A DNA stretch of 64,000 nt, taken from contig MSGZ01000023.1 of the NCBI GenBank assembly GCA_001940925.1, positions 1 through 64,000 on the forward strand, written 5' to 3'. The translations under genes and the position numbers were made by a program. The DNA is from Ruminococcus sp. Phil11. GTDB taxonomy: Bacteria; Bacillota; Clostridia; Oscillospirales; Ruminococcaceae. Below the pieces are notes generated by a model that worked only from the letters and a program-made list of their open reading frames with translations, had not been told where the DNA came from and searched no databases. How positions within the stretch are numbered: the stretch's first letter is position 1; every line of letters begins with the position of its first letter. Shown in pieces: positions 1-64,000 of this stretch.

Positions 1-1
1 A

Positions 2-643
2 TCTCAATTTATCGAGATGTTTGGTGATCCGTTGTCAAGTAAAAAAGGATGGGCCGAAAAGAGCATAGCTGAAATAACGACAGATATTATAGCTGGAGAA
101 TGCTTGAACGGCGAAGCCCGTTTGAAAAATGCTGGCGAAAAAGCTGTCCTAAAGGTAAGCGCCGTAACATATGGATATTTTAAGGAAGATGAATATAAAG
201 TACTGAATGCCGACACAAAGATTTCAAAAAATATATACCCACAAGCTGGTGACCTTTTGTTCAGTCGTGCAAACACAAGAGAATATGTAGGTGCGACTGC
301 GCTTATCGAAAAAGACTATCCAGACTTGTTATTGCCGGATAAACTATGGAAGATAATGCCTACAAAAGAAGTAAGAACTGTTTTTCTAAAAGCGGTTCTG
401 AGTATGCCATCAGTAAGGCAAGTATTATCAGAAAGTGCTACTGGAACAAGTGGATCAATGTATAATATTTCCATGCAAAAACTCAAAAGATTAGTTGTCA
501 TTGTTCCGCCTATTGAACTTCAAGAACAATTTACTGCCTTTATCCAACAGACCGATAAATCAAAATATAATGGCTACAGAACGATTATTGGATTAATAGA
601 TTTGATTAGTTTTATCAGTAATGAAAGGAGTATAAGCCAATGA
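2..643 (+). CDS. hsdS: Type I restriction-modification specificity subunit HsdS, C-terminal part (cut by window edge)
   Basis: The frame is open from base 2 and reads SQFIEMFGDP at once, the usual linker before the second target-recognition domain of HsdS, so the gene starts outside the window. The visible ~210 residues contain one recognition domain (GDLLFSRANTREYVGATALI and the later SGSMYNISMQKLKRLVVIVPPIELQ-type block), which reads half of the bipartite DNA target and positions HsdM and HsdR. The end is odd: after the usual QQTDKSK the conserved helix that normally closes HsdS is replaced by a short unrelated tail. The stop overlaps the start of the next gene by 4 nt (ATGA). Family assignment is firm; whether the tail is functional is unknown. 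Confidence 0.9.
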   Translation, partial: SQFIEMFGDPLSSKKGWAEKSIAEITTDIIAGECLNGEARLKNAGEKAVLKVSAVTYGYFKEDEYKVLNADTKISKNIYPQAGDLLFSRANTREYVGATALIEKDYPDLLLPDKLWKIMPTKEVRTVFLKAVLSMPSVRQVLSESATGTSGSMYNISMQKLKRLVVIVPPIELQEQFTAFIQQTDKSKYNGYRTIIGLIDLISFISNERSISQ

Positions 644-1608
644 ATGCTGTCGAGATTTACCACTCTTTGATCGGTGATAAATTGAAACCTATGATTGTAG
701 AATATACTCCATACTCAGACAATTATCGCTATTTTCCATATCATCATGTATTTGATTCGGATTTTGAAAAGAACTTTATAGATTTGATTTTTAATAGTAT
801 TGTATTCTATGCCTTTGAAAAGAATGAAATTGAAAAAGACTATGAAAAGCATAGATTGGACGATTTATATAAAGCGGCAATAGCTGCATATAATAACCCA
901 AGTTTTCCTAAGACAGAAAAACTTACAGATGGGTTAATGGGCGAATTAACTCTTGATTGCTTTATAAAAACATTTTTTGATGATATCGAAATGCTGTATT
1001 CCAGAGTAAAATATGTTGAGTATGTTCCTCGAAAGAATCTGGACAAAAAGAGAAAAGGCAAGGAGATAAAAGGATACGATGGGCTTGTATTCTCTATTTC
1101 AAATGACGTAAAGTATATGTGGGCAGGACAAGTTAAAACCGGTACATGGGAATATTGTTTAAAAAGCATTAAAGAAGATATAAACAAAAGTATCCTAAAA
1201 ACTTACTTTTCTGATTCTATGCTTTTGATGGCTCGTATAATGAGAGCAGCATCAGATCGCTCTAAAGAATTAGAAAAAATAATAGATGATATAAATGATT
1301 TGCAATTGGATTACAGTACTGATGAAGCTTTATTACAGCAAAAAATAATCGAGTACTTTAACTCAAATGGTATAATTATAAGGCTACCATGCTTAATTAT
1401 GGCTGAGGAAGAATGCTATTCTGATGAAGAAATCTTATTAGAAACAATAAAAGCGAAGTGCTCAAAAGCCTTTAAAGACTTTACTTTTGAAAACAAAGAA
1501 AATCTTAATGTTGAAGTAATGTTTCTTGTTTTTCCTGTACGTGATATCAAAGACCTTCGTAATCGCTTTTTATCAATAAGAAAGGGTGAGAAGAGTGAGC
1601 AAGAGTAA
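640..1608 (+). CDS. hamA: HamA/AbpA-like DUF1837 nuclease, Hachiman-type phage defence
   Basis: A 322-residue protein with the features of the DUF1837 (HamA/AbpA) family: GE at 101-102, KGYDG with Asp147, and AGQVK with Lys166, which together form a PD-(D/E)xK nuclease core (E102, D147, Q164-x-K166). In Hachiman systems HamA is a DNA nuclease held in check by the helicase HamB. Its direct partner here is the overlapping helicase gene downstream. It starts inside the last codons of hsdS (ATGA overlap) behind AAAGGAG. The gene is strongly A+T-rich compared with hsdR, which suggests separate acquisition. The family call comes from motif layout and the helicase neighbour; the Hachiman versus AbpAB subtype is not settled. 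Confidence 0.75.
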   Translation: MNAVEIYHSLIGDKLKPMIVEYTPYSDNYRYFPYHHVFDSDFEKNFIDLIFNSIVFYAFEKNEIEKDYEKHRLDDLYKAAIAAYNNPSFPKTEKLTDGLMGELTLDCFIKTFFDDIEMLYSRVKYVEYVPRKNLDKKRKGKEIKGYDGLVFSISNDVKYMWAGQVKTGTWEYCLKSIKEDINKSILKTYFSDSMLLMARIMRAASDRSKELEKIIDDINDLQLDYSTDEALLQQKIIEYFNSNGIIIRLPCLIMAEEECYSDEEILLETIKAKCSKAFKDFTFENKENLNVEVMFLVFPVRDIKDLRNRFLSIRKGEKSEQE

Positions 1609-3970
1609 CGATATAAAAACACTGATTAAAGAATTACTCTCCCTAACTAATCGCTCTGAAATAGATATTTCGGCTATGTTAAGGATGAAAGACCTGATTT
1701 GTTATTTATCAGATCAACGAAAAAAAGACATTATTCCTGATAAATATCTTGGTTACTTAGATTTTATTCTTTACTCTGCTGCAACAAGATTAAGATCCTT
1801 TGGATATAATCGACAGAACCGTTTTAATATAAATGATTTCTACTACGAAGGTATTGACCTCTGGAAAGATGAAACTATATCTAATTACTATAAAACTAAT
1901 TCGGGAGCGGTACTTGATAGATATCAAAAAGAAGTAATGGATACGTTTGTTGAAAACAATCATAGGCTTTTTTTGAGTGCTCCAACATCATTTGGCAAAA
2001 CTTTCCTTTTAAAAGAAATTTTATTCTCGAATTATGAGAGGTACAGCAATATAGTAATTGTGTTACCAACGGTAGCTCTTCTTATGGAGGTATCTCAGGA
2101 TTTAAGAGAGTTTTTCAAAGACAAACAGATGGCATATTCAATCTACACTTCTGTATATCGTGATCTGGAATTAACCGAAAAGAATGTTTTTATACTTACG
2201 CCAGAACGTGTTTTGCGTCTATTAGCTCTTAGAGAAGAAATAGAACCCGATTTTATCTTTTTTGATGAAGTGTATAAAATAGACGAGGATATTGCCTCAT
2301 CAGATGAAGAGAATGTTTCGTCAACGATAGACATCGGAGATAATACTACATCTAAAAGAAGTTCAAATAGTAGTAAGGAACATCGAGCAGTCGCTTTTCG
2401 TTTAGCATTATATCTATTAATGGAAAAACAGCCCGAGTGTTATATTGCAGGACCTTTTATAAGCTTTAAAAGCGCAAAATCCGGGTTGAAACAATTCATT
2501 GAAAAGTATCAAATCAAAACGATTGAAGTAAGTTTTGAACCAACTTTAAAAAACAGAATCGATTATCATGGGAAAAAGCTCAAATCAGTTTCTTCAGTTA
2601 CTGGTGAGGATGTTATAACAACTCCAGCAAGTCAAAAGATAGATAAATTAAGATTCCTTACACAACAACTCAGTATAACTGCCGATGAACCTGCCTTAGT
2701 TTATTGTTTGTATCCAGGATATACTGAGAAATACGCTCGTCAGTATTGCGAAGACAAGTGTATTGTTCAAGATAAGGATATATCTATTTTTATCGATCAT
2801 ATTGAGCACAATTATAATTGCAGATTTAGTAATGGCACTAAAAATTCTATAGACGAATGGGATTTCCTTTATGCTCTAAAGCGAGGAATAGGAATACATA
2901 ATGGCAAGTTTCCGAAATACTTTCAACGTGAAGTAATGACTCTTTTCAACAGCAATAGAATGCCTCTCTTATTCTGTACTTCTACAATAGTTGAAGGTGT
3001 TAATACCAATGCAAAGACTATTATTTTATATAATAATCCGTCCGGAGAAAATGAAGCAGGCAAAAGGTTTCTTTTACTTAACATTAACGGCAGAGCTGGT
3101 AGGTATTTACGTCATTTTGTTGGAAACATCGTATATTTAGATAAACAATGCTTAATTATTGAAAAAGCTGCTAATATATCTTTAGATTTTAAACCATTTA
3201 GCTCAGACGTAATACTTGACAAGATCGATTTGGAAAATATAGCTGAAAAAGATTTATCTCCACGAAACCGTCAATTAAAAAATGGACTTTCGCTTGACCG
3301 AGATTTACTTCCAGATTCGGTTTTTATTCAGAACAGACTGATCGAACGAGTAAAACAGGAAAGAATTTTGAAAAAAATAATTATGAAAATCAAAAAATTC
3401 CGTAATATTGAAAGTGTATCAATAGCCAATTTTATAAAACAAGGTTATTTTCAAACAATCCTTCAAATCTGGGCAGAAGTCGGTGAAATCAATCCAAATC
3501 AGATAGATGCTATAAAGTATTTTGCCCAAAATTATGCAGCAAACGGATATTTAGGAGTGCTGAATTACTCCTTTGACAAATATGCTGGAGAAGATGTCAA
3601 CAAGTTTGTTAATGAAACATATCGAAGAGTGTTTAAGAATGTCAAAGATACGATTGAATATCAATTACCACGAATTATCAGCTTGTTTGAGTCCTTAATC
3701 AATCGAGCATTTGAACTGATTGAAGAACCATTTGACACACCTCTTGATCTAAGCAGAATCATCAGATATTTTGAAGTAGGTGCAACAACATTACTTGGTG
3801 TTGATATGATTGAAAATGGAGTTCCAATAATTACTGTCCGTAAAATAGAAAAATACGACGTTAAAGGCGATACTTTAACTGAACAAAAAGAATTCTTTAA
3901 AAGCATAAAGAATAAGATTCATTTTGATGAATATGAAAAGAAACTTATTGATATGTATATCGCTGAATAA
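1595..3970 (+). CDS. hamB: HamB/AbpB-like superfamily 2 (Ski2-like) helicase
   Basis: About 791 residues. Motif I is near residues 127-135 (SAPTSFGKT), motif II is DEVY near 224 instead of DEAD/DEAH, motif V is EGVN and motif VI is NGRAGR near 498, all as in Ski2-like helicases. In Hachiman, HamB loads on damaged or phage DNA and releases the HamA nuclease. I chose GTG 1595 because AAAGGG lies 8 nt upstream; GTG 1586 is the alternative. The gene overlaps hamA by 14 nt, so the two are translationally coupled. The C-terminal ~250 residues have no motif I recognise. Composition is A+T-rich like hamA. Helicase identity is firm; the Hachiman role rests on the DUF1837 neighbour. Confidence 0.75.
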   Translation: MSKSNDIKTLIKELLSLTNRSEIDISAMLRMKDLICYLSDQRKKDIIPDKYLGYLDFILYSAATRLRSFGYNRQNRFNINDFYYEGIDLWKDETISNYYKTNSGAVLDRYQKEVMDTFVENNHRLFLSAPTSFGKTFLLKEILFSNYERYSNIVIVLPTVALLMEVSQDLREFFKDKQMAYSIYTSVYRDLELTEKNVFILTPERVLRLLALREEIEPDFIFFDEVYKIDEDIASSDEENVSSTIDIGDNTTSKRSSNSSKEHRAVAFRLALYLLMEKQPECYIAGPFISFKSAKSGLKQFIEKYQIKTIEVSFEPTLKNRIDYHGKKLKSVSSVTGEDVITTPASQKIDKLRFLTQQLSITADEPALVYCLYPGYTEKYARQYCEDKCIVQDKDISIFIDHIEHNYNCRFSNGTKNSIDEWDFLYALKRGIGIHNGKFPKYFQREVMTLFNSNRMPLLFCTSTIVEGVNTNAKTIILYNNPSGENEAGKRFLLLNINGRAGRYLRHFVGNIVYLDKQCLIIEKAANISLDFKPFSSDVILDKIDLENIAEKDLSPRNRQLKNGLSLDRDLLPDSVFIQNRLIERVKQERILKKIIMKIKKFRNIESVSIANFIKQGYFQTILQIWAEVGEINPNQIDAIKYFAQNYAANGYLGVLNYSFDKYAGEDVNKFVNETYRRVFKNVKDTIEYQLPRIISLFESLINRAFELIEEPFDTPLDLSRIIRYFEVGATTLLGVDMIENGVPIITVRKIEKYDVKGDTLTEQKEFFKSIKNKIHFDEYEKKLIDMYIAE

Positions 3971-3988
3971 TGATGGGAGGTTCCCAAT

Positions 3989-6898
3989 ATGTTTAATGAA
4001 GATAACACGATAGAGCAGATGGTCTTAGCCACGCTCCAAGCTAACGGCTGGAAGTATATCGAAGCTGAAAAGCTGCCGAGGCACTATTCGGACGTTATGG
4101 TCGAATCGATGGTGCGTGATGCACTGATTCGCCTGAATCCTGAGATTGCAGAAGTTCCGTCAAGGGCAGATACTGTCATTTACAAACTGCGCACTCTGAT
4201 CTTGTCCGTGCAGCCGCACAACCTCATCACACAGAATGAGATCTTCAAGAAGCTGATCTTTGAGGAGAATTCCTATCCTTTCGGAAAAGACGGAAGAATG
4301 ATCCCGATACGCTTCTTTGGCACTATGACAAAGGAAAACCTCGCCCTGAACGAGTATGTTGTAACGAATCAGTGGGTCTATCCGATGCAGGAGGGCGGTC
4401 ACCGCTTTGATATCGTGCTGCTCATCAACGGCTTTCCTATCGCCATTGGCGAACTGAAAACACCCGTCCGCAGCTCTGTCACATGGCTTGATGGTGCAAG
4501 CGACATCGCAAACTATGAGAAGAGCGTTGCGCCGATGTTCGTAACAAATATATTCAACTTTGCGACCGAGGGTAAGATGTTCCGCTACGGCTCTGTCGGG
4601 ATGCCTATCAATATGTGGGGACCGTGGCACACACCTGACCACAAGGTTGAAGGAACGCTGTCCGATGTCAAGATCAGTATTGCAGATATGATGCAACCGT
4701 GGAAGATTATGGACATTTTCCAATTCTTCACGCTGTTTGCTACAGATAAGAAATATCGAAAATACAAGATCATTTGCCGCTATCAGCAGTATGAGGGGGC
4801 AAATCTGATCGTGGAGCGTGTGAAAGCCGGATACCCGAAAAAGGGCTTGATCTGGCATTTTCAAGGCTCCGGTAAGTCACTTCTCATGGTGTTCGCAGCG
4901 CAGAAGCTCCGCATGATACCGGAGCTGAAGAACCCTACCGTCGTTATCATCGACGACCGTATCGACCTTGAAACGCAGATGACAGCAACATTCAATGCCT
5001 CAGATATTCCAAATCTTGTCGGTATCGCTACAAAGGACGACCTCATCAAATTCTTCCAGCAGGACACCAGAAAAATTGCCATCACCACGATCTTCCGCTT
5101 TGGTGATGTAGAGGAGGAGCTGAACGACCGAGACAACATCGTTGTCATGGTAGACGAGGCGCACCGTACACAGGAAGGAAACCTCGGCGAGAAGATGCGT
5201 CTTGCGCTTCCGAATGCATTTTTCTTTGGTCTGACCGGTACACCGATCAATCGCTTGGATAAAAACACATTCAAGACCTTCGGTGCAATCGAAGATAAAA
5301 GCGGCTACATGAGCAAGTATTCGTTCTCTGACTCTATCCGTGACCACGCTACACTTCCGCTGCACTTTGAGCCTGTTCCGGTCGATCTCCATGTTGACCG
5401 AGAGAAGCTGGATGCCGAATTTGATGCCCTGACGGGTACCATGTCTGAAGAACAGCGCACGGAGCTGTCCAGACGTGTCAATATGAAGGCGATCATGTAT
5501 GATACAGACCGTATCCGGAAGGTCTGCGAACATATCGCAAAGCACTATCGGGAGAAGATCGAGCCGAATGGGTATAAGGCACAGCTTGTCGTTTTTGACC
5601 GTGAATGCTGCCTGTTGTATAAGGCAGAACTTGATAAACTGCTCGGCGAGGATGCGACTACGATCGTCATGGACACCAACAATGATAAGAGTGACCGTTA
5701 TAAAGCATACCGCCGCAGCCGTGATGAAGAAGCAAAGCTGCTGGACTTCTTCCGTGATCCGCACAGCCCGTTGAAGATCGTGATCGTAACAGCTAAACTG
5801 CTCACAGGCTTTGATGCACCGATCCTTCAGGTCATGTATCTGGACAAGCCTATGAAGGATCACAACCTTTTGCAGGCGATCTGCCGCACGAACAGAACCT
5901 ACGACGAGGGAAAGACCTATGGTCTGATCGTGGATTACATCGGCATCTTCGATAATGTAGCAAAAGCGCTTGAATTCGATGAAGCGGGCATGAAGAAGGT
6001 CATCACGAACATCGAAGAAGTCAAGCAGAAATTTCCTGAATTGATGACGAAGTGCTTGGAATACTTCGTAGGCGTAGACAGGACTGTTGAAGGCTGGGAG
6101 GGCTTGATGGCAGCGCAGGAGTGTATTCCTACGAATGAGGACAAGGACAAGTTCGGTGCAGACTATCGTGTCTTGAACAGAGTATGGAATTCTTTGTCCC
6201 CAGACCCATTCCTCGCACCGTACAAGTATGACTATCAGTGGTTGACTCGTGTATATGAGTCTGTCAAGCCCACGACTGAGATCGGAGGTCTGGTATGGGC
6301 GGCTCTTGGCGCAAAAACGATGGAGCTTGTTCATGAAAACTTGATCGTCGGTGCTGTCCATGAAGATGAGGATATTCTGGAGCTTGATGCGGAGCTGATC
6401 GATGAGTACATCGAAAAGCAGAAGGACATCAAGAAAACCACGATGAAGGTGGAGATCGACCTCGTTGCCCGTATTCAGGCGCATAGCAAAGATCCGAAGT
6501 TCATCAAGCTGGGTGAAAAATTGGAGGAGCTGCGAGATCGTCACGAACGTGGTCTTATCGCCAGCGTAGAATTCCTGAGACGTTTGCTCGTACTCGCAAG
6601 AGAGGCTCGGCAGGCGGAGAAGGAAGTCGTGCCGGAGCAGGAGATTGACAAGGGCAAGGCGGCTCTAACAGAGCTTTTCAATGGACTCAGAAATGACAAA
6701 ACGCCTATCATTGTTGAACGCATCGTAGCGGATATTGACAGCATCGTTAAGGTCGTTCGCTTTGACGGTTGGCAGAATACAACTGCGGGGCAGAAGGAAG
6801 TCAAGAAAGCTCTGCGCAGTGTGATCTGGAACAAGTACAAGATCCACGATAATGATGTGTTTAATAAGGCGTACAGCTATATCGAAGAATATTATTAA
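3989..6898 (+). CDS. hsdR: Type I restriction enzyme HsdR, endonuclease and translocase subunit
   Basis: A full-length 969-residue motor subunit. The N-terminal PD-(D/E)xK nuclease shows Asp141 and GELKTP with Glu155-x-Lys157. The translocase follows: Walker A QGSGKS at 292-297, DEAH box VDEAH near 389-393, GLTGTP (motif III) and TGFDAP plus QAICRTNR in the second RecA lobe. HsdR binds an HsdM2S methylase and cuts unmodified DNA after ATP-driven translocation. GGGAGG lies upstream of the ATG. It should pair with the hsdS at the left edge, with hamAB sitting between them. Its base composition is richer in G+C than hamAB, consistent with the helicase-nuclease pair having inserted into an older type I locus. 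Confidence 0.95.
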   Translation: MFNEDNTIEQMVLATLQANGWKYIEAEKLPRHYSDVMVESMVRDALIRLNPEIAEVPSRADTVIYKLRTLILSVQPHNLITQNEIFKKLIFEENSYPFGKDGRMIPIRFFGTMTKENLALNEYVVTNQWVYPMQEGGHRFDIVLLINGFPIAIGELKTPVRSSVTWLDGASDIANYEKSVAPMFVTNIFNFATEGKMFRYGSVGMPINMWGPWHTPDHKVEGTLSDVKISIADMMQPWKIMDIFQFFTLFATDKKYRKYKIICRYQQYEGANLIVERVKAGYPKKGLIWHFQGSGKSLLMVFAAQKLRMIPELKNPTVVIIDDRIDLETQMTATFNASDIPNLVGIATKDDLIKFFQQDTRKIAITTIFRFGDVEEELNDRDNIVVMVDEAHRTQEGNLGEKMRLALPNAFFFGLTGTPINRLDKNTFKTFGAIEDKSGYMSKYSFSDSIRDHATLPLHFEPVPVDLHVDREKLDAEFDALTGTMSEEQRTELSRRVNMKAIMYDTDRIRKVCEHIAKHYREKIEPNGYKAQLVVFDRECCLLYKAELDKLLGEDATTIVMDTNNDKSDRYKAYRRSRDEEAKLLDFFRDPHSPLKIVIVTAKLLTGFDAPILQVMYLDKPMKDHNLLQAICRTNRTYDEGKTYGLIVDYIGIFDNVAKALEFDEAGMKKVITNIEEVKQKFPELMTKCLEYFVGVDRTVEGWEGLMAAQECIPTNEDKDKFGADYRVLNRVWNSLSPDPFLAPYKYDYQWLTRVYESVKPTTEIGGLVWAALGAKTMELVHENLIVGAVHEDEDILELDAELIDEYIEKQKDIKKTTMKVEIDLVARIQAHSKDPKFIKLGEKLEELRDRHERGLIASVEFLRRLLVLAREARQAEKEVVPEQEIDKGKAALTELFNGLRNDKTPIIVERIVADIDSIVKVVRFDGWQNTTAGQKEVKKALRSVIWNKYKIHDNDVFNKAYSYIEEYY

Positions 6899-6909
6899 GG
6901 AGACAAGCT

Positions 6910-8721
6910 ATGATTGGAGAAAAATTCACACTGATGCAATACTCGGTCAGTGCCATTCTTGGACTGATTGAGGCAGGTCAGTTTGTCATTCCGGAGATTC
7001 AACGCCCTTTTGTCTGGAAACGCAGTCAGGTTCGAGATCTGATCGATTCACTGTATAATGGCTATCCTACAGGCTACATCATCACATGGAAGAATCCGGA
7101 CGTGAAAACAAAGGATGGTGTAGTCGCCGGGGGAAAGCACGTTCTGATCGATGGGCAGCAGAGAGTCACCGCTTTAATGGCTGCTATTTCCGGGCTGGAG
7201 GTGCTTGACGAGGATTTTAACAGGGATAGAGTTAAAATTGCCTTTAACCCGTTGGCAACTGATCCTACTAAAAGATTTGAGGTACAAGATGCTTCACACT
7301 TAAAGGACAAGAAATGGATCCCTGACATATCCGTGATCTTCAAGCCAGACTTCAAGCAGAGAGCTTTTGAAAATCAGTATGCTGCGCTGAATGAGGGTGT
7401 AGATCTCGACGAAGTTTCCGAGGAACTTACCAAGCTCAAAGCCATTGCCAATCGTCAGATAGGTGTCATCGAGCTGGATCACACTCTGGACATTGACGAA
7501 GTAACAGAGATCTTTATTCGTATCAATTCAAAGGGAACACCGCTTAGTCAATCCGACTTTGTTATGTCGAAAATGGCAGCGGACACAGCACACAATGGCA
7601 ATGTCCTCCGCAAAGTAGTAGACTATTTCTGCCATCTTGCTGTTAAGCCTGATTTTTACCCACAGGTGCAAAAGGATACTGAATTTGCTGCCACGCCTTA
7701 TGCGCAGAAGATCAAATGGCTGTCAAAAGATAATGAGGACATATACGATCCTGATTATGGTGATATGCTGCGAGTCGCTTTCATGTACAGTTTTAGCAGA
7801 GGCAGACTATCAGACATGGTCAGCTTGCTTTCAGGACGTGATTTTGAGACAAGAGAATTCAAGGAAGAGATCGTCGAGGATTCTTACAAAAAGCTCGATG
7901 AGGGCATTCAAGCCTTTATCAATGAGTACCATTTTGCTCAGTTTATTCTTGCAATCAAGGGTGCGGGATTTAAATCCAGTAAACTCCTGAATTCAATGAT
8001 GACACTTGATTTTGCCTATTACCTGTTTCTGAAGTTGTCTAATGACGCATCGATCCCGAAAAATCAAGTGAAGCGTTATGTTCAGAAATGGTTTGTCCTT
8101 TCAACTCTGACCGGACGGTATATCGGTTCACCTGAGACTGTTATGAGCCGTGATATCCGAAATATTGAGGAAAAGGGCTTTCTCACATTCTTCAGTGAGA
8201 TCGAACGTTCTGTGCTTCCGGACACATTCTGGGAAGTTACCCTTCCTCAAAATCTTGAAACTTCCTCTGTAAACAGTCCGGCTTTCAACACATTTCTTGC
8301 TGCGCAGATCAACATGAACAAGAATTCTCTGTTCATGCACGGAACAATGATCTCTGATCTTCTGGACATCTCAGGTGATGTGCATCATATCTTCCCGAAA
8401 GCGTATTTGAAGTCAAATGGTGTCACGTCAAGATCACGGTATAATCAGGTAGCAAACTACACATATCTTGATACGCAAGTGAACAAGGCAATTAGTGATG
8501 ATGCCCCTGCTGTCTATTTCAAAACCGTTATGGATCAGTTTGGCACTGGCAATGCTGAAATCGGCAATATCATGGATAAGGCTTCTCTTGACGTAAACCT
8601 TGCTGAAAACGCTTTGCCTACAGAAATCGTCAACATGACTGTTGATGACTATGAGAACTTTTTGTCTAAGCGTCGGCATTTAATGGCTCGAATGATTGAG
8701 GCGTATTATAAGAACCTGTGA
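6910..8721 (+). CDS. Single-chain DUF262 plus HNH protein, GmrSD-like
   Basis: A 603-residue protein with an N-terminal DUF262 (ParB-like nucleotide-binding fold): IPEIQRPFVW at 27-36 and the DGQQR motif at 81-85. The C-terminal part has an HNH-type signature, DVHHIFPK near 490-497, followed by conserved asparagines. In GmrSD and related type IV enzymes GmrS carries DUF262 and GmrD the HNH nuclease, and the pair cuts modified phage DNA. Here both are in one chain. It begins 11 nt after hsdR behind AAGGAG, so it belongs to the restriction operon. Its target (modified bases or a backbone mark) cannot be read from sequence. Domain calls are good; the biological role is inferred. Confidence 0.8.
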   Translation: MIGEKFTLMQYSVSAILGLIEAGQFVIPEIQRPFVWKRSQVRDLIDSLYNGYPTGYIITWKNPDVKTKDGVVAGGKHVLIDGQQRVTALMAAISGLEVLDEDFNRDRVKIAFNPLATDPTKRFEVQDASHLKDKKWIPDISVIFKPDFKQRAFENQYAALNEGVDLDEVSEELTKLKAIANRQIGVIELDHTLDIDEVTEIFIRINSKGTPLSQSDFVMSKMAADTAHNGNVLRKVVDYFCHLAVKPDFYPQVQKDTEFAATPYAQKIKWLSKDNEDIYDPDYGDMLRVAFMYSFSRGRLSDMVSLLSGRDFETREFKEEIVEDSYKKLDEGIQAFINEYHFAQFILAIKGAGFKSSKLLNSMMTLDFAYYLFLKLSNDASIPKNQVKRYVQKWFVLSTLTGRYIGSPETVMSRDIRNIEEKGFLTFFSEIERSVLPDTFWEVTLPQNLETSSVNSPAFNTFLAAQINMNKNSLFMHGTMISDLLDISGDVHHIFPKAYLKSNGVTSRSRYNQVANYTYLDTQVNKAISDDAPAVYFKTVMDQFGTGNAEIGNIMDKASLDVNLAENALPTEIVNMTVDDYENFLSKRRHLMARMIEAYYKNL

Positions 8722-8789
8722 GAAAAGCACTCAGAAAAGTAGCTTTTGGTACGTTATTTTTATCAGAAACTATGATGGGAGAATATTAA

Positions 8790-10070
8790 ATGAATTTTAA
8801 TGAGTATATATCTGAAATATGGTATAAAGAACATCCTTTAGCTAAAGCATTTGCTGAATCCGAAGACTCAGATGAAGTTAATTCTTCTGATAATTCAACT
8901 GAAATTCTTCAAAAGCTTGATTGGTTTAAATACTGTCAAAACCACAGTATTGACATTGAAGAGAGCTTTTTAGATGAGTTATTTGAAAGTATTGTTTCCA
9001 GATTCATTATTCAGGCTTCTGAACATGAAACAATAACCTATGGTGATATTGCAGATTGTATTGATTACGCTCCACTCCATAAAAAGCAAAAATACGATGA
9101 AAGGCTTATGGAAACGGTAGAGAATATTTTGACACATAATTATGAATTTGATACCACCTTCAACTTGTTTTTATCGTGGACAAGCAATAGGTTTTCTTTG
9201 CTTACTGATGTAAAGTTGGGCTTTCCGATTCAAGAAATATATATTATGATGTCATTTTATCGTAACAACCGAAACTATTTCATAATGAAACGCGATAGTG
9301 ATTTTCCAGCAATGAAAGTGATAGCTAATTATTTTTTAAGATGCTATGAAAGCTGTAAAACAATTGACTCTCCGATGATATCCGAAGACTTAATCAAGAT
9401 CCGATATTTTTTACTGTATTTCATGAGGGATGTATTGTCTTCCTCTATTATTAATGGATATTACGAACATGAAGAAAGAATCAAGCAAATAATTGAAGAT
9501 TTAAAACTTGAGAGAGCAGATAAACCAACTGTCTTTATATCATACACATGGTCAGACGATTCTAGCAAAATAGCAGACAGGTTGCAAGCTGAACTTGAAG
9601 AAATTGCAATTATACGAAGAGACACTACTAATCTGGTAACTGGCGATAGTTTATCTGAATTCATGAAAACAATTCGTAGTCAAGACTTTGCCATATTGAT
9701 TGTAAGTGATCAGTATTTAAGAAAAAGAAACTGTATGTATGAAATGGCACAGTTGCTAAGAGACTACGAAAGCCATGAAGAAGACTTTTGGGATAAAGTC
9801 CTTCTATTTGTTACTGCTAAATTATATAGCGAAAAAGAAAAAGCTGAAATTATTGGATATTGGAAACAAAAGATAGACGAAAACGATGCACAAATAAAAG
9901 CTGCAAACAGTGAATCAACGGAAGTATTAGTAAAAGAACAGAAGGAATTTCGGTATATTAATATGGAAATCGGAAAACTGCTTGAGTACGCAACAGATAC
10001 ACTTTGTGAAAAAGACATTGATAAGTTTATCGAAAAAGCAAAAGAAAGAATAGCAAAGCCAAAAGTTTAA
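8790..10070 (+). CDS. TIR-domain protein with uncharacterised N-terminal domain, likely defence effector
   Basis: 426 residues. Residues ~246-400 form a TIR domain: FISYTWSDDS at 249-258, the IRSQDFAILIVSD strand, and CMYEMA with Glu318 at the usual position of the NAD-cleaving glutamate. The first ~240 residues are mostly helical in appearance and match no family I can name; they may be a sensor. Bacterial TIR proteins usually kill infected cells by consuming NAD or make a signal nucleotide. The gene has its own GGGAG site, lies 69 nt after the DUF262-HNH gene, and is A+T-rich like hamAB. No partner such as ThsA, SIR2 or Argonaute is next to it, so it may act alone. Confidence 0.75.
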   Translation: MNFNEYISEIWYKEHPLAKAFAESEDSDEVNSSDNSTEILQKLDWFKYCQNHSIDIEESFLDELFESIVSRFIIQASEHETITYGDIADCIDYAPLHKKQKYDERLMETVENILTHNYEFDTTFNLFLSWTSNRFSLLTDVKLGFPIQEIYIMMSFYRNNRNYFIMKRDSDFPAMKVIANYFLRCYESCKTIDSPMISEDLIKIRYFLLYFMRDVLSSSIINGYYEHEERIKQIIEDLKLERADKPTVFISYTWSDDSSKIADRLQAELEEIAIIRRDTTNLVTGDSLSEFMKTIRSQDFAILIVSDQYLRKRNCMYEMAQLLRDYESHEEDFWDKVLLFVTAKLYSEKEKAEIIGYWKQKIDENDAQIKAANSESTEVLVKEQKEFRYINMEIGKLLEYATDTLCEKDIDKFIEKAKERIAKPKV

Positions 10071-10117
10071 CTTTTTATTGAAAATAATGGCTTATCCGAG
10101 CACAAAACTACTCGCAA

Positions 10118-10156
10118 AAGCCGCTGAGTGAAAAAACACTCGGCGGCTTTATTTTC
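10118..10156 (+). terminator. Rho-independent terminator closing the defence operon
   Basis: Near-perfect 13-bp stem: AAGCCGCTGAGTG at 10118-10130 pairs with CACTCGGCGGCTT at 10137-10149 around an A-rich loop, followed by a T-rich tail. Confidence 0.8.
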
Positions 10157-10171
10157 TTATTACTTTAAAAG

Positions 10172-10214
10172 CAAGCTACAGTTCATTTCATATATGACTG
10201 TAGCTTGTTTTTTT
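10172..10214 (+). terminator. Second hairpin and T-tract downstream of the TIR gene
   Basis: CAAGCTACAGT at 10172-10182 pairs with ACTGTAGCTTG at 10197-10207, followed by eight T residues. It works as a tandem terminator isolating the partition module from the defence operon. Confidence 0.7.
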
Positions 10215-10242
10215 GCCAACACCTTGCCAACATCCTGCCAAC
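10213..10242 (+). repeat. Three 11-bp-spaced direct repeats, candidate parC-like centromere
   Basis: TTGCCAAC at 10213 and 10224 and CTGCCAAC at 10235 repeat at exactly one helical turn. They lie just upstream of a TATACT (10264-10269) and the parM-like gene. ParM/ParR systems such as plasmid R1 use 11-bp direct repeats in this position as both centromere and operator. An alternative is recombinase arm-type sites. Confidence 0.5.
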
Positions 10243-10339
10243 CACAAGCTGCGAATAATCTGCTATACTGAAATTACAGCAGGAGGACAGCGCACCGCTA
10301 TTCCGAAAGCTGAATAAGAATATTTCGGAGGTACAGATT

Positions 10340-11260
10340 TTGAAACATTATAATGACTTCCTTATTGTAGGCATCGACCACGGCTACGGCAACATTAAGA
10401 CCGCCAACACGGTCACACCCACGGGCATCAACAAGCTCGATGCCGCACCTACCTTCACCAAGAACACTCTTTTCTTTGAGGGGAGCTACTATCAGATCGG
10501 TGAGGGACACAAGGAGTATCTTGCCGACAAGTGGCAGGACGAGGACAACTACCTGTTTACGCTTATGGGGATCGCCCGTGAGCTGAATCGTGAGGGCATC
10601 ACATCAGCTAAGATTTACCTCGCTGTGGGATTGCCGATTACCTGGGTAGGCAGACAGCGTGAGAGCTTCCGTCAGTATATGTTGCAGAGGGAGAGCGTGG
10701 ACTTCAAGTATGAGGACAAGCTCTACTCTGTCCGCATCATCGGGTGTTATGTTTATCCGCAGGGCTATGCAGCCGTGGTGGAGAAACTGAACGAGATGAC
10801 AGGTCTGAGCATGATCGCTGACATAGGCAACGGAACAGTCAACATCATCTTCGTGAGCAACAAACGTGTCATCAACACCAAGACCTATACCGAGAAAATG
10901 GGCGTGAACCAGTGCGTCAAGGCTGCGTCCAATGCGATGATGAACAAGCTGGGCGTAACCGTGGACGAGACCATTATCCAGTCGATGATCCGCTACGGCA
11001 AGGCTGACATTGACAGCAAATATGCAGAAGTTCTCCGTCAGTCAATTTCCGAGTATGCCGAGGATATTTTCGCTCTGCTCCGCAAGTATGAATATGACCC
11101 GAAGATGATGCGCCTTTACATCACGGGCGGTGGTGGAAAGCTCATCGAGAATTTCGGAAACTATGATAAGGATAGAGTTACTATCATCGGGGATATTTGT
11201 GCATCGGCTAAGGGCTATGAGTTCTTCGCCGCCGCACAGCTCAGGAAGGAGGGCAAGTGA
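10340..11260 (+). CDS. parM: ParM/StbA-like actin-family plasmid segregation ATPase
   Basis: 306 residues with the actin-fold signature: phosphate-1 loop VGIDHGYGNIKT near residues 9-20, phosphate-2 loop ADIGNGTVNII in the middle, and an adenosine-site glycine run ITGGGGKLI near the end. ParM polymerises on ATP to push sister plasmid copies apart. TTG 10340 is used as start because GGAGG sits 8 nt before it. The downstream small gene starts 2 nt after the stop, as expected for a ParR adaptor. Presence of this gene implies that the element exists as a circular, partitioned molecule for part of its life. Confidence 0.85.
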   Translation: MKHYNDFLIVGIDHGYGNIKTANTVTPTGINKLDAAPTFTKNTLFFEGSYYQIGEGHKEYLADKWQDEDNYLFTLMGIARELNREGITSAKIYLAVGLPITWVGRQRESFRQYMLQRESVDFKYEDKLYSVRIIGCYVYPQGYAAVVEKLNEMTGLSMIADIGNGTVNIIFVSNKRVINTKTYTEKMGVNQCVKAASNAMMNKLGVTVDETIIQSMIRYGKADIDSKYAEVLRQSISEYAEDIFALLRKYEYDPKMMRLYITGGGGKLIENFGNYDKDRVTIIGDICASAKGYEFFAAAQLRKEGK

Positions 11261-11261
11261 T

Positions 11262-11720
11262 ATGGGCAAGGACAGAGAATGTGTAAGAACGACTTGCTTC
11301 CGCTTCAATATGAAGAACCCCGAACACGCTAAGGCGTGGGACTACCTCCATAACTACGATAAGGACAAGATCAAGTCCACCAACGTGGCGGCGATCATGG
11401 CAGTGAATGACTACTTCGACCGTATGGGGAAACTTGCTGATGATCCCTATTTCGAGACCCGTCAGCGTGAGGAGCGTTTCGTGGAGCAGATCGTCAGCGA
11501 GGTCGGCAAGGCGTTTATTGCCGAAATGCCGAAGTTTCTTGCAAGCCTGATGCTGAGCCTGAACAGGGGCTACCCTATGCAGGCTGTCCCCGTAGGAACG
11601 GAGGACACAAGAGGATATGCCGGGGACGGCAATCCGAGCGCCGCAGAGGGCTTGGGAAGCGCTGACAGCAGCGAAAATGACGATTATTCCGGTATTGATT
11701 TCGATTTTATCGGCGGTTGA
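11262..11720 (+). CDS. Small protein downstream of parM, probable ParR-type adaptor
   Basis: 152 residues, starting at ATG 11262 behind GGAGGG and directly after the parM stop. The N-terminal half (TTCFRFNMKNPEHAKAWDYL and KSTNVAAIMAVNDYF) resembles a short ribbon-helix-helix DNA-binding region, the middle is a helical segment and the tail is rich in Gly, Asp and Ser. ParR proteins bind the parC repeats and cap the ParM filament. I do not recognise it by direct family resemblance; the call depends on position, size and the N-terminal pattern. Confidence 0.55.
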   Translation: MGKDRECVRTTCFRFNMKNPEHAKAWDYLHNYDKDKIKSTNVAAIMAVNDYFDRMGKLADDPYFETRQREERFVEQIVSEVGKAFIAEMPKFLASLMLSLNRGYPMQAVPVGTEDTRGYAGDGNPSAAEGLGSADSSENDDYSGIDFDFIGG

Positions 11721-11850
11721 TACTGCTTGAAACAGCTTTACCGCCGAATACATAGCGGAGTGTTACAACAACAGCAACAAACCAATAGATAGTGGGAAAA
11801 TTTAGGGTAAATCGCAAAAATGTCCGATAGCATTTTATGCGAAAAGAGAA

Positions 11851-12020
11851 ATCCTGCAAATATCACAGAGAAATTTGCAGGATCGAGCGCCTAACGCTCA
11901 GGAGAGCGAGGCTTAAATTCGATACGGAAATCGAAAGTCTTGCAGGAACAAGACCACGCCCGTCGTAGGATTGCGCCGGGCTGGTAGTACCAATGTAGTG
12001 ACACATTGGTCTCCCAGCTC
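11851..12020 (+). other. Candidate origin of transfer (oriT) with two inverted repeats
   Basis: This 361-nt gene-free gap (11721-12081) sits directly before mobC and the relaxase gene. A perfect 11-bp inverted repeat, ATCCTGCAAAT at 11851-11861 and ATTTGCAGGAT at 11873-11883, contains ATCCTGC, which matches the nic core (ATCCTG/Y) of the RP4/MOBP group. A second palindrome, ACCAATGT at 11989-11996 and ACATTGGT at 12003-12010, is extended by GGGCTGG (11978-11984) and CCAGCTC (12014-12020). A small GAGCG/CGCTC hairpin lies at 11885-11899. Which repeat holds the nick is not known. Confidence 0.55.
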
Positions 12021-12081
12021 AGAGACGTTCCCCCTCCGAGACCTTCCCCTAAGACCGCCGCAGGCGGAGAAAGGAGCGACT

Positions 12082-12435
12082 ATGCCCAATCGCAGGCGCT
12101 ATCACTCGATCAGCCTGAAACTGACCGACGAGGAGCTTCAGCTATGGAACACCAAGCATGAAGCAAGCGGTCTGAGCAAGACTGACTATCTGATGCAGGC
12201 TATCCGCAACAGTGAGGTGCGTGTATATTCCATAGACGAAAGCATTGCACCTATTGTCCATGAGATCAGGAAGATCGGAACAAACCTCAATCAGCTTGCA
12301 TACTTCTCAAACATCGGACAGGAATATCGTGTCCGTGCTGAGATCGAAGCGATACGCAAGACCAATGACAGAGTTATGGGGCAGCTCTCCGATTTTCTGA
12401 ATGACCCGAAGTTCAGCATCAAGGGCAGTAAATAA
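12082..12435 (+). CDS. mobC: MobC-like relaxosome accessory protein
   Basis: 117 residues. The N-terminus (RRRYHSISLKLTDEELQLWNTK, then GLSKTDYLMQAI) reads as the ribbon-helix-helix region of MobC proteins, and the C-terminal half (IVHEIRKIGTNLNQLAYFSN) is the typical MobC segment. MobC binds near nic and opens the duplex for the relaxase. ATG 12082 has AAAGGAG 6 nt upstream. The stop codon overlaps the relaxase start (TAATG), so the two are translationally coupled, and the candidate oriT lies just upstream. Confidence 0.85.
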   Translation: MPNRRRYHSISLKLTDEELQLWNTKHEASGLSKTDYLMQAIRNSEVRVYSIDESIAPIVHEIRKIGTNLNQLAYFSNIGQEYRVRAEIEAIRKTNDRVMGQLSDFLNDPKFSIKGSK

Positions 12436-13736
12436 TGTTCGGCAATGTGAAAGTCAATTATAACCCCTGCAAATCCAAAGTGGCAGTGGAGCGCACAGCG
12501 CACTACATTTTGGGAAAGCTGCCTCAGCAGATCAAGGACGGAGTTATAAAAACAGCCCCGAACTTATATTGGGGCATTAACTGTGATCGTGATAATTTTC
12601 CGAGAGATGTTATGATGACGAGAAAACTGTTCGGCAAGCGCAATTCGGGCAATGCGAACCTTTCTTATCAAATCTCGATTTCATTCTCTCCGGATGACAG
12701 GGACAAACTCACCAACGAAGAAGTTTTCAGGATAGCGAAAGACTTCGCTGAGAAGTTTTTTCAGGGCTACGAAGTGCTGTTCGCTGTTCATATCGACAAG
12801 CCCCATCCTCACGCACATTTTCTGGTCGGAAACTGCCACACCGTCACGGGGAAGGCGTTCCGCCGCAACGAGAGAGATCTTTATAATATGTGTGAGTACC
12901 TGGGCGAACAATGCCAGAAACGTGGGCTTACTCACTCTATGCGTAAAGATTATTATAATCACGATCTTGACGACAGCCCCGATAAGGAAACTTTTGCCGA
13001 AAAGCAGATGAAAGCCAAAGGCAAGGAGACGTTCAAGGATGAACTGAGAGCGGTCATTCGTATCGAGTGTGCTGACCCGAACAACAGGACTTTAGAAGAT
13101 GTGGTAGCCGCCCTCATGAAGCATTATCATGTGGAGTGTCGTGTAAAGGGCAACACCATATCCTACCGTCACCCGAATTTCACCGACAAAAGCGGTAAAC
13201 TTGTCTCGGTCAGGGGCAGTAAGCTGGGTGACAAATACACAGTGAAAGGAATTAACTATGAGCTTGGAAAGAATCAACGAGGACGTGAAGCCGACAGAGC
13301 CGAAGCCCTCACAGCCGACAGTACAAGAACCGCAGACAGAATCCAAACAGCAAACGGCGGTCTTTACACGGGAACAGATGATAAAAGAAGCGGAGCGTAT
13401 CCACAGGGAGTACGAACAATCACGCAAGGCACAGAGACAGGGGGCAGCAGTAATGGAATCTCAGAAACCGCACAAGCAGGAAACACCGCTTCCGGAACTG
13501 AACGCAATAGAAACGAGAGTTCGGGAAATGGCGGAGGAGATCGGAGTATCCTCGGTGGACGCTCAGAGGGACGAGAGGGTTCTCCTTCTGGTAACGGCAA
13601 CGCTAAAGATGTGCCAACTTTTGAAGAACTATTCGACAGCTATAAGCGCCGAAATACAAAGGTTGTCCGAACATCAGATGCAGAACCTGAGCCTGCAAGA
13701 GCAGTACGCAAAAAGCGTCAGGACAGAGGTCGCTGA
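12435..13736 (+). CDS. mobA: MOBP-like relaxase (MobA/VirD2-type nuclease)
   Basis: 433 residues. The metal-binding three-histidine motif is clear: HIDKPHPHAHFLV with His119, His126 and His128. An N-terminal Tyr (candidates Tyr9 and Tyr24) would attack the nic phosphate. The enzyme nicks oriT and pilots the single strand to a recipient. The nuclease domain covers roughly residues 1-200, and a DUF3849-like or linker region follows. From about residue 275 the protein is low-complexity (Gly, Ser, Asn, Arg, Glu), exactly where a second gene in another frame begins. That tail is probably shaped by the overlapping gene. No VirD4 or VirB4 gene is in the window, so the element is mobilizable, or its transfer genes lie elsewhere. 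Confidence 0.9.
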   Translation: MFGNVKVNYNPCKSKVAVERTAHYILGKLPQQIKDGVIKTAPNLYWGINCDRDNFPRDVMMTRKLFGKRNSGNANLSYQISISFSPDDRDKLTNEEVFRIAKDFAEKFFQGYEVLFAVHIDKPHPHAHFLVGNCHTVTGKAFRRNERDLYNMCEYLGEQCQKRGLTHSMRKDYYNHDLDDSPDKETFAEKQMKAKGKETFKDELRAVIRIECADPNNRTLEDVVAALMKHYHVECRVKGNTISYRHPNFTDKSGKLVSVRGSKLGDKYTVKGINYELGKNQRGREADRAEALTADSTRTADRIQTANGGLYTGTDDKRSGAYPQGVRTITQGTETGGSSNGISETAQAGNTASGTERNRNESSGNGGGDRSILGGRSEGREGSPSGNGNAKDVPTFEELFDSYKRRNTKVVRTSDAEPEPARAVRKKRQDRGR

Positions 13737-14019
13737 CAGCGTTTACAACATCTATCATCAGTTCAAAAACGAGCAGACAGTGGCGTTCAGAGAGGTACAG
13801 AAGTATCTCTACGACACCTGTGATGATATGGAAAAGGAGATGATTGCCTACATCAAGTACATGAAAACGCTAACAATAACCGCAAACTGGGCTTCAAAAG
13901 AGATCAGCAAGTCAGTAAAACGTTTCTGCACCGTCAGAACGATTGGCGATCTTCTGTACTATGCCGCACCTGTTGCGGTAGTGATAGATGTGCTGCTGAG
14001 ATTGTTTGATTTTATCTGA
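13258..14019 (+). CDS. MobB-like coiled-coil protein with C-terminal hydrophobic segment, overlapping mobA out of frame
   Basis: 253 residues, of which the first ~160 share 479 nt with the end of the relaxase gene in another frame. A strong AAAGGA lies 7 nt before ATG 13258 inside mobA, so initiation here is plausible. The N-terminus is Pro/Gln/Glu-rich, the middle is a long coiled-coil (EIQRLSEHQMQNLSLQEQYAKSV region), and the end has a hydrophobic stretch (YYAAPVAVVIDVLLRLFDFI). MobA-overlapping mobB genes with a membrane anchor are known from ColE1- and RSF1010-type plasmids, where MobB stabilises the relaxosome at the membrane. Function is inferred from position and layout, not from direct family recognition. 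Confidence 0.7.
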   Translation: MSLERINEDVKPTEPKPSQPTVQEPQTESKQQTAVFTREQMIKEAERIHREYEQSRKAQRQGAAVMESQKPHKQETPLPELNAIETRVREMAEEIGVSSVDAQRDERVLLLVTATLKMCQLLKNYSTAISAEIQRLSEHQMQNLSLQEQYAKSVRTEVADSVYNIYHQFKNEQTVAFREVQKYLYDTCDDMEKEMIAYIKYMKTLTITANWASKEISKSVKRFCTVRTIGDLLYYAAPVAVVIDVLLRLFDFI

Positions 14020-15954
14020 TCATTCGTCATTCAAGCCGAAAATCTCAGCATCATCTTCCTCTGAAACAATGAATGATCTGATAAGCGGATCCGAGGGCGG
14101 CTCCTTGCCGTCCTCATGAGCGTGCCAGCGGGGATTGGTCTCTGTTTTTTCAAGAGTCTGCTTGATAAGATCAAAGTTTTCGCTGTCCTTGAAACGCTCA
14201 AAAAACTGAGCCTTGTCCGCCTGATACAGCAGGCGGTGTTTGAAAATGTTCTTGTTATAGTTCATAGCCAAGCAGCTCATAGCCATATCTGTGCTGAAAT
14301 TGCTTTCGATCTTGAAGTAAAACTGAAACAGCAGATGATATGCAACAAAAATATCACTTTCGATCATTGTTAGATATTTCAAGGGTGAAATTCTATCAGC
14401 AATCTCAGAAAGTACTTCTTTGGGAGCTTCGCTTGTATCCGTAGAGAACAAAGTCTCACCGAACGCAAGCATTTCTTCGGGGTTGATCTTATAATCGGCT
14501 TCAACGAGCTTGCGCACAATAGAGGTTATGGAGATCGTACCGTCAGAGTTATCATGGATAAAGCCGAGGTCGATCAGCTTGTCTATCTCTGTGAAATCAA
14601 TAAGCCTTGTCAATTTCTGAAACAACATTTTCGGAACACCCGATTCGGGCATGAAACGCATATATGACAGAACATATTTATCGGTAACAGTGAGGTCTGC
14701 CTTTCTGAACAGGCTTTCAATGTGACGATAGTGTGTGTCGGTCTTAGGCTTACGGTCTTTATTAGCAGGGATTCTTGCTTTCATATTCTTGATTCCTCCT
14801 ACAAGGGCATCTGCACAGGTATCGGGCGTGTCGGTTCCTCTTTTTATGGAACGGGCACACAGCTCCAATGAAAACGGATATTTATCTGTTATCAACGCAA
14901 GACGGTGCATTTTGAATTTCACATCAGGATCATTCTCATCAAACGGGTAAAACTGCTTTATCAGATCATATGATTCACGGAATGTCCTTAACTCTGTCAG
15001 GTCATATACCGTAAAATCATCGTCATAGTGAGAATAGGAAATGAAAATAACATCACATTCCAATTCAAGAAGGTCAGGCAGTTTTGAGTCACGATCGGCA
15101 GGAACATTATAGTTGTCGATGATAAGCAGGAGATTTTTTCCAAATGCCGACAGAAGTTCAAGGTTTTCTTCATAGAGAGCTTCAATGTCACTGCGGATAA
15201 ATGCCATATTCGGCAGAACATTCGCAATCATATCGGCTATGCCGTTACGATATTCATTGTAATTATAATATCCGATATGGGCATATTCCGAAGCATACTT
15301 TTGCGCATAAGTGCGGACAAGCTCGCTCTTGCCGACACCTGCAACGCCAGTCAGAAACACTTTACCATCGGACTGTATCAATGCGTGCAGCTCTTCAAGC
15401 TCCTTCTCACGTCCGGTAAAATATTTTGGCGGAGCTTTAGGTTTAGCTTTGGAAAACAAACCGTCCGAATTGTTGTTCGTATCATAGTAGTAATCCGCAT
15501 ACCAATACTTATCAACCTTATAATAAGGACGGTATGCAGCTATGGTAACGGCAGTATAGAACACCTCAGCAAGATGCTCATCATCGGAGTATTCACGGGA
15601 ATGATTCAAAGCAAACTGCTTTTTATATGGCTTGGAAATAAGCGGATCATTGATGATAAGATCAAAGAACGAAACGTGGAGCTGCGGCTTGTCAAGGATA
15701 TATTTCAGCATACCTTTAATATCGCCGAGCAAAACAGACTTATCCTTTCGCACATAAAAATCCGTGATATTAGAGGATAACGTGCGAGTGCCTTTATTCA
15801 GCTTTGACGGTTCTGAACGATCATATTCCGGACTGGTCGGATCGTTAAAATAGGACTTGAACAGCATATCCACCAATGCCTGATAGGTGTTGACAGACGA
15901 TGATACGAGCTGTTTATACAGAATGGCGATCACGGTTTTGATGTCACAGTTCAT
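14020..15954 (-). CDS. STAND-family NTPase, probable defence or regulatory cargo gene
   Basis: 644 residues. A central STAND/AAA-like NTPase starts with FTGREKELEELH (179-190), then Walker A GVAGVGKS at 203-210 and Walker B LLLIID at 275-280. Residues 1-170 form an N-terminal domain I do not recognise, the likely effector; the C-terminal 250 residues are helical and could be a winged-helix plus sensor region. STAND proteins (Avs, NLR-like) detect phage proteins and trigger an effector. ATG has AAAGGAG 7 nt upstream. The gene points against the flanking transfer and replication genes and abuts the mobB-like gene tail to tail with no gap. A non-defence regulatory role is possible. Confidence 0.7.
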   Translation of the reverse strand: MNCDIKTVIAILYKQLVSSSVNTYQALVDMLFKSYFNDPTSPEYDRSEPSKLNKGTRTLSSNITDFYVRKDKSVLLGDIKGMLKYILDKPQLHVSFFDLIINDPLISKPYKKQFALNHSREYSDDEHLAEVFYTAVTIAAYRPYYKVDKYWYADYYYDTNNNSDGLFSKAKPKAPPKYFTGREKELEELHALIQSDGKVFLTGVAGVGKSELVRTYAQKYASEYAHIGYYNYNEYRNGIADMIANVLPNMAFIRSDIEALYEENLELLSAFGKNLLLIIDNYNVPADRDSKLPDLLELECDVIFISYSHYDDDFTVYDLTELRTFRESYDLIKQFYPFDENDPDVKFKMHRLALITDKYPFSLELCARSIKRGTDTPDTCADALVGGIKNMKARIPANKDRKPKTDTHYRHIESLFRKADLTVTDKYVLSYMRFMPESGVPKMLFQKLTRLIDFTEIDKLIDLGFIHDNSDGTISITSIVRKLVEADYKINPEEMLAFGETLFSTDTSEAPKEVLSEIADRISPLKYLTMIESDIFVAYHLLFQFYFKIESNFSTDMAMSCLAMNYNKNIFKHRLLYQADKAQFFERFKDSENFDLIKQTLEKTETNPRWHAHEDGKEPPSDPLIRSFIVSEEDDAEIFGLNDE

Positions 15955-16033
15955 ACGGCAGCTCCTTTCGATATTATTCCAATATAATTATAGCACAAAG
16001 CTATATCAAATTCAAGTATCAGGAGGTCACGAA

Positions 16034-16630
16034 ATGACTATTTTCGACGATATAAAAGAGCTTGTCGATGTGCCGACGGCAGCTCGCAGTTACGGTGTAG
16101 AGGTACACCGAGGAAACATGGCGCTCTGCCCGTTCCACAGGGAGCGTCACCCGTCCTGCAAGCTGTATGCAGACCATTATTACTGCTTCGGATGTCAGGC
16201 ACACGGCGATGTGATAAAGCTGGTGCAGGAGCTTTTCGGGCTGAGGGCGATAGAAGCCGTGAAGCAGATCAACAGTGATTTTACCCTTGGTCTGGACTTG
16301 GACAAGCCGCCCGATATGGAAGCAGTGGCACGCAGGCGCAGGGAGATCGCCGAGCGTAAGGCAGAGAAAGCAAGGGTGGAGCATATGTATGATGTTCTGC
16401 TGAGGTACTTTACCTTGCTGGACAAGTACAAAATGCGCTATGCGCCGACTTCTCCCAATGATGAAACGGACAGGCGGTTTGTATACGCTTTGCAGAATAT
16501 CGGCTATGCTGAGTATATGCTTGAATCATTTAACCGCTATGACAAAGAACAACAGAAAGAGATAAAACCGGAGGTAGACAGGATTGAACGAGAATACAAA
16601 CGATGTGTCGAGGAATGGGGAGAATATTGA
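16034..16630 (+). CDS. CHC2 zinc-finger primase-like protein (DnaG N-terminal domain only)
   Basis: 198 residues starting at ATG 16034 behind AGGAGG. The N-terminal CHC2 zinc-binding motif is intact: CPFH, then 16-17 residues on, YYCFGC, followed by GDVIKLVQ as in DnaG. Residues after ~90 are charged and helical, and there is no TOPRIM catalytic domain, so it can bind template DNA but not by itself make primers. Such short CHC2 proteins accompany D5-type helicases in replication modules of integrative elements. Its end overlaps the helicase gene start (16584) by 47 nt. Confidence 0.85.
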   Translation: MTIFDDIKELVDVPTAARSYGVEVHRGNMALCPFHRERHPSCKLYADHYYCFGCQAHGDVIKLVQELFGLRAIEAVKQINSDFTLGLDLDKPPDMEAVARRRREIAERKAEKARVEHMYDVLLRYFTLLDKYKMRYAPTSPNDETDRRFVYALQNIGYAEYMLESFNRYDKEQQKEIKPEVDRIEREYKRCVEEWGEY

Positions 16631-17965
16631 AGTAACCGCTTCACCTGAAAAGAAAAAGCAGGAACGTGAGCTGCCCGACTGGATGCTTGACAAGACTACT
16701 GTCAATGAGCTGAAATTCTGTGGGGCTTTCACGCAGAAGCACCCCATGAAGTGCATCGGAGGACGGTTCTTCGACTATGACGGACTGGTTGACGAGAATG
16801 CTCTCGGCAACGAGGTCTATCGTATGCTCCGTCAGGGCGTGTGGATAGGGCTTTCAAAAAAGGTCGTGCAGATCATGGACGCACTCAGGCTCTATACATA
16901 CAGTGCGCCTCTGACACCCGACCTGAACTTTATCCATGTTCAGAACGGCAAGCTGGATCTCAAAGGCAATTTCTATCCTCACAGGGAGTTCTGCACCAAC
17001 CGCCTGAACATCTGCTATGACCCGAATATCCGAAACGGTGCTTATTATCCCGAACAGTTCATGACGTTTCTGTTGGAACTGCTTACACCGGAAGATGTGG
17101 TCACTTTGCAGGAGTATCTCGGCTATCTGCTGATACCGTCCACAAAAGGGCAGAAGATGATGTTCCTCATCGGGCATGGCGGAGAGGGCAAGAGCCGCAT
17201 CGGCATCGTTCTTCGGGAGATATTTATGGACAATATGCTGACGGGGAATGTCCACCGCATTGAGAATGACCGCTTTTTCCGTTACAATCTGAAAGACCGC
17301 CTGCTTATGGTGGACGATGATATGCAGATGCAGGCGCTCTCGTCCACGGGATATATCAAGAACCTCGTCACCGCAGAAACGCCGATCGATGTTGAAGCCA
17401 AAGGCAAGCAGAGCGAGCAGGCTTGCTTTACACAAGGCTATTGTGCTTCGGCAACGGCAGTCCCAAAACGCTGTATGACAAGAGCAAGGGCTTTTCAAGG
17501 CGAATGATTATCCTAACCACCCTGCCGCCGCCCGAACGCCGTATCATTGACCCATATATCGCCGAGAAGTTCATAGCGGAAAAAGAGAAGATATTCTGCT
17601 GGATGTATGACGGACTGCTGAGACTTCTTGCCAACAATTACCGCTTTACGATCTCCGAAAGGGCAAGGCAGAACGTCATGGAAACAATGCAGGACAACTG
17701 CAATATCACGGAGTTTCTGGAAGATACGGATAGGGTACAGTACAGTGAAAATCTGCGGGTCGCTTCATCGGTGCTGTATGACAGTTATTATCATTGGTGC
17801 GAGGACAACGCCCTCACAGCCCTGAAACGTGAAACTTTTGTATCGTGGCTCAGACAGAATGAAGCGGCGTATCATATCAAGTATGATCTCAATATTCCGA
17901 GTGGGAGTAGTCATGTCCGAGGATTCAAGGGCATTGCGTTAAAGTTTAAGTCGAGTACATATTAA
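16584..17965 (+). pseudogene. D5/P4-type replication helicase, interrupted by one frameshift
   Basis: The first part (TTG 16584, GGAGG 9 nt upstream) encodes the D5_N region and a Walker A GHGGEGKS, then LLMVDDDM (Walker B). After PIDVEAKGKQSEQ near 17420 the frame runs out into unrelated residues and stops at 17507. The correct continuation (LLYTRLLCFGNGSPKTLYD, FSRRMIILTT, up to 17965) is in the -1 frame. A single missing base near 17420-17425 explains this; joined, the protein would be about 460 residues, normal for the family. It would unwind DNA at the element's origin. There is no classic slippery heptamer, so a mutation or sequencing error is more likely than programmed frameshifting. 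Confidence 0.8.
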
Positions 17966-18126
17966 GGCGTGTAGGCGTGTAAAGCCCGTAACTGCGAGCT
18001 TTCTGCCGTGTAGGTCAGGCGTGTGACCACAGAAACGGCGTGTAACACACACGCTGTCAGAAACTTTACACGGCATAGGTACACGCTTAAAACAGCGTAT
18101 TTGCGCCGTTTACACAGGCACACGCC
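17966..18126 (+). repeat. Cluster of GGCGTGTA-type repeats in both orientations, candidate iterons
   Basis: The motif GGCGTGTA occurs at 17966, 17974 and 18037, with one-base variants GCCGTGTA at 18005 and GGCGTGTG at 18018. Inverted copies follow: TACACGGC at 18067, TACACGC at 18080, TACACAGG at 18111 and CACACGCC ending at 18126. About nine copies of an 8-bp motif in 160 bp, right after the primase-helicase genes, resemble an iteron origin or the binding region of the small HTH protein encoded next. Confidence 0.55.
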
Positions 18127-18172
18127 ATTTTATCAAGTTGTTTATGTTCAGAAAAATAAAGGAGGAAAAAGA

Positions 18173-18388
18173 ATGGAGAAAGTTCTTTACACAGTCAAAG
18201 AGGTATCGCAGATACTTCACACAAATCCGTCCTATGTTTATCAGCTCATCAATACGGGGCTGCTGCCTGTTCTGAAACTGGGCTCATATAAGGTTCGGCA
18301 CGAAGCTCTGATGAAGTTTCTGTCCGAATACGAAGGCTATGACCTTTCCGATCCGAAGAATGTGGAGAAGCTCACCGCAACGGCATAA
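18173..18388 (+). CDS. Excisionase-like helix-turn-helix protein
   Basis: 71 residues, ATG 18173 with GGAGG 7 nt upstream. It has the AlpA/MerR-type winged-helix fold typical of Xis proteins: YTVKEVSQILHTNPSYVYQLINTGLLPVLKLGSYKVRHEALMKFL, split here across residues 6-49. Such proteins bend DNA at the att sites and direct the integrase toward excision. It lies next to, and converges on, the integrase gene. Control of the upstream repeat tract is a second possible role. Confidence 0.8.
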   Translation: MEKVLYTVKEVSQILHTNPSYVYQLINTGLLPVLKLGSYKVRHEALMKFLSEYEGYDLSDPKNVEKLTATA

Positions 18389-18393
18389 AAACT

Positions 18394-18428
18394 GAGGATA
18401 GCATCATGAAAAGGTGCTATCCTCTTTT
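18394..18428. terminator. Terminator shared by the converging xis-like and int genes
   Basis: GAGGATAGCA at 18394-18403 pairs perfectly with TGCTATCCTC at 18415-18424, followed by TTTTAT. Confidence 0.8.
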
Positions 18429-18432
18429 ATGT

Positions 18433-19620
18433 TTATTTGAACACATCTTCCAGCGCTCTCTTGCTCAGTTCTGCCTGGCTCTGTGTCAGATGATTGTAGA
18501 TGTCCATTGTAACGCTGATGTTTTTGTGACCTAATCTCTCCTGCACATATTTAATTGGAAGCCCAGCTTCGAGCAGACGGGTGCAGTGTGTATGGCGCAG
18601 GGAATGGAATGTGAACGCAGGATAGAACTTGTGTATGACCTGACTTGTATGCTGTATCGTTCTCGGCTGAATAAAACCGCCGTTTTCATATACGTTTACA
18701 AAGTCAATCACGTTGCCTGTGCTTTCGTTGATGCCGAGTTCCTCATCGTAGTATATCAGTGAGTATTCATCGGCGTAGTATTCCTTTGCCCGTATCTGCT
18801 TTTCCTGCAATTCTTTCAGCAGTTCCACGATGGTTTCATCTATATCTATCGTTCTGCTTGAATTGTACTTCGGCGGAGTCAGATACCAGAACTTCTTCTC
18901 TAAATCCCATTGAAGCTGTTTGTTGATCGTGACTGTCCTGTCAGCGAAGTTCACGTTATCCCATGTGATCGCAAAGGCTTCACCAAGACGCATACCGCAG
19001 TGATAAGCGAACATCAGCGGAAGATAGGTTGAACTGCCTTTCGGGAAACGCACAAATATCTCGTCGATAATATCCTTTTCGATGACCTCACGCTTATACT
19101 GTGACGAACGGTAATTGGTGCGTGAACCTTTGGGTATCTTCACATACGCCATAGGCGAGGCTTTCAGATAGTGAAGCGGCTGTACAGCATAGTTCAGGCT
19201 GCTTGACAGCACACCCTTGATGCCGATGACGGTATTCTTGCTGTAACCGTTAGCGACCATGTCATTGATCAGCTTCTGGAGCTGTTCCGCTGTGATCGTT
19301 GCAAGACGGTACTTGCCGATTTTCGGAGATATATGAAGCCTGATATACTTTTTATAGTTAGCGACAGTCGTTGGTTTCAGATTCGGGATACAGTACATCT
19401 CGATCCAGTAATTGAGGTAGTCGTGCATAGAAAGCTCGGAAGGCGTGTTCACTGTGCCTGCGGTCTGGTATTCGTGCATAGCCTTGACACCTTCGCTGAC
19501 CGCTTCAGCCTTTGTGTTGAAACCGCCCTTGCTGATACGCTTTCTCTTGCCGTCCATCTTGGCTATCTCAAAGTAGTATTCCCATTTCTTTCCACGCTTG
19601 CGAGCGTTGATATCTGCCAT
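18433..19620 (-). CDS. int: Tyrosine recombinase (phage/ICE-type integrase)
   Basis: 395 residues from ATG 19620, chosen because GAGGG is 6 nt upstream; an 11-residue longer reading to 19653 lacks such a site. It has an N-terminal arm-binding domain (KRGKKWEYYFE), a SAM-like core-binding domain and a catalytic domain with a full set of residues: CGMRLGEA (Arg), FHSLRHTH (His-x-x-Arg), LGHKN (His) and MDIYNHL (Tyr nucleophile). It therefore looks active in integrating and excising the element. It lies at the right end of the element, as usual for int beside one att site. The host target is not obvious because no tRNA is seen beside it. Confidence 0.95.
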   Translation of the reverse strand: MADINARKRGKKWEYYFEIAKMDGKRKRISKGGFNTKAEAVSEGVKAMHEYQTAGTVNTPSELSMHDYLNYWIEMYCIPNLKPTTVANYKKYIRLHISPKIGKYRLATITAEQLQKLINDMVANGYSKNTVIGIKGVLSSSLNYAVQPLHYLKASPMAYVKIPKGSRTNYRSSQYKREVIEKDIIDEIFVRFPKGSSTYLPLMFAYHCGMRLGEAFAITWDNVNFADRTVTINKQLQWDLEKKFWYLTPPKYNSSRTIDIDETIVELLKELQEKQIRAKEYYADEYSLIYYDEELGINESTGNVIDFVNVYENGGFIQPRTIQHTSQVIHKFYPAFTFHSLRHTHCTRLLEAGLPIKYVQERLGHKNISVTMDIYNHLTQSQAELSKRALEDVFK

Positions 19621-19672
19621 AAGATCACCCTCATTTATTATAGCGCGCCACACCCGAAAAAGTCAAGCATTT

Positions 19673-19692
19673 TTGTCACCCATTTGTCACCC
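19673..19692 (-). repeat. Two 11-bp-spaced TTGTCACCC repeats upstream of int
   Basis: TTGTCACCC at 19673-19681 and again at 19684-19692, read on + (GGGTGACAA on the int strand). Direct repeats with a helical period just upstream of a tyrosine integrase are typical arm-type binding sites, so the right attachment region should be close by. Confidence 0.5.
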
Positions 19693-19789
19693 AAAAATAA
19701 ATTTTTGTGAGTAAAACGCCGTCAAAAAAGATTTTGATATATTTTCGACAATGCGTTATAACGGCGTAGTTACGGGTTTTTCTCGTCAT
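19676..19789 (-). CDS. Possible 37-residue peptide upstream of int
   Basis: ATG at 19789 is preceded by a strong AAGGAGTGACTTGCA spacing, and the frame runs 37 codons to a TGA at 19676-19678, within the repeats ahead of int. The peptide is basic (begins MTRKTRNYAVITHCRKYIK) and matches nothing I know. It could be a leader peptide, or the 5' stub of a host gene broken by integration. Confidence 0.3.
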   Translation of the reverse strand: MTRKTRNYAVITHCRKYIKIFFDGVLLTKIYFWVTNG

Positions 19790-20160
19790 TGCAAGTCACT
19801 CCTTGTAACGGTAAATTTTTTTGACATTGCATGGGCAACAACCCGATGGTTGGTGCGACCGTTGCATGTGCTGTTGCTGTTGAGGAAGCAATGAAGTAAT
19901 AGCAAAACAGCATACATACGCGTATATACGAATCCCCGGCAGATCTTGCGGTCTGCCGGGGATTTCTGTCCGCTGTGAAAGCAGGTATTCAGACATCGGA
20001 CATAAATCACTCACATCCTATTCACAGATCTATGCTATCATTAAAATGACGGATTATGTGCTGACGGCACAGTTCCGGAAAAAACGGTACGGCAGATGCA
20101 GTGAGAGGGCCTGCATATGCCGCAAGGTACCGCTGTTCAGAGTTCAAGGAGGGAAATGCC
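19790..20160. other. Non-coding stretch between the element and the host cellulase gene
   Basis: No convincing gene. It probably contains the host-element junction, since int and its repeats are on the left and host-type G+C-rich genes on the right. The clear structure is the hairpin at 19931-19964. No duplicated core att sequence could be seen because the other end of the element is not identified. Confidence 0.5.
19931..19966. terminator. Strong G+C-rich hairpin, probable terminator
   Basis: AATCCCCGGCAGA at 19931-19943 pairs perfectly with TCTGCCGGGGATT at 19952-19964, but the T-tract is short. It may end host transcription at the edge of the element. Confidence 0.55.
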
Positions 20161-21984
20161 ATGAAGCAAAAGCGTCTTGCTGCCGTATGTCTGGCAGCAC
20201 TCATCACGGCGGGCACGCTCGGCTATACGGCCGTGCAGATGCCTGTCCCCGCAAAAGCAGCCGACAGCTGCAATGACGACTGGCTCCACTGTGAGGGCAG
20301 CCGCATCTTCGACAAGGACGGCAATGAGGTCTGGCTGACCGGTGCAAACTGGTTCGGCTTCAACTGTACCGAAAACTCGCCGCACTACCTTTGGAACGGT
20401 GACATCAACGATCTCGTCCGGGATATCGCAGACCACGGCGTCAACGTGCTCCGTCTGCCTGTTTCGACCGAGCTGCTCTACAACTGGATGATCGGAGATC
20501 CCGATCCGATCAAGAGCATCAAGCCCAGCAGCGATCCGAACTATCCGTTCAATATGGAGCTGCTCCGTGCGGACGGCAGCATCTGTGACAGCAAGGAGCT
20601 GTTCGATCTCCTGCTTGCCAAGTTCAAGGAAAACGGCATCAAGGCGTTCATTGATATCCACAGCCCGGAATCCAATAACTCCGGCCATAACTACGGCCTC
20701 TGGTACGGCAAATCCTTTACCGCAAACGACGGCAAAGCGGTCGAGGTCACGACGGATGTGTGGATCAAAACGCTTGCATGGTGCGCAGAGGAATACAAGA
20801 ACGATGATACGCTCATCGGCTTCGACCTGAAAAACGAGCCGCACAGCAAATACGGCGGTGCTCCGATCGACGCGATCTGGGATGATTCGGATGAACCGAA
20901 CAATTGGAAAAAAGCAGCAGAGGACTGTGCAAACGCGATCCTCGCTAAGAATCCGAATGCGCTGATCCTGATCGAAGGTGTAGAAGGCTTTGAGGGGCAC
21001 GGCGCATGGTGGGGCGGCAATCTCCGCGGCGTCGCAAAATACCCGGTCATGCCGACTTCCGGCACCTCGCAGATCGTTTATTCGCCGCATGATTACGGCC
21101 CGATCGTCAGCGATCAGTCATGGTTCCACAAGGACTTCACCGAAAAGACCCTGCTGGACGATTACTGGTATGACACATGGGCGTATCTCGTGGAGGAGGA
21201 CAAGTACCCGCTGCTGATCGGCGAATGGGGCGGCAAGCTCGATGACGGCGACAACGAAAAATGGCTTGGGCTGCTCCGCGACTACATGATCAAGCATCAT
21301 GTGAACCACACCTTCTGGTGTCTCAACGATGACTCCGGCGATACCGGCGGTCTCTGGAAGGATGTCCAGTTCAGCACAACGCAGAACGGAGACGGCACAG
21401 TCACCGGAACCACCAAGATCACATGGGATCAGAAGAAATATGAGACCTACTACTATCCGGCGATCTGGAAAACCTCCGATACCAAGAAGTTCATCGGTCT
21501 GGATCATCAGGTCCCGCTCGGAAAGAACGGCATCAGCCTTTCGGAATATTACGCTTCCAGTGAGACGAGCAATCTGGACGGCGGCTCCAAGGGCAAGCAC
21601 GGCGGCTCTGTTCCGATCGTCCCCACACCGCCGCAGGTTACGACCGCGCCGCCGGTTGTGACGACTGCGCCGGTCACCACGACGGCAGCTGTCATCACGG
21701 CCGCAGAAACGACCGCAGAGCCGGCACCCGGCACAACAACATCCAAACTCGCGCAGCCGACCAAATGGGGTGACGCGAACCTGGATACGAAAGTGGATGT
21801 GTCCGATGCCGTTCTGCTGTGCCGCTTCCTAGTCGGCGATGCGTCTGCAACGATCACGGATCAGGGTATCGCAAACTGCAGGATCATCCGGCAGGGCGAG
21901 CCGCCCACAAGCGACTGCGTCGTCAAGATCATCAAGTATATCGCGAAGATGATCAATCCGGAGGATCTCGCACCGGAACCGTAA
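20161..21984 (+). CDS. Cellulosomal GH5 endoglucanase with type I dockerin
   Basis: 607 residues starting at ATG 20161 (GGAGGG upstream). Signal peptide ~1-33 (ends AKA). The GH5 domain spans ~35-470 with the acid/base in FDLKNEPH (Glu226) and the nucleophile in LLIGEWGG (Glu355). A Pro/Thr-rich linker (484-530) follows, then a dockerin (536-597). The first dockerin loop is standard (GDANLDTKVDVSDAVLLCRFL), but the second (ANCRIIRQGEPPTSDCVVKIIKYI) lacks the usual Asp/Asn calcium ligands. It hydrolyses internal beta-1,4-glucan bonds and is held on a scaffoldin through the dockerin. The gene stands alone with its own terminator. Confidence 0.95.
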   Translation: MKQKRLAAVCLAALITAGTLGYTAVQMPVPAKAADSCNDDWLHCEGSRIFDKDGNEVWLTGANWFGFNCTENSPHYLWNGDINDLVRDIADHGVNVLRLPVSTELLYNWMIGDPDPIKSIKPSSDPNYPFNMELLRADGSICDSKELFDLLLAKFKENGIKAFIDIHSPESNNSGHNYGLWYGKSFTANDGKAVEVTTDVWIKTLAWCAEEYKNDDTLIGFDLKNEPHSKYGGAPIDAIWDDSDEPNNWKKAAEDCANAILAKNPNALILIEGVEGFEGHGAWWGGNLRGVAKYPVMPTSGTSQIVYSPHDYGPIVSDQSWFHKDFTEKTLLDDYWYDTWAYLVEEDKYPLLIGEWGGKLDDGDNEKWLGLLRDYMIKHHVNHTFWCLNDDSGDTGGLWKDVQFSTTQNGDGTVTGTTKITWDQKKYETYYYPAIWKTSDTKKFIGLDHQVPLGKNGISLSEYYASSETSNLDGGSKGKHGGSVPIVPTPPQVTTAPPVVTTAPVTTTAAVITAAETTAEPAPGTTTSKLAQPTKWGDANLDTKVDVSDAVLLCRFLVGDASATITDQGIANCRIIRQGEPPTSDCVVKIIKYIAKMINPEDLAPEP

Positions 21985-22017
21985 GCGCGCTGCTTCTCCC
22001 CAATCATATGATAAATG

Positions 22018-22056
22018 AACCGCCGTTCAGGACTGTTCCCTGAACGGCGGTTTCTG
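22018..22056. terminator. Bidirectional terminator between GH5 and GLUG/ricin genes
   Basis: AACCGCCGTTCAGG at 22018-22031 pairs with CCTGAACGGCGGTT at 22039-22052, with TTTCT on the + side. It serves both converging genes. Confidence 0.8.
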
Positions 22057-22068
22057 CAGTTTTATTTG

Positions 22069-24228
22069 TCAGCCGATTTTTTCAAGAATCCACTCATTGC
22101 CCTCATTGGACGAGCCGGATGTCCAAAATACTTTCGCATCGCTCATGCTGCCGTTTTCTACTGTTAAATCTCCCCCGAAATCGCGGGAAATATTGAAAAC
22201 CCCGTTCCGCACCTCATCCAGTGAGACGATCAGGCTGTTTGCACTGACGACTGCTCTGCCGCCTGTGCCGCGATTGAGATAGCCGGGATGAACCGCAGAC
22301 AGTGTTCTGATGAAGTAATAGCCATTACCCTGCGGGATCACTTCCCATTTCTGATTATCTCCGCCGTTGGCACTGTGCTGCAGCAGATTGCCGTTTGCTT
22401 CATACATATCCAGCACGCGGCCGCTCTTTGCGTTTCTGATCGTGTAAATGCCGCCTCTGGCATCCTCAAGGCTCCAGAGCTGATTCACATTGCCCGGCTG
22501 GTATTCATTCCAGACAGTCAGCGAACTGGAGGAGCCCGGATTCTTCACTTCCAGCGCATAGGTTTTTGTCGTATTCGTTGCCTTATCACGCAGCGTCTTG
22601 ATGATCCGATAGCTGTCAGCATCAACCCGCTGAATTGCCGAAACAGACGAACTGACACCGACCACAGCCTTGAATCCGCCGTCACAGACATCGCCCATTG
22701 TCACAAACTTGTCATTCTGGAGGGATTTCAGGCAGCCTTGCCGGAATTCAAATATCTGGTTGTTTCCGCCGTTGAATCCGTGACAGATCAGGGTTGTATA
22801 GCTGCTTGCTGCCAGATCGAGATACCGGCCGTTTGCCTTGCTGCGGATATAATACACACCCTTAGAACAAATGCCTCTCCTGTGCTCAGAGCCTTCCATT
22901 GATGTTGTATCTATTGTACCGGACAGATTTGACGCACGCAGAACCGGTCTGCCCTTCACGGAATCCATGATCCAGACAGTGTCGAAATCCCAGCCTGTAA
23001 AATTCGATTCATCCGAAAATTCTGTCAGCGACAGCTTCGTGCCGACCTTACTGGTTCTGTCACTTGCATAATAACAGTTTATCGGGGTCTGAGTCCCTCC
23101 ACAGTACCGGCCAAGCGGATCTGCGCACCACGAAATAGGACTGTCCACTCTTCCGATACTATAACAGTTTTTGATTCCTATCGAATAATCCATATCAGTA
23201 CTTCCATAATCATATGTTAAACTGGAAATAAATCCGGCAACCAAACCGCCGCTGTCACCCTTTCCGCTAACATTGCCAATATTATAACAGTTTTCAAGCC
23301 ATCCGTACGAGAAACCGCACAAACCTCCTGCCCTGCCTTCCGTTAATCTGCTTGAGTCAATAATCTCTCCTTCGTTCCCGCAGCACCTGACAAGCGTTTT
23401 CATTTCCATAAAGCCGCAGATACCGCCGACATTTCCTTTTCCGTGAACATCTCCATAATTAAAACAATCTGAAACGAGCGCACCGTAAACAGTATAACCG
23501 GCGATTCCGCCCATCATGCCCGTATCCTCGATCGTTCCGTAATTCGTGCATTGTTCAACGGTGCCGCCCTTCATGTAGCCTGCAATTCCGCCGGCAATAT
23601 TTCCGCTGTTGTTGTTTGTACCTGCTGCATTTTCGCTCACATTCACATAGCTGGTGCAGTTTACGATTCGTCCGGACAGATCACCTGCAATTCCGCCTGC
23701 ACGCATACCGCTGACCGTTCCGTATACAGTTACATTTCTGACTTCTCCGCTCTCCGCAACACTTCCGAAAAGACCCGCCAGATGCTCGCTGTTACTGATA
23801 TAAAGATTCCGGACAGATTTGCCGTTTCCGTCGAATGTGCCCGCAAAAGATATCGGTTCAAAATCAATTTTGCCCCATTTGTCTGAAGTCAGACCTGAAA
23901 AATCAGCTGCCTGCAATCCGGCACTGATCGGCCGGAACGGTTCCGAACCTGAACGTGTGCTCAGATCAATATTGTTTGCAAGGAAAGCATTGCTCTGCGG
24001 ATTTCCGGCATTGACATGCTGACTGAACCAGTCCAGCTGGTCAGCAGTCGTAATGCGGTACGCCTTTTCGCCGGATTCGACTGTCCCGTTTCCGTTGACA
24101 TCGTAGCTGACAAGTGCGGGTGCCGAACCGGAACCGCCCGCTGCAAATGCACTGCCTGCCGGCAGAACGGAGCCGCTCATTGCAGCTGCAAGCCCGATGA
24201 CTGCTGCGCGTCTGAATGTGTTTTTCAT
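22069..24228 (-). CDS. Secreted protein with GLUG repeats and C-terminal ricin-type lectin domains
   Basis: 719 residues, ATG behind AGGAGGATC. Signal peptide ~1-30 (AFAA). Residues ~30-65 hold an EF-hand-like DVNGNGTVESGE segment. Residues ~130-400 carry GLUG-type repeats (GGIAGYMKGGTVEQCTNYG, GGIAGYTVYGALVSDCFNYG, GGLCGFSYGWLENCYNIGN), which form a right-handed beta-helix in adhesins and surface proteins. From ~450 to the end there are ricin B-like beta-trefoil units (YIRSKANGRYLDLA, IRNAKSGRVLDMYEANG with QKWEV), as in CBM13. No catalytic site and no dockerin are seen, so a carbohydrate-binding or adhesion role is likely. Confidence 0.8.
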   Translation of the reverse strand: MKNTFRRAAVIGLAAAMSGSVLPAGSAFAAGGSGSAPALVSYDVNGNGTVESGEKAYRITTADQLDWFSQHVNAGNPQSNAFLANNIDLSTRSGSEPFRPISAGLQAADFSGLTSDKWGKIDFEPISFAGTFDGNGKSVRNLYISNSEHLAGLFGSVAESGEVRNVTVYGTVSGMRAGGIAGDLSGRIVNCTSYVNVSENAAGTNNNSGNIAGGIAGYMKGGTVEQCTNYGTIEDTGMMGGIAGYTVYGALVSDCFNYGDVHGKGNVGGICGFMEMKTLVRCCGNEGEIIDSSRLTEGRAGGLCGFSYGWLENCYNIGNVSGKGDSGGLVAGFISSLTYDYGSTDMDYSIGIKNCYSIGRVDSPISWCADPLGRYCGGTQTPINCYYASDRTSKVGTKLSLTEFSDESNFTGWDFDTVWIMDSVKGRPVLRASNLSGTIDTTSMEGSEHRRGICSKGVYYIRSKANGRYLDLAASSYTTLICHGFNGGNNQIFEFRQGCLKSLQNDKFVTMGDVCDGGFKAVVGVSSSVSAIQRVDADSYRIIKTLRDKATNTTKTYALEVKNPGSSSSLTVWNEYQPGNVNQLWSLEDARGGIYTIRNAKSGRVLDMYEANGNLLQHSANGGDNQKWEVIPQGNGYYFIRTLSAVHPGYLNRGTGGRAVVSANSLIVSLDEVRNGVFNISRDFGGDLTVENGSMSDAKVFWTSGSSNEGNEWILEKIG

Positions 24229-24660
24229 AATGATCCTCCTGTTTTATGTTGTTTCCAAGATGTTTTCGCGGCATTTGCATGCAAAAAGCCGCGCCTTTCA
24301 GGACAGGAACGGTGCGCATCCGTTCTCCGCCTTATCTTTGTAGACGGGAAACAGCGCAATCAGGTTACATGGAAAATATTATTTTTTTGTATAACAATCT
24401 GAAACTGACGTTTGTTTTCGCTGAATGTTCATATCCCCACTTATAATTTTATTGTTTGATGAATCCTGCCGTAAACGCATATCCCGGAAATCGGCGGATA
24501 TGCGGCGCAAAAAAATTATTGTCCTGTGTGTAACCTTTTTTCCCGGAACTTGTCTATATGGGTAGCAGGTACTGATGCGGCAGGCGGCCGTTCGGAGGCG
24601 CGCCGACCCGCTGCGTCAGGCATGTGAAGAATGAAAACATCAAACGAAGGAGTGATCACG
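24229..24660. other. Intergenic region between two divergent secreted-protein genes
   Basis: 432 nt without a supportable gene. It should hold the divergent promoters of the GLUG/ricin gene and the three-repeat dockerin gene. A T-rich stretch lies at 24378-24400; no consensus promoter, riboswitch or long hairpin stands out. Confidence 0.4.
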
Positions 24661-26544
24661 ATGAAACACAGCAAAGCATTATCAGCAATCCTTTCAGCGG
24701 TGACCGCCTGTACGGTGCTTCCGGCTTTCCCGGCAGTTTATGCAGCTGAAACAGCACTCCCCGACTGGGTTCCTGCCGATTTCCGGTCAGCGTGCACGTT
24801 CAGCAACACCTACGGCAGCACGCTCATAAAGGACGATATCATCTGCATTGTCACGCGGCATACCGGAGAAGGAACCGTGAAGCGCTTGCCCCTGCTCGGC
24901 AGCGGAAACTGCAAAACACTCGCTGACGAATGGTACAAGGGCGAATTTGAATCATACGGGGACATTTATCCGTACTACCATGTCACGGTCTATCAGCCGG
25001 AGGAAGCAAAAACCGTTGTGCTTTATGACTATGACACTGTCAACAACAAGGAGTCGGATCAGGACGATCAGTATATCTTCGCGGTCGGTCCGGAGCTGCA
25101 GGTCACGGAAACGGACTGGCGCGGATTCGTGCCGGACTGCATAACGGAATACAGGGATTTCATCGCGGAGACAGGCAAGGAATACGGGCTGGGGAATGAC
25201 GGATTCACAAGCTGCAACATTGACGGCAGAGGCAGCTATGTACTCATGGCTGCGGGGAGCTCCGGCTTTGTCGGCAGCTACATGGACAGCACCGTCATGG
25301 TGAACGGCAAGAAGCAGCAGCTGAAAACCTCCGGCTGCAATACAAAATATGAGGGCCCGGAGCCGACCGATCAGGGCAGCAATTTCGTGCGGTATCTGCA
25401 GATCACGGAGCCCGCTGAGATCGAAGCGACTTTTACGCGCCGCACGGATCGCAGCGAGCTGGAAGCGTTCAGCGTCACCAGAAAGCTGAAAGCTGAGAAA
25501 GACAGCAGCGGATTCATCACGGTCTCTGCTGCGGATGATCCGGCTGACGAAGAAGAATGGCGCAAATATGTGCCGGATACCTCTGACGAGGCCTATACGT
25601 TCCTGCGCAGCGAGGGTCTCGTATCCTGCAGCGACCCGTATAATGAATTCAACATTGACAACCGCGGCGATTATCTGATCGCGGCAGCGGCGAACTACGG
25701 CGGACTGTCCAGTGCAATGGCCATGATTGAACTTGAAAAAGACGGAAAACCGCTGCGTCTGAAAAGTGTAAACTGCAAGCCTGCGGCAGAGCCTGGCATG
25801 GTAATCGACGGAGAATGCCTGATCAGCTATGCGAAAATCACCGAGCCGTGCACGATCAAGGCGTTCATCCGGAACGGTCAGGAGAATTATCAGAAAGAAA
25901 CAGCAATCACAGTCACAAAGAATTCCGAAGGGAAGCTCTGCTTTGCGGCGGAGGACGAATTTGCATTCCTGCCCACGAGCTTTGAGGAGGCCGAGGCTTT
26001 CTATAAAGAGTACGGTGTCATTTCCGAGCATAAAGATTATATCGTCTGCTGCGGGGCAACGAACCGCACGACAGGCTACGACATTCTGACTGACACAGCA
26101 GGCTCTGCGGGTGCAGAGACCGTGAAAAAAATGCAGTATAGCTGGTCACCGGATACGTCTGAGGACGGCGCAGACCGGACGATTCAAATCATCGTGCTCA
26201 AACCGATCCGGCAGGGAAAGCTGAAAGTCACGGTGCGTCATGCGCGTGAATGGAATCCGAATGAAGGCAGGATCATGCAAACGAAGTTCTATTATGTCAG
26301 GGATTATCTTTCTCTTGCTGAGCTGAAAATCACAATGGGCGATCTGGACAGCGACGGTCAGATGACAGCCGCCGATCTCGTGATTCTGAGCAAGTATCTC
26401 GGCGGAATGCAGACACTGGAGGAAGTGCAGTTCTTTGCAGCAGACCTCCGGAACGATAACCGCATCAATGCGGCGGATCTCTCGGTCATGAAGCGGCAGC
26501 TCACAGAACTCAAAAATCCCCCGCCTCCGGCTGCAGATTCCTGA
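24661..26544 (+). CDS. Secreted dockerin protein with three tandem repeats of unknown fold
   Basis: 627 residues from ATG 24661 (AAGGAGTGATC upstream). Signal peptide ~1-28 (VYA/AE). After a first ~120-residue domain come repeated units of ~120-140 residues that share a pattern: a short helix (EYRDFIAETGKEYGL, DEAYTFLRSEGLVS, EEAEAFYKEYGVIS), a Cys-containing strand (SCNIDGRGSYVLMAA, EFNIDNRGDYLIAAA), and an end strand (YLQITEPAEIEATF, YAKITEPCTIKAF). I know no family for them. The C-terminus is a type I dockerin (GDLDSDGQMTAADLVILSKYL and RNDNRINAADLSVMKRQL), so the protein joins the cellulosome. No glycosidase motif was seen. Confidence 0.85.
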   Translation: MKHSKALSAILSAVTACTVLPAFPAVYAAETALPDWVPADFRSACTFSNTYGSTLIKDDIICIVTRHTGEGTVKRLPLLGSGNCKTLADEWYKGEFESYGDIYPYYHVTVYQPEEAKTVVLYDYDTVNNKESDQDDQYIFAVGPELQVTETDWRGFVPDCITEYRDFIAETGKEYGLGNDGFTSCNIDGRGSYVLMAAGSSGFVGSYMDSTVMVNGKKQQLKTSGCNTKYEGPEPTDQGSNFVRYLQITEPAEIEATFTRRTDRSELEAFSVTRKLKAEKDSSGFITVSAADDPADEEEWRKYVPDTSDEAYTFLRSEGLVSCSDPYNEFNIDNRGDYLIAAAANYGGLSSAMAMIELEKDGKPLRLKSVNCKPAAEPGMVIDGECLISYAKITEPCTIKAFIRNGQENYQKETAITVTKNSEGKLCFAAEDEFAFLPTSFEEAEAFYKEYGVISEHKDYIVCCGATNRTTGYDILTDTAGSAGAETVKKMQYSWSPDTSEDGADRTIQIIVLKPIRQGKLKVTVRHAREWNPNEGRIMQTKFYYVRDYLSLAELKITMGDLDSDGQMTAADLVILSKYLGGMQTLEEVQFFAADLRNDNRINAADLSVMKRQLTELKNPPPPAADS

Positions 26545-26596
26545 ACGGCAGCCGCACAGGAAACAGCGTACCCTGCACCCTGCATCTGCATAAAGG

Positions 26597-26636
26597 GCAA
26601 GCATCCGTGACACAAATCACGGATGCTTGCTCTTTT
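26597..26636. terminator. Bidirectional terminator between the dockerin gene and the lipid operon
   Basis: A perfect 14-bp stem (GCAAGCATCCGTGA at 26597-26610 with TCACGGATGCTTGC at 26617-26630) followed by TCTTTT. Confidence 0.9.
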
Positions 26637-26639
26637 CGG

Positions 26640-27848
26640 TTATTTTGCGGTATCGTTTTTCAGGGAACGGGAACAGGCGATCACGCCCGCTGCGGCAAGC
26701 AGCAGGATAATCGCGATGAGCTTGACCGGCTCGACCGCAGTACCGCTCCGGATGCAAAGAAAGCTGAGCACGGCAGCCATCATGTAGCCGGCCAGCGTCG
26801 CCTCTGTCATGGCTTTATTGTATCGGCCGACCAGCCCGCGCCCGGCTGCGGAAAAGTTGACGTAGTACCGGCTGCCGGAGAGGAAAATGCCGTTGCCGAT
26901 GCCGCTCAGCACCGCAGCGGCGGTCAGCAGTACAGGCGAGCTGCTGTGCAGAACGATGATCATGCCGAGTGCCGCAGCCATTGCAAGCGGCGCGGCCGGC
27001 CGGAGCTTCCAGAGCTTCATCGCCGGGAACAGCCCGATCACCAGCGCGGAGACCAGCACCGTTCCCGCAAGGAACAGGCTGCTTTTCACCGCATAATCCG
27101 CAACAAGCAGGTGATCCTTCATGATGTAGGCCACAGACGGCATCAGCGTGTTCGTGGCGCAGTACATCAGAAAGGTATAAACAAGTGCCGTCCGGTCAGC
27201 CCTCTGCACGGATGCGGGTGCTGCTCCGGCAGGTGCTTCATCCGCAGCGTCAGCGTGTATTCTGCTGCCTGTGCTGCCGGAATATGCAATATACGCACGG
27301 CTGACAGGCAGATAACAGACCAGCATCAAAATCACGGAAAGCAGAATACAAAGCCGCGGCGAGGCCGAAAAAAACGAAAAGAACAGCGGCCCCGCAATAT
27401 AACCGATCATCTGATAGGTCAGCAGAATGCGCACATTTTTTTCGCGGTCGTCGTCGGAGACCGTACCGGAAATGAACACATCAAAAACATTGTACAGGAA
27501 ATTCAGGCAGAAGCTTGAAATGCCGAACATTACCATATAGAGCAACGAATGCTGCACAAGGAACATCGCGGCAAAGGTCAGGCAGAGCGCAAGTGCCATG
27601 CCCGCGGTCAGCAGAAGCCGGTTCCGTCCCGGTGCCTTTTTTTCATTGCTGCGCCGGATGATCCGCGACGACAGCATAATGCCGAACATCGTGCAGAGTG
27701 CGCTGATAAACAGCGCGACCGCAACAAGCGTTTCCTTCTTCTCCGGATAATAGGCGTCATAAAACATCTGCACCGCAATGTTCCGGATCCCCGCGGAAAA
27801 CACAGATGTGGAAAGATACACCAGATCGCGCAGGAGCTGCTTTCTCAC
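26640..27848 (-). CDS. MFS-type membrane carrier, last gene of the lipid operon
   Basis: 402 residues with about 11-12 hydrophobic segments and a charged central loop (~190-215), the layout of the major facilitator superfamily. No drug or sugar signature is obvious. It starts 2 nt after the CDP-alcohol phosphotransferase stop. In the Aas/LplT system an MFS carrier flips lysophospholipids for re-acylation; the acyl-ligase/PlsC fusion in the same operon makes a similar lipid-transport job plausible, but that is inference from context. Confidence 0.75.
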   Translation of the reverse strand: MRKQLLRDLVYLSTSVFSAGIRNIAVQMFYDAYYPEKKETLVAVALFISALCTMFGIMLSSRIIRRSNEKKAPGRNRLLLTAGMALALCLTFAAMFLVQHSLLYMVMFGISSFCLNFLYNVFDVFISGTVSDDDREKNVRILLTYQMIGYIAGPLFFSFFSASPRLCILLSVILMLVCYLPVSRAYIAYSGSTGSRIHADAADEAPAGAAPASVQRADRTALVYTFLMYCATNTLMPSVAYIMKDHLLVADYAVKSSLFLAGTVLVSALVIGLFPAMKLWKLRPAAPLAMAAALGMIIVLHSSSPVLLTAAAVLSGIGNGIFLSGSRYYVNFSAAGRGLVGRYNKAMTEATLAGYMMAAVLSFLCIRSGTAVEPVKLIAIILLLAAAGVIACSRSLKNDTAK

Positions 27849-27850
27849 GC

Positions 27851-28600
27851 TTATCTGCCCTCTTTCTTCAGACGGAAGAACAGGGTGAACGCCATTCTGC
27901 AGACCTCTGCCGCCGCACCGATGATCATCGGGATCATGATGAGGTCAAGCAGCATCACGGGGAAAGTTCCGATATGGAACACCGTGATCGGTCCGAAGAT
28001 GAAATTGATGATCGCAACGACGATATACGAGACATGGATCTCGAACGGGCCGAAGGGCGGGAACGGGAATTCGTTGTAGATCATGATATAATGCATGGTG
28101 CAGAGCATGTGGATGCCGTACAGCGGGGCACCGAACGCGGCAAATTCCAGGTGCCCGAAGGACGACAGGCCGATGAACAGCAGCGTAAACGTGCAGACCA
28201 GTGTATCCGACATGATGTCGAAGAAGCCGCCGCGCAGGGATTTCTGATTGCGCGTTCTTGCCATGTATCCGTCCAGATTGTCGCAGACGATATGCACCAG
28301 CAGTCCGAGGATCGCGGCGAGGAAGAACCAGCGTGAGAACGTCCCGAGGAAGAAGCAGAGCGAACCGGTCAGTCCCGCGATGATGCCGATTGTCGTCACG
28401 ACGTTCGGATGAACCGTCTCCGGGATCAGATACGCGAATTTATACGTGAAATCGGCAAATTTCCGCTCCATAACGCTCGGAACGGTCTTGAGCGGCGCGT
28501 CCTTTGCGCCGGACTGGTCAGGCCGGATGCTGGCGGCTGCCTTCTTCGCCGCCCTCTCCTGCTTTCTGGTCAGCTTGTCATCCTGTTTCAGTTCACTCAT
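27851..28600 (-). CDS. CDP-alcohol phosphatidyltransferase family enzyme
   Basis: 249 residues with the complete family motif DxxDGxxAR(x8)GxxxDxxxD: Asp107, Asp110-Gly111, Ala114-Arg115, Gly124, Asp128 and Asp132. About six membrane segments follow an N-terminal basic extension of ~40 residues. The enzyme joins a CDP-activated alcohol or diacylglycerol to a second alcohol in the inner leaflet. In this operon the CDP donor could come from the nucleotidyltransferase at the promoter-proximal end. The start overlaps the HAD phosphatase gene by 8 nt. The substrate cannot be read from sequence; class I and II family members share the same motif. Confidence 0.9.
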   Translation of the reverse strand: MSELKQDDKLTRKQERAAKKAAASIRPDQSGAKDAPLKTVPSVMERKFADFTYKFAYLIPETVHPNVVTTIGIIAGLTGSLCFFLGTFSRWFFLAAILGLLVHIVCDNLDGYMARTRNQKSLRGGFFDIMSDTLVCTFTLLFIGLSSFGHLEFAAFGAPLYGIHMLCTMHYIMIYNEFPFPPFGPFEIHVSYIVVAIINFIFGPITVFHIGTFPVMLLDLIMIPMIIGAAAEVCRMAFTLFFRLKKEGR

Positions 28601-29213
28601 GATTCTTTTCTCCTTTTTTCATAAGATATGCGCGCAGGCTCTGCTCTGCCCCGCGCCAGTTCTTCACGCGGATCAGATTCTCCGCGGAAATGCCTCTGTT
28701 ATACGGCGCGTCAAACAGCAGCACGCAGATGCCGTTCTCTGCAAGCGTTTTCGCCGTGACCGGGTGATCTTCTATCATCACGCTGACATGATATTGCCGG
28801 CAGTATTTCAGCTTTTCCGCGGCGGCATGTTTCTCATCGCAGAGCAGCAGTTTATCACAGCAAAAGCCGTTGTTCCGAAGCCAGTTCGTCAGTGCGCGGC
28901 GGCTGTACCGCCCGAGCGGCGAATCCGACATGGCAAATTTGCGCGCGGTGATCTGATATATGCTGTGTCCCCCGCGCTTCAGCCGCCGGTATACGCCTGC
29001 GGCATCCGGATAGGGCGGATAGCTCCGGCAGTAATACGGCAGAAACCAGCGCATCCCGAACAGCAGCACCGGCAGTCCGCTGACGCCGAATATCTCCTCG
29101 ACTGTATAGCCGTCCGGATTGACCGGCTTTTTCCGGAAGAACCGGCTCCCGTATTTCAGCATGAAATGCCGGGTATCCAGCAGCACGCCGTCAACGTCAA
29201 TGCCGATCCTCAT
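28593..29213 (-). CDS. HAD-superfamily phosphatase, 5'(3')-nucleotidase-like
   Basis: 206 residues. HAD motif I is IDVDGVLLDT (nucleophile Asp6, acid/base Asp8), motif II is ITARKFA, and an Asp pair near MIEDHP forms motif IV. The shape matches small NT5C/YqfW-like deoxyribonucleotidases, but many HAD enzymes of this size act on phosphorylated alcohols or lipids. It overlaps the ligase fusion gene upstream (ATGA, 4 nt) and the phosphotransferase downstream, so it is part of the same pathway and could remove a phosphate from an intermediate such as a phosphatidylglycerophosphate-type product. Confidence 0.75.
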   Translation of the reverse strand: MRIGIDVDGVLLDTRHFMLKYGSRFFRKKPVNPDGYTVEEIFGVSGLPVLLFGMRWFLPYYCRSYPPYPDAAGVYRRLKRGGHSIYQITARKFAMSDSPLGRYSRRALTNWLRNNGFCCDKLLLCDEKHAAAEKLKYCRQYHVSVMIEDHPVTAKTLAENGICVLLFDAPYNRGISAENLIRVKNWRGAEQSLRAYLMKKGEKNHE

Positions 29214-31828
29214 AATGCCGCCTTTCTCATGTCCGTGACGGCGCGGTACAGCTTTTCCGTCAGCGTATCCGCGGTATCGTCCGGTGCCGGCATGATCGGT
29301 GCGCCGAACGCGATCTTCAGCCGCGGCTTTCTGTGATTTTTGAAATCATAGAACTTCGGCAGGATCGTTCCCGCCGGATAGATCTCATACGCGCCGGTGA
29401 TACAGACCGGCACAATCGGGACACCGGTATCCATGGAAAGGCTCGCGACGCCCTTTTTGAAGCTTCCCATTTCGCCGTTCCGCGTGCGGGTGCCCTCCGG
29501 ATGAATCAAAAACTGCGTGTCGCCGCGGCGGATGACCTGCTCCGCACGCTCCATTGCAGGAGCCGGATTGCCGCTGCGGTCAGTCGGGATGCCGCCGAGC
29601 ATCCGCAGCATCTGCCGTGTGACCGCAGTATCAAGATGCTCCTGCTTTGCCAGACAGGCAACGCGGCTGCAGTCAAGGCGGTCTTTCAGCGCCGTCCACA
29701 CCCAGAGCCCGTCCAGATGACTTTCGTGATTCGGACAGAAAATATAATGCCCGTCCGGACGGAGCTGCTCCGTGCCTGTGATCTCAAAATCATAGAGGCT
29801 GCCGAACATCCGCATCATGCCGTTCAGCAGCAGCATGTCCCTGCGGCGGCGTTCCAGCGGAAAATCCTTCACATCCGCGGTGCTGCTGACGGAACGCCTG
29901 ATATGCTTCTTTTTCACGGTCACATCCGCAAGGTCTCTGACCGTCTCCACGCTGCCGATCAGCTCCATGAGGTCGGTATCGTAGACAGTCTGCAGCTCCG
30001 TGCAGAGCTCGAACATCGTGATCGAGTCGATCGAGAGGTCTTCCGTCAGCCTTGCATCCGGAGTGACCGCTGTATCCTCCGGAACATATTTCCGGACGAT
30101 CTCACAAAATTCTGCCAGATATTCCGGAATATCCGCTGCAGCCTTTATACTGTGCTTCGCGGATTTCTTCTCCTGTACCTTCGCACCTGCATCAAGTGCC
30201 TCGACGATCTGCCGTAACTGATATCGCTTGATCTTGCCGAGGGTCGTCGTCGGCAGCTCCGGAACGGTCAGAATGTCCGCCAGCCGGTACAGCGTACCGT
30301 TGGATTCCGAGCGGCTTCTGAGCTTCTTTTTCAGCTGTTCGATCTCTTTGCTGCTGAGCCCTGCTGACTCGATAAACAGCACAAGATGATCGGTGTGCAT
30401 ATAGTCATCCGGGATGCCGCAGCACGCGACGCGCACATCGCCGCAGACCGCCTGATAGTAGCTGTCCACATCCGGCGCGGAAACCTTGTGTCCGTTGCTG
30501 AGCTGGATCGTCTCCTTGCGTCTGCCGGTGATGTAAAGATAGCCGTCGCGGTCGATATAGCCGAGGTCGCCGGTTTTCAGATAGCCGTCCGGCGTAAAGG
30601 CCTTGCGGGTGCTCTCCGGGTCGCGGAAATAGCCATTCATCATCAGCGCGGATTTCACAAGAATCTCCTCATTCTCAATGCGGATGTCAATGAACGGGAA
30701 CTGCCTGACATTTCCGGCACCTCTGTCCGGATAGCCGTCCTGCACCGAGGAAGCGGTGATCGGGAAGGAAGCCTCCGTCGAGCCGTAAGCATTCAGGAAC
30801 TCGATGCCGAGATCAAGGAAGAACCGCACTGTCTCAAGCTCGCAGGGCTCCGCACCGCAGCCGAGAATGATAATGCGCCTGCCGAGCGCGGGTGCATAGA
30901 ACGGTCTGGTCAGCCAGCGCAGCCGGATGCCGGTGCGCTTCCGGACATACGAGGTGATCCTGCAGCAGACCGTAAACGCCGCACGTACCGGGAACGGCCT
31001 CTTTGCGATCTCCGCCTGCATTTTCTTCTGAATGGTCTCGTAGACCTTCGGGATCATGATCATGTGCGTCGGCTGATACACCTTCAGGCCGAGCGTCAGG
31101 CCGGCTGCGGTCAGCTCGGGCACAAAGCCCATTTCCGCACCGATCATCAGATTGATCTGCATCATCGAAAAGCCTGCAACATGAGAAAGCGGAAGCACCT
31201 GCAGAAAATGCGGCGAATTGTCCGTATAGTTCCCGTAGGTCATGCCGGCCTTCCATGCGTAAAACAGGGACTGATAGGGTACCTCCACGCCCTTGACGCT
31301 GCCGGTCGTGCCGGAAGAAAAAAGAATTGCAATGATGTCCTGTTTGCCGGGAACTTCCGGGATGCTGCGCTGCTTCAGTCCGGGATTCAACTGTTTCAGC
31401 GGCGTATTCCCGGAGAACAGCCTGTATACCGGCAGGGTGTTTTTCAGACCGGGGTCAAGCGTTTCATACAGCGCATCCGTCGTGACGATCATTGAGGGCT
31501 CCGCAAATTTCAGCAGACGGTTCCGCTCCTCGGCGGGCAGAGCCACATCCGGCAGCACTGCGGTATAGCCGAGATATGCAAGTGCCAGCAGCATCGCCGC
31601 CATATCGCCGGAGGGCGGCGTCAGGACCGCGACGCGCTCGCACGGGGAAATGCCGTTTGATTCCAGCACACGCTTCACATGTGCCGTCATGCGTTCAAGC
31701 TTTCGGTAGGTATAAATGCGTTTTTCTTTCTCGTTTATAAGGTTGACGATCGCAGCCTTACCGGGGGTTCTCCGGAATACGCCGTCGAGCTGTTTCCGGT
31801 AATCCTGCTGTCCGTAGGTTTTCATCAA
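29210..31828 (-). CDS. Three-domain fusion: AMP-dependent acyl ligase, acyl carrier protein, PlsC-type acyltransferase
   Basis: 872 residues. Residues ~1-550 are an ANL-family ligase: FSSGTTGSVKG, NAYGSTEASFP and TGDLGYIDRDGYLYITGRRKE. Residues ~570-645 are a carrier domain with LSIDSI, Ser602 being the pantetheine site. Residues ~665-872 are a PlsC acyltransferase with NHESHLD (700-706) and HPEGTR (777-782). The chain could activate a free fatty acid, load it on its own carrier and transfer it to a lysolipid or glycerol-phosphate-like acceptor, as Aas does with separate ACP. The carrier between ligase and acyltransferase is unusual. It overlaps the HAD gene by 4 nt. Confidence 0.9.
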   Translation of the reverse strand: MMKTYGQQDYRKQLDGVFRRTPGKAAIVNLINEKEKRIYTYRKLERMTAHVKRVLESNGISPCERVAVLTPPSGDMAAMLLALAYLGYTAVLPDVALPAEERNRLLKFAEPSMIVTTDALYETLDPGLKNTLPVYRLFSGNTPLKQLNPGLKQRSIPEVPGKQDIIAILFSSGTTGSVKGVEVPYQSLFYAWKAGMTYGNYTDNSPHFLQVLPLSHVAGFSMMQINLMIGAEMGFVPELTAAGLTLGLKVYQPTHMIMIPKVYETIQKKMQAEIAKRPFPVRAAFTVCCRITSYVRKRTGIRLRWLTRPFYAPALGRRIIILGCGAEPCELETVRFFLDLGIEFLNAYGSTEASFPITASSVQDGYPDRGAGNVRQFPFIDIRIENEEILVKSALMMNGYFRDPESTRKAFTPDGYLKTGDLGYIDRDGYLYITGRRKETIQLSNGHKVSAPDVDSYYQAVCGDVRVACCGIPDDYMHTDHLVLFIESAGLSSKEIEQLKKKLRSRSESNGTLYRLADILTVPELPTTTLGKIKRYQLRQIVEALDAGAKVQEKKSAKHSIKAAADIPEYLAEFCEIVRKYVPEDTAVTPDARLTEDLSIDSITMFELCTELQTVYDTDLMELIGSVETVRDLADVTVKKKHIRRSVSSTADVKDFPLERRRRDMLLLNGMMRMFGSLYDFEITGTEQLRPDGHYIFCPNHESHLDGLWVWTALKDRLDCSRVACLAKQEHLDTAVTRQMLRMLGGIPTDRSGNPAPAMERAEQVIRRGDTQFLIHPEGTRTRNGEMGSFKKGVASLSMDTGVPIVPVCITGAYEIYPAGTILPKFYDFKNHRKPRLKIAFGAPIMPAPDDTADTLTEKLYRAVTDMRKAAL

Positions 31829-31907
31829 AAAGAATGCCTCCTGAATTGCTAAAAATCAGCCGTCCGCGGGGAAAACGAAGTCTGAGGCAGCGGGCGCGGC
31901 GATGCGC

Positions 31908-32987
31908 TTACAGCGAATAGAAGCGCAGGAAATCTTCGGTATTGTGAATCCCGTGATCCGCATACCGGAATTCGTCTGTTTCGATGCGGATGCCGTTGTA
32001 CCATTCCAGTACGCGGTTCAGCTCCGGCACATCCGCACCGGCAAACTGCGCGATCTGCACGATGACCGCAAGCCCGAACGAAAAATCCGCCATGAAATAC
32101 CGCGAATGCAGATCCGGCAGGAAGCCGCCCTCCGCAGGGACAGACGGCGTTTTCAGTCCCTTGAACGCCTTGATGCTGCGGATCTTTTCCGTCAGCTGAT
32201 GCGGCGTTTCGCTTTCGTAATGCTCCCGCAGCGATCTTACATGCGAGAGGTCAAACATCGGCAGCGCACGGCAGATATTCTGCACCTCATCGTCACATCG
32301 GAACAGCAGCTCAGAGGTCTCGTCGCTCCATTCCTCATAAAAGAGCGGCAGCGACGGATAAACTTTGCCGGGTCTGTAATCGCCGAACAGCGTCATCAGT
32401 CTTGTGGTATGCAGCACGGGATTCGACGGCGTCAGCGTCAGGTTCAGCATGTTCGGGATCGCCTTGCAGGGGATATCAAAAATGCTGCTGACGAATGCGG
32501 CACACTGTTCCGCTGCGGATGCGGGCAGTGCCGCTGCGTGCAGCTCGGAACGGTACCCGACCGAGCGCACGGTACTCCCCTTTTTCACGAGCCGTGCCAC
32601 AGCCGGTACCCGCTCGATACAGAAGAAGGTGTGCCCCTTTTCGATGCACCGCCGGAAAGCGCATTCGCTGCCGCCGTTTCCCGGCACGACGCCGATCAGC
32701 GCGTCCTTTTTGCAGTATGCATATACAGCGTCCGCAGCCTTCTGCATCTGTGCAGAGGGATACGTCACAAGCACGGCGTCCGCGTCAGCCAGTGCGGTGA
32801 CAGGGTCGTCCGTCGCACAGCGAATCTCGCCCTGATGCGTGAGATTGCCGTTCTCATCGACGATCGTCAGGCACTTTTCAAACATCTCCGGCACAGAGGT
32901 ATACACCGTGACCGCATGACCCTTTTCCGCGCAGTGCACGGCGAACTGCGTCCCGATGTTGCCGCCGCCGATAACCGTAATATTCAT
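31908..32987 (-). CDS. NAD(P)-dependent opine/octopine dehydrogenase-like oxidoreductase
   Basis: 359 residues. It has an N-terminal Rossmann fold (VIGGGNIGTQFAVHCAEKGH) and a C-terminal helical domain in the style of octopine/nopaline dehydrogenases; conserved SNPVLHTTRL and a later LPDLHSRYF lie in the substrate domain. Opine dehydrogenases reductively couple an amino acid with a 2-oxo acid; related enzymes act on ketopantoate or glycerol phosphate. It begins 1 nt after the stop of the nucleotidyltransferase-aminotransferase gene, so they work together, perhaps with the aminotransferase supplying or using the amine. A 79-nt gap without a gene separates it from the ligase fusion. Confidence 0.75.
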   Translation of the reverse strand: MNITVIGGGNIGTQFAVHCAEKGHAVTVYTSVPEMFEKCLTIVDENGNLTHQGEIRCATDDPVTALADADAVLVTYPSAQMQKAADAVYAYCKKDALIGVVPGNGGSECAFRRCIEKGHTFFCIERVPAVARLVKKGSTVRSVGYRSELHAAALPASAAEQCAAFVSSIFDIPCKAIPNMLNLTLTPSNPVLHTTRLMTLFGDYRPGKVYPSLPLFYEEWSDETSELLFRCDDEVQNICRALPMFDLSHVRSLREHYESETPHQLTEKIRSIKAFKGLKTPSVPAEGGFLPDLHSRYFMADFSFGLAVIVQIAQFAGADVPELNRVLEWYNGIRIETDEFRYADHGIHNTEDFLRFYSL

Positions 32988-32988
32988 T

Positions 32989-34803
32989 TCACTTCACCTG
33001 CATTTCCGTTTTCAGCGCAGCGATCAGACGGTCGTTGTCCGCGCTGCCGCGGATCGCGATGCGGATGAACGCACCGCCGCCGAGCTTCTTTGAAAGGTCT
33101 TTGATCAGGATCGAATGCTTCACCAGCAGCAGCTTCGTCAGCTGTGAAGCGGCCATGCCGTTTGTGAGCTCCGCCGTGAAATAATTTGCCTGTGAAGGGA
33201 TCACGCGCAGACCGTCAATATGAGAGAGCTCTGCCGCAAATCTGCTGCGCTCCGCACGGAAGCGGACAAGCGCAGTTTCGTAGTCCTTGTTGTATTTTTC
33301 TGCGATCTGCATATAGAACTCGCCGAAGGAATTGATGTTCCAGATCGCGACGTCCTTTTTCATCGCGGCGATCAGCTCCGTATCACCGGAGGCCAGCACG
33401 CCGAGGCGCAGGCCGGGGACGCCGTAGGATTTCGAGATGCTTTTCATCACATACAGCCGCGGGTATTTGTCGAGTATTTCCTGACGGATCAGCGTCGCAT
33501 CCGGTTCGTCCGCAAAATCGGCAAAGGATTCGTCGATCACAAGGCGGATGCCCTTTTCGGCAGTCCAGTCCGCGAGCCGCAGCAGGTCGGCCTTCGGGAT
33601 ATAGCTGCCGGAGGGATTGTCCGGATTCACCACGACCAGACTGCCGATCTCCTTATCAGCGAAAAAGTGCATCAGGTCATCCGCCGTATAGGAAAGGTCG
33701 GCATTGTGCGGATAAAACGACACAGACTGTGCCGGGTCAAAGCGGTTCGGATACTCCTCAAAGGTCGGCCGGACAAAGCCGGTTCTGCCGCCCAGCTGCT
33801 CCATGAGGGATTTGATCAGCTCCGCCGCGCCGTTCCCGACGATGATGTTTTCCTGCTCTACGCCGAAATTCTTGGCGGCCAGCAGCGCATTGACCTTCAT
33901 GCCGGAGGGGTACTGCGTCAGCAGCTTCTCAAAGCTCGCCTTGATCTCGTCGATCAGACGCTGCGGCGGATAAAACGGATTGACCAGATAGCAGAAATCC
34001 AGCACCTGCGGATACCGCCAATAGCCGCCGTACCGCGACTGGATCAGGCTGACCCTTTCGTCGTCGTCCGGCGCAAACATGGACGCGGCAATGTCAAGGT
34101 CCTGCAGATCGTCGATCTCGTACCAGAGCTGACCGCTGAGCCGCTTTGCCTTGATGACCGGCGTGTCAAGCATCGTGATGACCTTCAGCACCTGCTCGTA
34201 ATACTCATTGTTGCCGAGTGCCTTGGAATAGGCGTCCAGAAACGGGATATAGTGCGTCTCCGAAAAGCGGCGGCTGAACTTGTAGATGTTCACGGTCTTG
34301 TAGTAGCTGCCGATCTCGTTGAAGCGAAATTTGTCCTTGCTGACAAATGTTTCAATATGGTCCTCGTCATCAATTTTGACGCAGGTGCCGTCCATCCAGC
34401 TTTCGTATTTGTCCACCAGTGCCAGCGTATCACGCGGGTCATCAAGCAGAAGGTCGATCACCTCGTCCTCAAAAATCAGGTCAGACTCAAATAAAAGCGT
34501 ATCATCACTGCAAAGCCAGTCCTTCGCCAGCGCGAGCGAATAGATATTGTTGGTCTTATAGTAGATCGGGTTTTCCACATACTCGATCGGCGTGCGGATG
34601 CCGAGCGTATCAATGTACTGCTTCAGTTCCTCCGCCTTATAGCCGACGACAATGACGATCCGCCTGAGCCCCTTTTTCTCGATCTGCCGGAGCATCCTGT
34701 CGATCAGGGTCTCCCCGTTCACCTGCACCATGCATTTTGTATTGCTGCGCGTCAGGTTCTTCAGCCGTTTTCCCATGCCTGCCGCCAAAATTACAGCCTG
34801 CAT
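32989..34803 (-). CDS. Nucleotidyltransferase fused to PLP-dependent aminotransferase (PntC-like)
   Basis: 604 residues. Residues 1-245 are a nucleotidyltransferase with LAAGMGKRLKNLT (6-18), a metal-binding ESD (106-108) and the layout of LicC/PntC cytidylyltransferases. Residues ~255-604 are a fold-type I aminotransferase like HisC/CobD: NPDNPSG at 393-399, DESF at 424-427, PLP-lysine Lys458 in SISKSYGVPGLRLG. The same fusion (PntC) makes CMP-activated 2-aminoethylphosphonate in Treponema and Atopobium, but pepM and ppd are absent here, so the substrate may be a phospho-amino alcohol. First gene of the operon; AAGGA lies 9 nt before ATG and a consensus promoter upstream. Confidence 0.85.
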   Translation of the reverse strand: MQAVILAAGMGKRLKNLTRSNTKCMVQVNGETLIDRMLRQIEKKGLRRIVIVVGYKAEELKQYIDTLGIRTPIEYVENPIYYKTNNIYSLALAKDWLCSDDTLLFESDLIFEDEVIDLLLDDPRDTLALVDKYESWMDGTCVKIDDEDHIETFVSKDKFRFNEIGSYYKTVNIYKFSRRFSETHYIPFLDAYSKALGNNEYYEQVLKVITMLDTPVIKAKRLSGQLWYEIDDLQDLDIAASMFAPDDDERVSLIQSRYGGYWRYPQVLDFCYLVNPFYPPQRLIDEIKASFEKLLTQYPSGMKVNALLAAKNFGVEQENIIVGNGAAELIKSLMEQLGGRTGFVRPTFEEYPNRFDPAQSVSFYPHNADLSYTADDLMHFFADKEIGSLVVVNPDNPSGSYIPKADLLRLADWTAEKGIRLVIDESFADFADEPDATLIRQEILDKYPRLYVMKSISKSYGVPGLRLGVLASGDTELIAAMKKDVAIWNINSFGEFYMQIAEKYNKDYETALVRFRAERSRFAAELSHIDGLRVIPSQANYFTAELTNGMAASQLTKLLLVKHSILIKDLSKKLGGGAFIRIAIRGSADNDRLIAALKTEMQVK

Positions 34804-34872
34804 TTTTTCACATCCTTCCGTTTTTCTGTATTCTCATCGCAAGCAAATAAATACATATTATAACAACTTCAT

Positions 34873-34901
34873 ATTATAGCAAATTCCGTTTGCCGTGTCA
34901 A
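34873..34901 (-). promoter_or_regulatory. Consensus sigma-A promoter of the lipid operon
   Basis: On the minus strand TTGACA (complement of 34896-34901), a 17-nt spacer and TATAAT (complement of 34873-34878). Both boxes match the consensus. The leader to the first gene is about 65 nt. Confidence 0.85.
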
Positions 34902-35026
34902 CTGACAAAACGCATTTTTCACAGCAAAAACATACATATCGCAAAATTGGTTGATATTTCACAAAAGATAAAAAATATGTTGATATACAGAATACAGTCG
35001 GTTTTCTCCGGAAACATGTACAGACA

Positions 35027-35055
35027 GAAAAACCGGAGCGCATGTACGCTCCGGT
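35027..35055 (-). terminator. Terminator of the sigma/anti-sigma operon
   Basis: ACCGGAGCG at 35032-35040 and CGCTCCGGT at 35047-35055 form a 9-bp stem; on the minus strand it is followed by a T-run (A-run at 35027-35031). It also insulates the lipid-operon promoter. Confidence 0.8.
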
Positions 35056-35068
35056 CGGTTTCTGCGGA

Positions 35069-35953
35069 TCATGATGTTTTTTTGTGCATATCGCGCCACG
35101 CCAGATAATCCTCCGGCAGCCGCTCATCCTCAGTGACCCCCTGCAGCACGCTCGTGCTGTTCAGCGGTTCTGGGCTTATTTCGACAAGCGACTGATAGCT
35201 CCCGGACAGTGTGCAGTACCGGAATTGCTGACCGGTGATCTTCTCATCCGGAAATGCGGCAAGCATTCTTTCCGTCAGTTCAGCCATGTTTTTATATGCC
35301 TCGCCCTTCGACATTTCCCGTGCGTCCCACACATACCAGTAAATGCGGTGATACTGCGTTTTCAGGTCTTTGCCGCTGACAACCGTGAATGACCCGATCT
35401 GCTCAGCCGGTTCAAGCCCCTCGGCGGTCAGTTCGTCCCGGAAGGCTGCATACTGTTCATTGAGTGCGTTAAGCTTTTCCCCGCTGAGCGCGTAGTCAAG
35501 AATAAAATCATTGCGCAGCCGGTAAGCAAGCCCGCCGCCTTCGGATACATACTGCCCGTTATACCAGTCAAAACGGCAGTGTATCCTGCCGCCGGAATAT
35601 GCCGAAAGCTTCGACTGTGCAATCAGCTTTCCGACCAGCGGCGCATAGCCGAGCCCGTAACAGAATACGCCGACTGCCAGCAGCAGCAAAGCCAGCAGCG
35701 TCAGACCGCAGCCGGCAGCGACCTTCCGGATGCGTGATCTGCGGCGTACTTTTTTGAGTGCCGTCTTTGCCGCCGGCGGGTCGGCGGGCGGTTCCGCAGC
35801 CGGGTGCTCCGGAAACGCCGCATACAGCTTCCGGCATTCCGCACAGGTTTTCAGATGCTCCTCAACCAGATGCTTTGTTTCATCACTGCAAAGTCCTTCT
35901 TGGTACACCGGAAACAGATCTCCGATCACCTGACAGCTTATCTTCTCATTCAT
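35069..35953 (-). CDS. Membrane anti-sigma factor with zinc-finger (zf-HC2) domain
   Basis: 294 residues. An N-terminal anti-sigma zinc finger (EEHLKTCAECRKLY, with an earlier Cys) is followed by a Pro/Ala-rich linker, one membrane helix (~75-100, GLTLLALLLLAVGVFCYGLGY) and an extracytoplasmic domain of ~190 residues that I do not recognise. Such proteins hold the ECF sigma factor inactive at the membrane until an external signal is sensed. It overlaps the sigma gene by 8 nt behind GGAGG, confirming the pair. Confidence 0.85.
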   Translation of the reverse strand: MNEKISCQVIGDLFPVYQEGLCSDETKHLVEEHLKTCAECRKLYAAFPEHPAAEPPADPPAAKTALKKVRRRSRIRKVAAGCGLTLLALLLLAVGVFCYGLGYAPLVGKLIAQSKLSAYSGGRIHCRFDWYNGQYVSEGGGLAYRLRNDFILDYALSGEKLNALNEQYAAFRDELTAEGLEPAEQIGSFTVVSGKDLKTQYHRIYWYVWDAREMSKGEAYKNMAELTERMLAAFPDEKITGQQFRYCTLSGSYQSLVEISPEPLNSTSVLQGVTEDERLPEDYLAWRDMHKKTS

Positions 35954-36455
35954 CGTTATCCGCCTCCTTCATCATGGCAAGCAGTTTCTTTTTGGCACGG
36001 AAAAACGTCACGCCTGCCCAGTTTGCGTTTTTGCCGAACAATCTGCCGATCTCGCTGAACTGCAGCTCTGCGAACACACGGAGCAAAAAGACCTCCTTAT
36101 ACGGCTCCTCAAGCTGATGCAGCAGACTGTGAATCTCCATGGAGCGGTCATGCTGCTCAGTCTGCTGCTGCAGATCGCCGGGGGCGCGAGGCTCCGGTAT
36201 CTCGTCCAGCGGAAGCGGGCGGTCTTTGTTCTTTTTCAGCCAGCGTCTGTATTCATTCCGCGCGATTGCACAGAGATATGTTTTCACCGAGCATTCCCCG
36301 CGGAATTTGTCCGCAGACCGGGAAAACTGCAGCAGCGTATCCTGCAGAATATCCATGGCAAGCTGCTCGTCATTCGTCATGCGCAGGATAAACTTGTAGA
36401 GATCAGCACTGTAAAGCTGATAGATCTCCTCAAATGCACTGTCCGTCGCGCCCAC
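35946..36455 (-). CDS. ECF-type RNA polymerase sigma factor
   Basis: 169 residues with sigma-70 region 2 (FEEIYQLYSADLYKFILRMTNDEQLAMDILQDTLLQ) and region 4 (LLHQLEEPYKEVFLLRVFAELQFSEIGRLFGKN), no regions 1 or 3, the ECF layout. It directs RNA polymerase to a small stress or surface regulon, under control of the anti-sigma factor encoded next. The start is taken as GTG 36455; the purine run AAAGGGGG lies directly before it, closer than usual, so the start is uncertain. Confidence 0.9.
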   Translation of the reverse strand: MGATDSAFEEIYQLYSADLYKFILRMTNDEQLAMDILQDTLLQFSRSADKFRGECSVKTYLCAIARNEYRRWLKKNKDRPLPLDEIPEPRAPGDLQQQTEQHDRSMEIHSLLHQLEEPYKEVFLLRVFAELQFSEIGRLFGKNANWAGVTFFRAKKKLLAMMKEADNDE

Positions 36456-36469
36456 CCCCTTTCACTTCA

Positions 36470-36499
36470 TTAGAGTACAGATGACGCGGTTTCATTACA
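36470..36499 (-). promoter_or_regulatory. Candidate autoregulatory ECF promoter
   Basis: On the minus strand TGTAAT (complement of 36494-36499) with the nearby TGAAAC, an 18-nt gap and CTCTAA (complement of 36470-36475) lie just before the sigma gene. The boxes resemble the TGTAAC/GTCTAA elements of ECF promoters of Gram-positive bacteria, which would allow self-activation. Confidence 0.4.
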
Positions 36500-36516
36500 G
36501 GATCTCAAAAAATTAT

Positions 36517-37428
36517 TCACCCCGCCTGACTGTTCATCAATGCGCGGACCTCCGGGAGCGTCGGCGGATTCAGCGGAAGCGGGAACCGCATGACCGCGGC
36601 TGCTGCACAAGCCGCGGCAAACCGGACTGTTTCCGCATCACGCATTTTATGCAGCAGCGCGTATACGCAGCCCGCCTTGAAGGTATCCCCTGCCCCGAGT
36701 GTGCTCTTTACCGGAACGCGGAACGCGGGCATCCGGTGCGTCGACCCGCCTTTTCTGCCGAACAGCATCTCCCCGCTCCCCTGCGTCAGGATCGTCAGGC
36801 CGTCTGTCTCCTGCTTCATCAGCTCCATGATATCCTCCGGTGCTGCTGCGGCACCGTACTGCGCCGTACATTCCTGTGAGATCACATTGACCGCGGCATG
36901 CCGGTGCAGCGCGGAATCATGGCGCGCGTCGATCGTCACATACGGGATCCGGTGCTTCACGCAGAGCTCCGCGGCCAGCAGCGATTCCGCACCGAAAAAC
37001 GGGTCGATCGCGGCTGCCCTGCATCCAGTGATGTCCGTTTCCCGCGGGATGCTCCACCAGCGTTTTCCGGACGAGAACAGCGCCTGAAATCTGCCCATCG
37101 GAGAACGCACATTTCCGCCGATCACAACGTAATCCATGACGCCCGGGTCATCCGGCATCGGATTGAGCGGCGACAGATCGACCTGCCTGTCCGCATAAAA
37201 TGCTTTCAGCATCGGCATGACTGCCGTACCGATAAAAGTGCCGTCCATGCGCACGGAAACACCAAGCGCATCCAGCACGGTCGCGGCGGTTCCTGTCTCT
37301 CCGCCCGGCAGAAAATACTGCGCTGCGATTTCTGCGTAGGTATCCGGCTGCAGAAAGCCGTCCTTCAGCAAAAACGAATGCGTGCCGAGAATCTGCCCGT
37401 ACAGATAGACCTCCGGTGTATGCGCCAC
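36517..37428 (-). CDS. PfkB-family carbohydrate kinase
   Basis: 303 residues. The second PfkB signature is clear near residue 255: STLGAGDTFKAGCVYALL, with the catalytic Asp in GAGD. The first signature region reads PGGETGTAATVL. The family phosphorylates sugars or nucleosides such as ribose, fructose or adenosine at the expense of ATP; the lid loop (VSVRMDGTFIG) does not point to a single substrate. The gene is alone on its strand after the sigma operon, and no transporter or sugar enzyme neighbours it. Confidence 0.8.
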   Translation of the reverse strand: MAHTPEVYLYGQILGTHSFLLKDGFLQPDTYAEIAAQYFLPGGETGTAATVLDALGVSVRMDGTFIGTAVMPMLKAFYADRQVDLSPLNPMPDDPGVMDYVVIGGNVRSPMGRFQALFSSGKRWWSIPRETDITGCRAAAIDPFFGAESLLAAELCVKHRIPYVTIDARHDSALHRHAAVNVISQECTAQYGAAAAPEDIMELMKQETDGLTILTQGSGEMLFGRKGGSTHRMPAFRVPVKSTLGAGDTFKAGCVYALLHKMRDAETVRFAAACAAAAVMRFPLPLNPPTLPEVRALMNSQAG

Positions 37429-37544
37429 GGGGATCCCTCCTTTTGTTATCAGTTATGCTTCATTATAACATAATCGCTGCCGGAAATCAAGCATCCGGCA
37501 GGCTGTTTATTCCGCTGATTCCTGCATTTCCGGCATACCGAAGA

Positions 37545-37573
37545 TTGACAAAAGCCGGAAAGTGTGGTATACT
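37545..37573 (+). promoter_or_regulatory. Consensus sigma-A promoter of the NPCBM-dockerin gene
   Basis: TTGACA at 37545-37550, 17-nt spacer, TATACT at 37568-37573; start codon at 37626. Confidence 0.85.
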
Positions 37574-37625
37574 ATTATTATTGTATGATATATCCACTAT
37601 CATCGCAGAGAAAGGAAGAAAAAAT

Positions 37626-39746
37626 ATGAGAAAATGCTATGTACTCGCAATGGCTGCCATGCTGTGCTGTACCGCTGCACTGCCGCCTGCAATGCCGGTA
37701 CAGGCCGCATCCGTTCAGGCAGAAGCCGATTCGGAATGGTTCAGCACCGGCACGGACATGAAAAACATCACAGTCTACGATGCTGAAAAAAACGGCTCGT
37801 TCCGAATGAGCGGCCGGAGCTTTACGCGGGGCATTGTATTCACGGGTGCTTCCAATGACTATGAGACCAATGCCGTTTCTGCGGTCACATATGATGTTTC
37901 TGCGTTCAGTTCGATCAGCTTTACGGTCGGACATCTCGACAATACCGCGCTGAACAGCGGCACGCTCTCGGTCATAAAGGACGGCACAGAGGCAGATTCC
38001 GTTTTCCTATCCTACAACATCACCGCCAGAGAATATACGCTGGACGTTTCGGATGCACAGTCCGTTACATTCTCCGTCACGGTCAGCGGAAAATCCCAGT
38101 TCGGCTTCGGCTGCTTCTCCGCCGACGGCAGTCAGCCGGAAAAGTCTTCCGCCGCACCGGAATACGATTCTCCGGAAAAGCTGATGAACGCAGGCTACAA
38201 CATGCTGAACACCGCGGTCTATACCGCAGCGGATAAGAGCCAGTCCTTCAAAATGAACGGCAGGACTTATTATCAGGGTCTTGTTTTCAGCGGCGGCGCA
38301 AGCTATAATGAAACGAACGCATCCCTGTTCACGGTCAATACGGAAAACGTCAGCAGGCTCCGCTTTACGGCCGGACACATCGACAACGCGGCCAGAAAAA
38401 ACGCGACCGTCAAGATCTACCGCGATAATGTGCATGACGAAGCTGAGGATATTCTGCTGACGCCGGATATGGCAGTCAAGGAATGCGAGCTCGACGTCAC
38501 CGATACCAAGTGTCTGCTGCTCTGGATCGACCGCGGCGGCGATTCTGTCTATGCCTTCGGCGATATCTCCGCCGATGAGAAGGAATGCGGACTGAAATCG
38601 GCTGCTCCGGTTTACGCTTCTCCGGAAAAGCTGCTGAACGCTTCCTTCAACAGCGAGAATATTGTCATCTGCAGCGCAACGGATCAGAGCCAGTCCTTCA
38701 AAATGAACGGCCGAACCTATTATCAGGGCATTCAGTTCAACGGCGGTATGCCCTACTATGACCCGAACACCTCGCACATCTCGTTCAATACCGAAAATGT
38801 CAGCAGGCTTTCGTTTACCGCGGGGCATCTTGACAATTCCGCGCTGAAGGACGCAACGCTGTATATTTACCGCGACAATGTCAAAAGCGATGAGGAGACG
38901 ATCAGTCTGAACGCGTCCATGCCGCTAAAGAATTACGTGATCGACGTGAGCGATACCGGCGTGCTGACGCTTGTCATGGAGCGCAAAACGAAATCGGACA
39001 GCTCCGTCAGCATTTCCGGCTACGGCTTCGGCAATGTCGCATTCGACGGAAAACCGGCCGAACTGGAATGCAAGACCCCGAAATATACGGACGCCGCACA
39101 GCTTCTGAAGGCCGGCTTCAATACGCAGAAGGCGATCGTCTATACCGGTGAGGATACTTCCAAATCCTTTGCATTCGGCGGTGAGACTTACACGCAGGGC
39201 ATCGTTTTCGGCAGCGGAAACGGCTTCACGCCCGCAACCGAAAACCGCATCTCGTTCAATGTCGAGAACGTCGGTGCCGTGACGATGAAGCTCGGCTGTG
39301 TGCAGAGCGACGGCAGAGGCGATTCCGTCATGCACGTCCTGCTTGACAATCAGGAGCTCCGGCAGATCTCGCTGAAAAAGGATATGACTGTCCGCGAATG
39401 CACGTTCAATACAGCAGGCTGCTCCGTGCTGGAGCTGGTCGTTCCGGTCAGCTATACCGACAGCTTTGCCGCCGCAGACATTCAGCTCTCCGATTCGCCG
39501 GTCATCCTCCGCGGCGATGTCAGCGGCGACGGTGAGGTCGGCGTCGATGACGCACAGACCGTCCTGAAAGCGTATACCGAGCGCATTTCCGGAAAGCCGC
39601 TCCCGCTGAACGCAGCGCAGACCGAGGTCGGCGATGTCGATGGCTCCGGTGACATCAGCATTGAGGATGTCCAGCTGATCCTCAAATATTACACCGAGAA
39701 TACCGTCGCGGGAAAGAAGACCCCGTGGGAGGCTCTGATGAAATAA
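37626..39746 (+). CDS. Secreted protein with four NPCBM-like repeats and type I dockerin
   Basis: 706 residues from ATG 37626 (AAAGGA upstream). Signal peptide ~1-28. Four tandem ~145-residue units share a core: a motif like RTYYQGIVF or RSFTRGIVF, a FNTENVSRLSFTAGHLDN strand, an IYRDNV strand and a CELDVTD end; this is the NPCBM/NEW2 galactose-type binding fold as far as I can judge. Units 2 and 3 share an almost identical SQSFKMNGRTYYQG segment, so they arose by duplication. The C-terminus is a dockerin with two good calcium loops (GDVSGDGEVGVDDA and GDVDGSGDISIEDV). No catalytic residues are seen, so it is a cellulosomal binding or structural subunit. Confidence 0.8.
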   Translation: MRKCYVLAMAAMLCCTAALPPAMPVQAASVQAEADSEWFSTGTDMKNITVYDAEKNGSFRMSGRSFTRGIVFTGASNDYETNAVSAVTYDVSAFSSISFTVGHLDNTALNSGTLSVIKDGTEADSVFLSYNITAREYTLDVSDAQSVTFSVTVSGKSQFGFGCFSADGSQPEKSSAAPEYDSPEKLMNAGYNMLNTAVYTAADKSQSFKMNGRTYYQGLVFSGGASYNETNASLFTVNTENVSRLRFTAGHIDNAARKNATVKIYRDNVHDEAEDILLTPDMAVKECELDVTDTKCLLLWIDRGGDSVYAFGDISADEKECGLKSAAPVYASPEKLLNASFNSENIVICSATDQSQSFKMNGRTYYQGIQFNGGMPYYDPNTSHISFNTENVSRLSFTAGHLDNSALKDATLYIYRDNVKSDEETISLNASMPLKNYVIDVSDTGVLTLVMERKTKSDSSVSISGYGFGNVAFDGKPAELECKTPKYTDAAQLLKAGFNTQKAIVYTGEDTSKSFAFGGETYTQGIVFGSGNGFTPATENRISFNVENVGAVTMKLGCVQSDGRGDSVMHVLLDNQELRQISLKKDMTVRECTFNTAGCSVLELVVPVSYTDSFAAADIQLSDSPVILRGDVSGDGEVGVDDAQTVLKAYTERISGKPLPLNAAQTEVGDVDGSGDISIEDVQLILKYYTENTVAGKKTPWEALMK

Positions 39747-39751
39747 CAGCG

Positions 39752-39791
39752 AAAGTGGTCATTTGTCGCCTGACAAACGACCACTTTTCTT
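39752..39791 (+). terminator. Terminator after the NPCBM-dockerin gene
   Basis: AAAGTGGTCATTTGTC at 39752-39767 pairs with GACAAACGACCACTTT at 39772-39787 (one mismatch), then TTCTTT. Confidence 0.85.
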
Positions 39792-39838
39792 TCCGTCTGT
39801 GCTATAATGGAAGCATCAAAGAAAAGGAGGGATCCGAT

Positions 39839-40636
39839 ATGATCGGAGCAATGTTAGGTGATATGATCGGCGCGCCTTTTGAGTTTGACAGAGGCAGCAA
39901 GACCAAGGACTTCCCGCTGTTCGGCAGGGGCTCGCATATCACGGACGATTCCGTGATGACAGCCGCGGTCGCAGAGGCACTCATGGAAAGCAGCGGCAAA
40001 TCCGATGACGAGATCAGAGCCGCCCTGATCCGCTCCATGCAGAAATGGGGCAGACGCTATCCGAATGCGGGCTACGGCGGACGGTTCATCCACTGGCTGT
40101 TCACAGCGGATCCGCAGCCGAACGGCAGCTACGGCAACGGCTCCGCAATGCGCGCGTCGGCGGCGGGGTGGATGTCCGTTGATATTGACACCGTGCGGCA
40201 TCTCGCGGCACTGACCGCGGAGGTCTCGCACAATCACCCGGAGGGCATCAAGGGCGCGGAGGCGACAGCCGCGGCGATCTGCCTTGCGCGAAACGGCAGC
40301 AGCCTCGCGAAGATCAAAGCATACACCGAACGGGAATTCGGCTACGACCTTTCCAAAACCTGTGCCGAGCTCCGGCCGAAGAACCGGCACAACGAGACCT
40401 GTCAGGTCACGATGCCGCTGGTCTTTGCAGCGTTCCTCAAAAGCACGGACTTCGAGGACGCGATCCGGAACGCGGTTTCGCTCGGCGGCGATACCGACAC
40501 GATCGCCTGTATCACGGGCAGCATCGCGGAGGCTTATTACGGCGTCCCGGCGGAGATCGAAGCGGAGGGCAGAAAGCGTCTGCCGGACGACATGCTTGCG
40601 CTGCTCGACCGATTCACGGCACAGCACGGCGCATAA
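39839..40636 (+). CDS. ADP-ribosylglycohydrolase (DraG/ARH) family protein
   Basis: 265 residues, ATG 39839 behind AAGGAGGGATC. It carries both metal-site motifs of the family: GDMIGAPFE and TDDSVM (Asp36-Asp37) near the N-terminus, and GGDTDT near residue 218. Family members remove ADP-ribose from proteins, nucleic acids or small molecules with two magnesium ions. The protein is slightly short (260-300 is usual). A TATAAT at 39803-39808 may be its -10 box. No ADP-ribosyltransferase is next to it, so the target is unknown; the TIR protein in the island is far away and need not be related. Confidence 0.85.
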   Translation: MIGAMLGDMIGAPFEFDRGSKTKDFPLFGRGSHITDDSVMTAAVAEALMESSGKSDDEIRAALIRSMQKWGRRYPNAGYGGRFIHWLFTADPQPNGSYGNGSAMRASAAGWMSVDIDTVRHLAALTAEVSHNHPEGIKGAEATAAAICLARNGSSLAKIKAYTEREFGYDLSKTCAELRPKNRHNETCQVTMPLVFAAFLKSTDFEDAIRNAVSLGGDTDTIACITGSIAEAYYGVPAEIEAEGRKRLPDDMLALLDRFTAQHGA

Positions 40637-40644
40637 CAAAACAC

Positions 40645-40681
40645 AAAGCGGCCGGATGCAGGGGCACATCCGGCCGCTTTG
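40645..40681. terminator. Terminator after the ADP-ribosylglycohydrolase gene
   Basis: A perfect 14-bp stem, AAAGCGGCCGGATG at 40645-40658 with CATCCGGCCGCTTT at 40667-40680, ending in TTT. Confidence 0.85.
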
Positions 40682-40694
40682 CGTTCTGAAAGCA

Positions 40695-40723
40695 TTGACA
40701 GAATAAAGAAGATGCGTTATAAT
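40695..40723 (+). promoter_or_regulatory. Perfect-consensus sigma-A promoter of the HD phosphohydrolase gene
   Basis: TTGACA at 40695-40700, exactly 17 nt, TATAAT at 40718-40723. Both boxes are perfect, so strong constitutive expression is expected. Confidence 0.9.
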
Positions 40724-40792
40724 AAATACATAACGCCCCTGCCGGTAAGGCAGACGGGAAAATCCGTGAAGGAAGTGAAAGGAGCCGGCAGT

Positions 40793-41482
40793 ATGAGCTC
40801 GGAATTTGCAGAAAACGAAAAGCGGTTCCCGCTGTACAACAAGGTGCGGAACGATCATGATATCCGCGTCTATATCGAGGAGCAGAACAAATCCATGCAC
40901 GCCATGGGCTATACGGAGCACAGCTTCGGCCATATCGGCGTGGTGGCGGAACGCACGGGCTATATTCTCGAAACGCTCGGCAAAGACGATCACACCGTCG
41001 ATCTCGCGCTGATCGCGGCATGGATGCACGATCTCGGCAATGTCGTGAACCGCGTCGATCACAGCCAGTCCGGCGCAATGATGACCTTTTATCTGCTTGA
41101 TAAAATGGGCTTTGCCGCAGAGGATATCGCACCGGTCATCCGCGCGATCGGCAACCACGATGAAGGCAGCGGCGTACCCGTCAGCGACATTGCAGCCGCA
41201 CTCATTCTCGCCGACAAATCGGACGTCCGCAGGAACCGCGTGCAGGATACACCCGAGCATTTCGATATCCATGACCGGGTGAATTATTCCGTCACATCCT
41301 CACAGCTCAAGATCAATTCCGAGCATACCGCGATCAAATTAAAGCTCGTGATCGACACCCGATACGGCGAGATCGGCGAATATTTTGAAATATTCATGGA
41401 GCGGATGCTGCTCTGCCGGAAGGCCGCCAAATTCCTCAATCTGGAGTTTCATCTGATCATCAATGAGCAGACGCTGATGTAA
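40793..41482 (+). CDS. HD-domain metal-dependent phosphohydrolase
   Basis: 229 residues, ATG 40793 with GAAAGGAG upstream. The HD signature is complete: an early His (HSFGHIG, 43-49), the HD pair in AAWMHDLGN (His79-Asp80), later NHDEGSG and an Asp in LILADKSDV. HD enzymes hydrolyse phosphate esters of nucleotides or second messengers. There is no GAF, PAS, DHH or RelA part, so a ppGpp or c-di-AMP role cannot be claimed. The gene is monocistronic or pairs with the DUF1963 gene 98 nt downstream. Confidence 0.85.
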   Translation: MSSEFAENEKRFPLYNKVRNDHDIRVYIEEQNKSMHAMGYTEHSFGHIGVVAERTGYILETLGKDDHTVDLALIAAWMHDLGNVVNRVDHSQSGAMMTFYLLDKMGFAAEDIAPVIRAIGNHDEGSGVPVSDIAAALILADKSDVRRNRVQDTPEHFDIHDRVNYSVTSSQLKINSEHTAIKLKLVIDTRYGEIGEYFEIFMERMLLCRKAAKFLNLEFHLIINEQTLM

Positions 41483-41580
41483 TGCGTTTGCCGGAGCATG
41501 GGGGATTCAGAAACGAACGCTGCGCGCTCTGCAGCGTTGATCAGCAATAAACTGCCTGAAAAAAACGGAGGTGTCATGCA

Positions 41581-42555
41581 ATGAATCTGAACGACCTGTT
41601 TGACCGATTGAAAAAAGCACTGAATCCGGATCAGCCCGCGCAGAGTTCTGCGCCGGTACCGCAGCAGGTACCCGCACAGCAGCCTGCACCGGTACAGCAG
41701 CCGGAACCTGCAAAAGCACCGGAAACAGCTCCGGAGGATCCGTTTGACGAAGCGTTTGATCTCGCGGTCTCAAAATCTCTGCTTGCAAAGATCACGATGC
41801 AGACGTCAAAGCCGTTTTTGCAGCTGACGCTGACCGATCAGGTACCGGGGATCCGCGGCAGCAAGGTCGGCGGCGTGCCGTATCTGCCCGATGATGCAGA
41901 AGTTCCCTGCGATGCAGACGGCTGTCCGCTGCAGATGCTCGCGCAGATCGACTGCACGGAGCTTTCTGCTCTGCCGGAGTTTCCGCATGAGGGGCTGCTG
42001 CAGTTCTGGATCGGGCAGGATGTCAGCTACGGCCTGTTCACGGAGGGCGGTTCCCGCGTGATCTATTATCCGCAGACAGACAGCAGCGTCACAGAAGAAA
42101 CCGTCCGGGCAAGGCTCGCTGCACTGCCGAAGCCCGCTGAATCCGATTCGCCGCTGGACGGTGTATTCGGCATTTCGATGTCAATGAAAATTGCGGGCGT
42201 ATCCGCACAGGATGTGCATTTTAATCCGCTGTTCGTCCGGATGTTCAACGAGGAAATGCCGGAGCATCAGATCACAGACCTCAGTGATCTCGGCGACGAG
42301 ATCGGCGAAACGGTATACGAGGAGCAGGGCGGCTTCGGGCACAAGATCGGCGGCTATCCGGGCTTTACGCAATGGGACCCGCGCAAAGAGGACGATCCGC
42401 GCACGGTTCTGCTGTTCCAGCTCGACAGCGACTACGGAGACGGGAACACAAAGGTCATGTGGGGCGATGCGGGCATCGGCGGATTTTTCTGCTCGCCCGA
42501 AGCACTTGCCGCACGGGATTTCAGTGATGTTCTCTATAACTGGGACTGCGGGTAA
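41581..42555 (+). CDS. DUF1963 (YwqG-like) protein
   Basis: 324 residues. Residues ~20-50 are a Pro/Gln/Ala-rich linker with short repeats (VPQQVPAQQPAPVQQPEPAKAP). The rest is a DUF1963 domain: GVPYLPDDAEVPCDADGCPLQMLAQIDC, LLQFWIGQD and the C-terminal LLFQLDSDYGDGNTKVMWGDAGIGGFFCSPEAL. YwqG-type proteins are cytoplasmic with unknown function, and GG-PYLP and LFQLDSD are hallmarks. GGAGG lies before ATG 41581. Confidence 0.8.
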   Translation: MNLNDLFDRLKKALNPDQPAQSSAPVPQQVPAQQPAPVQQPEPAKAPETAPEDPFDEAFDLAVSKSLLAKITMQTSKPFLQLTLTDQVPGIRGSKVGGVPYLPDDAEVPCDADGCPLQMLAQIDCTELSALPEFPHEGLLQFWIGQDVSYGLFTEGGSRVIYYPQTDSSVTEETVRARLAALPKPAESDSPLDGVFGISMSMKIAGVSAQDVHFNPLFVRMFNEEMPEHQITDLSDLGDEIGETVYEEQGGFGHKIGGYPGFTQWDPRKEDDPRTVLLFQLDSDYGDGNTKVMWGDAGIGGFFCSPEALAARDFSDVLYNWDCG

Positions 42556-42568
42556 ACTGCATACAACA

Positions 42569-42603
42569 AAAAAACGAGCCGTCAGCGTGCGGCTCGTTTT
42601 TTT
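42569..42603. terminator. Bidirectional terminator between DUF1963 and the ABC importer genes
   Basis: AAAAACGAGCCG (42569-42581) pairs with CGGCTCGTTTTTT (42590-42602), giving a T-tract on either strand. Confidence 0.9.
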
Positions 42604-43712
42604 GCATCCTCAGTTTCAGGGCGCAAAATACCCAGCTGCTCCGCCTGCGATTTCAGCATCCGGTTCCCCTGATTCATTGAACCGAAGGTTTCCGTGCAGC
42701 AGAGCACTTCTCTGCACCGCTTCATGACATGCGATGCATTTTCAACAGCTTTCGCGCCAACCGGCTCAAATGCTTTTTCGGTAATGACAACCGATGCAAG
42801 TGCCTTTGCGATCGGATATTCCACATCGTTTTCATGCAGAACGCCTGCTGCAAACGGGATCCCTGTGCGATGCATCCTCCGATAGACCGGAATGCCCGCT
42901 CCCCCGCCGCCGATCACGAAAACTTCAGGATCGCCCTGCACCGCAGCGGGCTCCGCGGCACCGAAGCGCGGGTCATATGTCCCGTTTTCGATCTCATACA
43001 GCGACGCGATATAATCGCCCGAAAAGATCTCCTCCGGCGTACCGATGCGTTCCGCTTTTCCATTGTGTACACATACGACCGTATCCGAAAACTTCTGCGC
43101 GAGGTCAAGCTCATGCAGCGACTGGATCACCGCGATCTGACGCTCCTTTGCAAGCCGGCGGAGCAGCGAGAGAATATGCAGCTTATGCCCGATATCGAGA
43201 AACGAGGTCGGCTCGTCGAGCAGCATGAGCTTCGGCTGCTGCGCGATCGCGCGGGCGAGCATCACACACTGCCGCTGCCCGTCGCTGATCTGCCGGAAAT
43301 CGGTATCATACAGATGCGCCGCACCGACAAGCTCCATTGCCTCATGTACGATTCGCTTATCCTCCGCGCTTAATATGCCGAGCGTTCCGGTATACGGATA
43401 TCTGCCGGTTTCAGCCACATCGCCGCAGGTCATGCGCTCTGCGGTGATCTTTTGCGTCAGCAGAACGGAAAGCCGCCTTGCGACGTCTTTTTCATGCAGC
43501 GTATCCAGACTGTCGCCGCACAATGCAACAGATCCGGATAGCATCGGCAGCTGCGCCGCGACCGTTTTCAGCACAGTCGATTTGCCCGCGCCGTTCGGGC
43601 CGATCAGCGTGCAGATCGCACCGGCGGAAACGGAAACCGTCAGGCCGTCCACGATCACCCTGCGGCTGTAGCCGGCGGAGAGTGCATTCGTCTGCAGAAC
43701 TGCGTCACTCAT
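42582..43712 (-). CDS. btuD: BtuD/FepC-type ABC transporter ATPase with long C-terminal extension
   Basis: 376 residues from ATG 43712, which overlaps the permease stop (ATGA). Walker A GPNGAGKST (38-46), signature ISDGQRQ (142-148) and Walker B LMLLDEPTS (162-170) define an iron/cobamide-type importer ATPase. The family ends near residue 245-260, but here another ~115 residues follow, beginning VFVIGGGGAGIPVYRRM (264-280) and containing EYPIAKALASVVIT. The extension looks like a Rossmann fragment. The protein powers cobamide import with the permease and binding protein upstream. The stop lies inside the terminator stem. Confidence 0.9.
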   Translation of the reverse strand: MSDAVLQTNALSAGYSRRVIVDGLTVSVSAGAICTLIGPNGAGKSTVLKTVAAQLPMLSGSVALCGDSLDTLHEKDVARRLSVLLTQKITAERMTCGDVAETGRYPYTGTLGILSAEDKRIVHEAMELVGAAHLYDTDFRQISDGQRQCVMLARAIAQQPKLMLLDEPTSFLDIGHKLHILSLLRRLAKERQIAVIQSLHELDLAQKFSDTVVCVHNGKAERIGTPEEIFSGDYIASLYEIENGTYDPRFGAAEPAAVQGDPEVFVIGGGGAGIPVYRRMHRTGIPFAAGVLHENDVEYPIAKALASVVITEKAFEPVGAKAVENASHVMKRCREVLCCTETFGSMNQGNRMLKSQAEQLGILRPETEDAKKRAAR

Positions 43713-44734
43713 GAGATACTCCTCTCTTTCGCGCGGTGCAGCATCATGAAAATGACGACCGGCGCGCCGAATACCGCCGTCACCGTGCTGACGCTCAGCT
43801 CCTGCGGCGCAAACAGCGTTCTTGCAATCAGGTCGCAGCCCATGCAGAACACGCCGCCGCCCAAAAACGCCGCCGGTATCAGGATCAGGGGCTTTGCGGT
43901 TCCGAACAGCCCTTTCATCAGATGCGGCACCGCGATGCCGACAAAGGACACCGGCCCCGCGAATGCGGTCACACAAGCGGATAATGCACTGGACAGCAGA
44001 ATCAGCAGCAGGCGGAATACGCGGATATTGACGCCCATGTTCTCCGCGTAGCTTTCGCCGAGCTGATACGCGCCGATCGGCTTGGAGAGCAGAAACGCAC
44101 CGGCCAGCGAGAGAAACACAAGCACCGCCATTGCGCGGATATCCTGCCAGTCCGCGCCGGAAAAGCTGCCCTTTGACCAGTTGTGCAGATTGACGATATT
44201 CGCGTCATCGGCAAAGGTGACGGCGAGATCGGTCAATGCATTGCAGATATAGCCGATCATCACGCCGGCGATTACAAGCTGCGCCATATTCCGCACCCTG
44301 CCCGAAAACAGCAGCACGGTCAGCATACAGAGCACCGCGCCGACAAATGCCGCGGCGATCATCATGCCGCTGTGCAGAACAAAGCCACGCTGCAAAGCTG
44401 CGATCATCAGCAGCGCGACCGTCAGCTTTGCGCCGGACGAGATACCGAGCACAAACGGCCCCGCGATCGGATTGCGGAAGAAGCTCTGCAATAAGAAGCC
44501 GGAGACCGACAGTCCGCCGCCGAGAATCAGCGCGGAGAGCGTCCGCGGCAGACGGATATCCGTAATAATACGAAACGCGGCGGCATCCGGATTCTGTCCG
44601 GTCAGAATCACGAATACTGTATCCGGTGCAATCCGGCTGCTGCCGGACATCAGGCTCAGACAAAAGAGCAGCCCTGCCAGCAGGAGCAATCCGAGAAAGC
44701 AGATCAAAGCGCGCAGGATTCGCCGTTTTTCCAT
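43709..44734 (-). CDS. btuC: BtuC/FecCD-family ABC importer permease
   Basis: 341 residues with about ten membrane segments. Family markers include DIRLPRTLSALILGGGLSVSGFLLQ and the GPVSFVGIAVPHLMK loop that contacts the ATPase. Two copies form the channel for vitamin B12 or iron-siderophores. The riboswitch-controlled operon and the chelatase at its head favour cobamides. It overlaps the ATPase gene by 4 nt and follows the binding protein gene by 9 nt. Confidence 0.9.
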   Translation of the reverse strand: MEKRRILRALICFLGLLLLAGLLFCLSLMSGSSRIAPDTVFVILTGQNPDAAAFRIITDIRLPRTLSALILGGGLSVSGFLLQSFFRNPIAGPFVLGISSGAKLTVALLMIAALQRGFVLHSGMMIAAAFVGAVLCMLTVLLFSGRVRNMAQLVIAGVMIGYICNALTDLAVTFADDANIVNLHNWSKGSFSGADWQDIRAMAVLVFLSLAGAFLLSKPIGAYQLGESYAENMGVNIRVFRLLLILLSSALSACVTAFAGPVSFVGIAVPHLMKGLFGTAKPLILIPAAFLGGGVFCMGCDLIARTLFAPQELSVSTVTAVFGAPVVIFMMLHRAKERSIS

Positions 44735-44743
44735 AGCCCCTCC

Positions 44744-45871
44744 TCAGTGAATGCGGTGCAGATAGGTCAGCTGTTCCATGTCATCCGCCTGCCCGGAGAA
44801 AATGCGGTTCAGGTCGGTGATCATGTCGGCCGCACCGGTCGTCTGCTGATAAAAATTCTGCTCCGTACACCAGACAGCGTCATTCTGTACGGCGCGGAAA
44901 TCCGCGAAAACAGGCGATTTTCCGACCAACTGCGAAACAGAATCCAGCTGTCCCTCGATCGTGCTGTTGTAGATCAGAATGTCGGCATCCTTTGCCGAAG
45001 CATAGAAATTCTCCATTTGAATATTCATCGTCGAGAGCGCGTTTTCGTCAATATGCAGGTCGTCCGCGGTGAAGATATAGCGGCCGCCCGCAAGCCCGAT
45101 CATCTGCGAAACATAATCGCCCGGCTTGCGGATATTTACCGCGCCGTTTGCCGTGATACTGAAAAATGCGGCGGTTTTCCGCTCCGCCTCCGGGATATCC
45201 GGCAGCGTCAGCGCACGGAATCCGGCGGTTTTCTCCGCAAAGCATTCTGCGGCCTCCTCCGCTTTGCCGAGCATCAGGCCGTAAAGCTTCATCCATTCCA
45301 TGCGGCCGAGCGGGTGCTGCTCATAGCTGGAACGCTCGACGATCACCGGAATGCCGAGTGCTTCGATCTGCTCCCTGACCGCCGGGCTGTGCGAGATCAT
45401 CGTGTTCTCGATCGCAAGCGGGCAGTCCGATTCCGTCAGTGCTTCGTAATCCGGCGCGCTGTATTTGCCGATGAAAATGAGGTCGCCGCGCTGCATCGCG
45501 TCCTGTACGGCAGGCAGCGTCCAACCGCCGATATCCGTTGAAGTCAGCGTGACCGCATCCAGCGCGCCGATCGCGTCAAACAGATCCATTGCCGCCGACG
45601 ATGCAACGTAAATGTCCCCGTGCGGCTGGCGGATCACCGGCAGCGGATTGCCCTCCGGTTCGGTGCAGCCGTCCGGGACAAAGAGATAATCGTCCGCGGC
45701 AATGTGAATGACCGAGCAGCCGTCCGCGCAAAAATCGACAGAAAACTGCGCCGCGTATTCCAGCGGCATCTGTCCGGTGATATCAAAGACAGTGCTGTCC
45801 GCAGGCGTTTTTCCGGTGCAGCCGGTCAGCAGCAGGACGGCTGCCGTCAGCAGAATCAGCCGCTGCTTCAT
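44744..45871 (-). CDS. btuF: BtuF-like substrate-binding lipoprotein
   Basis: 375 residues with a lipobox LLLTGC (Cys18), so it is anchored to the outer face of the membrane. The rest is a helical-backbone periplasmic binding protein fold (DLFDAIGALDAVTLTSTDIGGWTLP..., DADILIYNSTIEGQLDSV). It should hand a corrinoid or related tetrapyrrole to the BtuCD pair encoded next. It overlaps the preceding lipoprotein gene by 4 nt. Haem or siderophore cannot be excluded by sequence, but the riboswitch makes B12 compounds most likely. Confidence 0.85.
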   Translation of the reverse strand: MKQRLILLTAAVLLLTGCTGKTPADSTVFDITGQMPLEYAAQFSVDFCADGCSVIHIAADDYLFVPDGCTEPEGNPLPVIRQPHGDIYVASSAAMDLFDAIGALDAVTLTSTDIGGWTLPAVQDAMQRGDLIFIGKYSAPDYEALTESDCPLAIENTMISHSPAVREQIEALGIPVIVERSSYEQHPLGRMEWMKLYGLMLGKAEEAAECFAEKTAGFRALTLPDIPEAERKTAAFFSITANGAVNIRKPGDYVSQMIGLAGGRYIFTADDLHIDENALSTMNIQMENFYASAKDADILIYNSTIEGQLDSVSQLVGKSPVFADFRAVQNDAVWCTEQNFYQQTTGAADMITDLNRIFSGQADDMEQLTYLHRIH

Positions 45872-46827
45872 TTGATTGTCGCCGAATCAAAATACAGCGT
45901 GTATTCGATCTCGTGCGGCGTGCTCATGGCAGTCGTATCTGCTGCGATTTTCAGCTTGCGGTCAAAGGATGCGACCGGGATCTCAAAGACGGAAAACTCC
46001 GCCGTGTCGGTCGGGAGATATTTCTCGTCACCGATGCGCATATAGTCGTATTTGTTGCTGCTCCAGATGATCTCCGCAGCCGCCTGACCGCCTTTGACCG
46101 TCAGCTTTGCCGGAGACTGCACTGATGCTTTGCCGGAGCCGCCCTCGAGTTTGACGTCAACCGTGTATGCGCCGTCCGCAAGACAGAGCGTTTCCGCAGT
46201 GACCTTTTCCTGCTCCGGCAGCGCATCCTCCGGGAGCGAATCGGCGCGGAACACGAGCTTGCGGTCATACCAGAGCTGCTTTTTCCGGCTGAGTGCGGCA
46301 CAGTTAATCTCCTGATCGAGCGCCGCAACGGGAAATTCAAAAATGCAGCCGGAATCAAGCACAGTCGGCGCAATATACTGAGATGCATCCGCGGCTGCGG
46401 CCTGTTCTGCCGTACCCGCATAGAGGTATTCGTAGCTGGTGCTGTTGATCCTGATCGCAGCGGTCATTTTGCCGTCCGCGACTGTCAGCTTGCAGGACGC
46501 GATCTTGAACATCGACGAGCTGGAATCGACGGCAATGTCATATTCGCCCGGCTTGACGGATGCCGCGGGAACTGCCTCCATGCCCTCATAGCCGACGGAA
46601 TTTGCCGCGATCACATCGTCACCCGATGCAACAGCCAGAGAGGATTCGTCCCCGCTGCTTTCATCGGGGGCAGTCGTTTCGGGGACGGCTTCCGTTTCCT
46701 GTCCGGCTGCCGTTGTGAGCTGTCCGGCCGGTTCGGTATCCGTCGGCTGTGTATCCGGCAGCGTACTGCCGCAGCCGGTCAGCAGAAATGCGCATAACAA
46801 TGCAGATACGTTAATTTTCAGTTTCAT
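45868..46827 (-). CDS. Lipoprotein with two homologous ~100-residue domains
   Basis: 319 residues from ATG 46827 (GGGAG 8 nt upstream). Lipobox FLLTGC, then a Thr/Glu-rich linker. Two domains repeat a pattern: YDIAVDSSSSMFKIASCKLTV... with a FEFPVAALD end, and YTVDVKLEGGSGKASVQ...KLTV..WSSNKYDYMRIGD with FEIPVASFD. The beta-rich layout recalls iron/haem-binding NEAT-like domains, but I cannot confirm the family. It sits between the CbiK lipoprotein and BtuF genes, so it probably binds the metal, chelate or corrinoid at the cell surface. Confidence 0.6.
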   Translation of the reverse strand: MKLKINVSALLCAFLLTGCGSTLPDTQPTDTEPAGQLTTAAGQETEAVPETTAPDESSGDESSLAVASGDDVIAANSVGYEGMEAVPAASVKPGEYDIAVDSSSSMFKIASCKLTVADGKMTAAIRINSTSYEYLYAGTAEQAAAADASQYIAPTVLDSGCIFEFPVAALDQEINCAALSRKKQLWYDRKLVFRADSLPEDALPEQEKVTAETLCLADGAYTVDVKLEGGSGKASVQSPAKLTVKGGQAAAEIIWSSNKYDYMRIGDEKYLPTDTAEFSVFEIPVASFDRKLKIAADTTAMSTPHEIEYTLYFDSATIK

Positions 46828-46880
46828 ATACAACTCTCCCGATACAGAAACCGGACAGCCGAAACTGTCCGGAATCGTTT

Positions 46881-47945
46881 TTACTGAATGGAATCGATCG
46901 CGGCCTGTGCGTGCTCGACATAGAGCTTGCGGATTGCCTCGTTCTCACCGAGTCCGCGCACCAGACACTCGACCTTATAGCCTGCGCCCTCGAAGACCGA
47001 TTTCCACGAATCTTCCTCGTCGCCTGCCATGTCATTGTTTGCATGATCGCCTGCAACGACCATGAGCGGCTCCAGAATGACGCGCTCGTAATCGCAGGCC
47101 TGCACCTGCTTCAGCACATCGTCCACGGACGGGCTTGCCTCGACCGTGCCGACAAAATAATTCTTGAAACCGTCCGCGGTCAGCAGATCCTGCATCTTCT
47201 GATAAACAGCATTGGATTCCGCCTCGGTGCCGTGACCCATGAAGCAGATGGCGGTCTTGCCGTCGTCATAGTCCTTCGTCCAGTCGGTGATCGCGGTCTC
47301 AACGCGCTTGAAATCGTCATCGGAGGTCAGCAGCGGCTTGCCGAATACGACCTTGTCAAAGGCGTCGGACTTTGCGCCGACCTGCTCAAGCAGATCGTTG
47401 TATTCCAGACCGTCCATGAGGTGCGTCGGCTGCACGACCAGCGTCTTGACATTGTTGTCGATCGCGCGCTGCAGGGCAGCATCCACATCGTCAATCAGGA
47501 TGCCGTCGCGGCGGTTCACATGGTCAATGATGATGTTCGCGGTAAAGCCGCGGCGGACGCCGTAATCCGGAAATGCCTTTTCAAGATCGTTCTCAATTGC
47601 ACCGATTGTCAGACGGCGGCTGTCATTGAAGCTCGTGCCGAAGCTCAGAACCAGCAGCTCCTTCTCGCCGATCTCATCCTGATTGCGGACATTGTCAAGC
47701 GATGCATCACCGGTCTCGTAGTTTTCCTCGTCCTCCTCCTCGGCATCGGTTCCGGTCTCCTCCTCAGCGGATTCCTCCGGCTCGGTCGTTTCGGCTTCTG
47801 CTTCCGTTTCTGCCGGAGCAGTCGTTTCCGCGGTGACGCTCTCCTCACTCTGCGAATCCGCAGGTGCAGCAGTCTCACCGCAGCCCGTCAGGGCAGCAAG
47901 CATCGCAATACTCATGATAACAGCAAGTTTCCTTTTCATTTTCAT
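46881..47945 (-). CDS. cbiK: Lipoprotein form of the anaerobic cobaltochelatase CbiK
   Basis: 354 residues. The chelatase domain (~90-354) has the CbiK/CbiX-like features: LLVLSFGTSFNDSRR, VQPTHLMDGLEY, FMGHGTEAESNAVYQKM with the metal-binding His, and ILEPLMVVAGDHANNDM. It is preceded by a signal with lipobox LAALTGC (Cys22) and a Glu/Thr-rich linker of ~60 residues, so it is outside the cytoplasm. CbiK inserts cobalt into sirohydrochlorin, a cytoplasmic step; a periplasmic CbiK is known from Desulfovibrio vulgaris. Start ATG 47945; 47939 is possible. It is the first gene after the riboswitch terminator. Confidence 0.9.
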   Translation of the reverse strand: MKMKRKLAVIMSIAMLAALTGCGETAAPADSQSEESVTAETTAPAETEAEAETTEPEESAEEETGTDAEEEDEENYETGDASLDNVRNQDEIGEKELLVLSFGTSFNDSRRLTIGAIENDLEKAFPDYGVRRGFTANIIIDHVNRRDGILIDDVDAALQRAIDNNVKTLVVQPTHLMDGLEYNDLLEQVGAKSDAFDKVVFGKPLLTSDDDFKRVETAITDWTKDYDDGKTAICFMGHGTEAESNAVYQKMQDLLTADGFKNYFVGTVEASPSVDDVLKQVQACDYERVILEPLMVVAGDHANNDMAGDEEDSWKSVFEGAGYKVECLVRGLGENEAIRKLYVEHAQAAIDSIQ

Positions 47946-47981
47946 ACATCCTTTCAAATAAAAGGGGGCATGAATCGCAAT

Positions 47982-48017
47982 AAAAAATGCTCCCTTTCCG
48001 ACCGGAAAGAAAGCATT
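47982..48017 (-). terminator. Riboswitch-controlled terminator ahead of cbiK
   Basis: On the minus strand a stem of AATGCTTTCTTTCC and GGAAAGGGAGCATT around a GGTC loop is followed by a T-run (A-run at 47982-47986). It lies between the riboswitch and the cbiK start, fitting termination when cobalamin is bound. Confidence 0.8.
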
Positions 48018-48089
48018 GCAGACAGACCCTGCCGAATCCGGAGAGCCTGCAGACAGTACGATCAATCCCTCGTGATCTGAGCCTTCCGG

Positions 48090-48300
48090 CTCTGTACCGG
48101 CAAAACGGCAGGTTTCCTGACTCATGCATCATCACGCTATGCCATGCCTTCCCGATTGTTCAGTGACCTTTCCGGATAAACCGGAAAACGGCATACCGCT
48201 CCGCAAATACAGTGACGAGATCGTGCAGGATTCTGACCTGCTTCCCTTTTACCGGCTGCATCGTAAGCGATCAGCCGCACCGTCCGCGCATATTCAGTTT
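48090..48300 (-). ncRNA. Cobalamin riboswitch upstream of cbiK-btuFCD
   Basis: On the minus strand the leader has the conserved parts in order: AAAAGGGAAGCAGGTCAGAATCCTGC (split here: AAAAGGGAAG, then GGTCAGAATCC), then CGTCACTGTAT, then the B12 box GAGTCAGGAAACCTGCC (complement of 48107-48123). It senses adenosyl- or other cobalamins and shuts off the uptake operon through the downstream terminator. Confidence 0.9.
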
Positions 48301-48373
48301 TGTTCATGAACGTACTATATTATAGCGCAATCTCTTTTGAATTGCAAGCATTCTGCGGCAAATCCCGCAGATT

Positions 48374-49003
48374 TTACAATTTTTTATCGGCGAGATACAG
48401 AAGTGCATTGCAAATCGCCGCCGCGACATTGCTGCCGCCCTTTCGTCCGCGTGCGACAATGCACGGTATGCCGGATGCGATCAGCATTTCTTTGGACTGC
48501 ACGACATTGACAAACCCGACCGGCACGCCGATCACAAGCTCCGGACGAAAGCTTCCCTGATCTATCAACTCCGTCAGACGAATCAGTGCAGTCGGTGCAT
48601 TTCCGACCGCGTAAATGACCGGCTTGCCGATCTGTGCGGCATGATCGACCGAGGCTGTTGCTCTGGTCGTGCCGTTAGCTTTTGCGGCCGCCGCGATATC
48701 CGGGTCAGCCATGAAGCATTCGCATGAGCAGCCGTGCCGCGCAAGTGCCGACTTGTTGATCCCGGCCTTTGCCATGTTCGTATCCGTAACAAATACCGCC
48801 CCGCTGCGGATCGTCTGCAGCGCGGTCTCCATGACGTTCGGCGAAAAATAAAGCGTGTCAAGATAGTCAAAATCCGCGGTCGTATGGATCACGCGCATCA
48901 CGACCGGTTTGATCTCCGGCGGGATCTCGCGGTCAAGCTCGGATTCGATGATCTCGAAGCTGCGGCGTTCGATGTCCGCAGGCAGGACGTATTCCAGCTT
49001 CAT
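48374..49003 (-). CDS. cbiC: Precorrin-8X methylmutase CbiC
   Basis: 209 residues. RVIHTTADFDY contains the catalytic His, and VGNAPTAL and GVPVGFVNVVQSKE are family blocks. It moves the methyl group from C11 to C12, turning (cobalt-)precorrin-8 into (hydrogeno)cobyrinate. It is the last gene of the 16-gene biosynthetic operon and overlaps cbiP by 4 nt. The cobalamin riboswitch of the next operon begins about 75 nt downstream; no clear terminator for the biosynthetic operon was seen before it. Confidence 0.95.
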   Translation of the reverse strand: MKLEYVLPADIERRSFEIIESELDREIPPEIKPVVMRVIHTTADFDYLDTLYFSPNVMETALQTIRSGAVFVTDTNMAKAGINKSALARHGCSCECFMADPDIAAAAKANGTTRATASVDHAAQIGKPVIYAVGNAPTALIRLTELIDQGSFRPELVIGVPVGFVNVVQSKEMLIASGIPCIVARGRKGGSNVAAAICNALLYLADKKL

Positions 49004-50469
49004 ACGCCGTCCTCCATGATCTGATAGATTTTCGGGATATCAAGGCTCTGCCGCACGGTATCTGCGAGCATATCAAGCTGCTGTTCCCGATGTGCGCGGC
49101 GGTCGCACGCCTCCCCCTGATACCGCAGTCCCTTTGCCGCATACAACGCACGGATCAGCGCGCCGGAGACCTCTGCGCTGTCAAAGATCCCGTGCACATA
49201 GCAGCCCGCAATATGATCACAAAAGCAGCCGCCGCGGTCGGTCAGCGGGTCAGCCGCGGAATCCGTTGCGCCCATGTGCACCTCGTAGCCGAAAAAACGC
49301 GCCGTCGATAAGCATGAGAAAAAGCCCGTAACATCGCAAAATTCCCCCTCTGTACGCGTCTGCGTTTTCGCCGTGCGGAATACCGTCCGGCATGGCAGCA
49401 ATCCAAGCCCGCGGATGCTGCCGCCGCATTCGGTTTCATCCGGATCGTCGATCTCCGTGCCGAGCATCTGGAATCCGCCGCAGATACCGAACACCGGAAA
49501 CCCGCGCCGCACAAGCGCAATGACCGCCTGCTCCATGCCCGTTTCGCGCATCCACTGCATATCCGCGATCGTACTTTTGGTTCCCGGCAGAATCAGCAGA
49601 TCGGGATTTCCGAGCTGTTCAGGTTTTGAAACATACCGGACAGACACACCGGAATACTGCGAAAATATGTCAAAATCCGAGAAATTTGAGACCTTCGGAA
49701 AGCGGATCACCGCAATGTCGATGACGCCGGTATTCCGCGTTTTATCCAGACGCTGCGAGAGGCTGTCCTCGTCCTCAAGGTCGTGCCGGATATATGGTAC
49801 AACACCGAGCACCGGCAGGCCGCTTTTCTGTTCGAGGATCGAAATGCCGTCGGCAAACAGACTTCGGTCGCCGCGGAACCGGTTGACGATCAGCCCCTTG
49901 ACAAGCGTCTGCTCCTGCGGTTCGAGCAGCGAAAAAGTACCTAACAGCTGGGCAAACACGCCGCCGCAGTCAATGTCGCCGGCCAGCAGAACGGGGATCC
50001 GGAGCATCTCCGCAAGCCCCATGTTGACGATGTCGTCCCGCCTGAGATTCAGCTCGACCGGACTGCCGGCGCCCTCGACCACAAGAATGTCATATTTCTG
50101 AGAGAGATGCTCGTATGCAAGCCGGATATCCGGCAGCAGCTCCTTCTTGCGCCGGAAATACTCCGCCGCGCGCATATTGCCGCGCACGCTGCCGTTGACA
50201 ATCACCTGCGAGCCTACGTCCGTCGTCGGTTTCAAAAGGACGGGGTTCATCAGCGCGGACGGTTCGACGCCGGCAGCTTCCGCCTGCAAAGCCTGCGCCC
50301 TGCCAATCTCCAGACCGTCCGGCGTGATGTACGAATTGAGCGCCATATTCTGCGACTTGAACGGCGCGACGCGGTGACCGTCCTGCCGGAAAATGCGGCA
50401 CAGTGCGGCGGTCAGCAGGCTTTTGCCGACACCGGACATGGTGCCCTGGATCATGATCGCTTTGCTCAT
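49000..50469 (-). CDS. cbiP: Cobyric acid synthase CbiP
   Basis: 489 residues, full length. The N-terminal ATP-binding domain has GTMSGVGKS and FKSQNMALNSY; the C-terminal glutamine amidotransferase has GICGGFQMLG with the nucleophilic Cys and a late His in CYVHGIFD. It amidates four side chains of adenosylcobyrinic acid a,c-diamide. It overlaps cobD upstream and cbiC downstream by 4 nt each. Confidence 0.95.
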   Translation of the reverse strand: MSKAIMIQGTMSGVGKSLLTAALCRIFRQDGHRVAPFKSQNMALNSYITPDGLEIGRAQALQAEAAGVEPSALMNPVLLKPTTDVGSQVIVNGSVRGNMRAAEYFRRKKELLPDIRLAYEHLSQKYDILVVEGAGSPVELNLRRDDIVNMGLAEMLRIPVLLAGDIDCGGVFAQLLGTFSLLEPQEQTLVKGLIVNRFRGDRSLFADGISILEQKSGLPVLGVVPYIRHDLEDEDSLSQRLDKTRNTGVIDIAVIRFPKVSNFSDFDIFSQYSGVSVRYVSKPEQLGNPDLLILPGTKSTIADMQWMRETGMEQAVIALVRRGFPVFGICGGFQMLGTEIDDPDETECGGSIRGLGLLPCRTVFRTAKTQTRTEGEFCDVTGFFSCLSTARFFGYEVHMGATDSAADPLTDRGGCFCDHIAGCYVHGIFDSAEVSGALIRALYAAKGLRYQGEACDRRAHREQQLDMLADTVRQSLDIPKIYQIMEDGV

Positions 50470-51494
50470 TTGTATTCCTCTCTGACTGCCGCCGTCAGCG
50501 CAAGATTCTCCGTATGAGTACGGACAGCAATTCGGAAATGCTCATTAGTAAGGCCACTGAAATCCGTGCATCTGCGTACAATTATTTTGTGATTATCCAT
50601 GCGGTCTGCAAAATCAGTAGGTGCTTTTATCAGCAAGAAATTTGCAGAACTGTCATAGACCGTCAGCCCAGCATATCGCAGTTCATCTGTCAGAAACTGA
50701 CGTTCCGCGGCAACATAACACACCGTTTTGCTGACCCAGTCAGGGGTCTGCAGCGCGGCGATCCCGGCGGCCTGCGCGGGCACGGAAACACTCCAAAACT
50801 GTCCCGTCTGTCGGATGCACGCCGCCGATCCCGCACACCCGCAGAGCGCATAGCCGAGGCGAAGTCCGGGTATCGCATAGAGCTTTGTAAATGCGTTCAA
50901 GATAATACAATTTTCGTACAGGAACGGACGCAGACTGTACCGTTCCGCATCCTCGGAAAAGCGCAAAAAGCATTCGTCAGATACAAGTAAAACGCCGTAT
51001 TTTCTGCACTTATCAGCGATCATATAAAGCAGCGCAGCAGGGATTCTCTGGCATGTCGGGTTATTCGGTGTACACAGAAAAACCATGTCAAGATCATCCG
51101 AAATCGCAGATAAAAAGCCGTCGGTCAGCTGATAATTATGTTCCGGCGCAAGCACAAATTCCCTGATCTCACAACCGACACCCTGCAGAGCATAGGCATA
51201 CTCGGAAAAGGTCGGTGCACAGAGCAGCGCACGCTTCGGCCGGAACGCACGGACGATCCGGTCAATCAGGTCGGCAGCACCGTTTCCGCAGACGATCTGT
51301 GCGGGTGCAATATGCTCATAATCCGCGAGCGCCGCTGTCAGCTTTACGCAGTCCGGGTCGGGATAACGCACACAGTCCGCAGCGGAGCGAATGATCGCAT
51401 CATACACTGAATCCGGCATTCCGAGCGGATTGATGTTCGCAGAAAAATCAAGCATTTCTGTGAAATTGTATATGTTTCCGCCGTGTATTCTCAT
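50466..51494 (-). CDS. cobD: L-threonine-O-3-phosphate decarboxylase CobD
   Basis: 342 residues from ATG 51494, 10 nt after GGAG; a GTG six nt upstream is less well placed. It is a fold-type I PLP enzyme of the HisC-like group: HGGNIYNF, SANINPLG, TPNNPTCQ, NAFTKLYAIPGLRLGY with the PLP lysine. It makes (R)-1-aminopropan-2-ol phosphate, the linker of the nucleotide loop, used by the adjoining CbiB. HisC aminotransferase activity is the alternative, but the operon makes CobD the best call. Confidence 0.9.
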   Translation of the reverse strand: MRIHGGNIYNFTEMLDFSANINPLGMPDSVYDAIIRSAADCVRYPDPDCVKLTAALADYEHIAPAQIVCGNGAADLIDRIVRAFRPKRALLCAPTFSEYAYALQGVGCEIREFVLAPEHNYQLTDGFLSAISDDLDMVFLCTPNNPTCQRIPAALLYMIADKCRKYGVLLVSDECFLRFSEDAERYSLRPFLYENCIILNAFTKLYAIPGLRLGYALCGCAGSAACIRQTGQFWSVSVPAQAAGIAALQTPDWVSKTVCYVAAERQFLTDELRYAGLTVYDSSANFLLIKAPTDFADRMDNHKIIVRRCTDFSGLTNEHFRIAVRTHTENLALTAAVREEYK

Positions 51495-52459
51495 AGACAC
51501 AATACTCCAAAAATAATGCAGCGAATCGCCGCAGAGATCAGCAGCATCAGCACAGAGGTTCCGTACATCAGCCGGTTTGCGCGCCGGATATCCGCCGGTT
51601 CGATCGGGCGGTCGTCATCGCCGATGAACGGCTTTTTGTGTAGCTCCCCGAAGTACCACGCATCGCCGGCCAGACGCAGATGCAGTGCACCTGCACATGC
51701 TGATTCCGTCTGCGCGGAGTTCGGACTGGCGTGCTTTCTGCGGTCGCGCCGCCAGATGCGGAACGCGTTTTGCGCATCCATTCGCAAGATCGGACAAACC
51801 GCAATCATCTGCAGCGCAGACAGCCGCGACGGGACAAAATTCAGGACATCGTCAAGCCTAGCCGCAAATCTACCGAGTTCTGCATACTTCTCGTTTTTAT
51901 ATCCGATCATAGAATCCATTGTATTGGCCGCCTTATAAAAAAAGCCGCCGACGGCACCGCCAAGCGCAATATAAAACAAGGGAGCAGTTACACCGTCAGA
52001 GGTGTTTTCAGCGACTGTTTCGACTGCTGCGCGAATAATGCCGTCACGGTCGAGTGATGCCGTATCGCGCCCGACGATCATTGAGACAGCCTTTCGCGCA
52101 CCTTCCGTATCACCGGAATTCGCTGCTTTGTAAACCTTCATGCTCTCGTCGCAAAGATTCCGAGCTGCCAGCTGATAACAGATCAAAATGCTCTCCGCAG
52201 CAATTCCGCAAATCAGATGGATCCGATAGCAAAGCATCAAAATGATAAGCGGAATCAACGAAGATACAATCAAAACAATTATAACAAGCAGGAGCCCGCC
52301 TTTGCGCAGATCACGGCATCTTTTACGTATAATGTGCTCCAGAGCCGCAATCATCTTCCCGATCAGCCGAATCGGATGCGGGAGATTATATGGGTCACCG
52401 ACGCAGGCATCGAGCAAAAAACCAACGATCAAAGGGAACGCAGGCAACAGATTGTTCAT
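51491..52459 (-). CDS. cbiB: Adenosylcobinamide-phosphate synthase CbiB
   Basis: 322 residues, membrane protein with several hydrophobic segments and the family blocks LDACVGDPYNLPHPIRLIGKMI, VAENTSDGVTAPLFY and RLDDVLNFVPSRLSAL. It attaches the aminopropanol phosphate to cobyric acid. It overlaps cobD by 4 nt (ATGA). Confidence 0.95.
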   Translation of the reverse strand: MNNLLPAFPLIVGFLLDACVGDPYNLPHPIRLIGKMIAALEHIIRKRCRDLRKGGLLLVIIVLIVSSLIPLIILMLCYRIHLICGIAAESILICYQLAARNLCDESMKVYKAANSGDTEGARKAVSMIVGRDTASLDRDGIIRAAVETVAENTSDGVTAPLFYIALGGAVGGFFYKAANTMDSMIGYKNEKYAELGRFAARLDDVLNFVPSRLSALQMIAVCPILRMDAQNAFRIWRRDRRKHASPNSAQTESACAGALHLRLAGDAWYFGELHKKPFIGDDDRPIEPADIRRANRLMYGTSVLMLLISAAIRCIIFGVLCL

Positions 52460-52460
52460 G

Positions 52461-53021
52461 CTAAAGATTCTCCGGATTTATCAAATTTGTTCCGTCAAAT
52501 GTACACAGCCAGCTGTGTGCATTGTCGGTCATCCAGTCAAAATAATCGCGGTGCGGCAGTGCAAATTGCGACAGAATTGCCATAATCGTGCCGCCGTGTA
52601 CAACAAACGCAATACGAGAAGCATCAGCGTATTTGTTAATAGTCGTCAAAAATCCGTCACAGCATCGTGCACGGAACTCCGCCGGTGATTCGCCGTTCGG
52701 AAACGGCAACATTCCGCCGCTGTCAATCCATTTCTGGTACTGCGGATCGCCGCGCAGCTCCGAATAGTTCTTACCCTCAAAATCTCCGAAATCGCATTCA
52801 CGGAAAGCGCAGCAAATATGGGCTTTTTGTTCCGGAAACAGAATCTCTGCTGACTGCAGGCAGCGCTTCATCGGACTGCTGACAAGAATATCACAAGGCG
52901 GATAACTGTACTGTTTCAGTGCGGCGAGACCCGCAGAACAAAGCGGCTCATCCGTGCGCCCGATATACCGTTTTTCGAGATTTCCGGTCGTCATGCCATG
53001 ACGGATCAGCAAGATTTTCAT
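52461..53021 (-). CDS. cobC: Histidine-phosphatase CobC, alpha-ribazole-5'-phosphate phosphatase
   Basis: 186 residues. LLIRHGMTTGN carries the RHG catalytic His; later SSPMKRCLQSAEI and FVVHGGTI with the second His complete the phosphoglycerate-mutase fold. In this operon it should remove the phosphate from alpha-ribazole phosphate or adenosylcobalamin phosphate. It overlaps the short CobU-like gene by 4 nt and ends 1-2 nt before cbiB. By sequence alone other small histidine phosphatases would look alike. Confidence 0.85.
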   Translation of the reverse strand: MKILLIRHGMTTGNLEKRYIGRTDEPLCSAGLAALKQYSYPPCDILVSSPMKRCLQSAEILFPEQKAHICCAFRECDFGDFEGKNYSELRGDPQYQKWIDSGGMLPFPNGESPAEFRARCCDGFLTTINKYADASRIAFVVHGGTIMAILSQFALPHRDYFDWMTDNAHSWLCTFDGTNLINPENL

Positions 53022-53401
53022 AGCAATTTTCCTTTAATTACAGTCGGAATCCCACAGACAAGTCGGATCACAGTGTCCGATTTTTCAGCCAGAATACATC
53101 CGCATCTGCCGACCGTTTCGCGCCAGATCCGCTCAGATTTTTCCATGGGAATGATACCGCTGCCGATCTCGTCCAGCAGAATAACACAGTCAGGATTCTC
53201 CGCACATAACAAATGCGTAAACGCTTCTGCATCAGATCTGCATTCCAGCAAGCGGCGCACAAGTATATGATAGTTTTTCAGCATTTTCGTTGTTTTTGCC
53301 GTATCAAACGAACAGTCAGCACCGTCTGTGATCGGATACAAAAAATGTTGCTGCGCATACGCCGTTTTTCCCTGATATGCACCGCCCGTAATCAGAATCA
53401 T
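53018..53401 (-). CDS. Short CobU-like P-loop protein (cobinamide kinase paralogue)
   Basis: 127 residues, against ~170-180 for CobU. It keeps the P-loop (TGGAYQGKT), a Walker-B-like CVILLDEIGSGIIP and the end IRLVCGIPTVIKG, which matches the end of CobU (IECVYGIPVILKG), but the middle part with the guanylylation His (RHR region) is missing. A full cobU is two genes upstream. It could be a kinase-only subunit, a regulator of CobU or a decaying duplicate. It overlaps cobS and cobC by 4 nt, so it is translated with them. Confidence 0.75.
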   Translation of the reverse strand: MILITGGAYQGKTAYAQQHFLYPITDGADCSFDTAKTTKMLKNYHILVRRLLECRSDAEAFTHLLCAENPDCVILLDEIGSGIIPMEKSERIWRETVGRCGCILAEKSDTVIRLVCGIPTVIKGKLL

Positions 53402-54168
53402 GTCAGTACCCCCGTCAATATTTTTGCAAAAACAGCTGCCGCAAGGATCGCGATTTCACTTATCTGTAAAAACCAGCCGCAGAGATCGCCGTTTGTTCCG
53501 CCAAAATTCCGATAAGCAACATATTTATAATGCAGAAAGCAAAGAAATACACTTCCGAACGCAACGCAGCCCTGTACATAGCTCGCAAAAATCATGGTAA
53601 AGAACGCGGCGGCAGCAAAAAAACTGACCATTGCGATGACCGCCGTTCGATGCGACGGCTTGACAAAATCCTGCAAGGTACCGCCCTTTTTTGCACATCG
53701 GAATGTCACAGCCGAAAGGCCGCTGAAAGACCGTGAAAGGACATATCCGCAGGCAATCACTGCGGTGCTGTGAATATCGGAAATCCGCGTAAATAAAGCG
53801 GTTTGAAGGATCAGATACAAGCAGACGCGAATCACGGCAAACGAACCGATATGCGGGTCAGCCATGATCGCAAGACGCTTTTCTTTGTCCGAATAGGACG
53901 AGCGCGCATCGGTCACATCGCAAAAGCCGTCAAGGTGAATTCCGCCGGTAATCAGCACGGGCAGCAATACGGCAACCGCCGCAAACAGCATTTGTCCGCA
54001 GTTAAAACGGTTACAAAATATCCGCCAGAGTATGAGCAGACCGCCGATAACCGCACCGATCAGCGGAAACCAGCCGAGCGCATAGCGGCGATTTTCTTCC
54101 TTCCATTCAACATGCGGTACCGGGATCCGTGAATACATCAGGAAAGCAGAAAGCAATGATCTAAACAT
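53398..54168 (-). CDS. cobS: Adenosylcobinamide-GDP ribazoletransferase CobS
   Basis: 256 residues, membrane protein with ~6 hydrophobic segments. The hallmark HLDGFCDVTDAR (Asp-rich motif) and MADPHIGSFAVI are present, with GWFPLIGAVIGG near the N-terminus. It joins alpha-ribazole to adenosylcobinamide-GDP, the last condensation of cobamide synthesis. It lies 4 nt after cobU. Confidence 0.95.
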   Translation of the reverse strand: MFRSLLSAFLMYSRIPVPHVEWKEENRRYALGWFPLIGAVIGGLLILWRIFCNRFNCGQMLFAAVAVLLPVLITGGIHLDGFCDVTDARSSYSDKEKRLAIMADPHIGSFAVIRVCLYLILQTALFTRISDIHSTAVIACGYVLSRSFSGLSAVTFRCAKKGGTLQDFVKPSHRTAVIAMVSFFAAAAFFTMIFASYVQGCVAFGSVFLCFLHYKYVAYRNFGGTNGDLCGWFLQISEIAILAAAVFAKILTGVLT

Positions 54169-54172
54169 ACAT

Positions 54173-54682
54173 TCACCCCTTTAATATCACTGGAATGCCA
54201 TATACACATTCGATTACTTTGTCAGCATTTGCTGCGATTTTCTGGTTGATTCTTCCGAGTTCAGCAATATATCCAGCTGTCCCGCGTTCATAACATATCC
54301 CATCATAGCCGACCTGATTCGTCACAATCACAAGCAAGTTCGTCTTATTTTTCAGACGTAAAATATCAGCAGCAATTTTATCAGAACAAATATTGATTTT
54401 TTTATTACGGAACATCTCATTTGCAAGCAAATTGCTAAGGCATTCCAGCAGAACAGAACTGCCGTCGGGTATTTCGACGCGGTCAATATCTGTATATTGT
54501 TCGACAGTCAAAAAGCCTTTATCTGCGCGCATTATGCGATGCCTGTCAATTGCGGAAAATGCTTCTTCGCCGTATGGTATCATCGTCGCTAAATAGTATT
54601 TCGGACCGTCAACAGTATTCATAAGCGACTCTGCACAGCAAGATTTACCACATTTTGATCCGCCTGTAACCAGAATCATCAT
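54173..54682 (-). CDS. cobU: Adenosylcobinamide kinase/guanylyltransferase CobU
   Basis: 169 residues. P-loop GGSKCGKS, IDRHRIMR with the guanylylated His region, LLECLSNLLANEMF and VTNQVGYDGICYERGTAGYIAELGRINQ are all family blocks. It phosphorylates adenosylcobinamide and transfers GMP to it. The start overlaps the cobT stop by 4 nt. Length is at the low end of the family but all motifs are present. Confidence 0.95.
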   Translation of the reverse strand: MMILVTGGSKCGKSCCAESLMNTVDGPKYYLATMIPYGEEAFSAIDRHRIMRADKGFLTVEQYTDIDRVEIPDGSSVLLECLSNLLANEMFRNKKINICSDKIAADILRLKNKTNLLVIVTNQVGYDGICYERGTAGYIAELGRINQKIAANADKVIECVYGIPVILKG

Positions 54683-55728
54683 GACAGTTTTCGATACCTT
54701 TCCATTTTTTCTTCATCAAATGTATGCGCATGCCGATACAGCGCGAGCGCACCGTCAAGCAGCGGCAGCAAAAGCAGCCCGCCGGTACCTTCGCCGAGCC
54801 GAAGCCCGGCATCAATGACCGGTTTCAGATGCATCATTTTCAGCAGACCGCTCGCAGCAGGCTCACGAGAGCAGTGACTGGCGAGCATATATTCAGCACA
54901 AAACGGGTTGAGCTGATAAGAAATTGCAGCAGCTGCTGCAGAAATCACGCCGTCAATGATCACAGGCACATGATAAACCGCGCCGCCGAGAAACAGTCCC
55001 GTCATGGCAGCAATCTCAAGTCCGCCGAGCGTTTGAAGGAGATGAAGCGGATGATCCGGAGAAGGGGCGTGCAATTTAATCCCATTCTCAATCGTAACGA
55101 TCTTGCGCCGCAACGCTTCATCCGATAAGCCTGCCCCCCTGCCTGTGACGGCTTTTGTCGGCAAGCCAAGCAGCACCGATGCAAGCGCAGAAGCAGACGT
55201 CGTATTGCCGATTCCCATTTCGCCGGATACAATGATCTGTGTTCCGGATCGTTTCAAATCGCGTACAAGATCCATTCCGGTTGTAATTGAAGAAATCATT
55301 TCAGATTCGGTCATCGCTGCTTCTTTTGTAAAATTGCGGGTTCCGTAGGCAATCTTTCTGAGAATGATTTTATCTGTATCTGCGTTTGTTTTCATACCGA
55401 TATCAACAACATGTACGGAAGCATGATAAGCATTTGCAATCGCGTTTACATTGGATGTTCCCTCAGCAATCGCCTTTGCACAAAGCACAGTCACCTCACT
55501 TCCGCACTGTGTCACGCCTTCTTCAACAATGCCGTGATCGGCACAGAACACAACAACAGCGCGGTGAGTCATATCAACATCGACTGTCTCCTGAATGGTG
55601 GCAATCTTTTGTATCATTTCTTCCAGTTCGCCAAAACTACCAAGCGGCTTCGCAATATTATCCCAGTGATTTTTCGCAGCAAGATAAAACGATTTTTCCG
55701 GTTTATTGATCTGTTGAATACGATGCAT
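54679..55728 (-). CDS. cobT: Nicotinate-nucleotide-dimethylbenzimidazole phosphoribosyltransferase CobT
   Basis: 349 residues from ATG 55728, chosen because GGAGG lies 5 nt upstream; this sits inside the end of cbiA (26-nt overlap) and gives the normal family length. KPLGSFGELEE, FCADHGIVEEGVTQCGSEVT, GEMGIGNTTSASAL and LRLGEGTGGLL are hallmarks, and the catalytic Glu lies in the GEGTG region. It makes alpha-ribazole phosphate, activating the lower ligand. No bluB or bza gene is in the window, so the base made or salvaged is unknown. Confidence 0.95.
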   Translation of the reverse strand: MHRIQQINKPEKSFYLAAKNHWDNIAKPLGSFGELEEMIQKIATIQETVDVDMTHRAVVVFCADHGIVEEGVTQCGSEVTVLCAKAIAEGTSNVNAIANAYHASVHVVDIGMKTNADTDKIILRKIAYGTRNFTKEAAMTESEMISSITTGMDLVRDLKRSGTQIIVSGEMGIGNTTSASALASVLLGLPTKAVTGRGAGLSDEALRRKIVTIENGIKLHAPSPDHPLHLLQTLGGLEIAAMTGLFLGGAVYHVPVIIDGVISAAAAAISYQLNPFCAEYMLASHCSREPAASGLLKMMHLKPVIDAGLRLGEGTGGLLLLPLLDGALALYRHAHTFDEEKMERYRKLS

Positions 55729-57052
55729 CTTTTCCTCCGTACTTCGCACAAGCAGCAGCAAAACGCAGTGCAATCCGAATATCCGACGGGAAATACAGAT
55801 GCGGAAACCCCGCATACATCGTGCCGCTGATATGGCAGCATTCCCACGCTCTGCCGTCCGCTTTTGTCGCGGTAAAGCCTGCACCCGCATTCGTGCTGTC
55901 CCAATAGTGAAATTCATGCGCTTTCAGCTGTTCACCGGCGTCGCACAACAAGTTATTTATATGTGCCTGCATCGTCACATAGCCGAAACGCTGCAGCTTA
56001 TTCGTCGGGAACGCCGTCCCGTCAACAACGCCCGCAAATGCATATTTTTCACCGGATTCTGTTTGCAGAAATCTATGCAAATACATAAATCCGCCGCATT
56101 CTGCAATCAATGGAATATTGTTTGATATTGCTGTTCTGATCTCATGCAGCAACGTAACATTTTCAGAAAGCTGCTTGGCATAAAGTTCCGGATATCCGCC
56201 GCACAGAATCAGTCCGTCTGCCTTCGGCAAATGCTTATCTGCAAGCGGTGAAAAGAATTTGATCTCACATCCGATTTTACGCAGAATCGAGAGATTCTCA
56301 TCATAAATAAAACAAAAAGCGCGGTCTTTTGCAACAGCGATAACGGGCTTTGTCTGCAGCTTTGGAATCACTGTAGGCTGATAGAAAGGAAGCAGACTGC
56401 AGTGCATATCCATAAGTTTATCCAAAAGAATATATTGCTCTGCAAGTTTTCCAAGTTCGCTCAATTTCTCATGCAGATCTGATATTTCCTCTGCAGTAAC
56501 AAGCCCGAGATGACGGCTTTCAAATGTGTATTCATGCATCGGAAGGCAGCCGAAATATGCAGTATGCAGCTCCGAGCAAAGCTGTTCTGCAAACGGAATG
56601 AGACGAACCGGAAGTTGATTAAAAATAAATCCGGCAATGCGATTCGGCTGCTGATACTGCAAAAATCCCTGCATCACAGCACCGATCGACTCCTTCATTC
56701 CGCGCGCATTTACGACAAGGATCACAGGGGTTTCCGTCATTTCAGATACACGAAATGCCGCGCCTTCAGCACCGTCATAAAAGCCCATAACGCCTTCAAT
56801 CACAGCAATATCATTATATTCAGAATCAGCCGTGAGGATCTGGCAAAGCATGTCCCGGTCACAGAAAAAGCTATCGAGATTATGCGCAGGCGTACCGATC
56901 ATTTCACGGTAAAACATCGGGTCAATATAATCCGGTCCACACTTGAAAGCAGATACGCGTACACCGCGGTGACGGAACGCAGAAAGGATCGCACAGGTCA
57001 CAGTCGTTTTCCCGCATCCGCTGCCGGTTCCGGCAATCATGACCCGCTGCAT
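55703..57052 (-). CDS. cbiA: Cobyrinic acid a,c-diamide synthase CbiA
   Basis: 449 residues. N-terminal ATP domain GTGSGCGKTTV and FKCGPDYIDPMF; C-terminal amidotransferase GGYPELYAKQLSEN and AECGGFMYLHRFL with the catalytic Cys. It amidates the a and c side chains of cob(II)yrinate, using glutamine. It overlaps the cbiET gene by 16 nt and cobT by 26 nt. Confidence 0.95.
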   Translation of the reverse strand: MQRVMIAGTGSGCGKTTVTCAILSAFRHRGVRVSAFKCGPDYIDPMFYREMIGTPAHNLDSFFCDRDMLCQILTADSEYNDIAVIEGVMGFYDGAEGAAFRVSEMTETPVILVVNARGMKESIGAVMQGFLQYQQPNRIAGFIFNQLPVRLIPFAEQLCSELHTAYFGCLPMHEYTFESRHLGLVTAEEISDLHEKLSELGKLAEQYILLDKLMDMHCSLLPFYQPTVIPKLQTKPVIAVAKDRAFCFIYDENLSILRKIGCEIKFFSPLADKHLPKADGLILCGGYPELYAKQLSENVTLLHEIRTAISNNIPLIAECGGFMYLHRFLQTESGEKYAFAGVVDGTAFPTNKLQRFGYVTMQAHINNLLCDAGEQLKAHEFHYWDSTNAGAGFTATKADGRAWECCHISGTMYAGFPHLYFPSDIRIALRFAAACAKYGGKDASYSTDQ

Positions 57053-58239
57053 TTCAAATCTCCTGATATCAGAAAAACGGGATTCTGCGCATCAAACATA
57101 GTATGCGTGCCGAATTTTTTGGTTCGTGTAACAGCTATCTGAACAACGTCAATATCGTCAGAATAGTGTGAAAAAAGAGCCGTAGCTTGCGAAACTGTTT
57201 CCAATGAAACTGCAGTAAGAACAACTTTTATTCCCGGTTTTCTCGAAGCAATTTCTTCCAATATTCCATCCAACATGCCGCCAGAACCGCCGATGAAAAC
57301 AGCATCCGGGGCAGGATAATCATGCAGGATATCCGGGCATGATCCGTTCACGACTGTAATATTGTCGCAGCCAAATTTATAAGCATTTTGCTGTGTCAAA
57401 TAAACTGCATCCTCGCTGCAGTCAAACGCAAACACCTGTCCGGTCTGACAACGAAAGGCCATTTCAACCGAAACAGAGCCCGTCCCGCAGCCGATGTCCC
57501 AGCAAATTGCATCATACGCAATTTTCAACAAAGATACGGCATTGCAGCGCACCTCCGATTTTGTCATCGGCACCCTTTCACGAATAAAATCAGTATCCGG
57601 AATTGCAGACGGAATGTAACGATAATGATGCGGATTTTCAGTTATCAGAACAGATAATGTTTCATCAGGTAATGCAATAAAATCACATGGTTTTCCATGC
57701 AAAATTGTTTCGTTTTTGTAACCGAGATTCGTTCCGATATGTACAAGAATATCACAAAGACCGAATGCGCAGAGCCGCTGACAAACCTGAGCTGCACCGA
57801 TATCTCCGCCAAGCAAGAAAAAACAATAACGGTTCATTTTCGCATGGATCGCAACATTCGATTTTGCTCCGTGAAGTGTGAAAAAGCGCATATTTTCGTA
57901 AGAAATCCCGCATCTCGCGCAAAAGGCCGCCATTGAAGAAATACCAGGTAAAACCGCCACATCCATGTCACAAATTAGCGGAAGAAGATTCTTTGTGCCG
58001 CTGAAAAAGCCGGTATCACCAGAAAAAAGAACGGCTGCGTATGCCGCGCGACTGCACCGAAGCGTTTCCGCGATGCGCTCCGCCTGATACATGCAAACAA
58101 GCTCCTTGCCGGAACCGGCATACGGCTCCAGCATTCGCTTCGCACCGACAAGCAGTTCAGCCCGCGCGATCGCATCTACAGCCTCTGCCGTCAAAGTCCG
58201 GACGCCCTCCGTCCCGGTTCCGATCAGAAATACTTTCAT
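57037..58239 (-). CDS. cbiET: Fused CbiE-CbiT precorrin-6Y/7 methyltransferase-decarboxylase
   Basis: 400 residues. Residues ~1-200 are CbiE (IGTGTEGVRTLTAEAVDAI, FSGDTGFFSGTKNLL, LPGISSMAAFCAR), a tetrapyrrole methylase. Residues ~205-400 are CbiT (VPMTKSEVRCNAVSLLKI, WDIGCGTGSVSVEMAF, VFIGGSGGMLDGILE), a Rossmann SAM methyltransferase. Together they methylate C5 and C15 and remove the acetate CO2. The fusion corresponds to CobL of aerobic pathways. It overlaps cbiJ by 4 nt. Confidence 0.95.
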   Translation of the reverse strand: MKVFLIGTGTEGVRTLTAEAVDAIARAELLVGAKRMLEPYAGSGKELVCMYQAERIAETLRCSRAAYAAVLFSGDTGFFSGTKNLLPLICDMDVAVLPGISSMAAFCARCGISYENMRFFTLHGAKSNVAIHAKMNRYCFFLLGGDIGAAQVCQRLCAFGLCDILVHIGTNLGYKNETILHGKPCDFIALPDETLSVLITENPHHYRYIPSAIPDTDFIRERVPMTKSEVRCNAVSLLKIAYDAICWDIGCGTGSVSVEMAFRCQTGQVFAFDCSEDAVYLTQQNAYKFGCDNITVVNGSCPDILHDYPAPDAVFIGGSGGMLDGILEEIASRKPGIKVVLTAVSLETVSQATALFSHYSDDIDVVQIAVTRTKKFGTHTMFDAQNPVFLISGDLKCSGS

Positions 58240-58994
58240 AGCATATGCTTCTCCTTCATAGACAGCAGCAATTTTTTCATATCTACTTCGTCATATCCGT
58301 CTGCCGTTTCAAGCGGTCTTCTCAGCGTTATCATGCGTATCTGTGCGATTTTCGATGCTTTTTCTTTTTTTGGATATCCGCCGATCGAACCGCTTTCCTT
58401 TGTCAGCAAGATCTTTGCACCGCTCAGCCGGATATGCTCAAGGTTTTGTTCTGTACTGAACGGACCCTTTTCAAAAATGAGCTTCGCTGGATCAAAGCCA
58501 AGCCGCACACATTCCGCAGACACACTATCCGACGGCAGCAGACGCAGCCAGATTCGGTCACAAAAGCGTTGTACCTTCGTTAATTCCGCAATAGATTTGC
58601 TGCCAAGCGTACTCAAAATCATATCGTCCGACCGATTGAGCAATCCGATCATTTCATTCAACGAATCGACGGATTCACCGGTCACAGGCAGCGGCCGACG
58701 CAGAAGCCGCCGGTACGGTATTCCGGTTTGCAAACACGCGGCACGAATGTTTGCGGTCGCGTCCTTCGCGTATGGATGTGTCGCATCAATGACTACCGCA
58801 TATTGACGCGCACGCAATAATATACAAATTTCTTCTGCATCCAATCTGCCGGACAACAGACCGATTCCCTCCGGCAAAAGAGACGCGCCGTAAGCTGTCG
58901 CGGTCGATACATCCGCTGCAATACCGTTATCGGCGCAAAACTCCGCAAGCTCCCTGCCTTCCGTCGTCCCGGCAAATATCAAAATTTTATCCAT
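58236..58994 (-). CDS. cbiJ: Precorrin-6A reductase CbiJ
   Basis: 252 residues. IFAGTTEGRELAEF, VIDATHPYAKDATANI, YRRLLRRPLP and ILLTKESGSIGGYPKKEKASKIAQIRMITLRRP are the standard CbiJ/CobK blocks. It reduces the macrocycle with a nicotinamide cofactor. It overlaps cbiH by 8 nt. Confidence 0.95.
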   Translation of the reverse strand: MDKILIFAGTTEGRELAEFCADNGIAADVSTATAYGASLLPEGIGLLSGRLDAEEICILLRARQYAVVIDATHPYAKDATANIRAACLQTGIPYRRLLRRPLPVTGESVDSLNEMIGLLNRSDDMILSTLGSKSIAELTKVQRFCDRIWLRLLPSDSVSAECVRLGFDPAKLIFEKGPFSTEQNLEHIRLSGAKILLTKESGSIGGYPKKEKASKIAQIRMITLRRPLETADGYDEVDMKKLLLSMKEKHML

Positions 58995-59709
58995 GGCTGT
59001 ATCCGCGCGGCGTAACCATTTTTCCGCCGATGATCCTTGTTTCGGAATTTCCGATATAGACTGTCGTAAACATATCGACCTGTTCGTTTCTTAGTTCGGA
59101 AAGTAAGCAGATACGTGATGTTTCGCCTTCTCGACCAATGTTCTTCACATACCCGCATACGGTCTCCGGACTGCGAAATTGCAGGATGATATCACATGCT
59201 TTTTTCAGATAATCCGCCCTCTGATTCGACGACGGGTTGTACAACACGATGACAAAATCTCCCTCCGCTGCACAACGCAGCCGGTGTTCGATCTTCTCCA
59301 TCGGCGTCAGTAAATCGGATAAACTGATGATCGCCGTGTCATGCGTCAGGGGTGCGCCGAGCACTGCTCCCCCGCTGAATGCCGCCGTAATCCCCGGCAC
59401 GATCCGGATTTCTGTCCCGGGATATTCCGCAAGATATTCAAATGTAAGTGCAGCCATGCCGTAAAGCTCCGGGTCACCGCTGCAAATCAGCGAAACGGTC
59501 TGTTTCTGCGCATATTCCAGCGCAAGCCGGACACGCGCAGTCTCCTGACGCATCCCGTTTTCGACAAATTGCTTATCCGGAAAAAACGGTTTCATCAGCG
59601 CAGTATAGGTTTTGTAACCGACAATCACATCACTTTGCAGCATTGCTTGTTCGGCTTCGGCGGTCATACATTCCCGTGCGCCGCAGCCGAATCCGACCAC
59701 ATACAGCAT
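58987..59709 (-). CDS. cbiH: Precorrin-3B C17-methyltransferase CbiH
   Basis: 240 residues. GFGCGARECMTAEAEQAM, SLICSGDPELYGMAAL, VPGITAAFSGGAVLGAPLTHDTAIISLSDLLTP and VLYNPSSNQRADYL identify CbiH/CobJ. It methylates C17 and contracts the ring. The start overlaps the cbiG stop (TGATG). Confidence 0.95.
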   Translation of the reverse strand: MLYVVGFGCGARECMTAEAEQAMLQSDVIVGYKTYTALMKPFFPDKQFVENGMRQETARVRLALEYAQKQTVSLICSGDPELYGMAALTFEYLAEYPGTEIRIVPGITAAFSGGAVLGAPLTHDTAIISLSDLLTPMEKIEHRLRCAAEGDFVIVLYNPSSNQRADYLKKACDIILQFRSPETVCGYVKNIGREGETSRICLLSELRNEQVDMFTTVYIGNSETRIIGGKMVTPRGYSHG

Positions 59710-60746
59710 CAGAGCAACTTCCTTTCAAAATCTATATCGACCGGTATTTCCGCGGCTGCTACAGTCACACCGTCGCGCGCAGTCTTTCGCAATATCATAC
59801 GACCGCCTGCACACATGACCGCACTCCGCTCGCAGATATTATCTGCGCCGGTCACTTGTTCAGCAAAATCCGAATGCACAAAATCTCCCTTTATCCGCAT
59901 CAGTTCTTCTGCCGGGTATGTATGCAATGTGATTCCAAAATCATCGCAGAATCGTAATAATCCGTCCTCATTTGCTTTCAGGTCTATACTGGCCGCTTTG
60001 CAGATCCTCCCCGCTGACAGATGATGATCTGCGAATGCTGCCTGCACAGCGTCCTTGATTTTCTGCGCAGATGTTCCCTTTTTGCACCCGATCCCGACAG
60101 CAATATTCTTCGGAATCAGATGCAGCGTTACCGGATAGGGAGAGAATTCTGTCGTATCCGCGATCACAATTCCGTATTCCGCATCGTCTGTCACGGCCAG
60201 TTCAGGCGGCAGATTCCGGAACGGATAGGCGCAAGATAAACCAATTTTCTCGTTATTCAGAACCGCAGCCGCAATTGCCTTTGCCGCATCCAGATCGGTG
60301 ATCAGCAGATCATTTGCCTTTGCAAAGCTGTCCGGCGAAAACTGTCCGCCGATGTCCGTCGCAGTCGTGATGACAGCCTGCGCGCCGACCGCATCCGCAA
60401 GCAGCTTTGCAAGTTCATTTGCGCCGCCGAGATGCCCCGACAGCAGCGGAATCACAAACTGTCCGCGGTCGTCTGCCGCAATGACGGCAGGATCGTGCGC
60501 CTTGGAACGGATATGCGGCGCGGTCATCCGCACGGCAATGCCACAGGCGCATACAAACACAATCGCATCAAAATCCACGAAAATACGTGCAATCAGTGCA
60601 GACAAATCATCGTATTGTTCCGCGTTTTCATCTGTATGCTTATAGAAGCAGTAGCGGCGTATTTCAAATTCAGACAGTGCATCCGTGATCCTTTCCGACA
60701 GCATTCTGCCGCACTCCGTCAGCGAAATTACAGCAATATGCTTCAT
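59709..60746 (-). CDS. cbiG: Cobalt-precorrin-5A hydrolase CbiG
   Basis: 345 residues. N-terminal CbiG domain (ISLTECGRMLSERITDAL, FVCACGIAVRMTAP, DDRGQFVIPLLSGHLGGANELA) and C-terminal part (AVGIGCKKGTSAQKIKDAV). It opens the delta-lactone and loses acetaldehyde, a step found only in the anaerobic pathway, so it marks the route used. It overlaps cbiF by 4 nt. Confidence 0.95.
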   Translation of the reverse strand: MKHIAVISLTECGRMLSERITDALSEFEIRRYCFYKHTDENAEQYDDLSALIARIFVDFDAIVFVCACGIAVRMTAPHIRSKAHDPAVIAADDRGQFVIPLLSGHLGGANELAKLLADAVGAQAVITTATDIGGQFSPDSFAKANDLLITDLDAAKAIAAAVLNNEKIGLSCAYPFRNLPPELAVTDDAEYGIVIADTTEFSPYPVTLHLIPKNIAVGIGCKKGTSAQKIKDAVQAAFADHHLSAGRICKAASIDLKANEDGLLRFCDDFGITLHTYPAEELMRIKGDFVHSDFAEQVTGADNICERSAVMCAGGRMILRKTARDGVTVAAAEIPVDIDFERKLL

Positions 60747-61498
60747 ATTTTTGCCTCGCGATATTCCGTTTCAAACGCCGGATCATAGAGCTTCGACAGC
60801 GCATAATCATCGCCGAGAAAATCGCCGACTGCGATCAGCGCGGTCTTGCGGATTCCATGATTCTGCGCGGTTTCCGCAAGCGTTCCGACCGTACAGCGGC
60901 AGACTTTTTCATCCGGCCAGCTTGCTTTATAAACGATCGCGGCGGGCGTTTCCGGCGCATATCCGCCGGCGGTCAGCTCCTTGGAAAGCAATTCTGTCAT
61001 ACTCGCGCTGAGGAAGATCACCATTGTCGCATGATGCACCGCAAGCGAACGTATCTGCTCGCGTTCCGGCACGGGCGTCCGGCCCGCCATGCGCGTCAGA
61101 ATGACGGTCTGCGAGACCTCCGGCAGCGTGTATTCGGCCTTGAGTGCCGCCGCCGCGCCGCAGAACGAGCTGACGCCGGGGCAGATCTCATACGCAATAT
61201 GCGACAAATCAAGCCTGTCCGTCTGCTCGCGGATCGCCCCGAAAATGCTCGGGTCGCCGGTGTGCAGCCGAACGGTCATTCTGCCCTCCGCTTCGGCGCG
61301 CTGCATGACCGCGATCACCTCATCCAGCGTCATTTTCGCGCTGTTATGGATTTCGCAGCCTTCTTTCGCGTATTCGAGCAGCTCCGGATTAACGAGCGAC
61401 CCCGCATAAATGATGACATCAGCCTGCTCCAGCAGCCGCATACCGCGGATCGTAATCAGATCGGGCGCGCCGCAGCCCGCCCCGACAAAATGGATCAT
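60743..61498 (-). CDS. cbiF: Cobalt-precorrin-4 C11-methyltransferase CbiF
   Basis: 251 residues. FVGAGCGAPDLITIRGMRLLEQADVIIYAGSLV, RLHTGDPSIFGAIREQ and CPGVSSFCGAAAALKAEYTLPEVSQTVILTR are classic CbiF/CobM blocks. It adds the methyl group at C11 with SAM. It overlaps cbiD and cbiG by 4 nt. Confidence 0.95.
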   Translation of the reverse strand: MIHFVGAGCGAPDLITIRGMRLLEQADVIIYAGSLVNPELLEYAKEGCEIHNSAKMTLDEVIAVMQRAEAEGRMTVRLHTGDPSIFGAIREQTDRLDLSHIAYEICPGVSSFCGAAAALKAEYTLPEVSQTVILTRMAGRTPVPEREQIRSLAVHHATMVIFLSASMTELLSKELTAGGYAPETPAAIVYKASWPDEKVCRCTVGTLAETAQNHGIRKTALIAVGDFLGDDYALSKLYDPAFETEYREAKI

Positions 61499-62628
61499 AT
61501 TGCTTCCTCCGTCATTGCCGCAATGATATCGTCTGCGCCGGCCGTTTTCAGCAGCAAATCATGCTGATTCGAGAAAATGACCGCGCCGGTCTGCACCTGT
61601 GATTTTACGCGGGCATCCAGATAATACGACATCCGGTCGGTCAGAATTTCCAGCATTTTCGTGTATTCCGGATGTTGATACAGGATACCCAGTGCCGCAT
61701 CCGTCGTGACGCAATCCGGGATCTGCATCAGGATTTCACGCGGTATCCCGGCGAGCGCACCGCAGGCGATCAGCGTTTCCATGCGCCCGTCCGCATACGA
61801 GGAATGCGTATTCATGATGCCGGAGCCGAGCTTCACGAGCTTGCCGATATGCCCGATCAGCAAAATACGACGAAAACCGAGCGTCACGCCGATATCGAGC
61901 GCATCCCCGATAAAATTGCTGCACATGACGGCGCGGTCAGCCAGTTCCGGCCAGAGATCCTGCAAAAAAGTATCACTGTAGTTGCCGACCGTGAGCAATA
62001 AATTTTCATATCCGGCAGCGCGCCGCATATTCGCCTCTGCGCGGATCGTCTCTATGACGGCCGCATTGCTCATCGGCTCGACAATGCCCGTTGTCCCGAT
62101 GATCGAGATCCCGCCCGTGATGCCCATGCGCGGATTAAAGGTCTTTTTTGCAAGATCAGCACCCGCCGGTGCGGAAACCGTGACATGAAATCCGCCCGGA
62201 TAAGAATACCTTTTTGCAGTTTCGGTCAGCGCATCGGCGATCATGCGCCGCGGCGTGCTGTTGATCGCCGCGCTGCCGACCGGCTGATCGAGGCCGGGCT
62301 TTGTCACCGTTCCGACGCCCTCGCCGCCGTCAATCGTGATGCCGCTTTCGCACGCGGACACCTTTGCATAAATCAGGATCCCGTTCGTGATATCGGGGTC
62401 GTCGCCGCTGTCCTTGCGGACCGCACAGGAGGCGGATCCGCCGGTCATCACCGGTTCGAGCACATCCAGCGTCAGCAGGATGCCGGCCGGCGTCATCAGC
62501 GTGACCTGTCCGCAGATCTCCCCTGACAGCAGCATGGATGCGGCGGCCTTTGCAGCCCCCGCCGCACAGGAGCCGGTCGTATAACCGCAGCGGAGCTTTT
62601 TTGTTCCGCGATAAATATAGCTGTTCAA
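61495..62628 (-). CDS. cbiD: Cobalt-precorrin-5B C1-methyltransferase CbiD
   Basis: 377 residues. LRCGYTTGSCAAGAAKAA, GEGVGTVTKPGLDQPVGSAAINSTPR, NPRMGITGGISIIGTTGIVEPMS are family hallmarks. It methylates C1 in the anaerobic pathway. Start is TTG 62628 with AGGAG 8 nt upstream. First gene of the 16-gene cobamide operon, led by a consensus promoter and no visible riboswitch in its ~70-nt leader. Confidence 0.95.
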   Translation of the reverse strand: MNSYIYRGTKKLRCGYTTGSCAAGAAKAAASMLLSGEICGQVTLMTPAGILLTLDVLEPVMTGGSASCAVRKDSGDDPDITNGILIYAKVSACESGITIDGGEGVGTVTKPGLDQPVGSAAINSTPRRMIADALTETAKRYSYPGGFHVTVSAPAGADLAKKTFNPRMGITGGISIIGTTGIVEPMSNAAVIETIRAEANMRRAAGYENLLLTVGNYSDTFLQDLWPELADRAVMCSNFIGDALDIGVTLGFRRILLIGHIGKLVKLGSGIMNTHSSYADGRMETLIACGALAGIPREILMQIPDCVTTDAALGILYQHPEYTKMLEILTDRMSYYLDARVKSQVQTGAVIFSNQHDLLLKTAGADDIIAAMTEEAI

Positions 62629-62698
62629 CTTTCGGCTCCTTTCCGGTTTCTTCCGGTTCCGAACGCAGCACAGCCGTCTGCACTGCGCTTGTAGTTAT

Positions 62699-62727
62699 AT
62701 TATAGCAGAAAAGTGCAATTTCGTCAA
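62699..62727 (-). promoter_or_regulatory. Consensus sigma-A promoter of the cobamide biosynthetic operon
   Basis: On the minus strand TTGACG (complement of 62722-62727), 17-nt spacer, TATAAT (complement of 62699-62704). The leader is about 65 nt, too short for a cobalamin riboswitch. Confidence 0.85.
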
Positions 62728-62779
62728 ATAGCTGATTCGCAAGGGACGCAGCGTTCAATTCCGGACGCCGAAACATGAA

Positions 62780-62804
62780 AAGGCACTTCGCCCGGAAGTG
62801 CCTT
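62780..62804 (-). terminator. Terminator after the Gx-transporter gene
   Basis: AAGGCACTTC at 62780-62789 pairs with GAAGTGCCTT at 62795-62804 around a 5-nt loop. On the minus strand it is followed by TTTCATG, a short T-tract. Confidence 0.65.
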
Positions 62805-62896
62805 GTTTCGTTTATGATTCGCTGTCCGCCTGCGCCGAATTTTCCGCGTTACAGCTGGAAACACTGTTGTCTGCGGATGGAGCCGCTGATATCCGG

Positions 62897-63403
62897 TCAC
62901 CGGAGCGGTCCGTTCTGCCGATTCATGCGTTTCAGCAGCATCTGCGCACATATTCCGGTAAATACGCCTGCAAGCGAACCTGTCACGAGCAGCAGCGGCA
63001 GATAAGCGATCACACCGAAGCTGCGCATGATGATAACCGCTGCCGTGATCTGCCCGATGTTGTGCAGCATTGCGCCGATGACGCTGCACAGCCAGATCTG
63101 CTTTTCCGGCAGGATGTGCCGGAGCACAAGCATCCCAAGCAGGCAGCAGACAGCACCCGCAGCGGAATACAGCAGCGCGGACGGATTCCCGCTGAACATC
63201 GCGCCGAGCAGCAGCCGGACGGTCACGATCATCGCCGTTTCGGACGGGCGGCAGCGGAACACCGCATACACCGTGACGATATTCGCAAGACCCAGCTTCA
63301 CGCCCGGGATAGGAAACGGGTTCGGGATGCGCAGTTCGATCACAAAAATAATGAGCGCGACCGTTGAAAGCAGCGCGAGCTCAGTCAGCCGTCTGATGTT
63401 CAT
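62897..63403 (-). CDS. Gx transporter family membrane protein (ECF S-component-like, EetB-like)
   Basis: 168 residues with about five membrane helices and the family markers VIELRIPNPFPIPGVKLGLANIVTVYAVF and GNPSALLYSAAGAVCC. The family is often annotated as heptaprenyl diphosphate synthase component I but is a transporter fold; the Listeria homologue EetB is tied to flavin export for extracellular electron transfer. Overlaps the NusG-domain gene by 4 nt. With ApbE in the same operon, a flavin-export role is plausible. Confidence 0.75.
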   Translation of the reverse strand: MNIRRLTELALLSTVALIIFVIELRIPNPFPIPGVKLGLANIVTVYAVFRCRPSETAMIVTVRLLLGAMFSGNPSALLYSAAGAVCCLLGMLVLRHILPEKQIWLCSVIGAMLHNIGQITAAVIIMRSFGVIAYLPLLLVTGSLAGVFTGICAQMLLKRMNRQNGPLR

Positions 63404-63747
63404 GCTTCGCCCTCCGCAAACCGCACGATCAGCTTATGCGGCAGACAGACGATCGGCAGATAATCCGATTTCAGCACGCCCATTTTCACGCAGGTCTGAT
63501 CGGGACAGTCTGCCTCTGATATGCAGATCGTTCCGTCTTTTATCACGATCAGGTTATAGCCGCCTTCAGCGGAAGTAACACGGATTTCCTGATCTTCGGC
63601 ACGGTTCAGATCAAAGGTATAAAGCACCGCGCCGTCCTGCACGATCTCTACGGTCTGCCGGTCGGAATGCCGCAGAATGTATACGGATAAGCACACAGAT
63701 ACGAAAAAAATCAGTCCTACGGCAATTATGATCTTACGGTTCTTCAT
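63400..63747 (-). CDS. NusG-domain-II membrane-anchored protein
   Basis: 115 residues from ATG 63747; the upstream overlap with the apbE end (14 nt) is expected for this operon. An N-terminal membrane helix (IIIAVGLIFFVSVCLSVYIL) anchors a small beta domain of the NusG II type: GYNLIVIKDGTICISEADCPDQTCVKMG, then IVCLPHKLIVRF. The CxxxxC pair (ADCPDQTC) is conserved in this group. It is often next to apbE and Gx genes and may accept FMN or bind flavin near the membrane; the function is not established. Confidence 0.75.
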   Translation of the reverse strand: MKNRKIIIAVGLIFFVSVCLSVYILRHSDRQTVEIVQDGAVLYTFDLNRAEDQEIRVTSAEGGYNLIVIKDGTICISEADCPDQTCVKMGVLKSDYLPIVCLPHKLIVRFAEGEA

Positions 63748-64000
63748 TACGCTGCACCACCCTGCAGGGCATTTCGTTTTTGGCGTTATAATCTGCGGCA
63801 ATGCCCTCCGTCAGCAGCAGTTCGCCATCCGAGGTGACAAGGATCATCTCAAAATCGCCGTTCCTGCGCCAGTGCTGTACTGCCTGTTCCGTGCCCTCGA
63901 CAAACAGTGCCGTTGAGAGCGCATCACATTCCGCACCGCATGACCCGATCACGGTCACGGAAACCAGCCCGTTGTCCGCCGGATATCCGTCAGCCGGATC
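63734..64000 (-). CDS. apbE: FAD:protein FMN transferase ApbE, C-terminal part (cut by window edge)
   Basis: The frame is open to the window end and reads DPADGYPADNGLVSVTVIG, then ECDALSTALFVEG, the C-terminal ApbE block that holds the catalytic Thr/metal site. The rest of the gene lies outside. ApbE moves FMN from FAD onto a Thr of target proteins outside the membrane. With the NusG-II and Gx genes it forms an operon associated with extracytoplasmic flavoproteins. Confidence 0.85.
   Translation of the reverse strand, partial: DPADGYPADNGLVSVTVIGSCGAECDALSTALFVEGTEQAVQHWRRNGDFEMILVTSDGELLLTEGIAADYNAKNEMPCRVVQRNEEP

What the first reader, a model, noticed from the sequence alone, without database searches (positions are those of the whole stretch)
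26640..34803. Six-gene operon that looks like an undescribed phospholipid headgroup pathway
Seen: from a perfect promoter (34873-34901) six tightly spaced genes encode a nucleotidyltransferase-aminotransferase fusion, an opine-dehydrogenase-like enzyme, an acyl-ligase/ACP/PlsC fusion, a HAD phosphatase, a CDP-alcohol phosphotransferase with all motif residues, and an MFS carrier. Known: CDP-activated headgroups are moved onto lipids by CDP-alcohol phosphotransferases; Aas plus LplT couples acyl activation and lysolipid flipping. Inference: the operon makes a CMP-activated amino headgroup, attaches it to a lipid, fixes the acyl chain and flips or exports the product. Neither phosphatidylethanolamine, serine nor choline routes use this gene set.
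Basis: partly seen in the sequence, partly recalled or inferred. Interest (0 to 1): 0.8.

Follow-up and report, generated by a model that had tools for sequence, protein, structure and literature searches.

The report
Operon for unusual phospholipid headgroup
A six-gene operon in an unnamed bacterium akin to sheep-stomach and Ruminococcus species probably builds a membrane lipid whose head is ethanolamine carrying an extra small acid group, by a route unlike textbook lipid synthesis; the enzymes are recognisable but the product is a prediction.

Summary
The six genes, spacing and promoter are real; all or most recur in four other loci, under purifying selection. Gene 1 is not a plain transaminase fusion: its C-terminal half groups (99/99) with SMUL_1544, a CobD-like decarboxylase recalled to turn O-phosphoserine into phosphoethanolamine; its N-terminal half is a LicC/PntC-type cytidylyltransferase with one of PntC's two amine-binding Glu. 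Gene 1 thus probably makes CDP-ethanolamine. Gene 2 is an opine dehydrogenase by fold and catalytic residues, coupled to gene-1 homologues, and probably adds a carboxyalkyl group to that amine. In 76 of 80 related loci gene 1 lacks the lipid genes and often neighbours LicD or other glycan genes; the Ruminococcus flavefaciens group couples it to acyl-ligase/ACP/PlsC and a CDP-alcohol phosphotransferase. A 40% paralogue of that transferase sits beside phosphonate genes in sister operons, supporting a CMP-activated donor. Ppm was not found in 46 of 58 gene-1 genomes (drafts), so phosphonate is unlikely as the general substrate. Predicted product: phosphatidyl-N-(1-carboxyethyl)ethanolamine.

The parts
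34873..34901 (-). sigma-70-type promoter TTGACA-17-TATAAT with extended TG
   Evidence: 12 of 12 match; identical in L009, similar sites upstream of gene 1 in L010-L012 (two of them by eye)
32989..34803 (-). gene 1 (604 aa): fusion of cytidylyltransferase and CobD/SMUL_1544-like PLP decarboxylase; predicted to make CDP-ethanolamine from O-phosphoserine
   Evidence: 416 relatives in genome contigs, 80 kept
34069..34803 (-). N-terminal cytidylyltransferase domain (about residues 1-245), LicC/PntC type; Glu106 aligns with PntC Glu104
32992..34038 (-). C-terminal PLP domain (about residues 256-604); catalytic Lys458; groups with SMUL_1544
31908..32987 (-). gene 2 (359 aa): opine dehydrogenase (octopine DH/CENDH family); predicted N-(1-carboxyalkyl)ation of the amino headgroup
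29210..31825 (-). gene 3 (871 aa from ATG): acyl-AMP ligase - ACP - PlsC-type acyltransferase
   Evidence: PF00501 and PF01553; motifs FSSGTTG, YGST, TGDL, DSI, NHESH and PEGTR kept in 5 of 5 copies, GKIKR in 2 of 5
28593..29213 (-). gene 4 (206 aa): HAD phosphatase of the NT5C family, DxD kept in 3 of 3 copies; absent in L012 and not seen in L011
   Evidence: PF06941 32.5 bits (cut-off 24.8)
27851..28600 (-). gene 5 (249 aa): CDP-alcohol phosphotransferase, DxxDGxxAR(x8)GxxxDxxxD complete
   Evidence: PF01066; weak best PDB kin CEPT1/CPT1; motif in 5 of 5 copies
26640..27848 (-). gene 6 (402 aa): MFS membrane protein, substrate unknown
   Evidence: PF07690 41.1 bits (cut-off 33.4)
26592..26635 (.). 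19-bp inverted repeat at the end of the operon, terminator-like
   Evidence: T run on the + strand

Best explanation
The operon makes a phospholipid with an N-(1-carboxyalkyl)ethanolamine head, most likely phosphatidyl-N-(1-carboxyethyl)ethanolamine. Proposed steps: (1) the C-terminal half of gene 1 decarboxylates O-phospho-L-serine to phosphoethanolamine; (2) its N-terminal half converts this with CTP to CDP-ethanolamine; (3) gene 2 condenses the amine (as phosphoethanolamine or CDP-ethanolamine) with an alpha-keto acid, most simply pyruvate, and reduces the imine with NAD(P)H; (4) gene 3 activates a fatty acid, loads it on its own ACP and acylates to phosphatidate, and gene 4 may remove the phosphate to give diacylglycerol; (5) gene 5 moves the phospho-headgroup from CMP to diacylglycerol; (6) gene 6 may move a lipid or intermediate across the membrane. 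Shown: gene families, fold and active-site residues for genes 1 and 2, motifs for genes 3-5, linkage of genes 1 and 2, conservation. Inferred: every substrate and product. The roles of genes 4 and 6 are guesses.
Confidence: 0.48

Rival explanations
1. The operon makes ordinary phosphatidylethanolamine (or an ether form) by a bacterial CDP-ethanolamine route; gene 2 does something else.
For: Gene 1 alone would give CDP-ethanolamine; gene 5's best solved kin are choline/ethanolamine phosphotransferases.
Against: The genome already has a CDP-alcohol transferase next to Psd. Gene 2 is present in all 5 lipid-operon genomes and in the window starts 1 base after gene 1.
Confidence: 0.12
2. The CobD-like half acts on O-phosphothreonine, so the head is (R)-1-amino-2-propanol phosphate, N-carboxyalkylated.
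For: CobD family is the best NCBIfam match (184 bits) and CobD is tied in fold. Five listed positions agree with CobD and not with 6oux.
Against: Sequence and tree favour SMUL_1544. Fifteen listed positions, among them Tyr272, Leu273, Ser300, Asn393 and Ser426, agree with 6oux and not with S. enterica CobD (their place in the pocket was not checked). The genome has a separate CobD-like gene at 50472-51485.
Confidence: 0.12
3. The operon makes a phosphonolipid: gene 1 turns phosphonoalanine or phosphonoacetaldehyde into CMP-aminoethylphosphonate.
For: The genome has Ppm. Gene 1's N-half resembles PntC. Gene 5's paralogue is linked to phosphonate genes. Of the five lipid-operon genomes four have Ppm. 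A PEP-mutase fusion lies near gene-1 homologues in four loci (L030, L054, L064, L067).
Against: Ppm was not found in 46 of 58 gene-1 genomes, among them R. flavefaciens XPD3002 (L010), which has genes 1-6 (draft genomes, so some absences may be gaps). The genome's Ppm is fused to its own NTP-transferase and lies with Ppd and Fe-ADH elsewhere.
Confidence: 0.07
4. The activated group is put on a glycan or another non-diacylglycerol acceptor, and the operon is a surface-glycolipid or secondary-metabolite cluster.
For: Gene-1 homologues lie near LicD, Wzx, glycosyltransferases or CDP-glycerol-transferase-like genes in many of 80 loci. A LicD-type transferase can use CDP-ethanolamine (PMC11982090, abstract).
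Against: This operon has no LicD or glycosyltransferase; it has a PlsC and a CDP-alcohol phosphotransferase instead.
Confidence: 0.13

Closest known systems
Kennedy (CDP-ethanolamine) pathway
   Same: CTP activation of phosphoethanolamine and CDP-alcohol phosphotransferase onto diacylglycerol (predicted)
   Different: Phosphoethanolamine predicted from phosphoserine by decarboxylation, not from ethanolamine kinase; cytidylyltransferase is of the LicC/PntC family; an opine dehydrogenase intervenes
PntC-AEPT fusion of Treponema denticola (Tde1415)
   Same: N-terminal LicC-like cytidylyltransferase fused to a PLP enzyme that supplies its substrate (PMC6697681, section 8 and passages)
   Different: PLP half is CobD/SMUL_1544-like (class I/II), not class V AEP transaminase; Ppm not found in 46 of 58 host genomes
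SMUL_1544 of Sulfurospirillum multivorans (PDB 6oux)
   Same: C-half of gene 1 groups with it; 34.8% identity
   Different: Serves norcobamide synthesis; the solved chain (393 aa) has no cytidylyltransferase half
Octopine dehydrogenase / CENDH
   Same: Fold, His-Asp dyad and Arg of gene 2
   Different: Physically tied to an aminoalcohol-phosphate activator; predicted amine has no alpha-carboxylate
Aas-LplT lysophospholipid system
   Same: AMP ligase and PlsC on one chain, MFS protein in the same operon
   Different: Domain order ligase-ACP-PlsC with a built-in ACP; NF006386 134 bits against cut-off 1221; gene 6 matched no NCBIfam model

Membership tests
CobD threonine-phosphate decarboxylase (TIGR01140) | score over 290.55 bits | tested here: not met
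   184.0 bits for P0001
HisC (TIGR01141) | score over 276.55 bits | tested here: not met
   149.1 bits; note that the genome's own HisC-like gene on contig C10 also falls short with 254.7
SMUL_1544-type phosphoserine decarboxylase | groups with SMUL_1544 apart from CobD; PLP lysine kept | tested here: met
   99/99 support in a tree of 24 rows (18 of 40 family rows used), long branches noted; Lys458 in 40 of 40
SMUL_1544-type phosphoserine decarboxylase | decarboxylates O-phosphoserine | not testable with these tools
   needs enzyme assay; the specificity of SMUL_1544 itself is recalled
LicC/PntC cytidylyltransferase | homology and acidic metal/amine ligands | tested here: met
   E 6e-15 to PntC, 1e-14 to LicC; ESD motif aligned; Glu196 position not matched
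PntC-AEP transaminase fusion | phosphonate supply (Ppm) in the genome | tested here: not met
   Ppm in 12 of 58 gene-1 genomes; present in the window's own genome, not found in L010's
Opine dehydrogenase (PF02317) | Pfam cut-off, fold, His-Asp dyad | tested here: met
Opine dehydrogenase (PF02317) | conserved active-site Trp | tested here: inconclusive
   not seen in the pairwise alignment; Trp220 is invariant in A2 but its place in the pocket was not checked
CDP-alcohol phosphotransferase (PF01066) | D(x2)DG(x2)AR(x8)G(x3)D(x3)D | tested here: met
   complete in 5 of 5 copies
Kennedy CDP-ethanolamine pathway | uses CDP-ethanolamine plus diacylglycerol | not testable with these tools
   needs assay
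Aas acyl-ACP synthetase/acyltransferase (NF006386) | score over 1221 bits | tested here: not met
   133.9 bits

The most novel reading that the evidence does not exclude
A modular bacterial route makes CDP-ethanolamine directly from phosphoserine with one fused enzyme, turns it into CDP-N-(1-carboxyethyl)ethanolamine with an opine dehydrogenase, and hands it either to LicD-like transferases (glycans, many gut Clostridia) or, in the Ruminococcus flavefaciens group, to diacylglycerol. The lipid would be phosphatidyl-N-(2-hydroxyethyl)alanine, a headgroup recalled from 1969 work on rumen protozoa, for which I found no known genes. A sister operon does the same with CMP-hydroxyethylphosphonate, giving phosphonolipids.
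Probability: 0.4. Interest if true: 0.82.

Novelty: new variant of a known kind. Interest (0 to 1): 0.68.

Why it matters
If true it gives bacteria a de novo CDP-ethanolamine route that needs neither phosphatidylserine nor free ethanolamine, and would give genes to the N-(1-carboxyethyl)ethanolamine phosphate headgroup known chemically from bacterial O-polysaccharides (and, by recall, from rumen lipids). Relatives of gene 1 were found at 416 places in one scan of species-representative genomes (the 80 kept are mostly rumen and gut Clostridia), so one enzyme assay would re-annotate a widespread family. The isolate R. flavefaciens XPD3002 carries the whole operon and gave no Ppm match, so the prediction can be tested directly.

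Tried and rejected
Considered and set aside: plain transaminase for gene 1 (HisC scores lower in sequence and fold); phosphonate substrate; plain PE; B12-type CobD (a separate CobD-like gene lies at 50472-51485).

Led nowhere: sequence search of gene 4 in PDB gave nothing; gene 6 has no NCBIfam match; the 213-aa protein of the sister operon has no Pfam, NCBIfam or PDB match. The Foldseek 'pdb' search was not accepted, so only VIA-align results are cited; they barely test the N-half of gene 1. Paper searches showed no paper on such an operon among the rows listed (15 of 25, 12 of 723, 20 of 248); only listings were seen except for the papers cited, and the library lacks most subscription papers. 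PMC6033044, PMC3590289 and PMC10609480 were looked at in passages only and gave nothing used.

Against a tidy story: OCD-family genes avoid gene 2 near gene 1 in the 59 loci with at least 1.5 kb on both sides (0 both, 22 ODH, 11 OCD, 26 neither; P 0.003), which would fit two alternative imine reductases; but L021, one of the 21 loci dropped by that filter, has both. With all 80 loci it is 1/29/11/39, P 0.02, and G063 has both side by side without gene 1 (L148; no gene-1 match at E 1e-100). Loci are related, so these P values are loose. I leave the OCD role open.
Full report
OBSERVATION. The window holds six co-directional genes on the minus strand, 34803 to 26640, behind a 12-of-12 promoter and closed by a 19-bp inverted repeat. 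Four other loci carry most or all of the set: L009 (MAG from sheep omasum; 94-97% identity in genes 1-3), R. flavefaciens XPD3002 (L010), and MAGs L011 and L012, found among 80 loci kept of 416 relatives of gene 1. Against L009 dN is 0.015-0.063 and dS 0.14-0.39, dN below dS in all six genes (least so in gene 4, 0.051 against 0.144). L010 keeps the order; L012 lacks gene 4; in L011 genes 3, 5 and 6 are divergent from gene 1, whose contig ends just behind it. A cut-off gene 2 lies at the very end of another contig of that genome, as a contig break between genes 1 and 2 would give.

LINKAGE OF GENES 1 AND 2. Among 297 genomes of the family, 8 have gene 1 (E 1e-100 or better) and 6 a gene-2 homologue (E 1e-10 or better); 4 have both, side by side (window, L153, L154; for G248 from the places), P 3e-6, though 3 of the 4 are one genus. 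Of the two other gene-2 genomes, G178 has it at a contig end and G063 in a LicD locus. In the 80 loci gene 2 is immediately beside gene 1 in 29, always on the same strand, mostly with overlapping or nearly touching ends. In 58 gene-1 genomes (8 G genomes plus the first 50 of 80 loci) gene 2 is matched in 27; in the 5 with gene 5 it is matched in 5, in the other 53 in 22. Many of these are drafts, so absences may be gaps. N-alkylation thus looks like a common but optional second step of a gene-1 module.

WHERE THE MODULE IS USED. Homologues of genes 3, 5 and 6 lie in 4 of 80 loci (some loci are cut short). In 59 loci with at least 1.5 kb on both sides, LicD is within two genes of gene 1 in 16, Wzx in 10, CDP-glycerol-transferase-like C6 in 11 and YidC-sulfatase C10 in 5 (one member each of LicD and C10 named by Pfam, Wzx and C6 from sequence look). 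This is what a supplier of a CDP-activated surface substituent could look like. N-[(R)-1-carboxyethyl]ethanolamine phosphate is named among O-polysaccharide components in PMC9630907 (figure legend and glossary passages), and a LicD-type transferase accepts CDP-ethanolamine (PMC11982090, abstract). Only 5 of 58 gene-1 genomes carry a gene-5 orthologue (72% identity or more), and the samples of 297 family and 391 class genomes hold none besides the own genome: in this small group the module is coupled to lipid enzymes.

THE LIPID HALF. Gene 5 has the full motif; its weak nearest solved relatives are CEPT1/CPT1 (E 1e-5). The genome holds four such transferases: one read as PgsA, one beside Psd read as PssA, gene 5, and a 40% paralogue of gene 5. 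The paralogue lies in a sister operon: PlsC, acyl ligase, B12-binding radical SAM, transferase. Ten such loci were fetched (an eleventh, in the genome of L009, was seen only): Ppd and/or Ppm follow directly in 5, a PntC-like gene alone in 1, none in 3 (the own genome among them), and 1 is cut by a contig end; one of the ten (L158) lacks the acyl ligase. With an Fe-ADH that scores best, below cut-off, with a phosphonate-cluster model this reads as a CMP-hydroxyethylphosphonate lipid operon. It supports the same logic for the window: a CMP-activated head is moved to a lipid made with an acyl ligase and PlsC.

IS IT A PHOSPHONATE SYSTEM TOO? TIGR02320 is over cut-off in 12 of 58 gene-1 genomes. 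Four of the five lipid-operon genomes, the window's among them, are in the 12, but R. flavefaciens XPD3002, which has all six genes, is not. The own genome's Ppm is fused to its own NTP transferase and sits with Ppd and Fe-ADH on another contig. I therefore rate a phosphonate head as unlikely but not excluded.

CONCLUSION. Best reading: phosphoserine to phosphoethanolamine to CDP-ethanolamine (gene 1), N-carboxyalkylation (gene 2), transfer to diacylglycerol (gene 5), with gene 3 and possibly gene 4 supplying the diacylglycerol. The most likely product with pyruvate is phosphatidyl-N-(1-carboxyethyl)ethanolamine, the same compound as phosphatidyl-N-(2-hydroxyethyl)alanine, which I recall from Kemp and Dawson (1969) in rumen protozoa; no held paper on it appeared (one search found none, one search showed 12 of 723). 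Families and anatomy are shown; substrates, order of steps and product are inferred. The parts are known kinds in a new combination, hence 'new variant of a known kind'.

Noticed in passing
L126 8512-13043; L128-L133; L158-L160: Sister operon PlsC + acyl ligase + B12-binding radical SAM + CDP-alcohol phosphotransferase (+ 213-aa protein in 8 of 10), followed by Ppd/Ppm in 5 of 10 loci: looks like a phosphonolipid operon for which I saw no description. The radical SAM scores with HpnR, BchE and PhpK models below cut-off.
   Followed up: partly
L131 10036-10677 and homologues in L128-L130, L132, L133, L158, L159: A conserved 206-237 aa protein after the sister transferase; the L131 copy has no Pfam, NCBIfam or PDB match.
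   Followed up: partly
L088 11816-12781 and 11 other loci; L148 6780-7754: OCD/mu-crystallin family enzyme (PF02423) repeatedly beside gene-1 homologues, usually instead of the opine dehydrogenase but in L021 and G063 together with it.
   Followed up: partly
L125 7886-12148 (G000 contig C10): Phosphonate cluster of the window's genome: NTP transferase + CTP_transf_like + PEP mutase triple fusion, Ppd, Fe-ADH.
   Followed up: partly
window 50472-51485: A separate CobD-like gene (275.7 bits, cut-off 290.55; 40% to the S. enterica CobD segment) in the same window.
   Followed up: partly
L148 4776-13312 (G063): LicD pair, a protein that looks like a class V aminotransferase, OCD, opine dehydrogenase and a protein that looks like a CTP_transf_like cytidylyltransferase without gene 1: perhaps a parallel way to a similar substituent (the last and the aminotransferase judged by eye).
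   Followed up: no
L064 10001-11821: The gene-1 homologue is split into two reading frames (381 and 218 aa).
   Followed up: no
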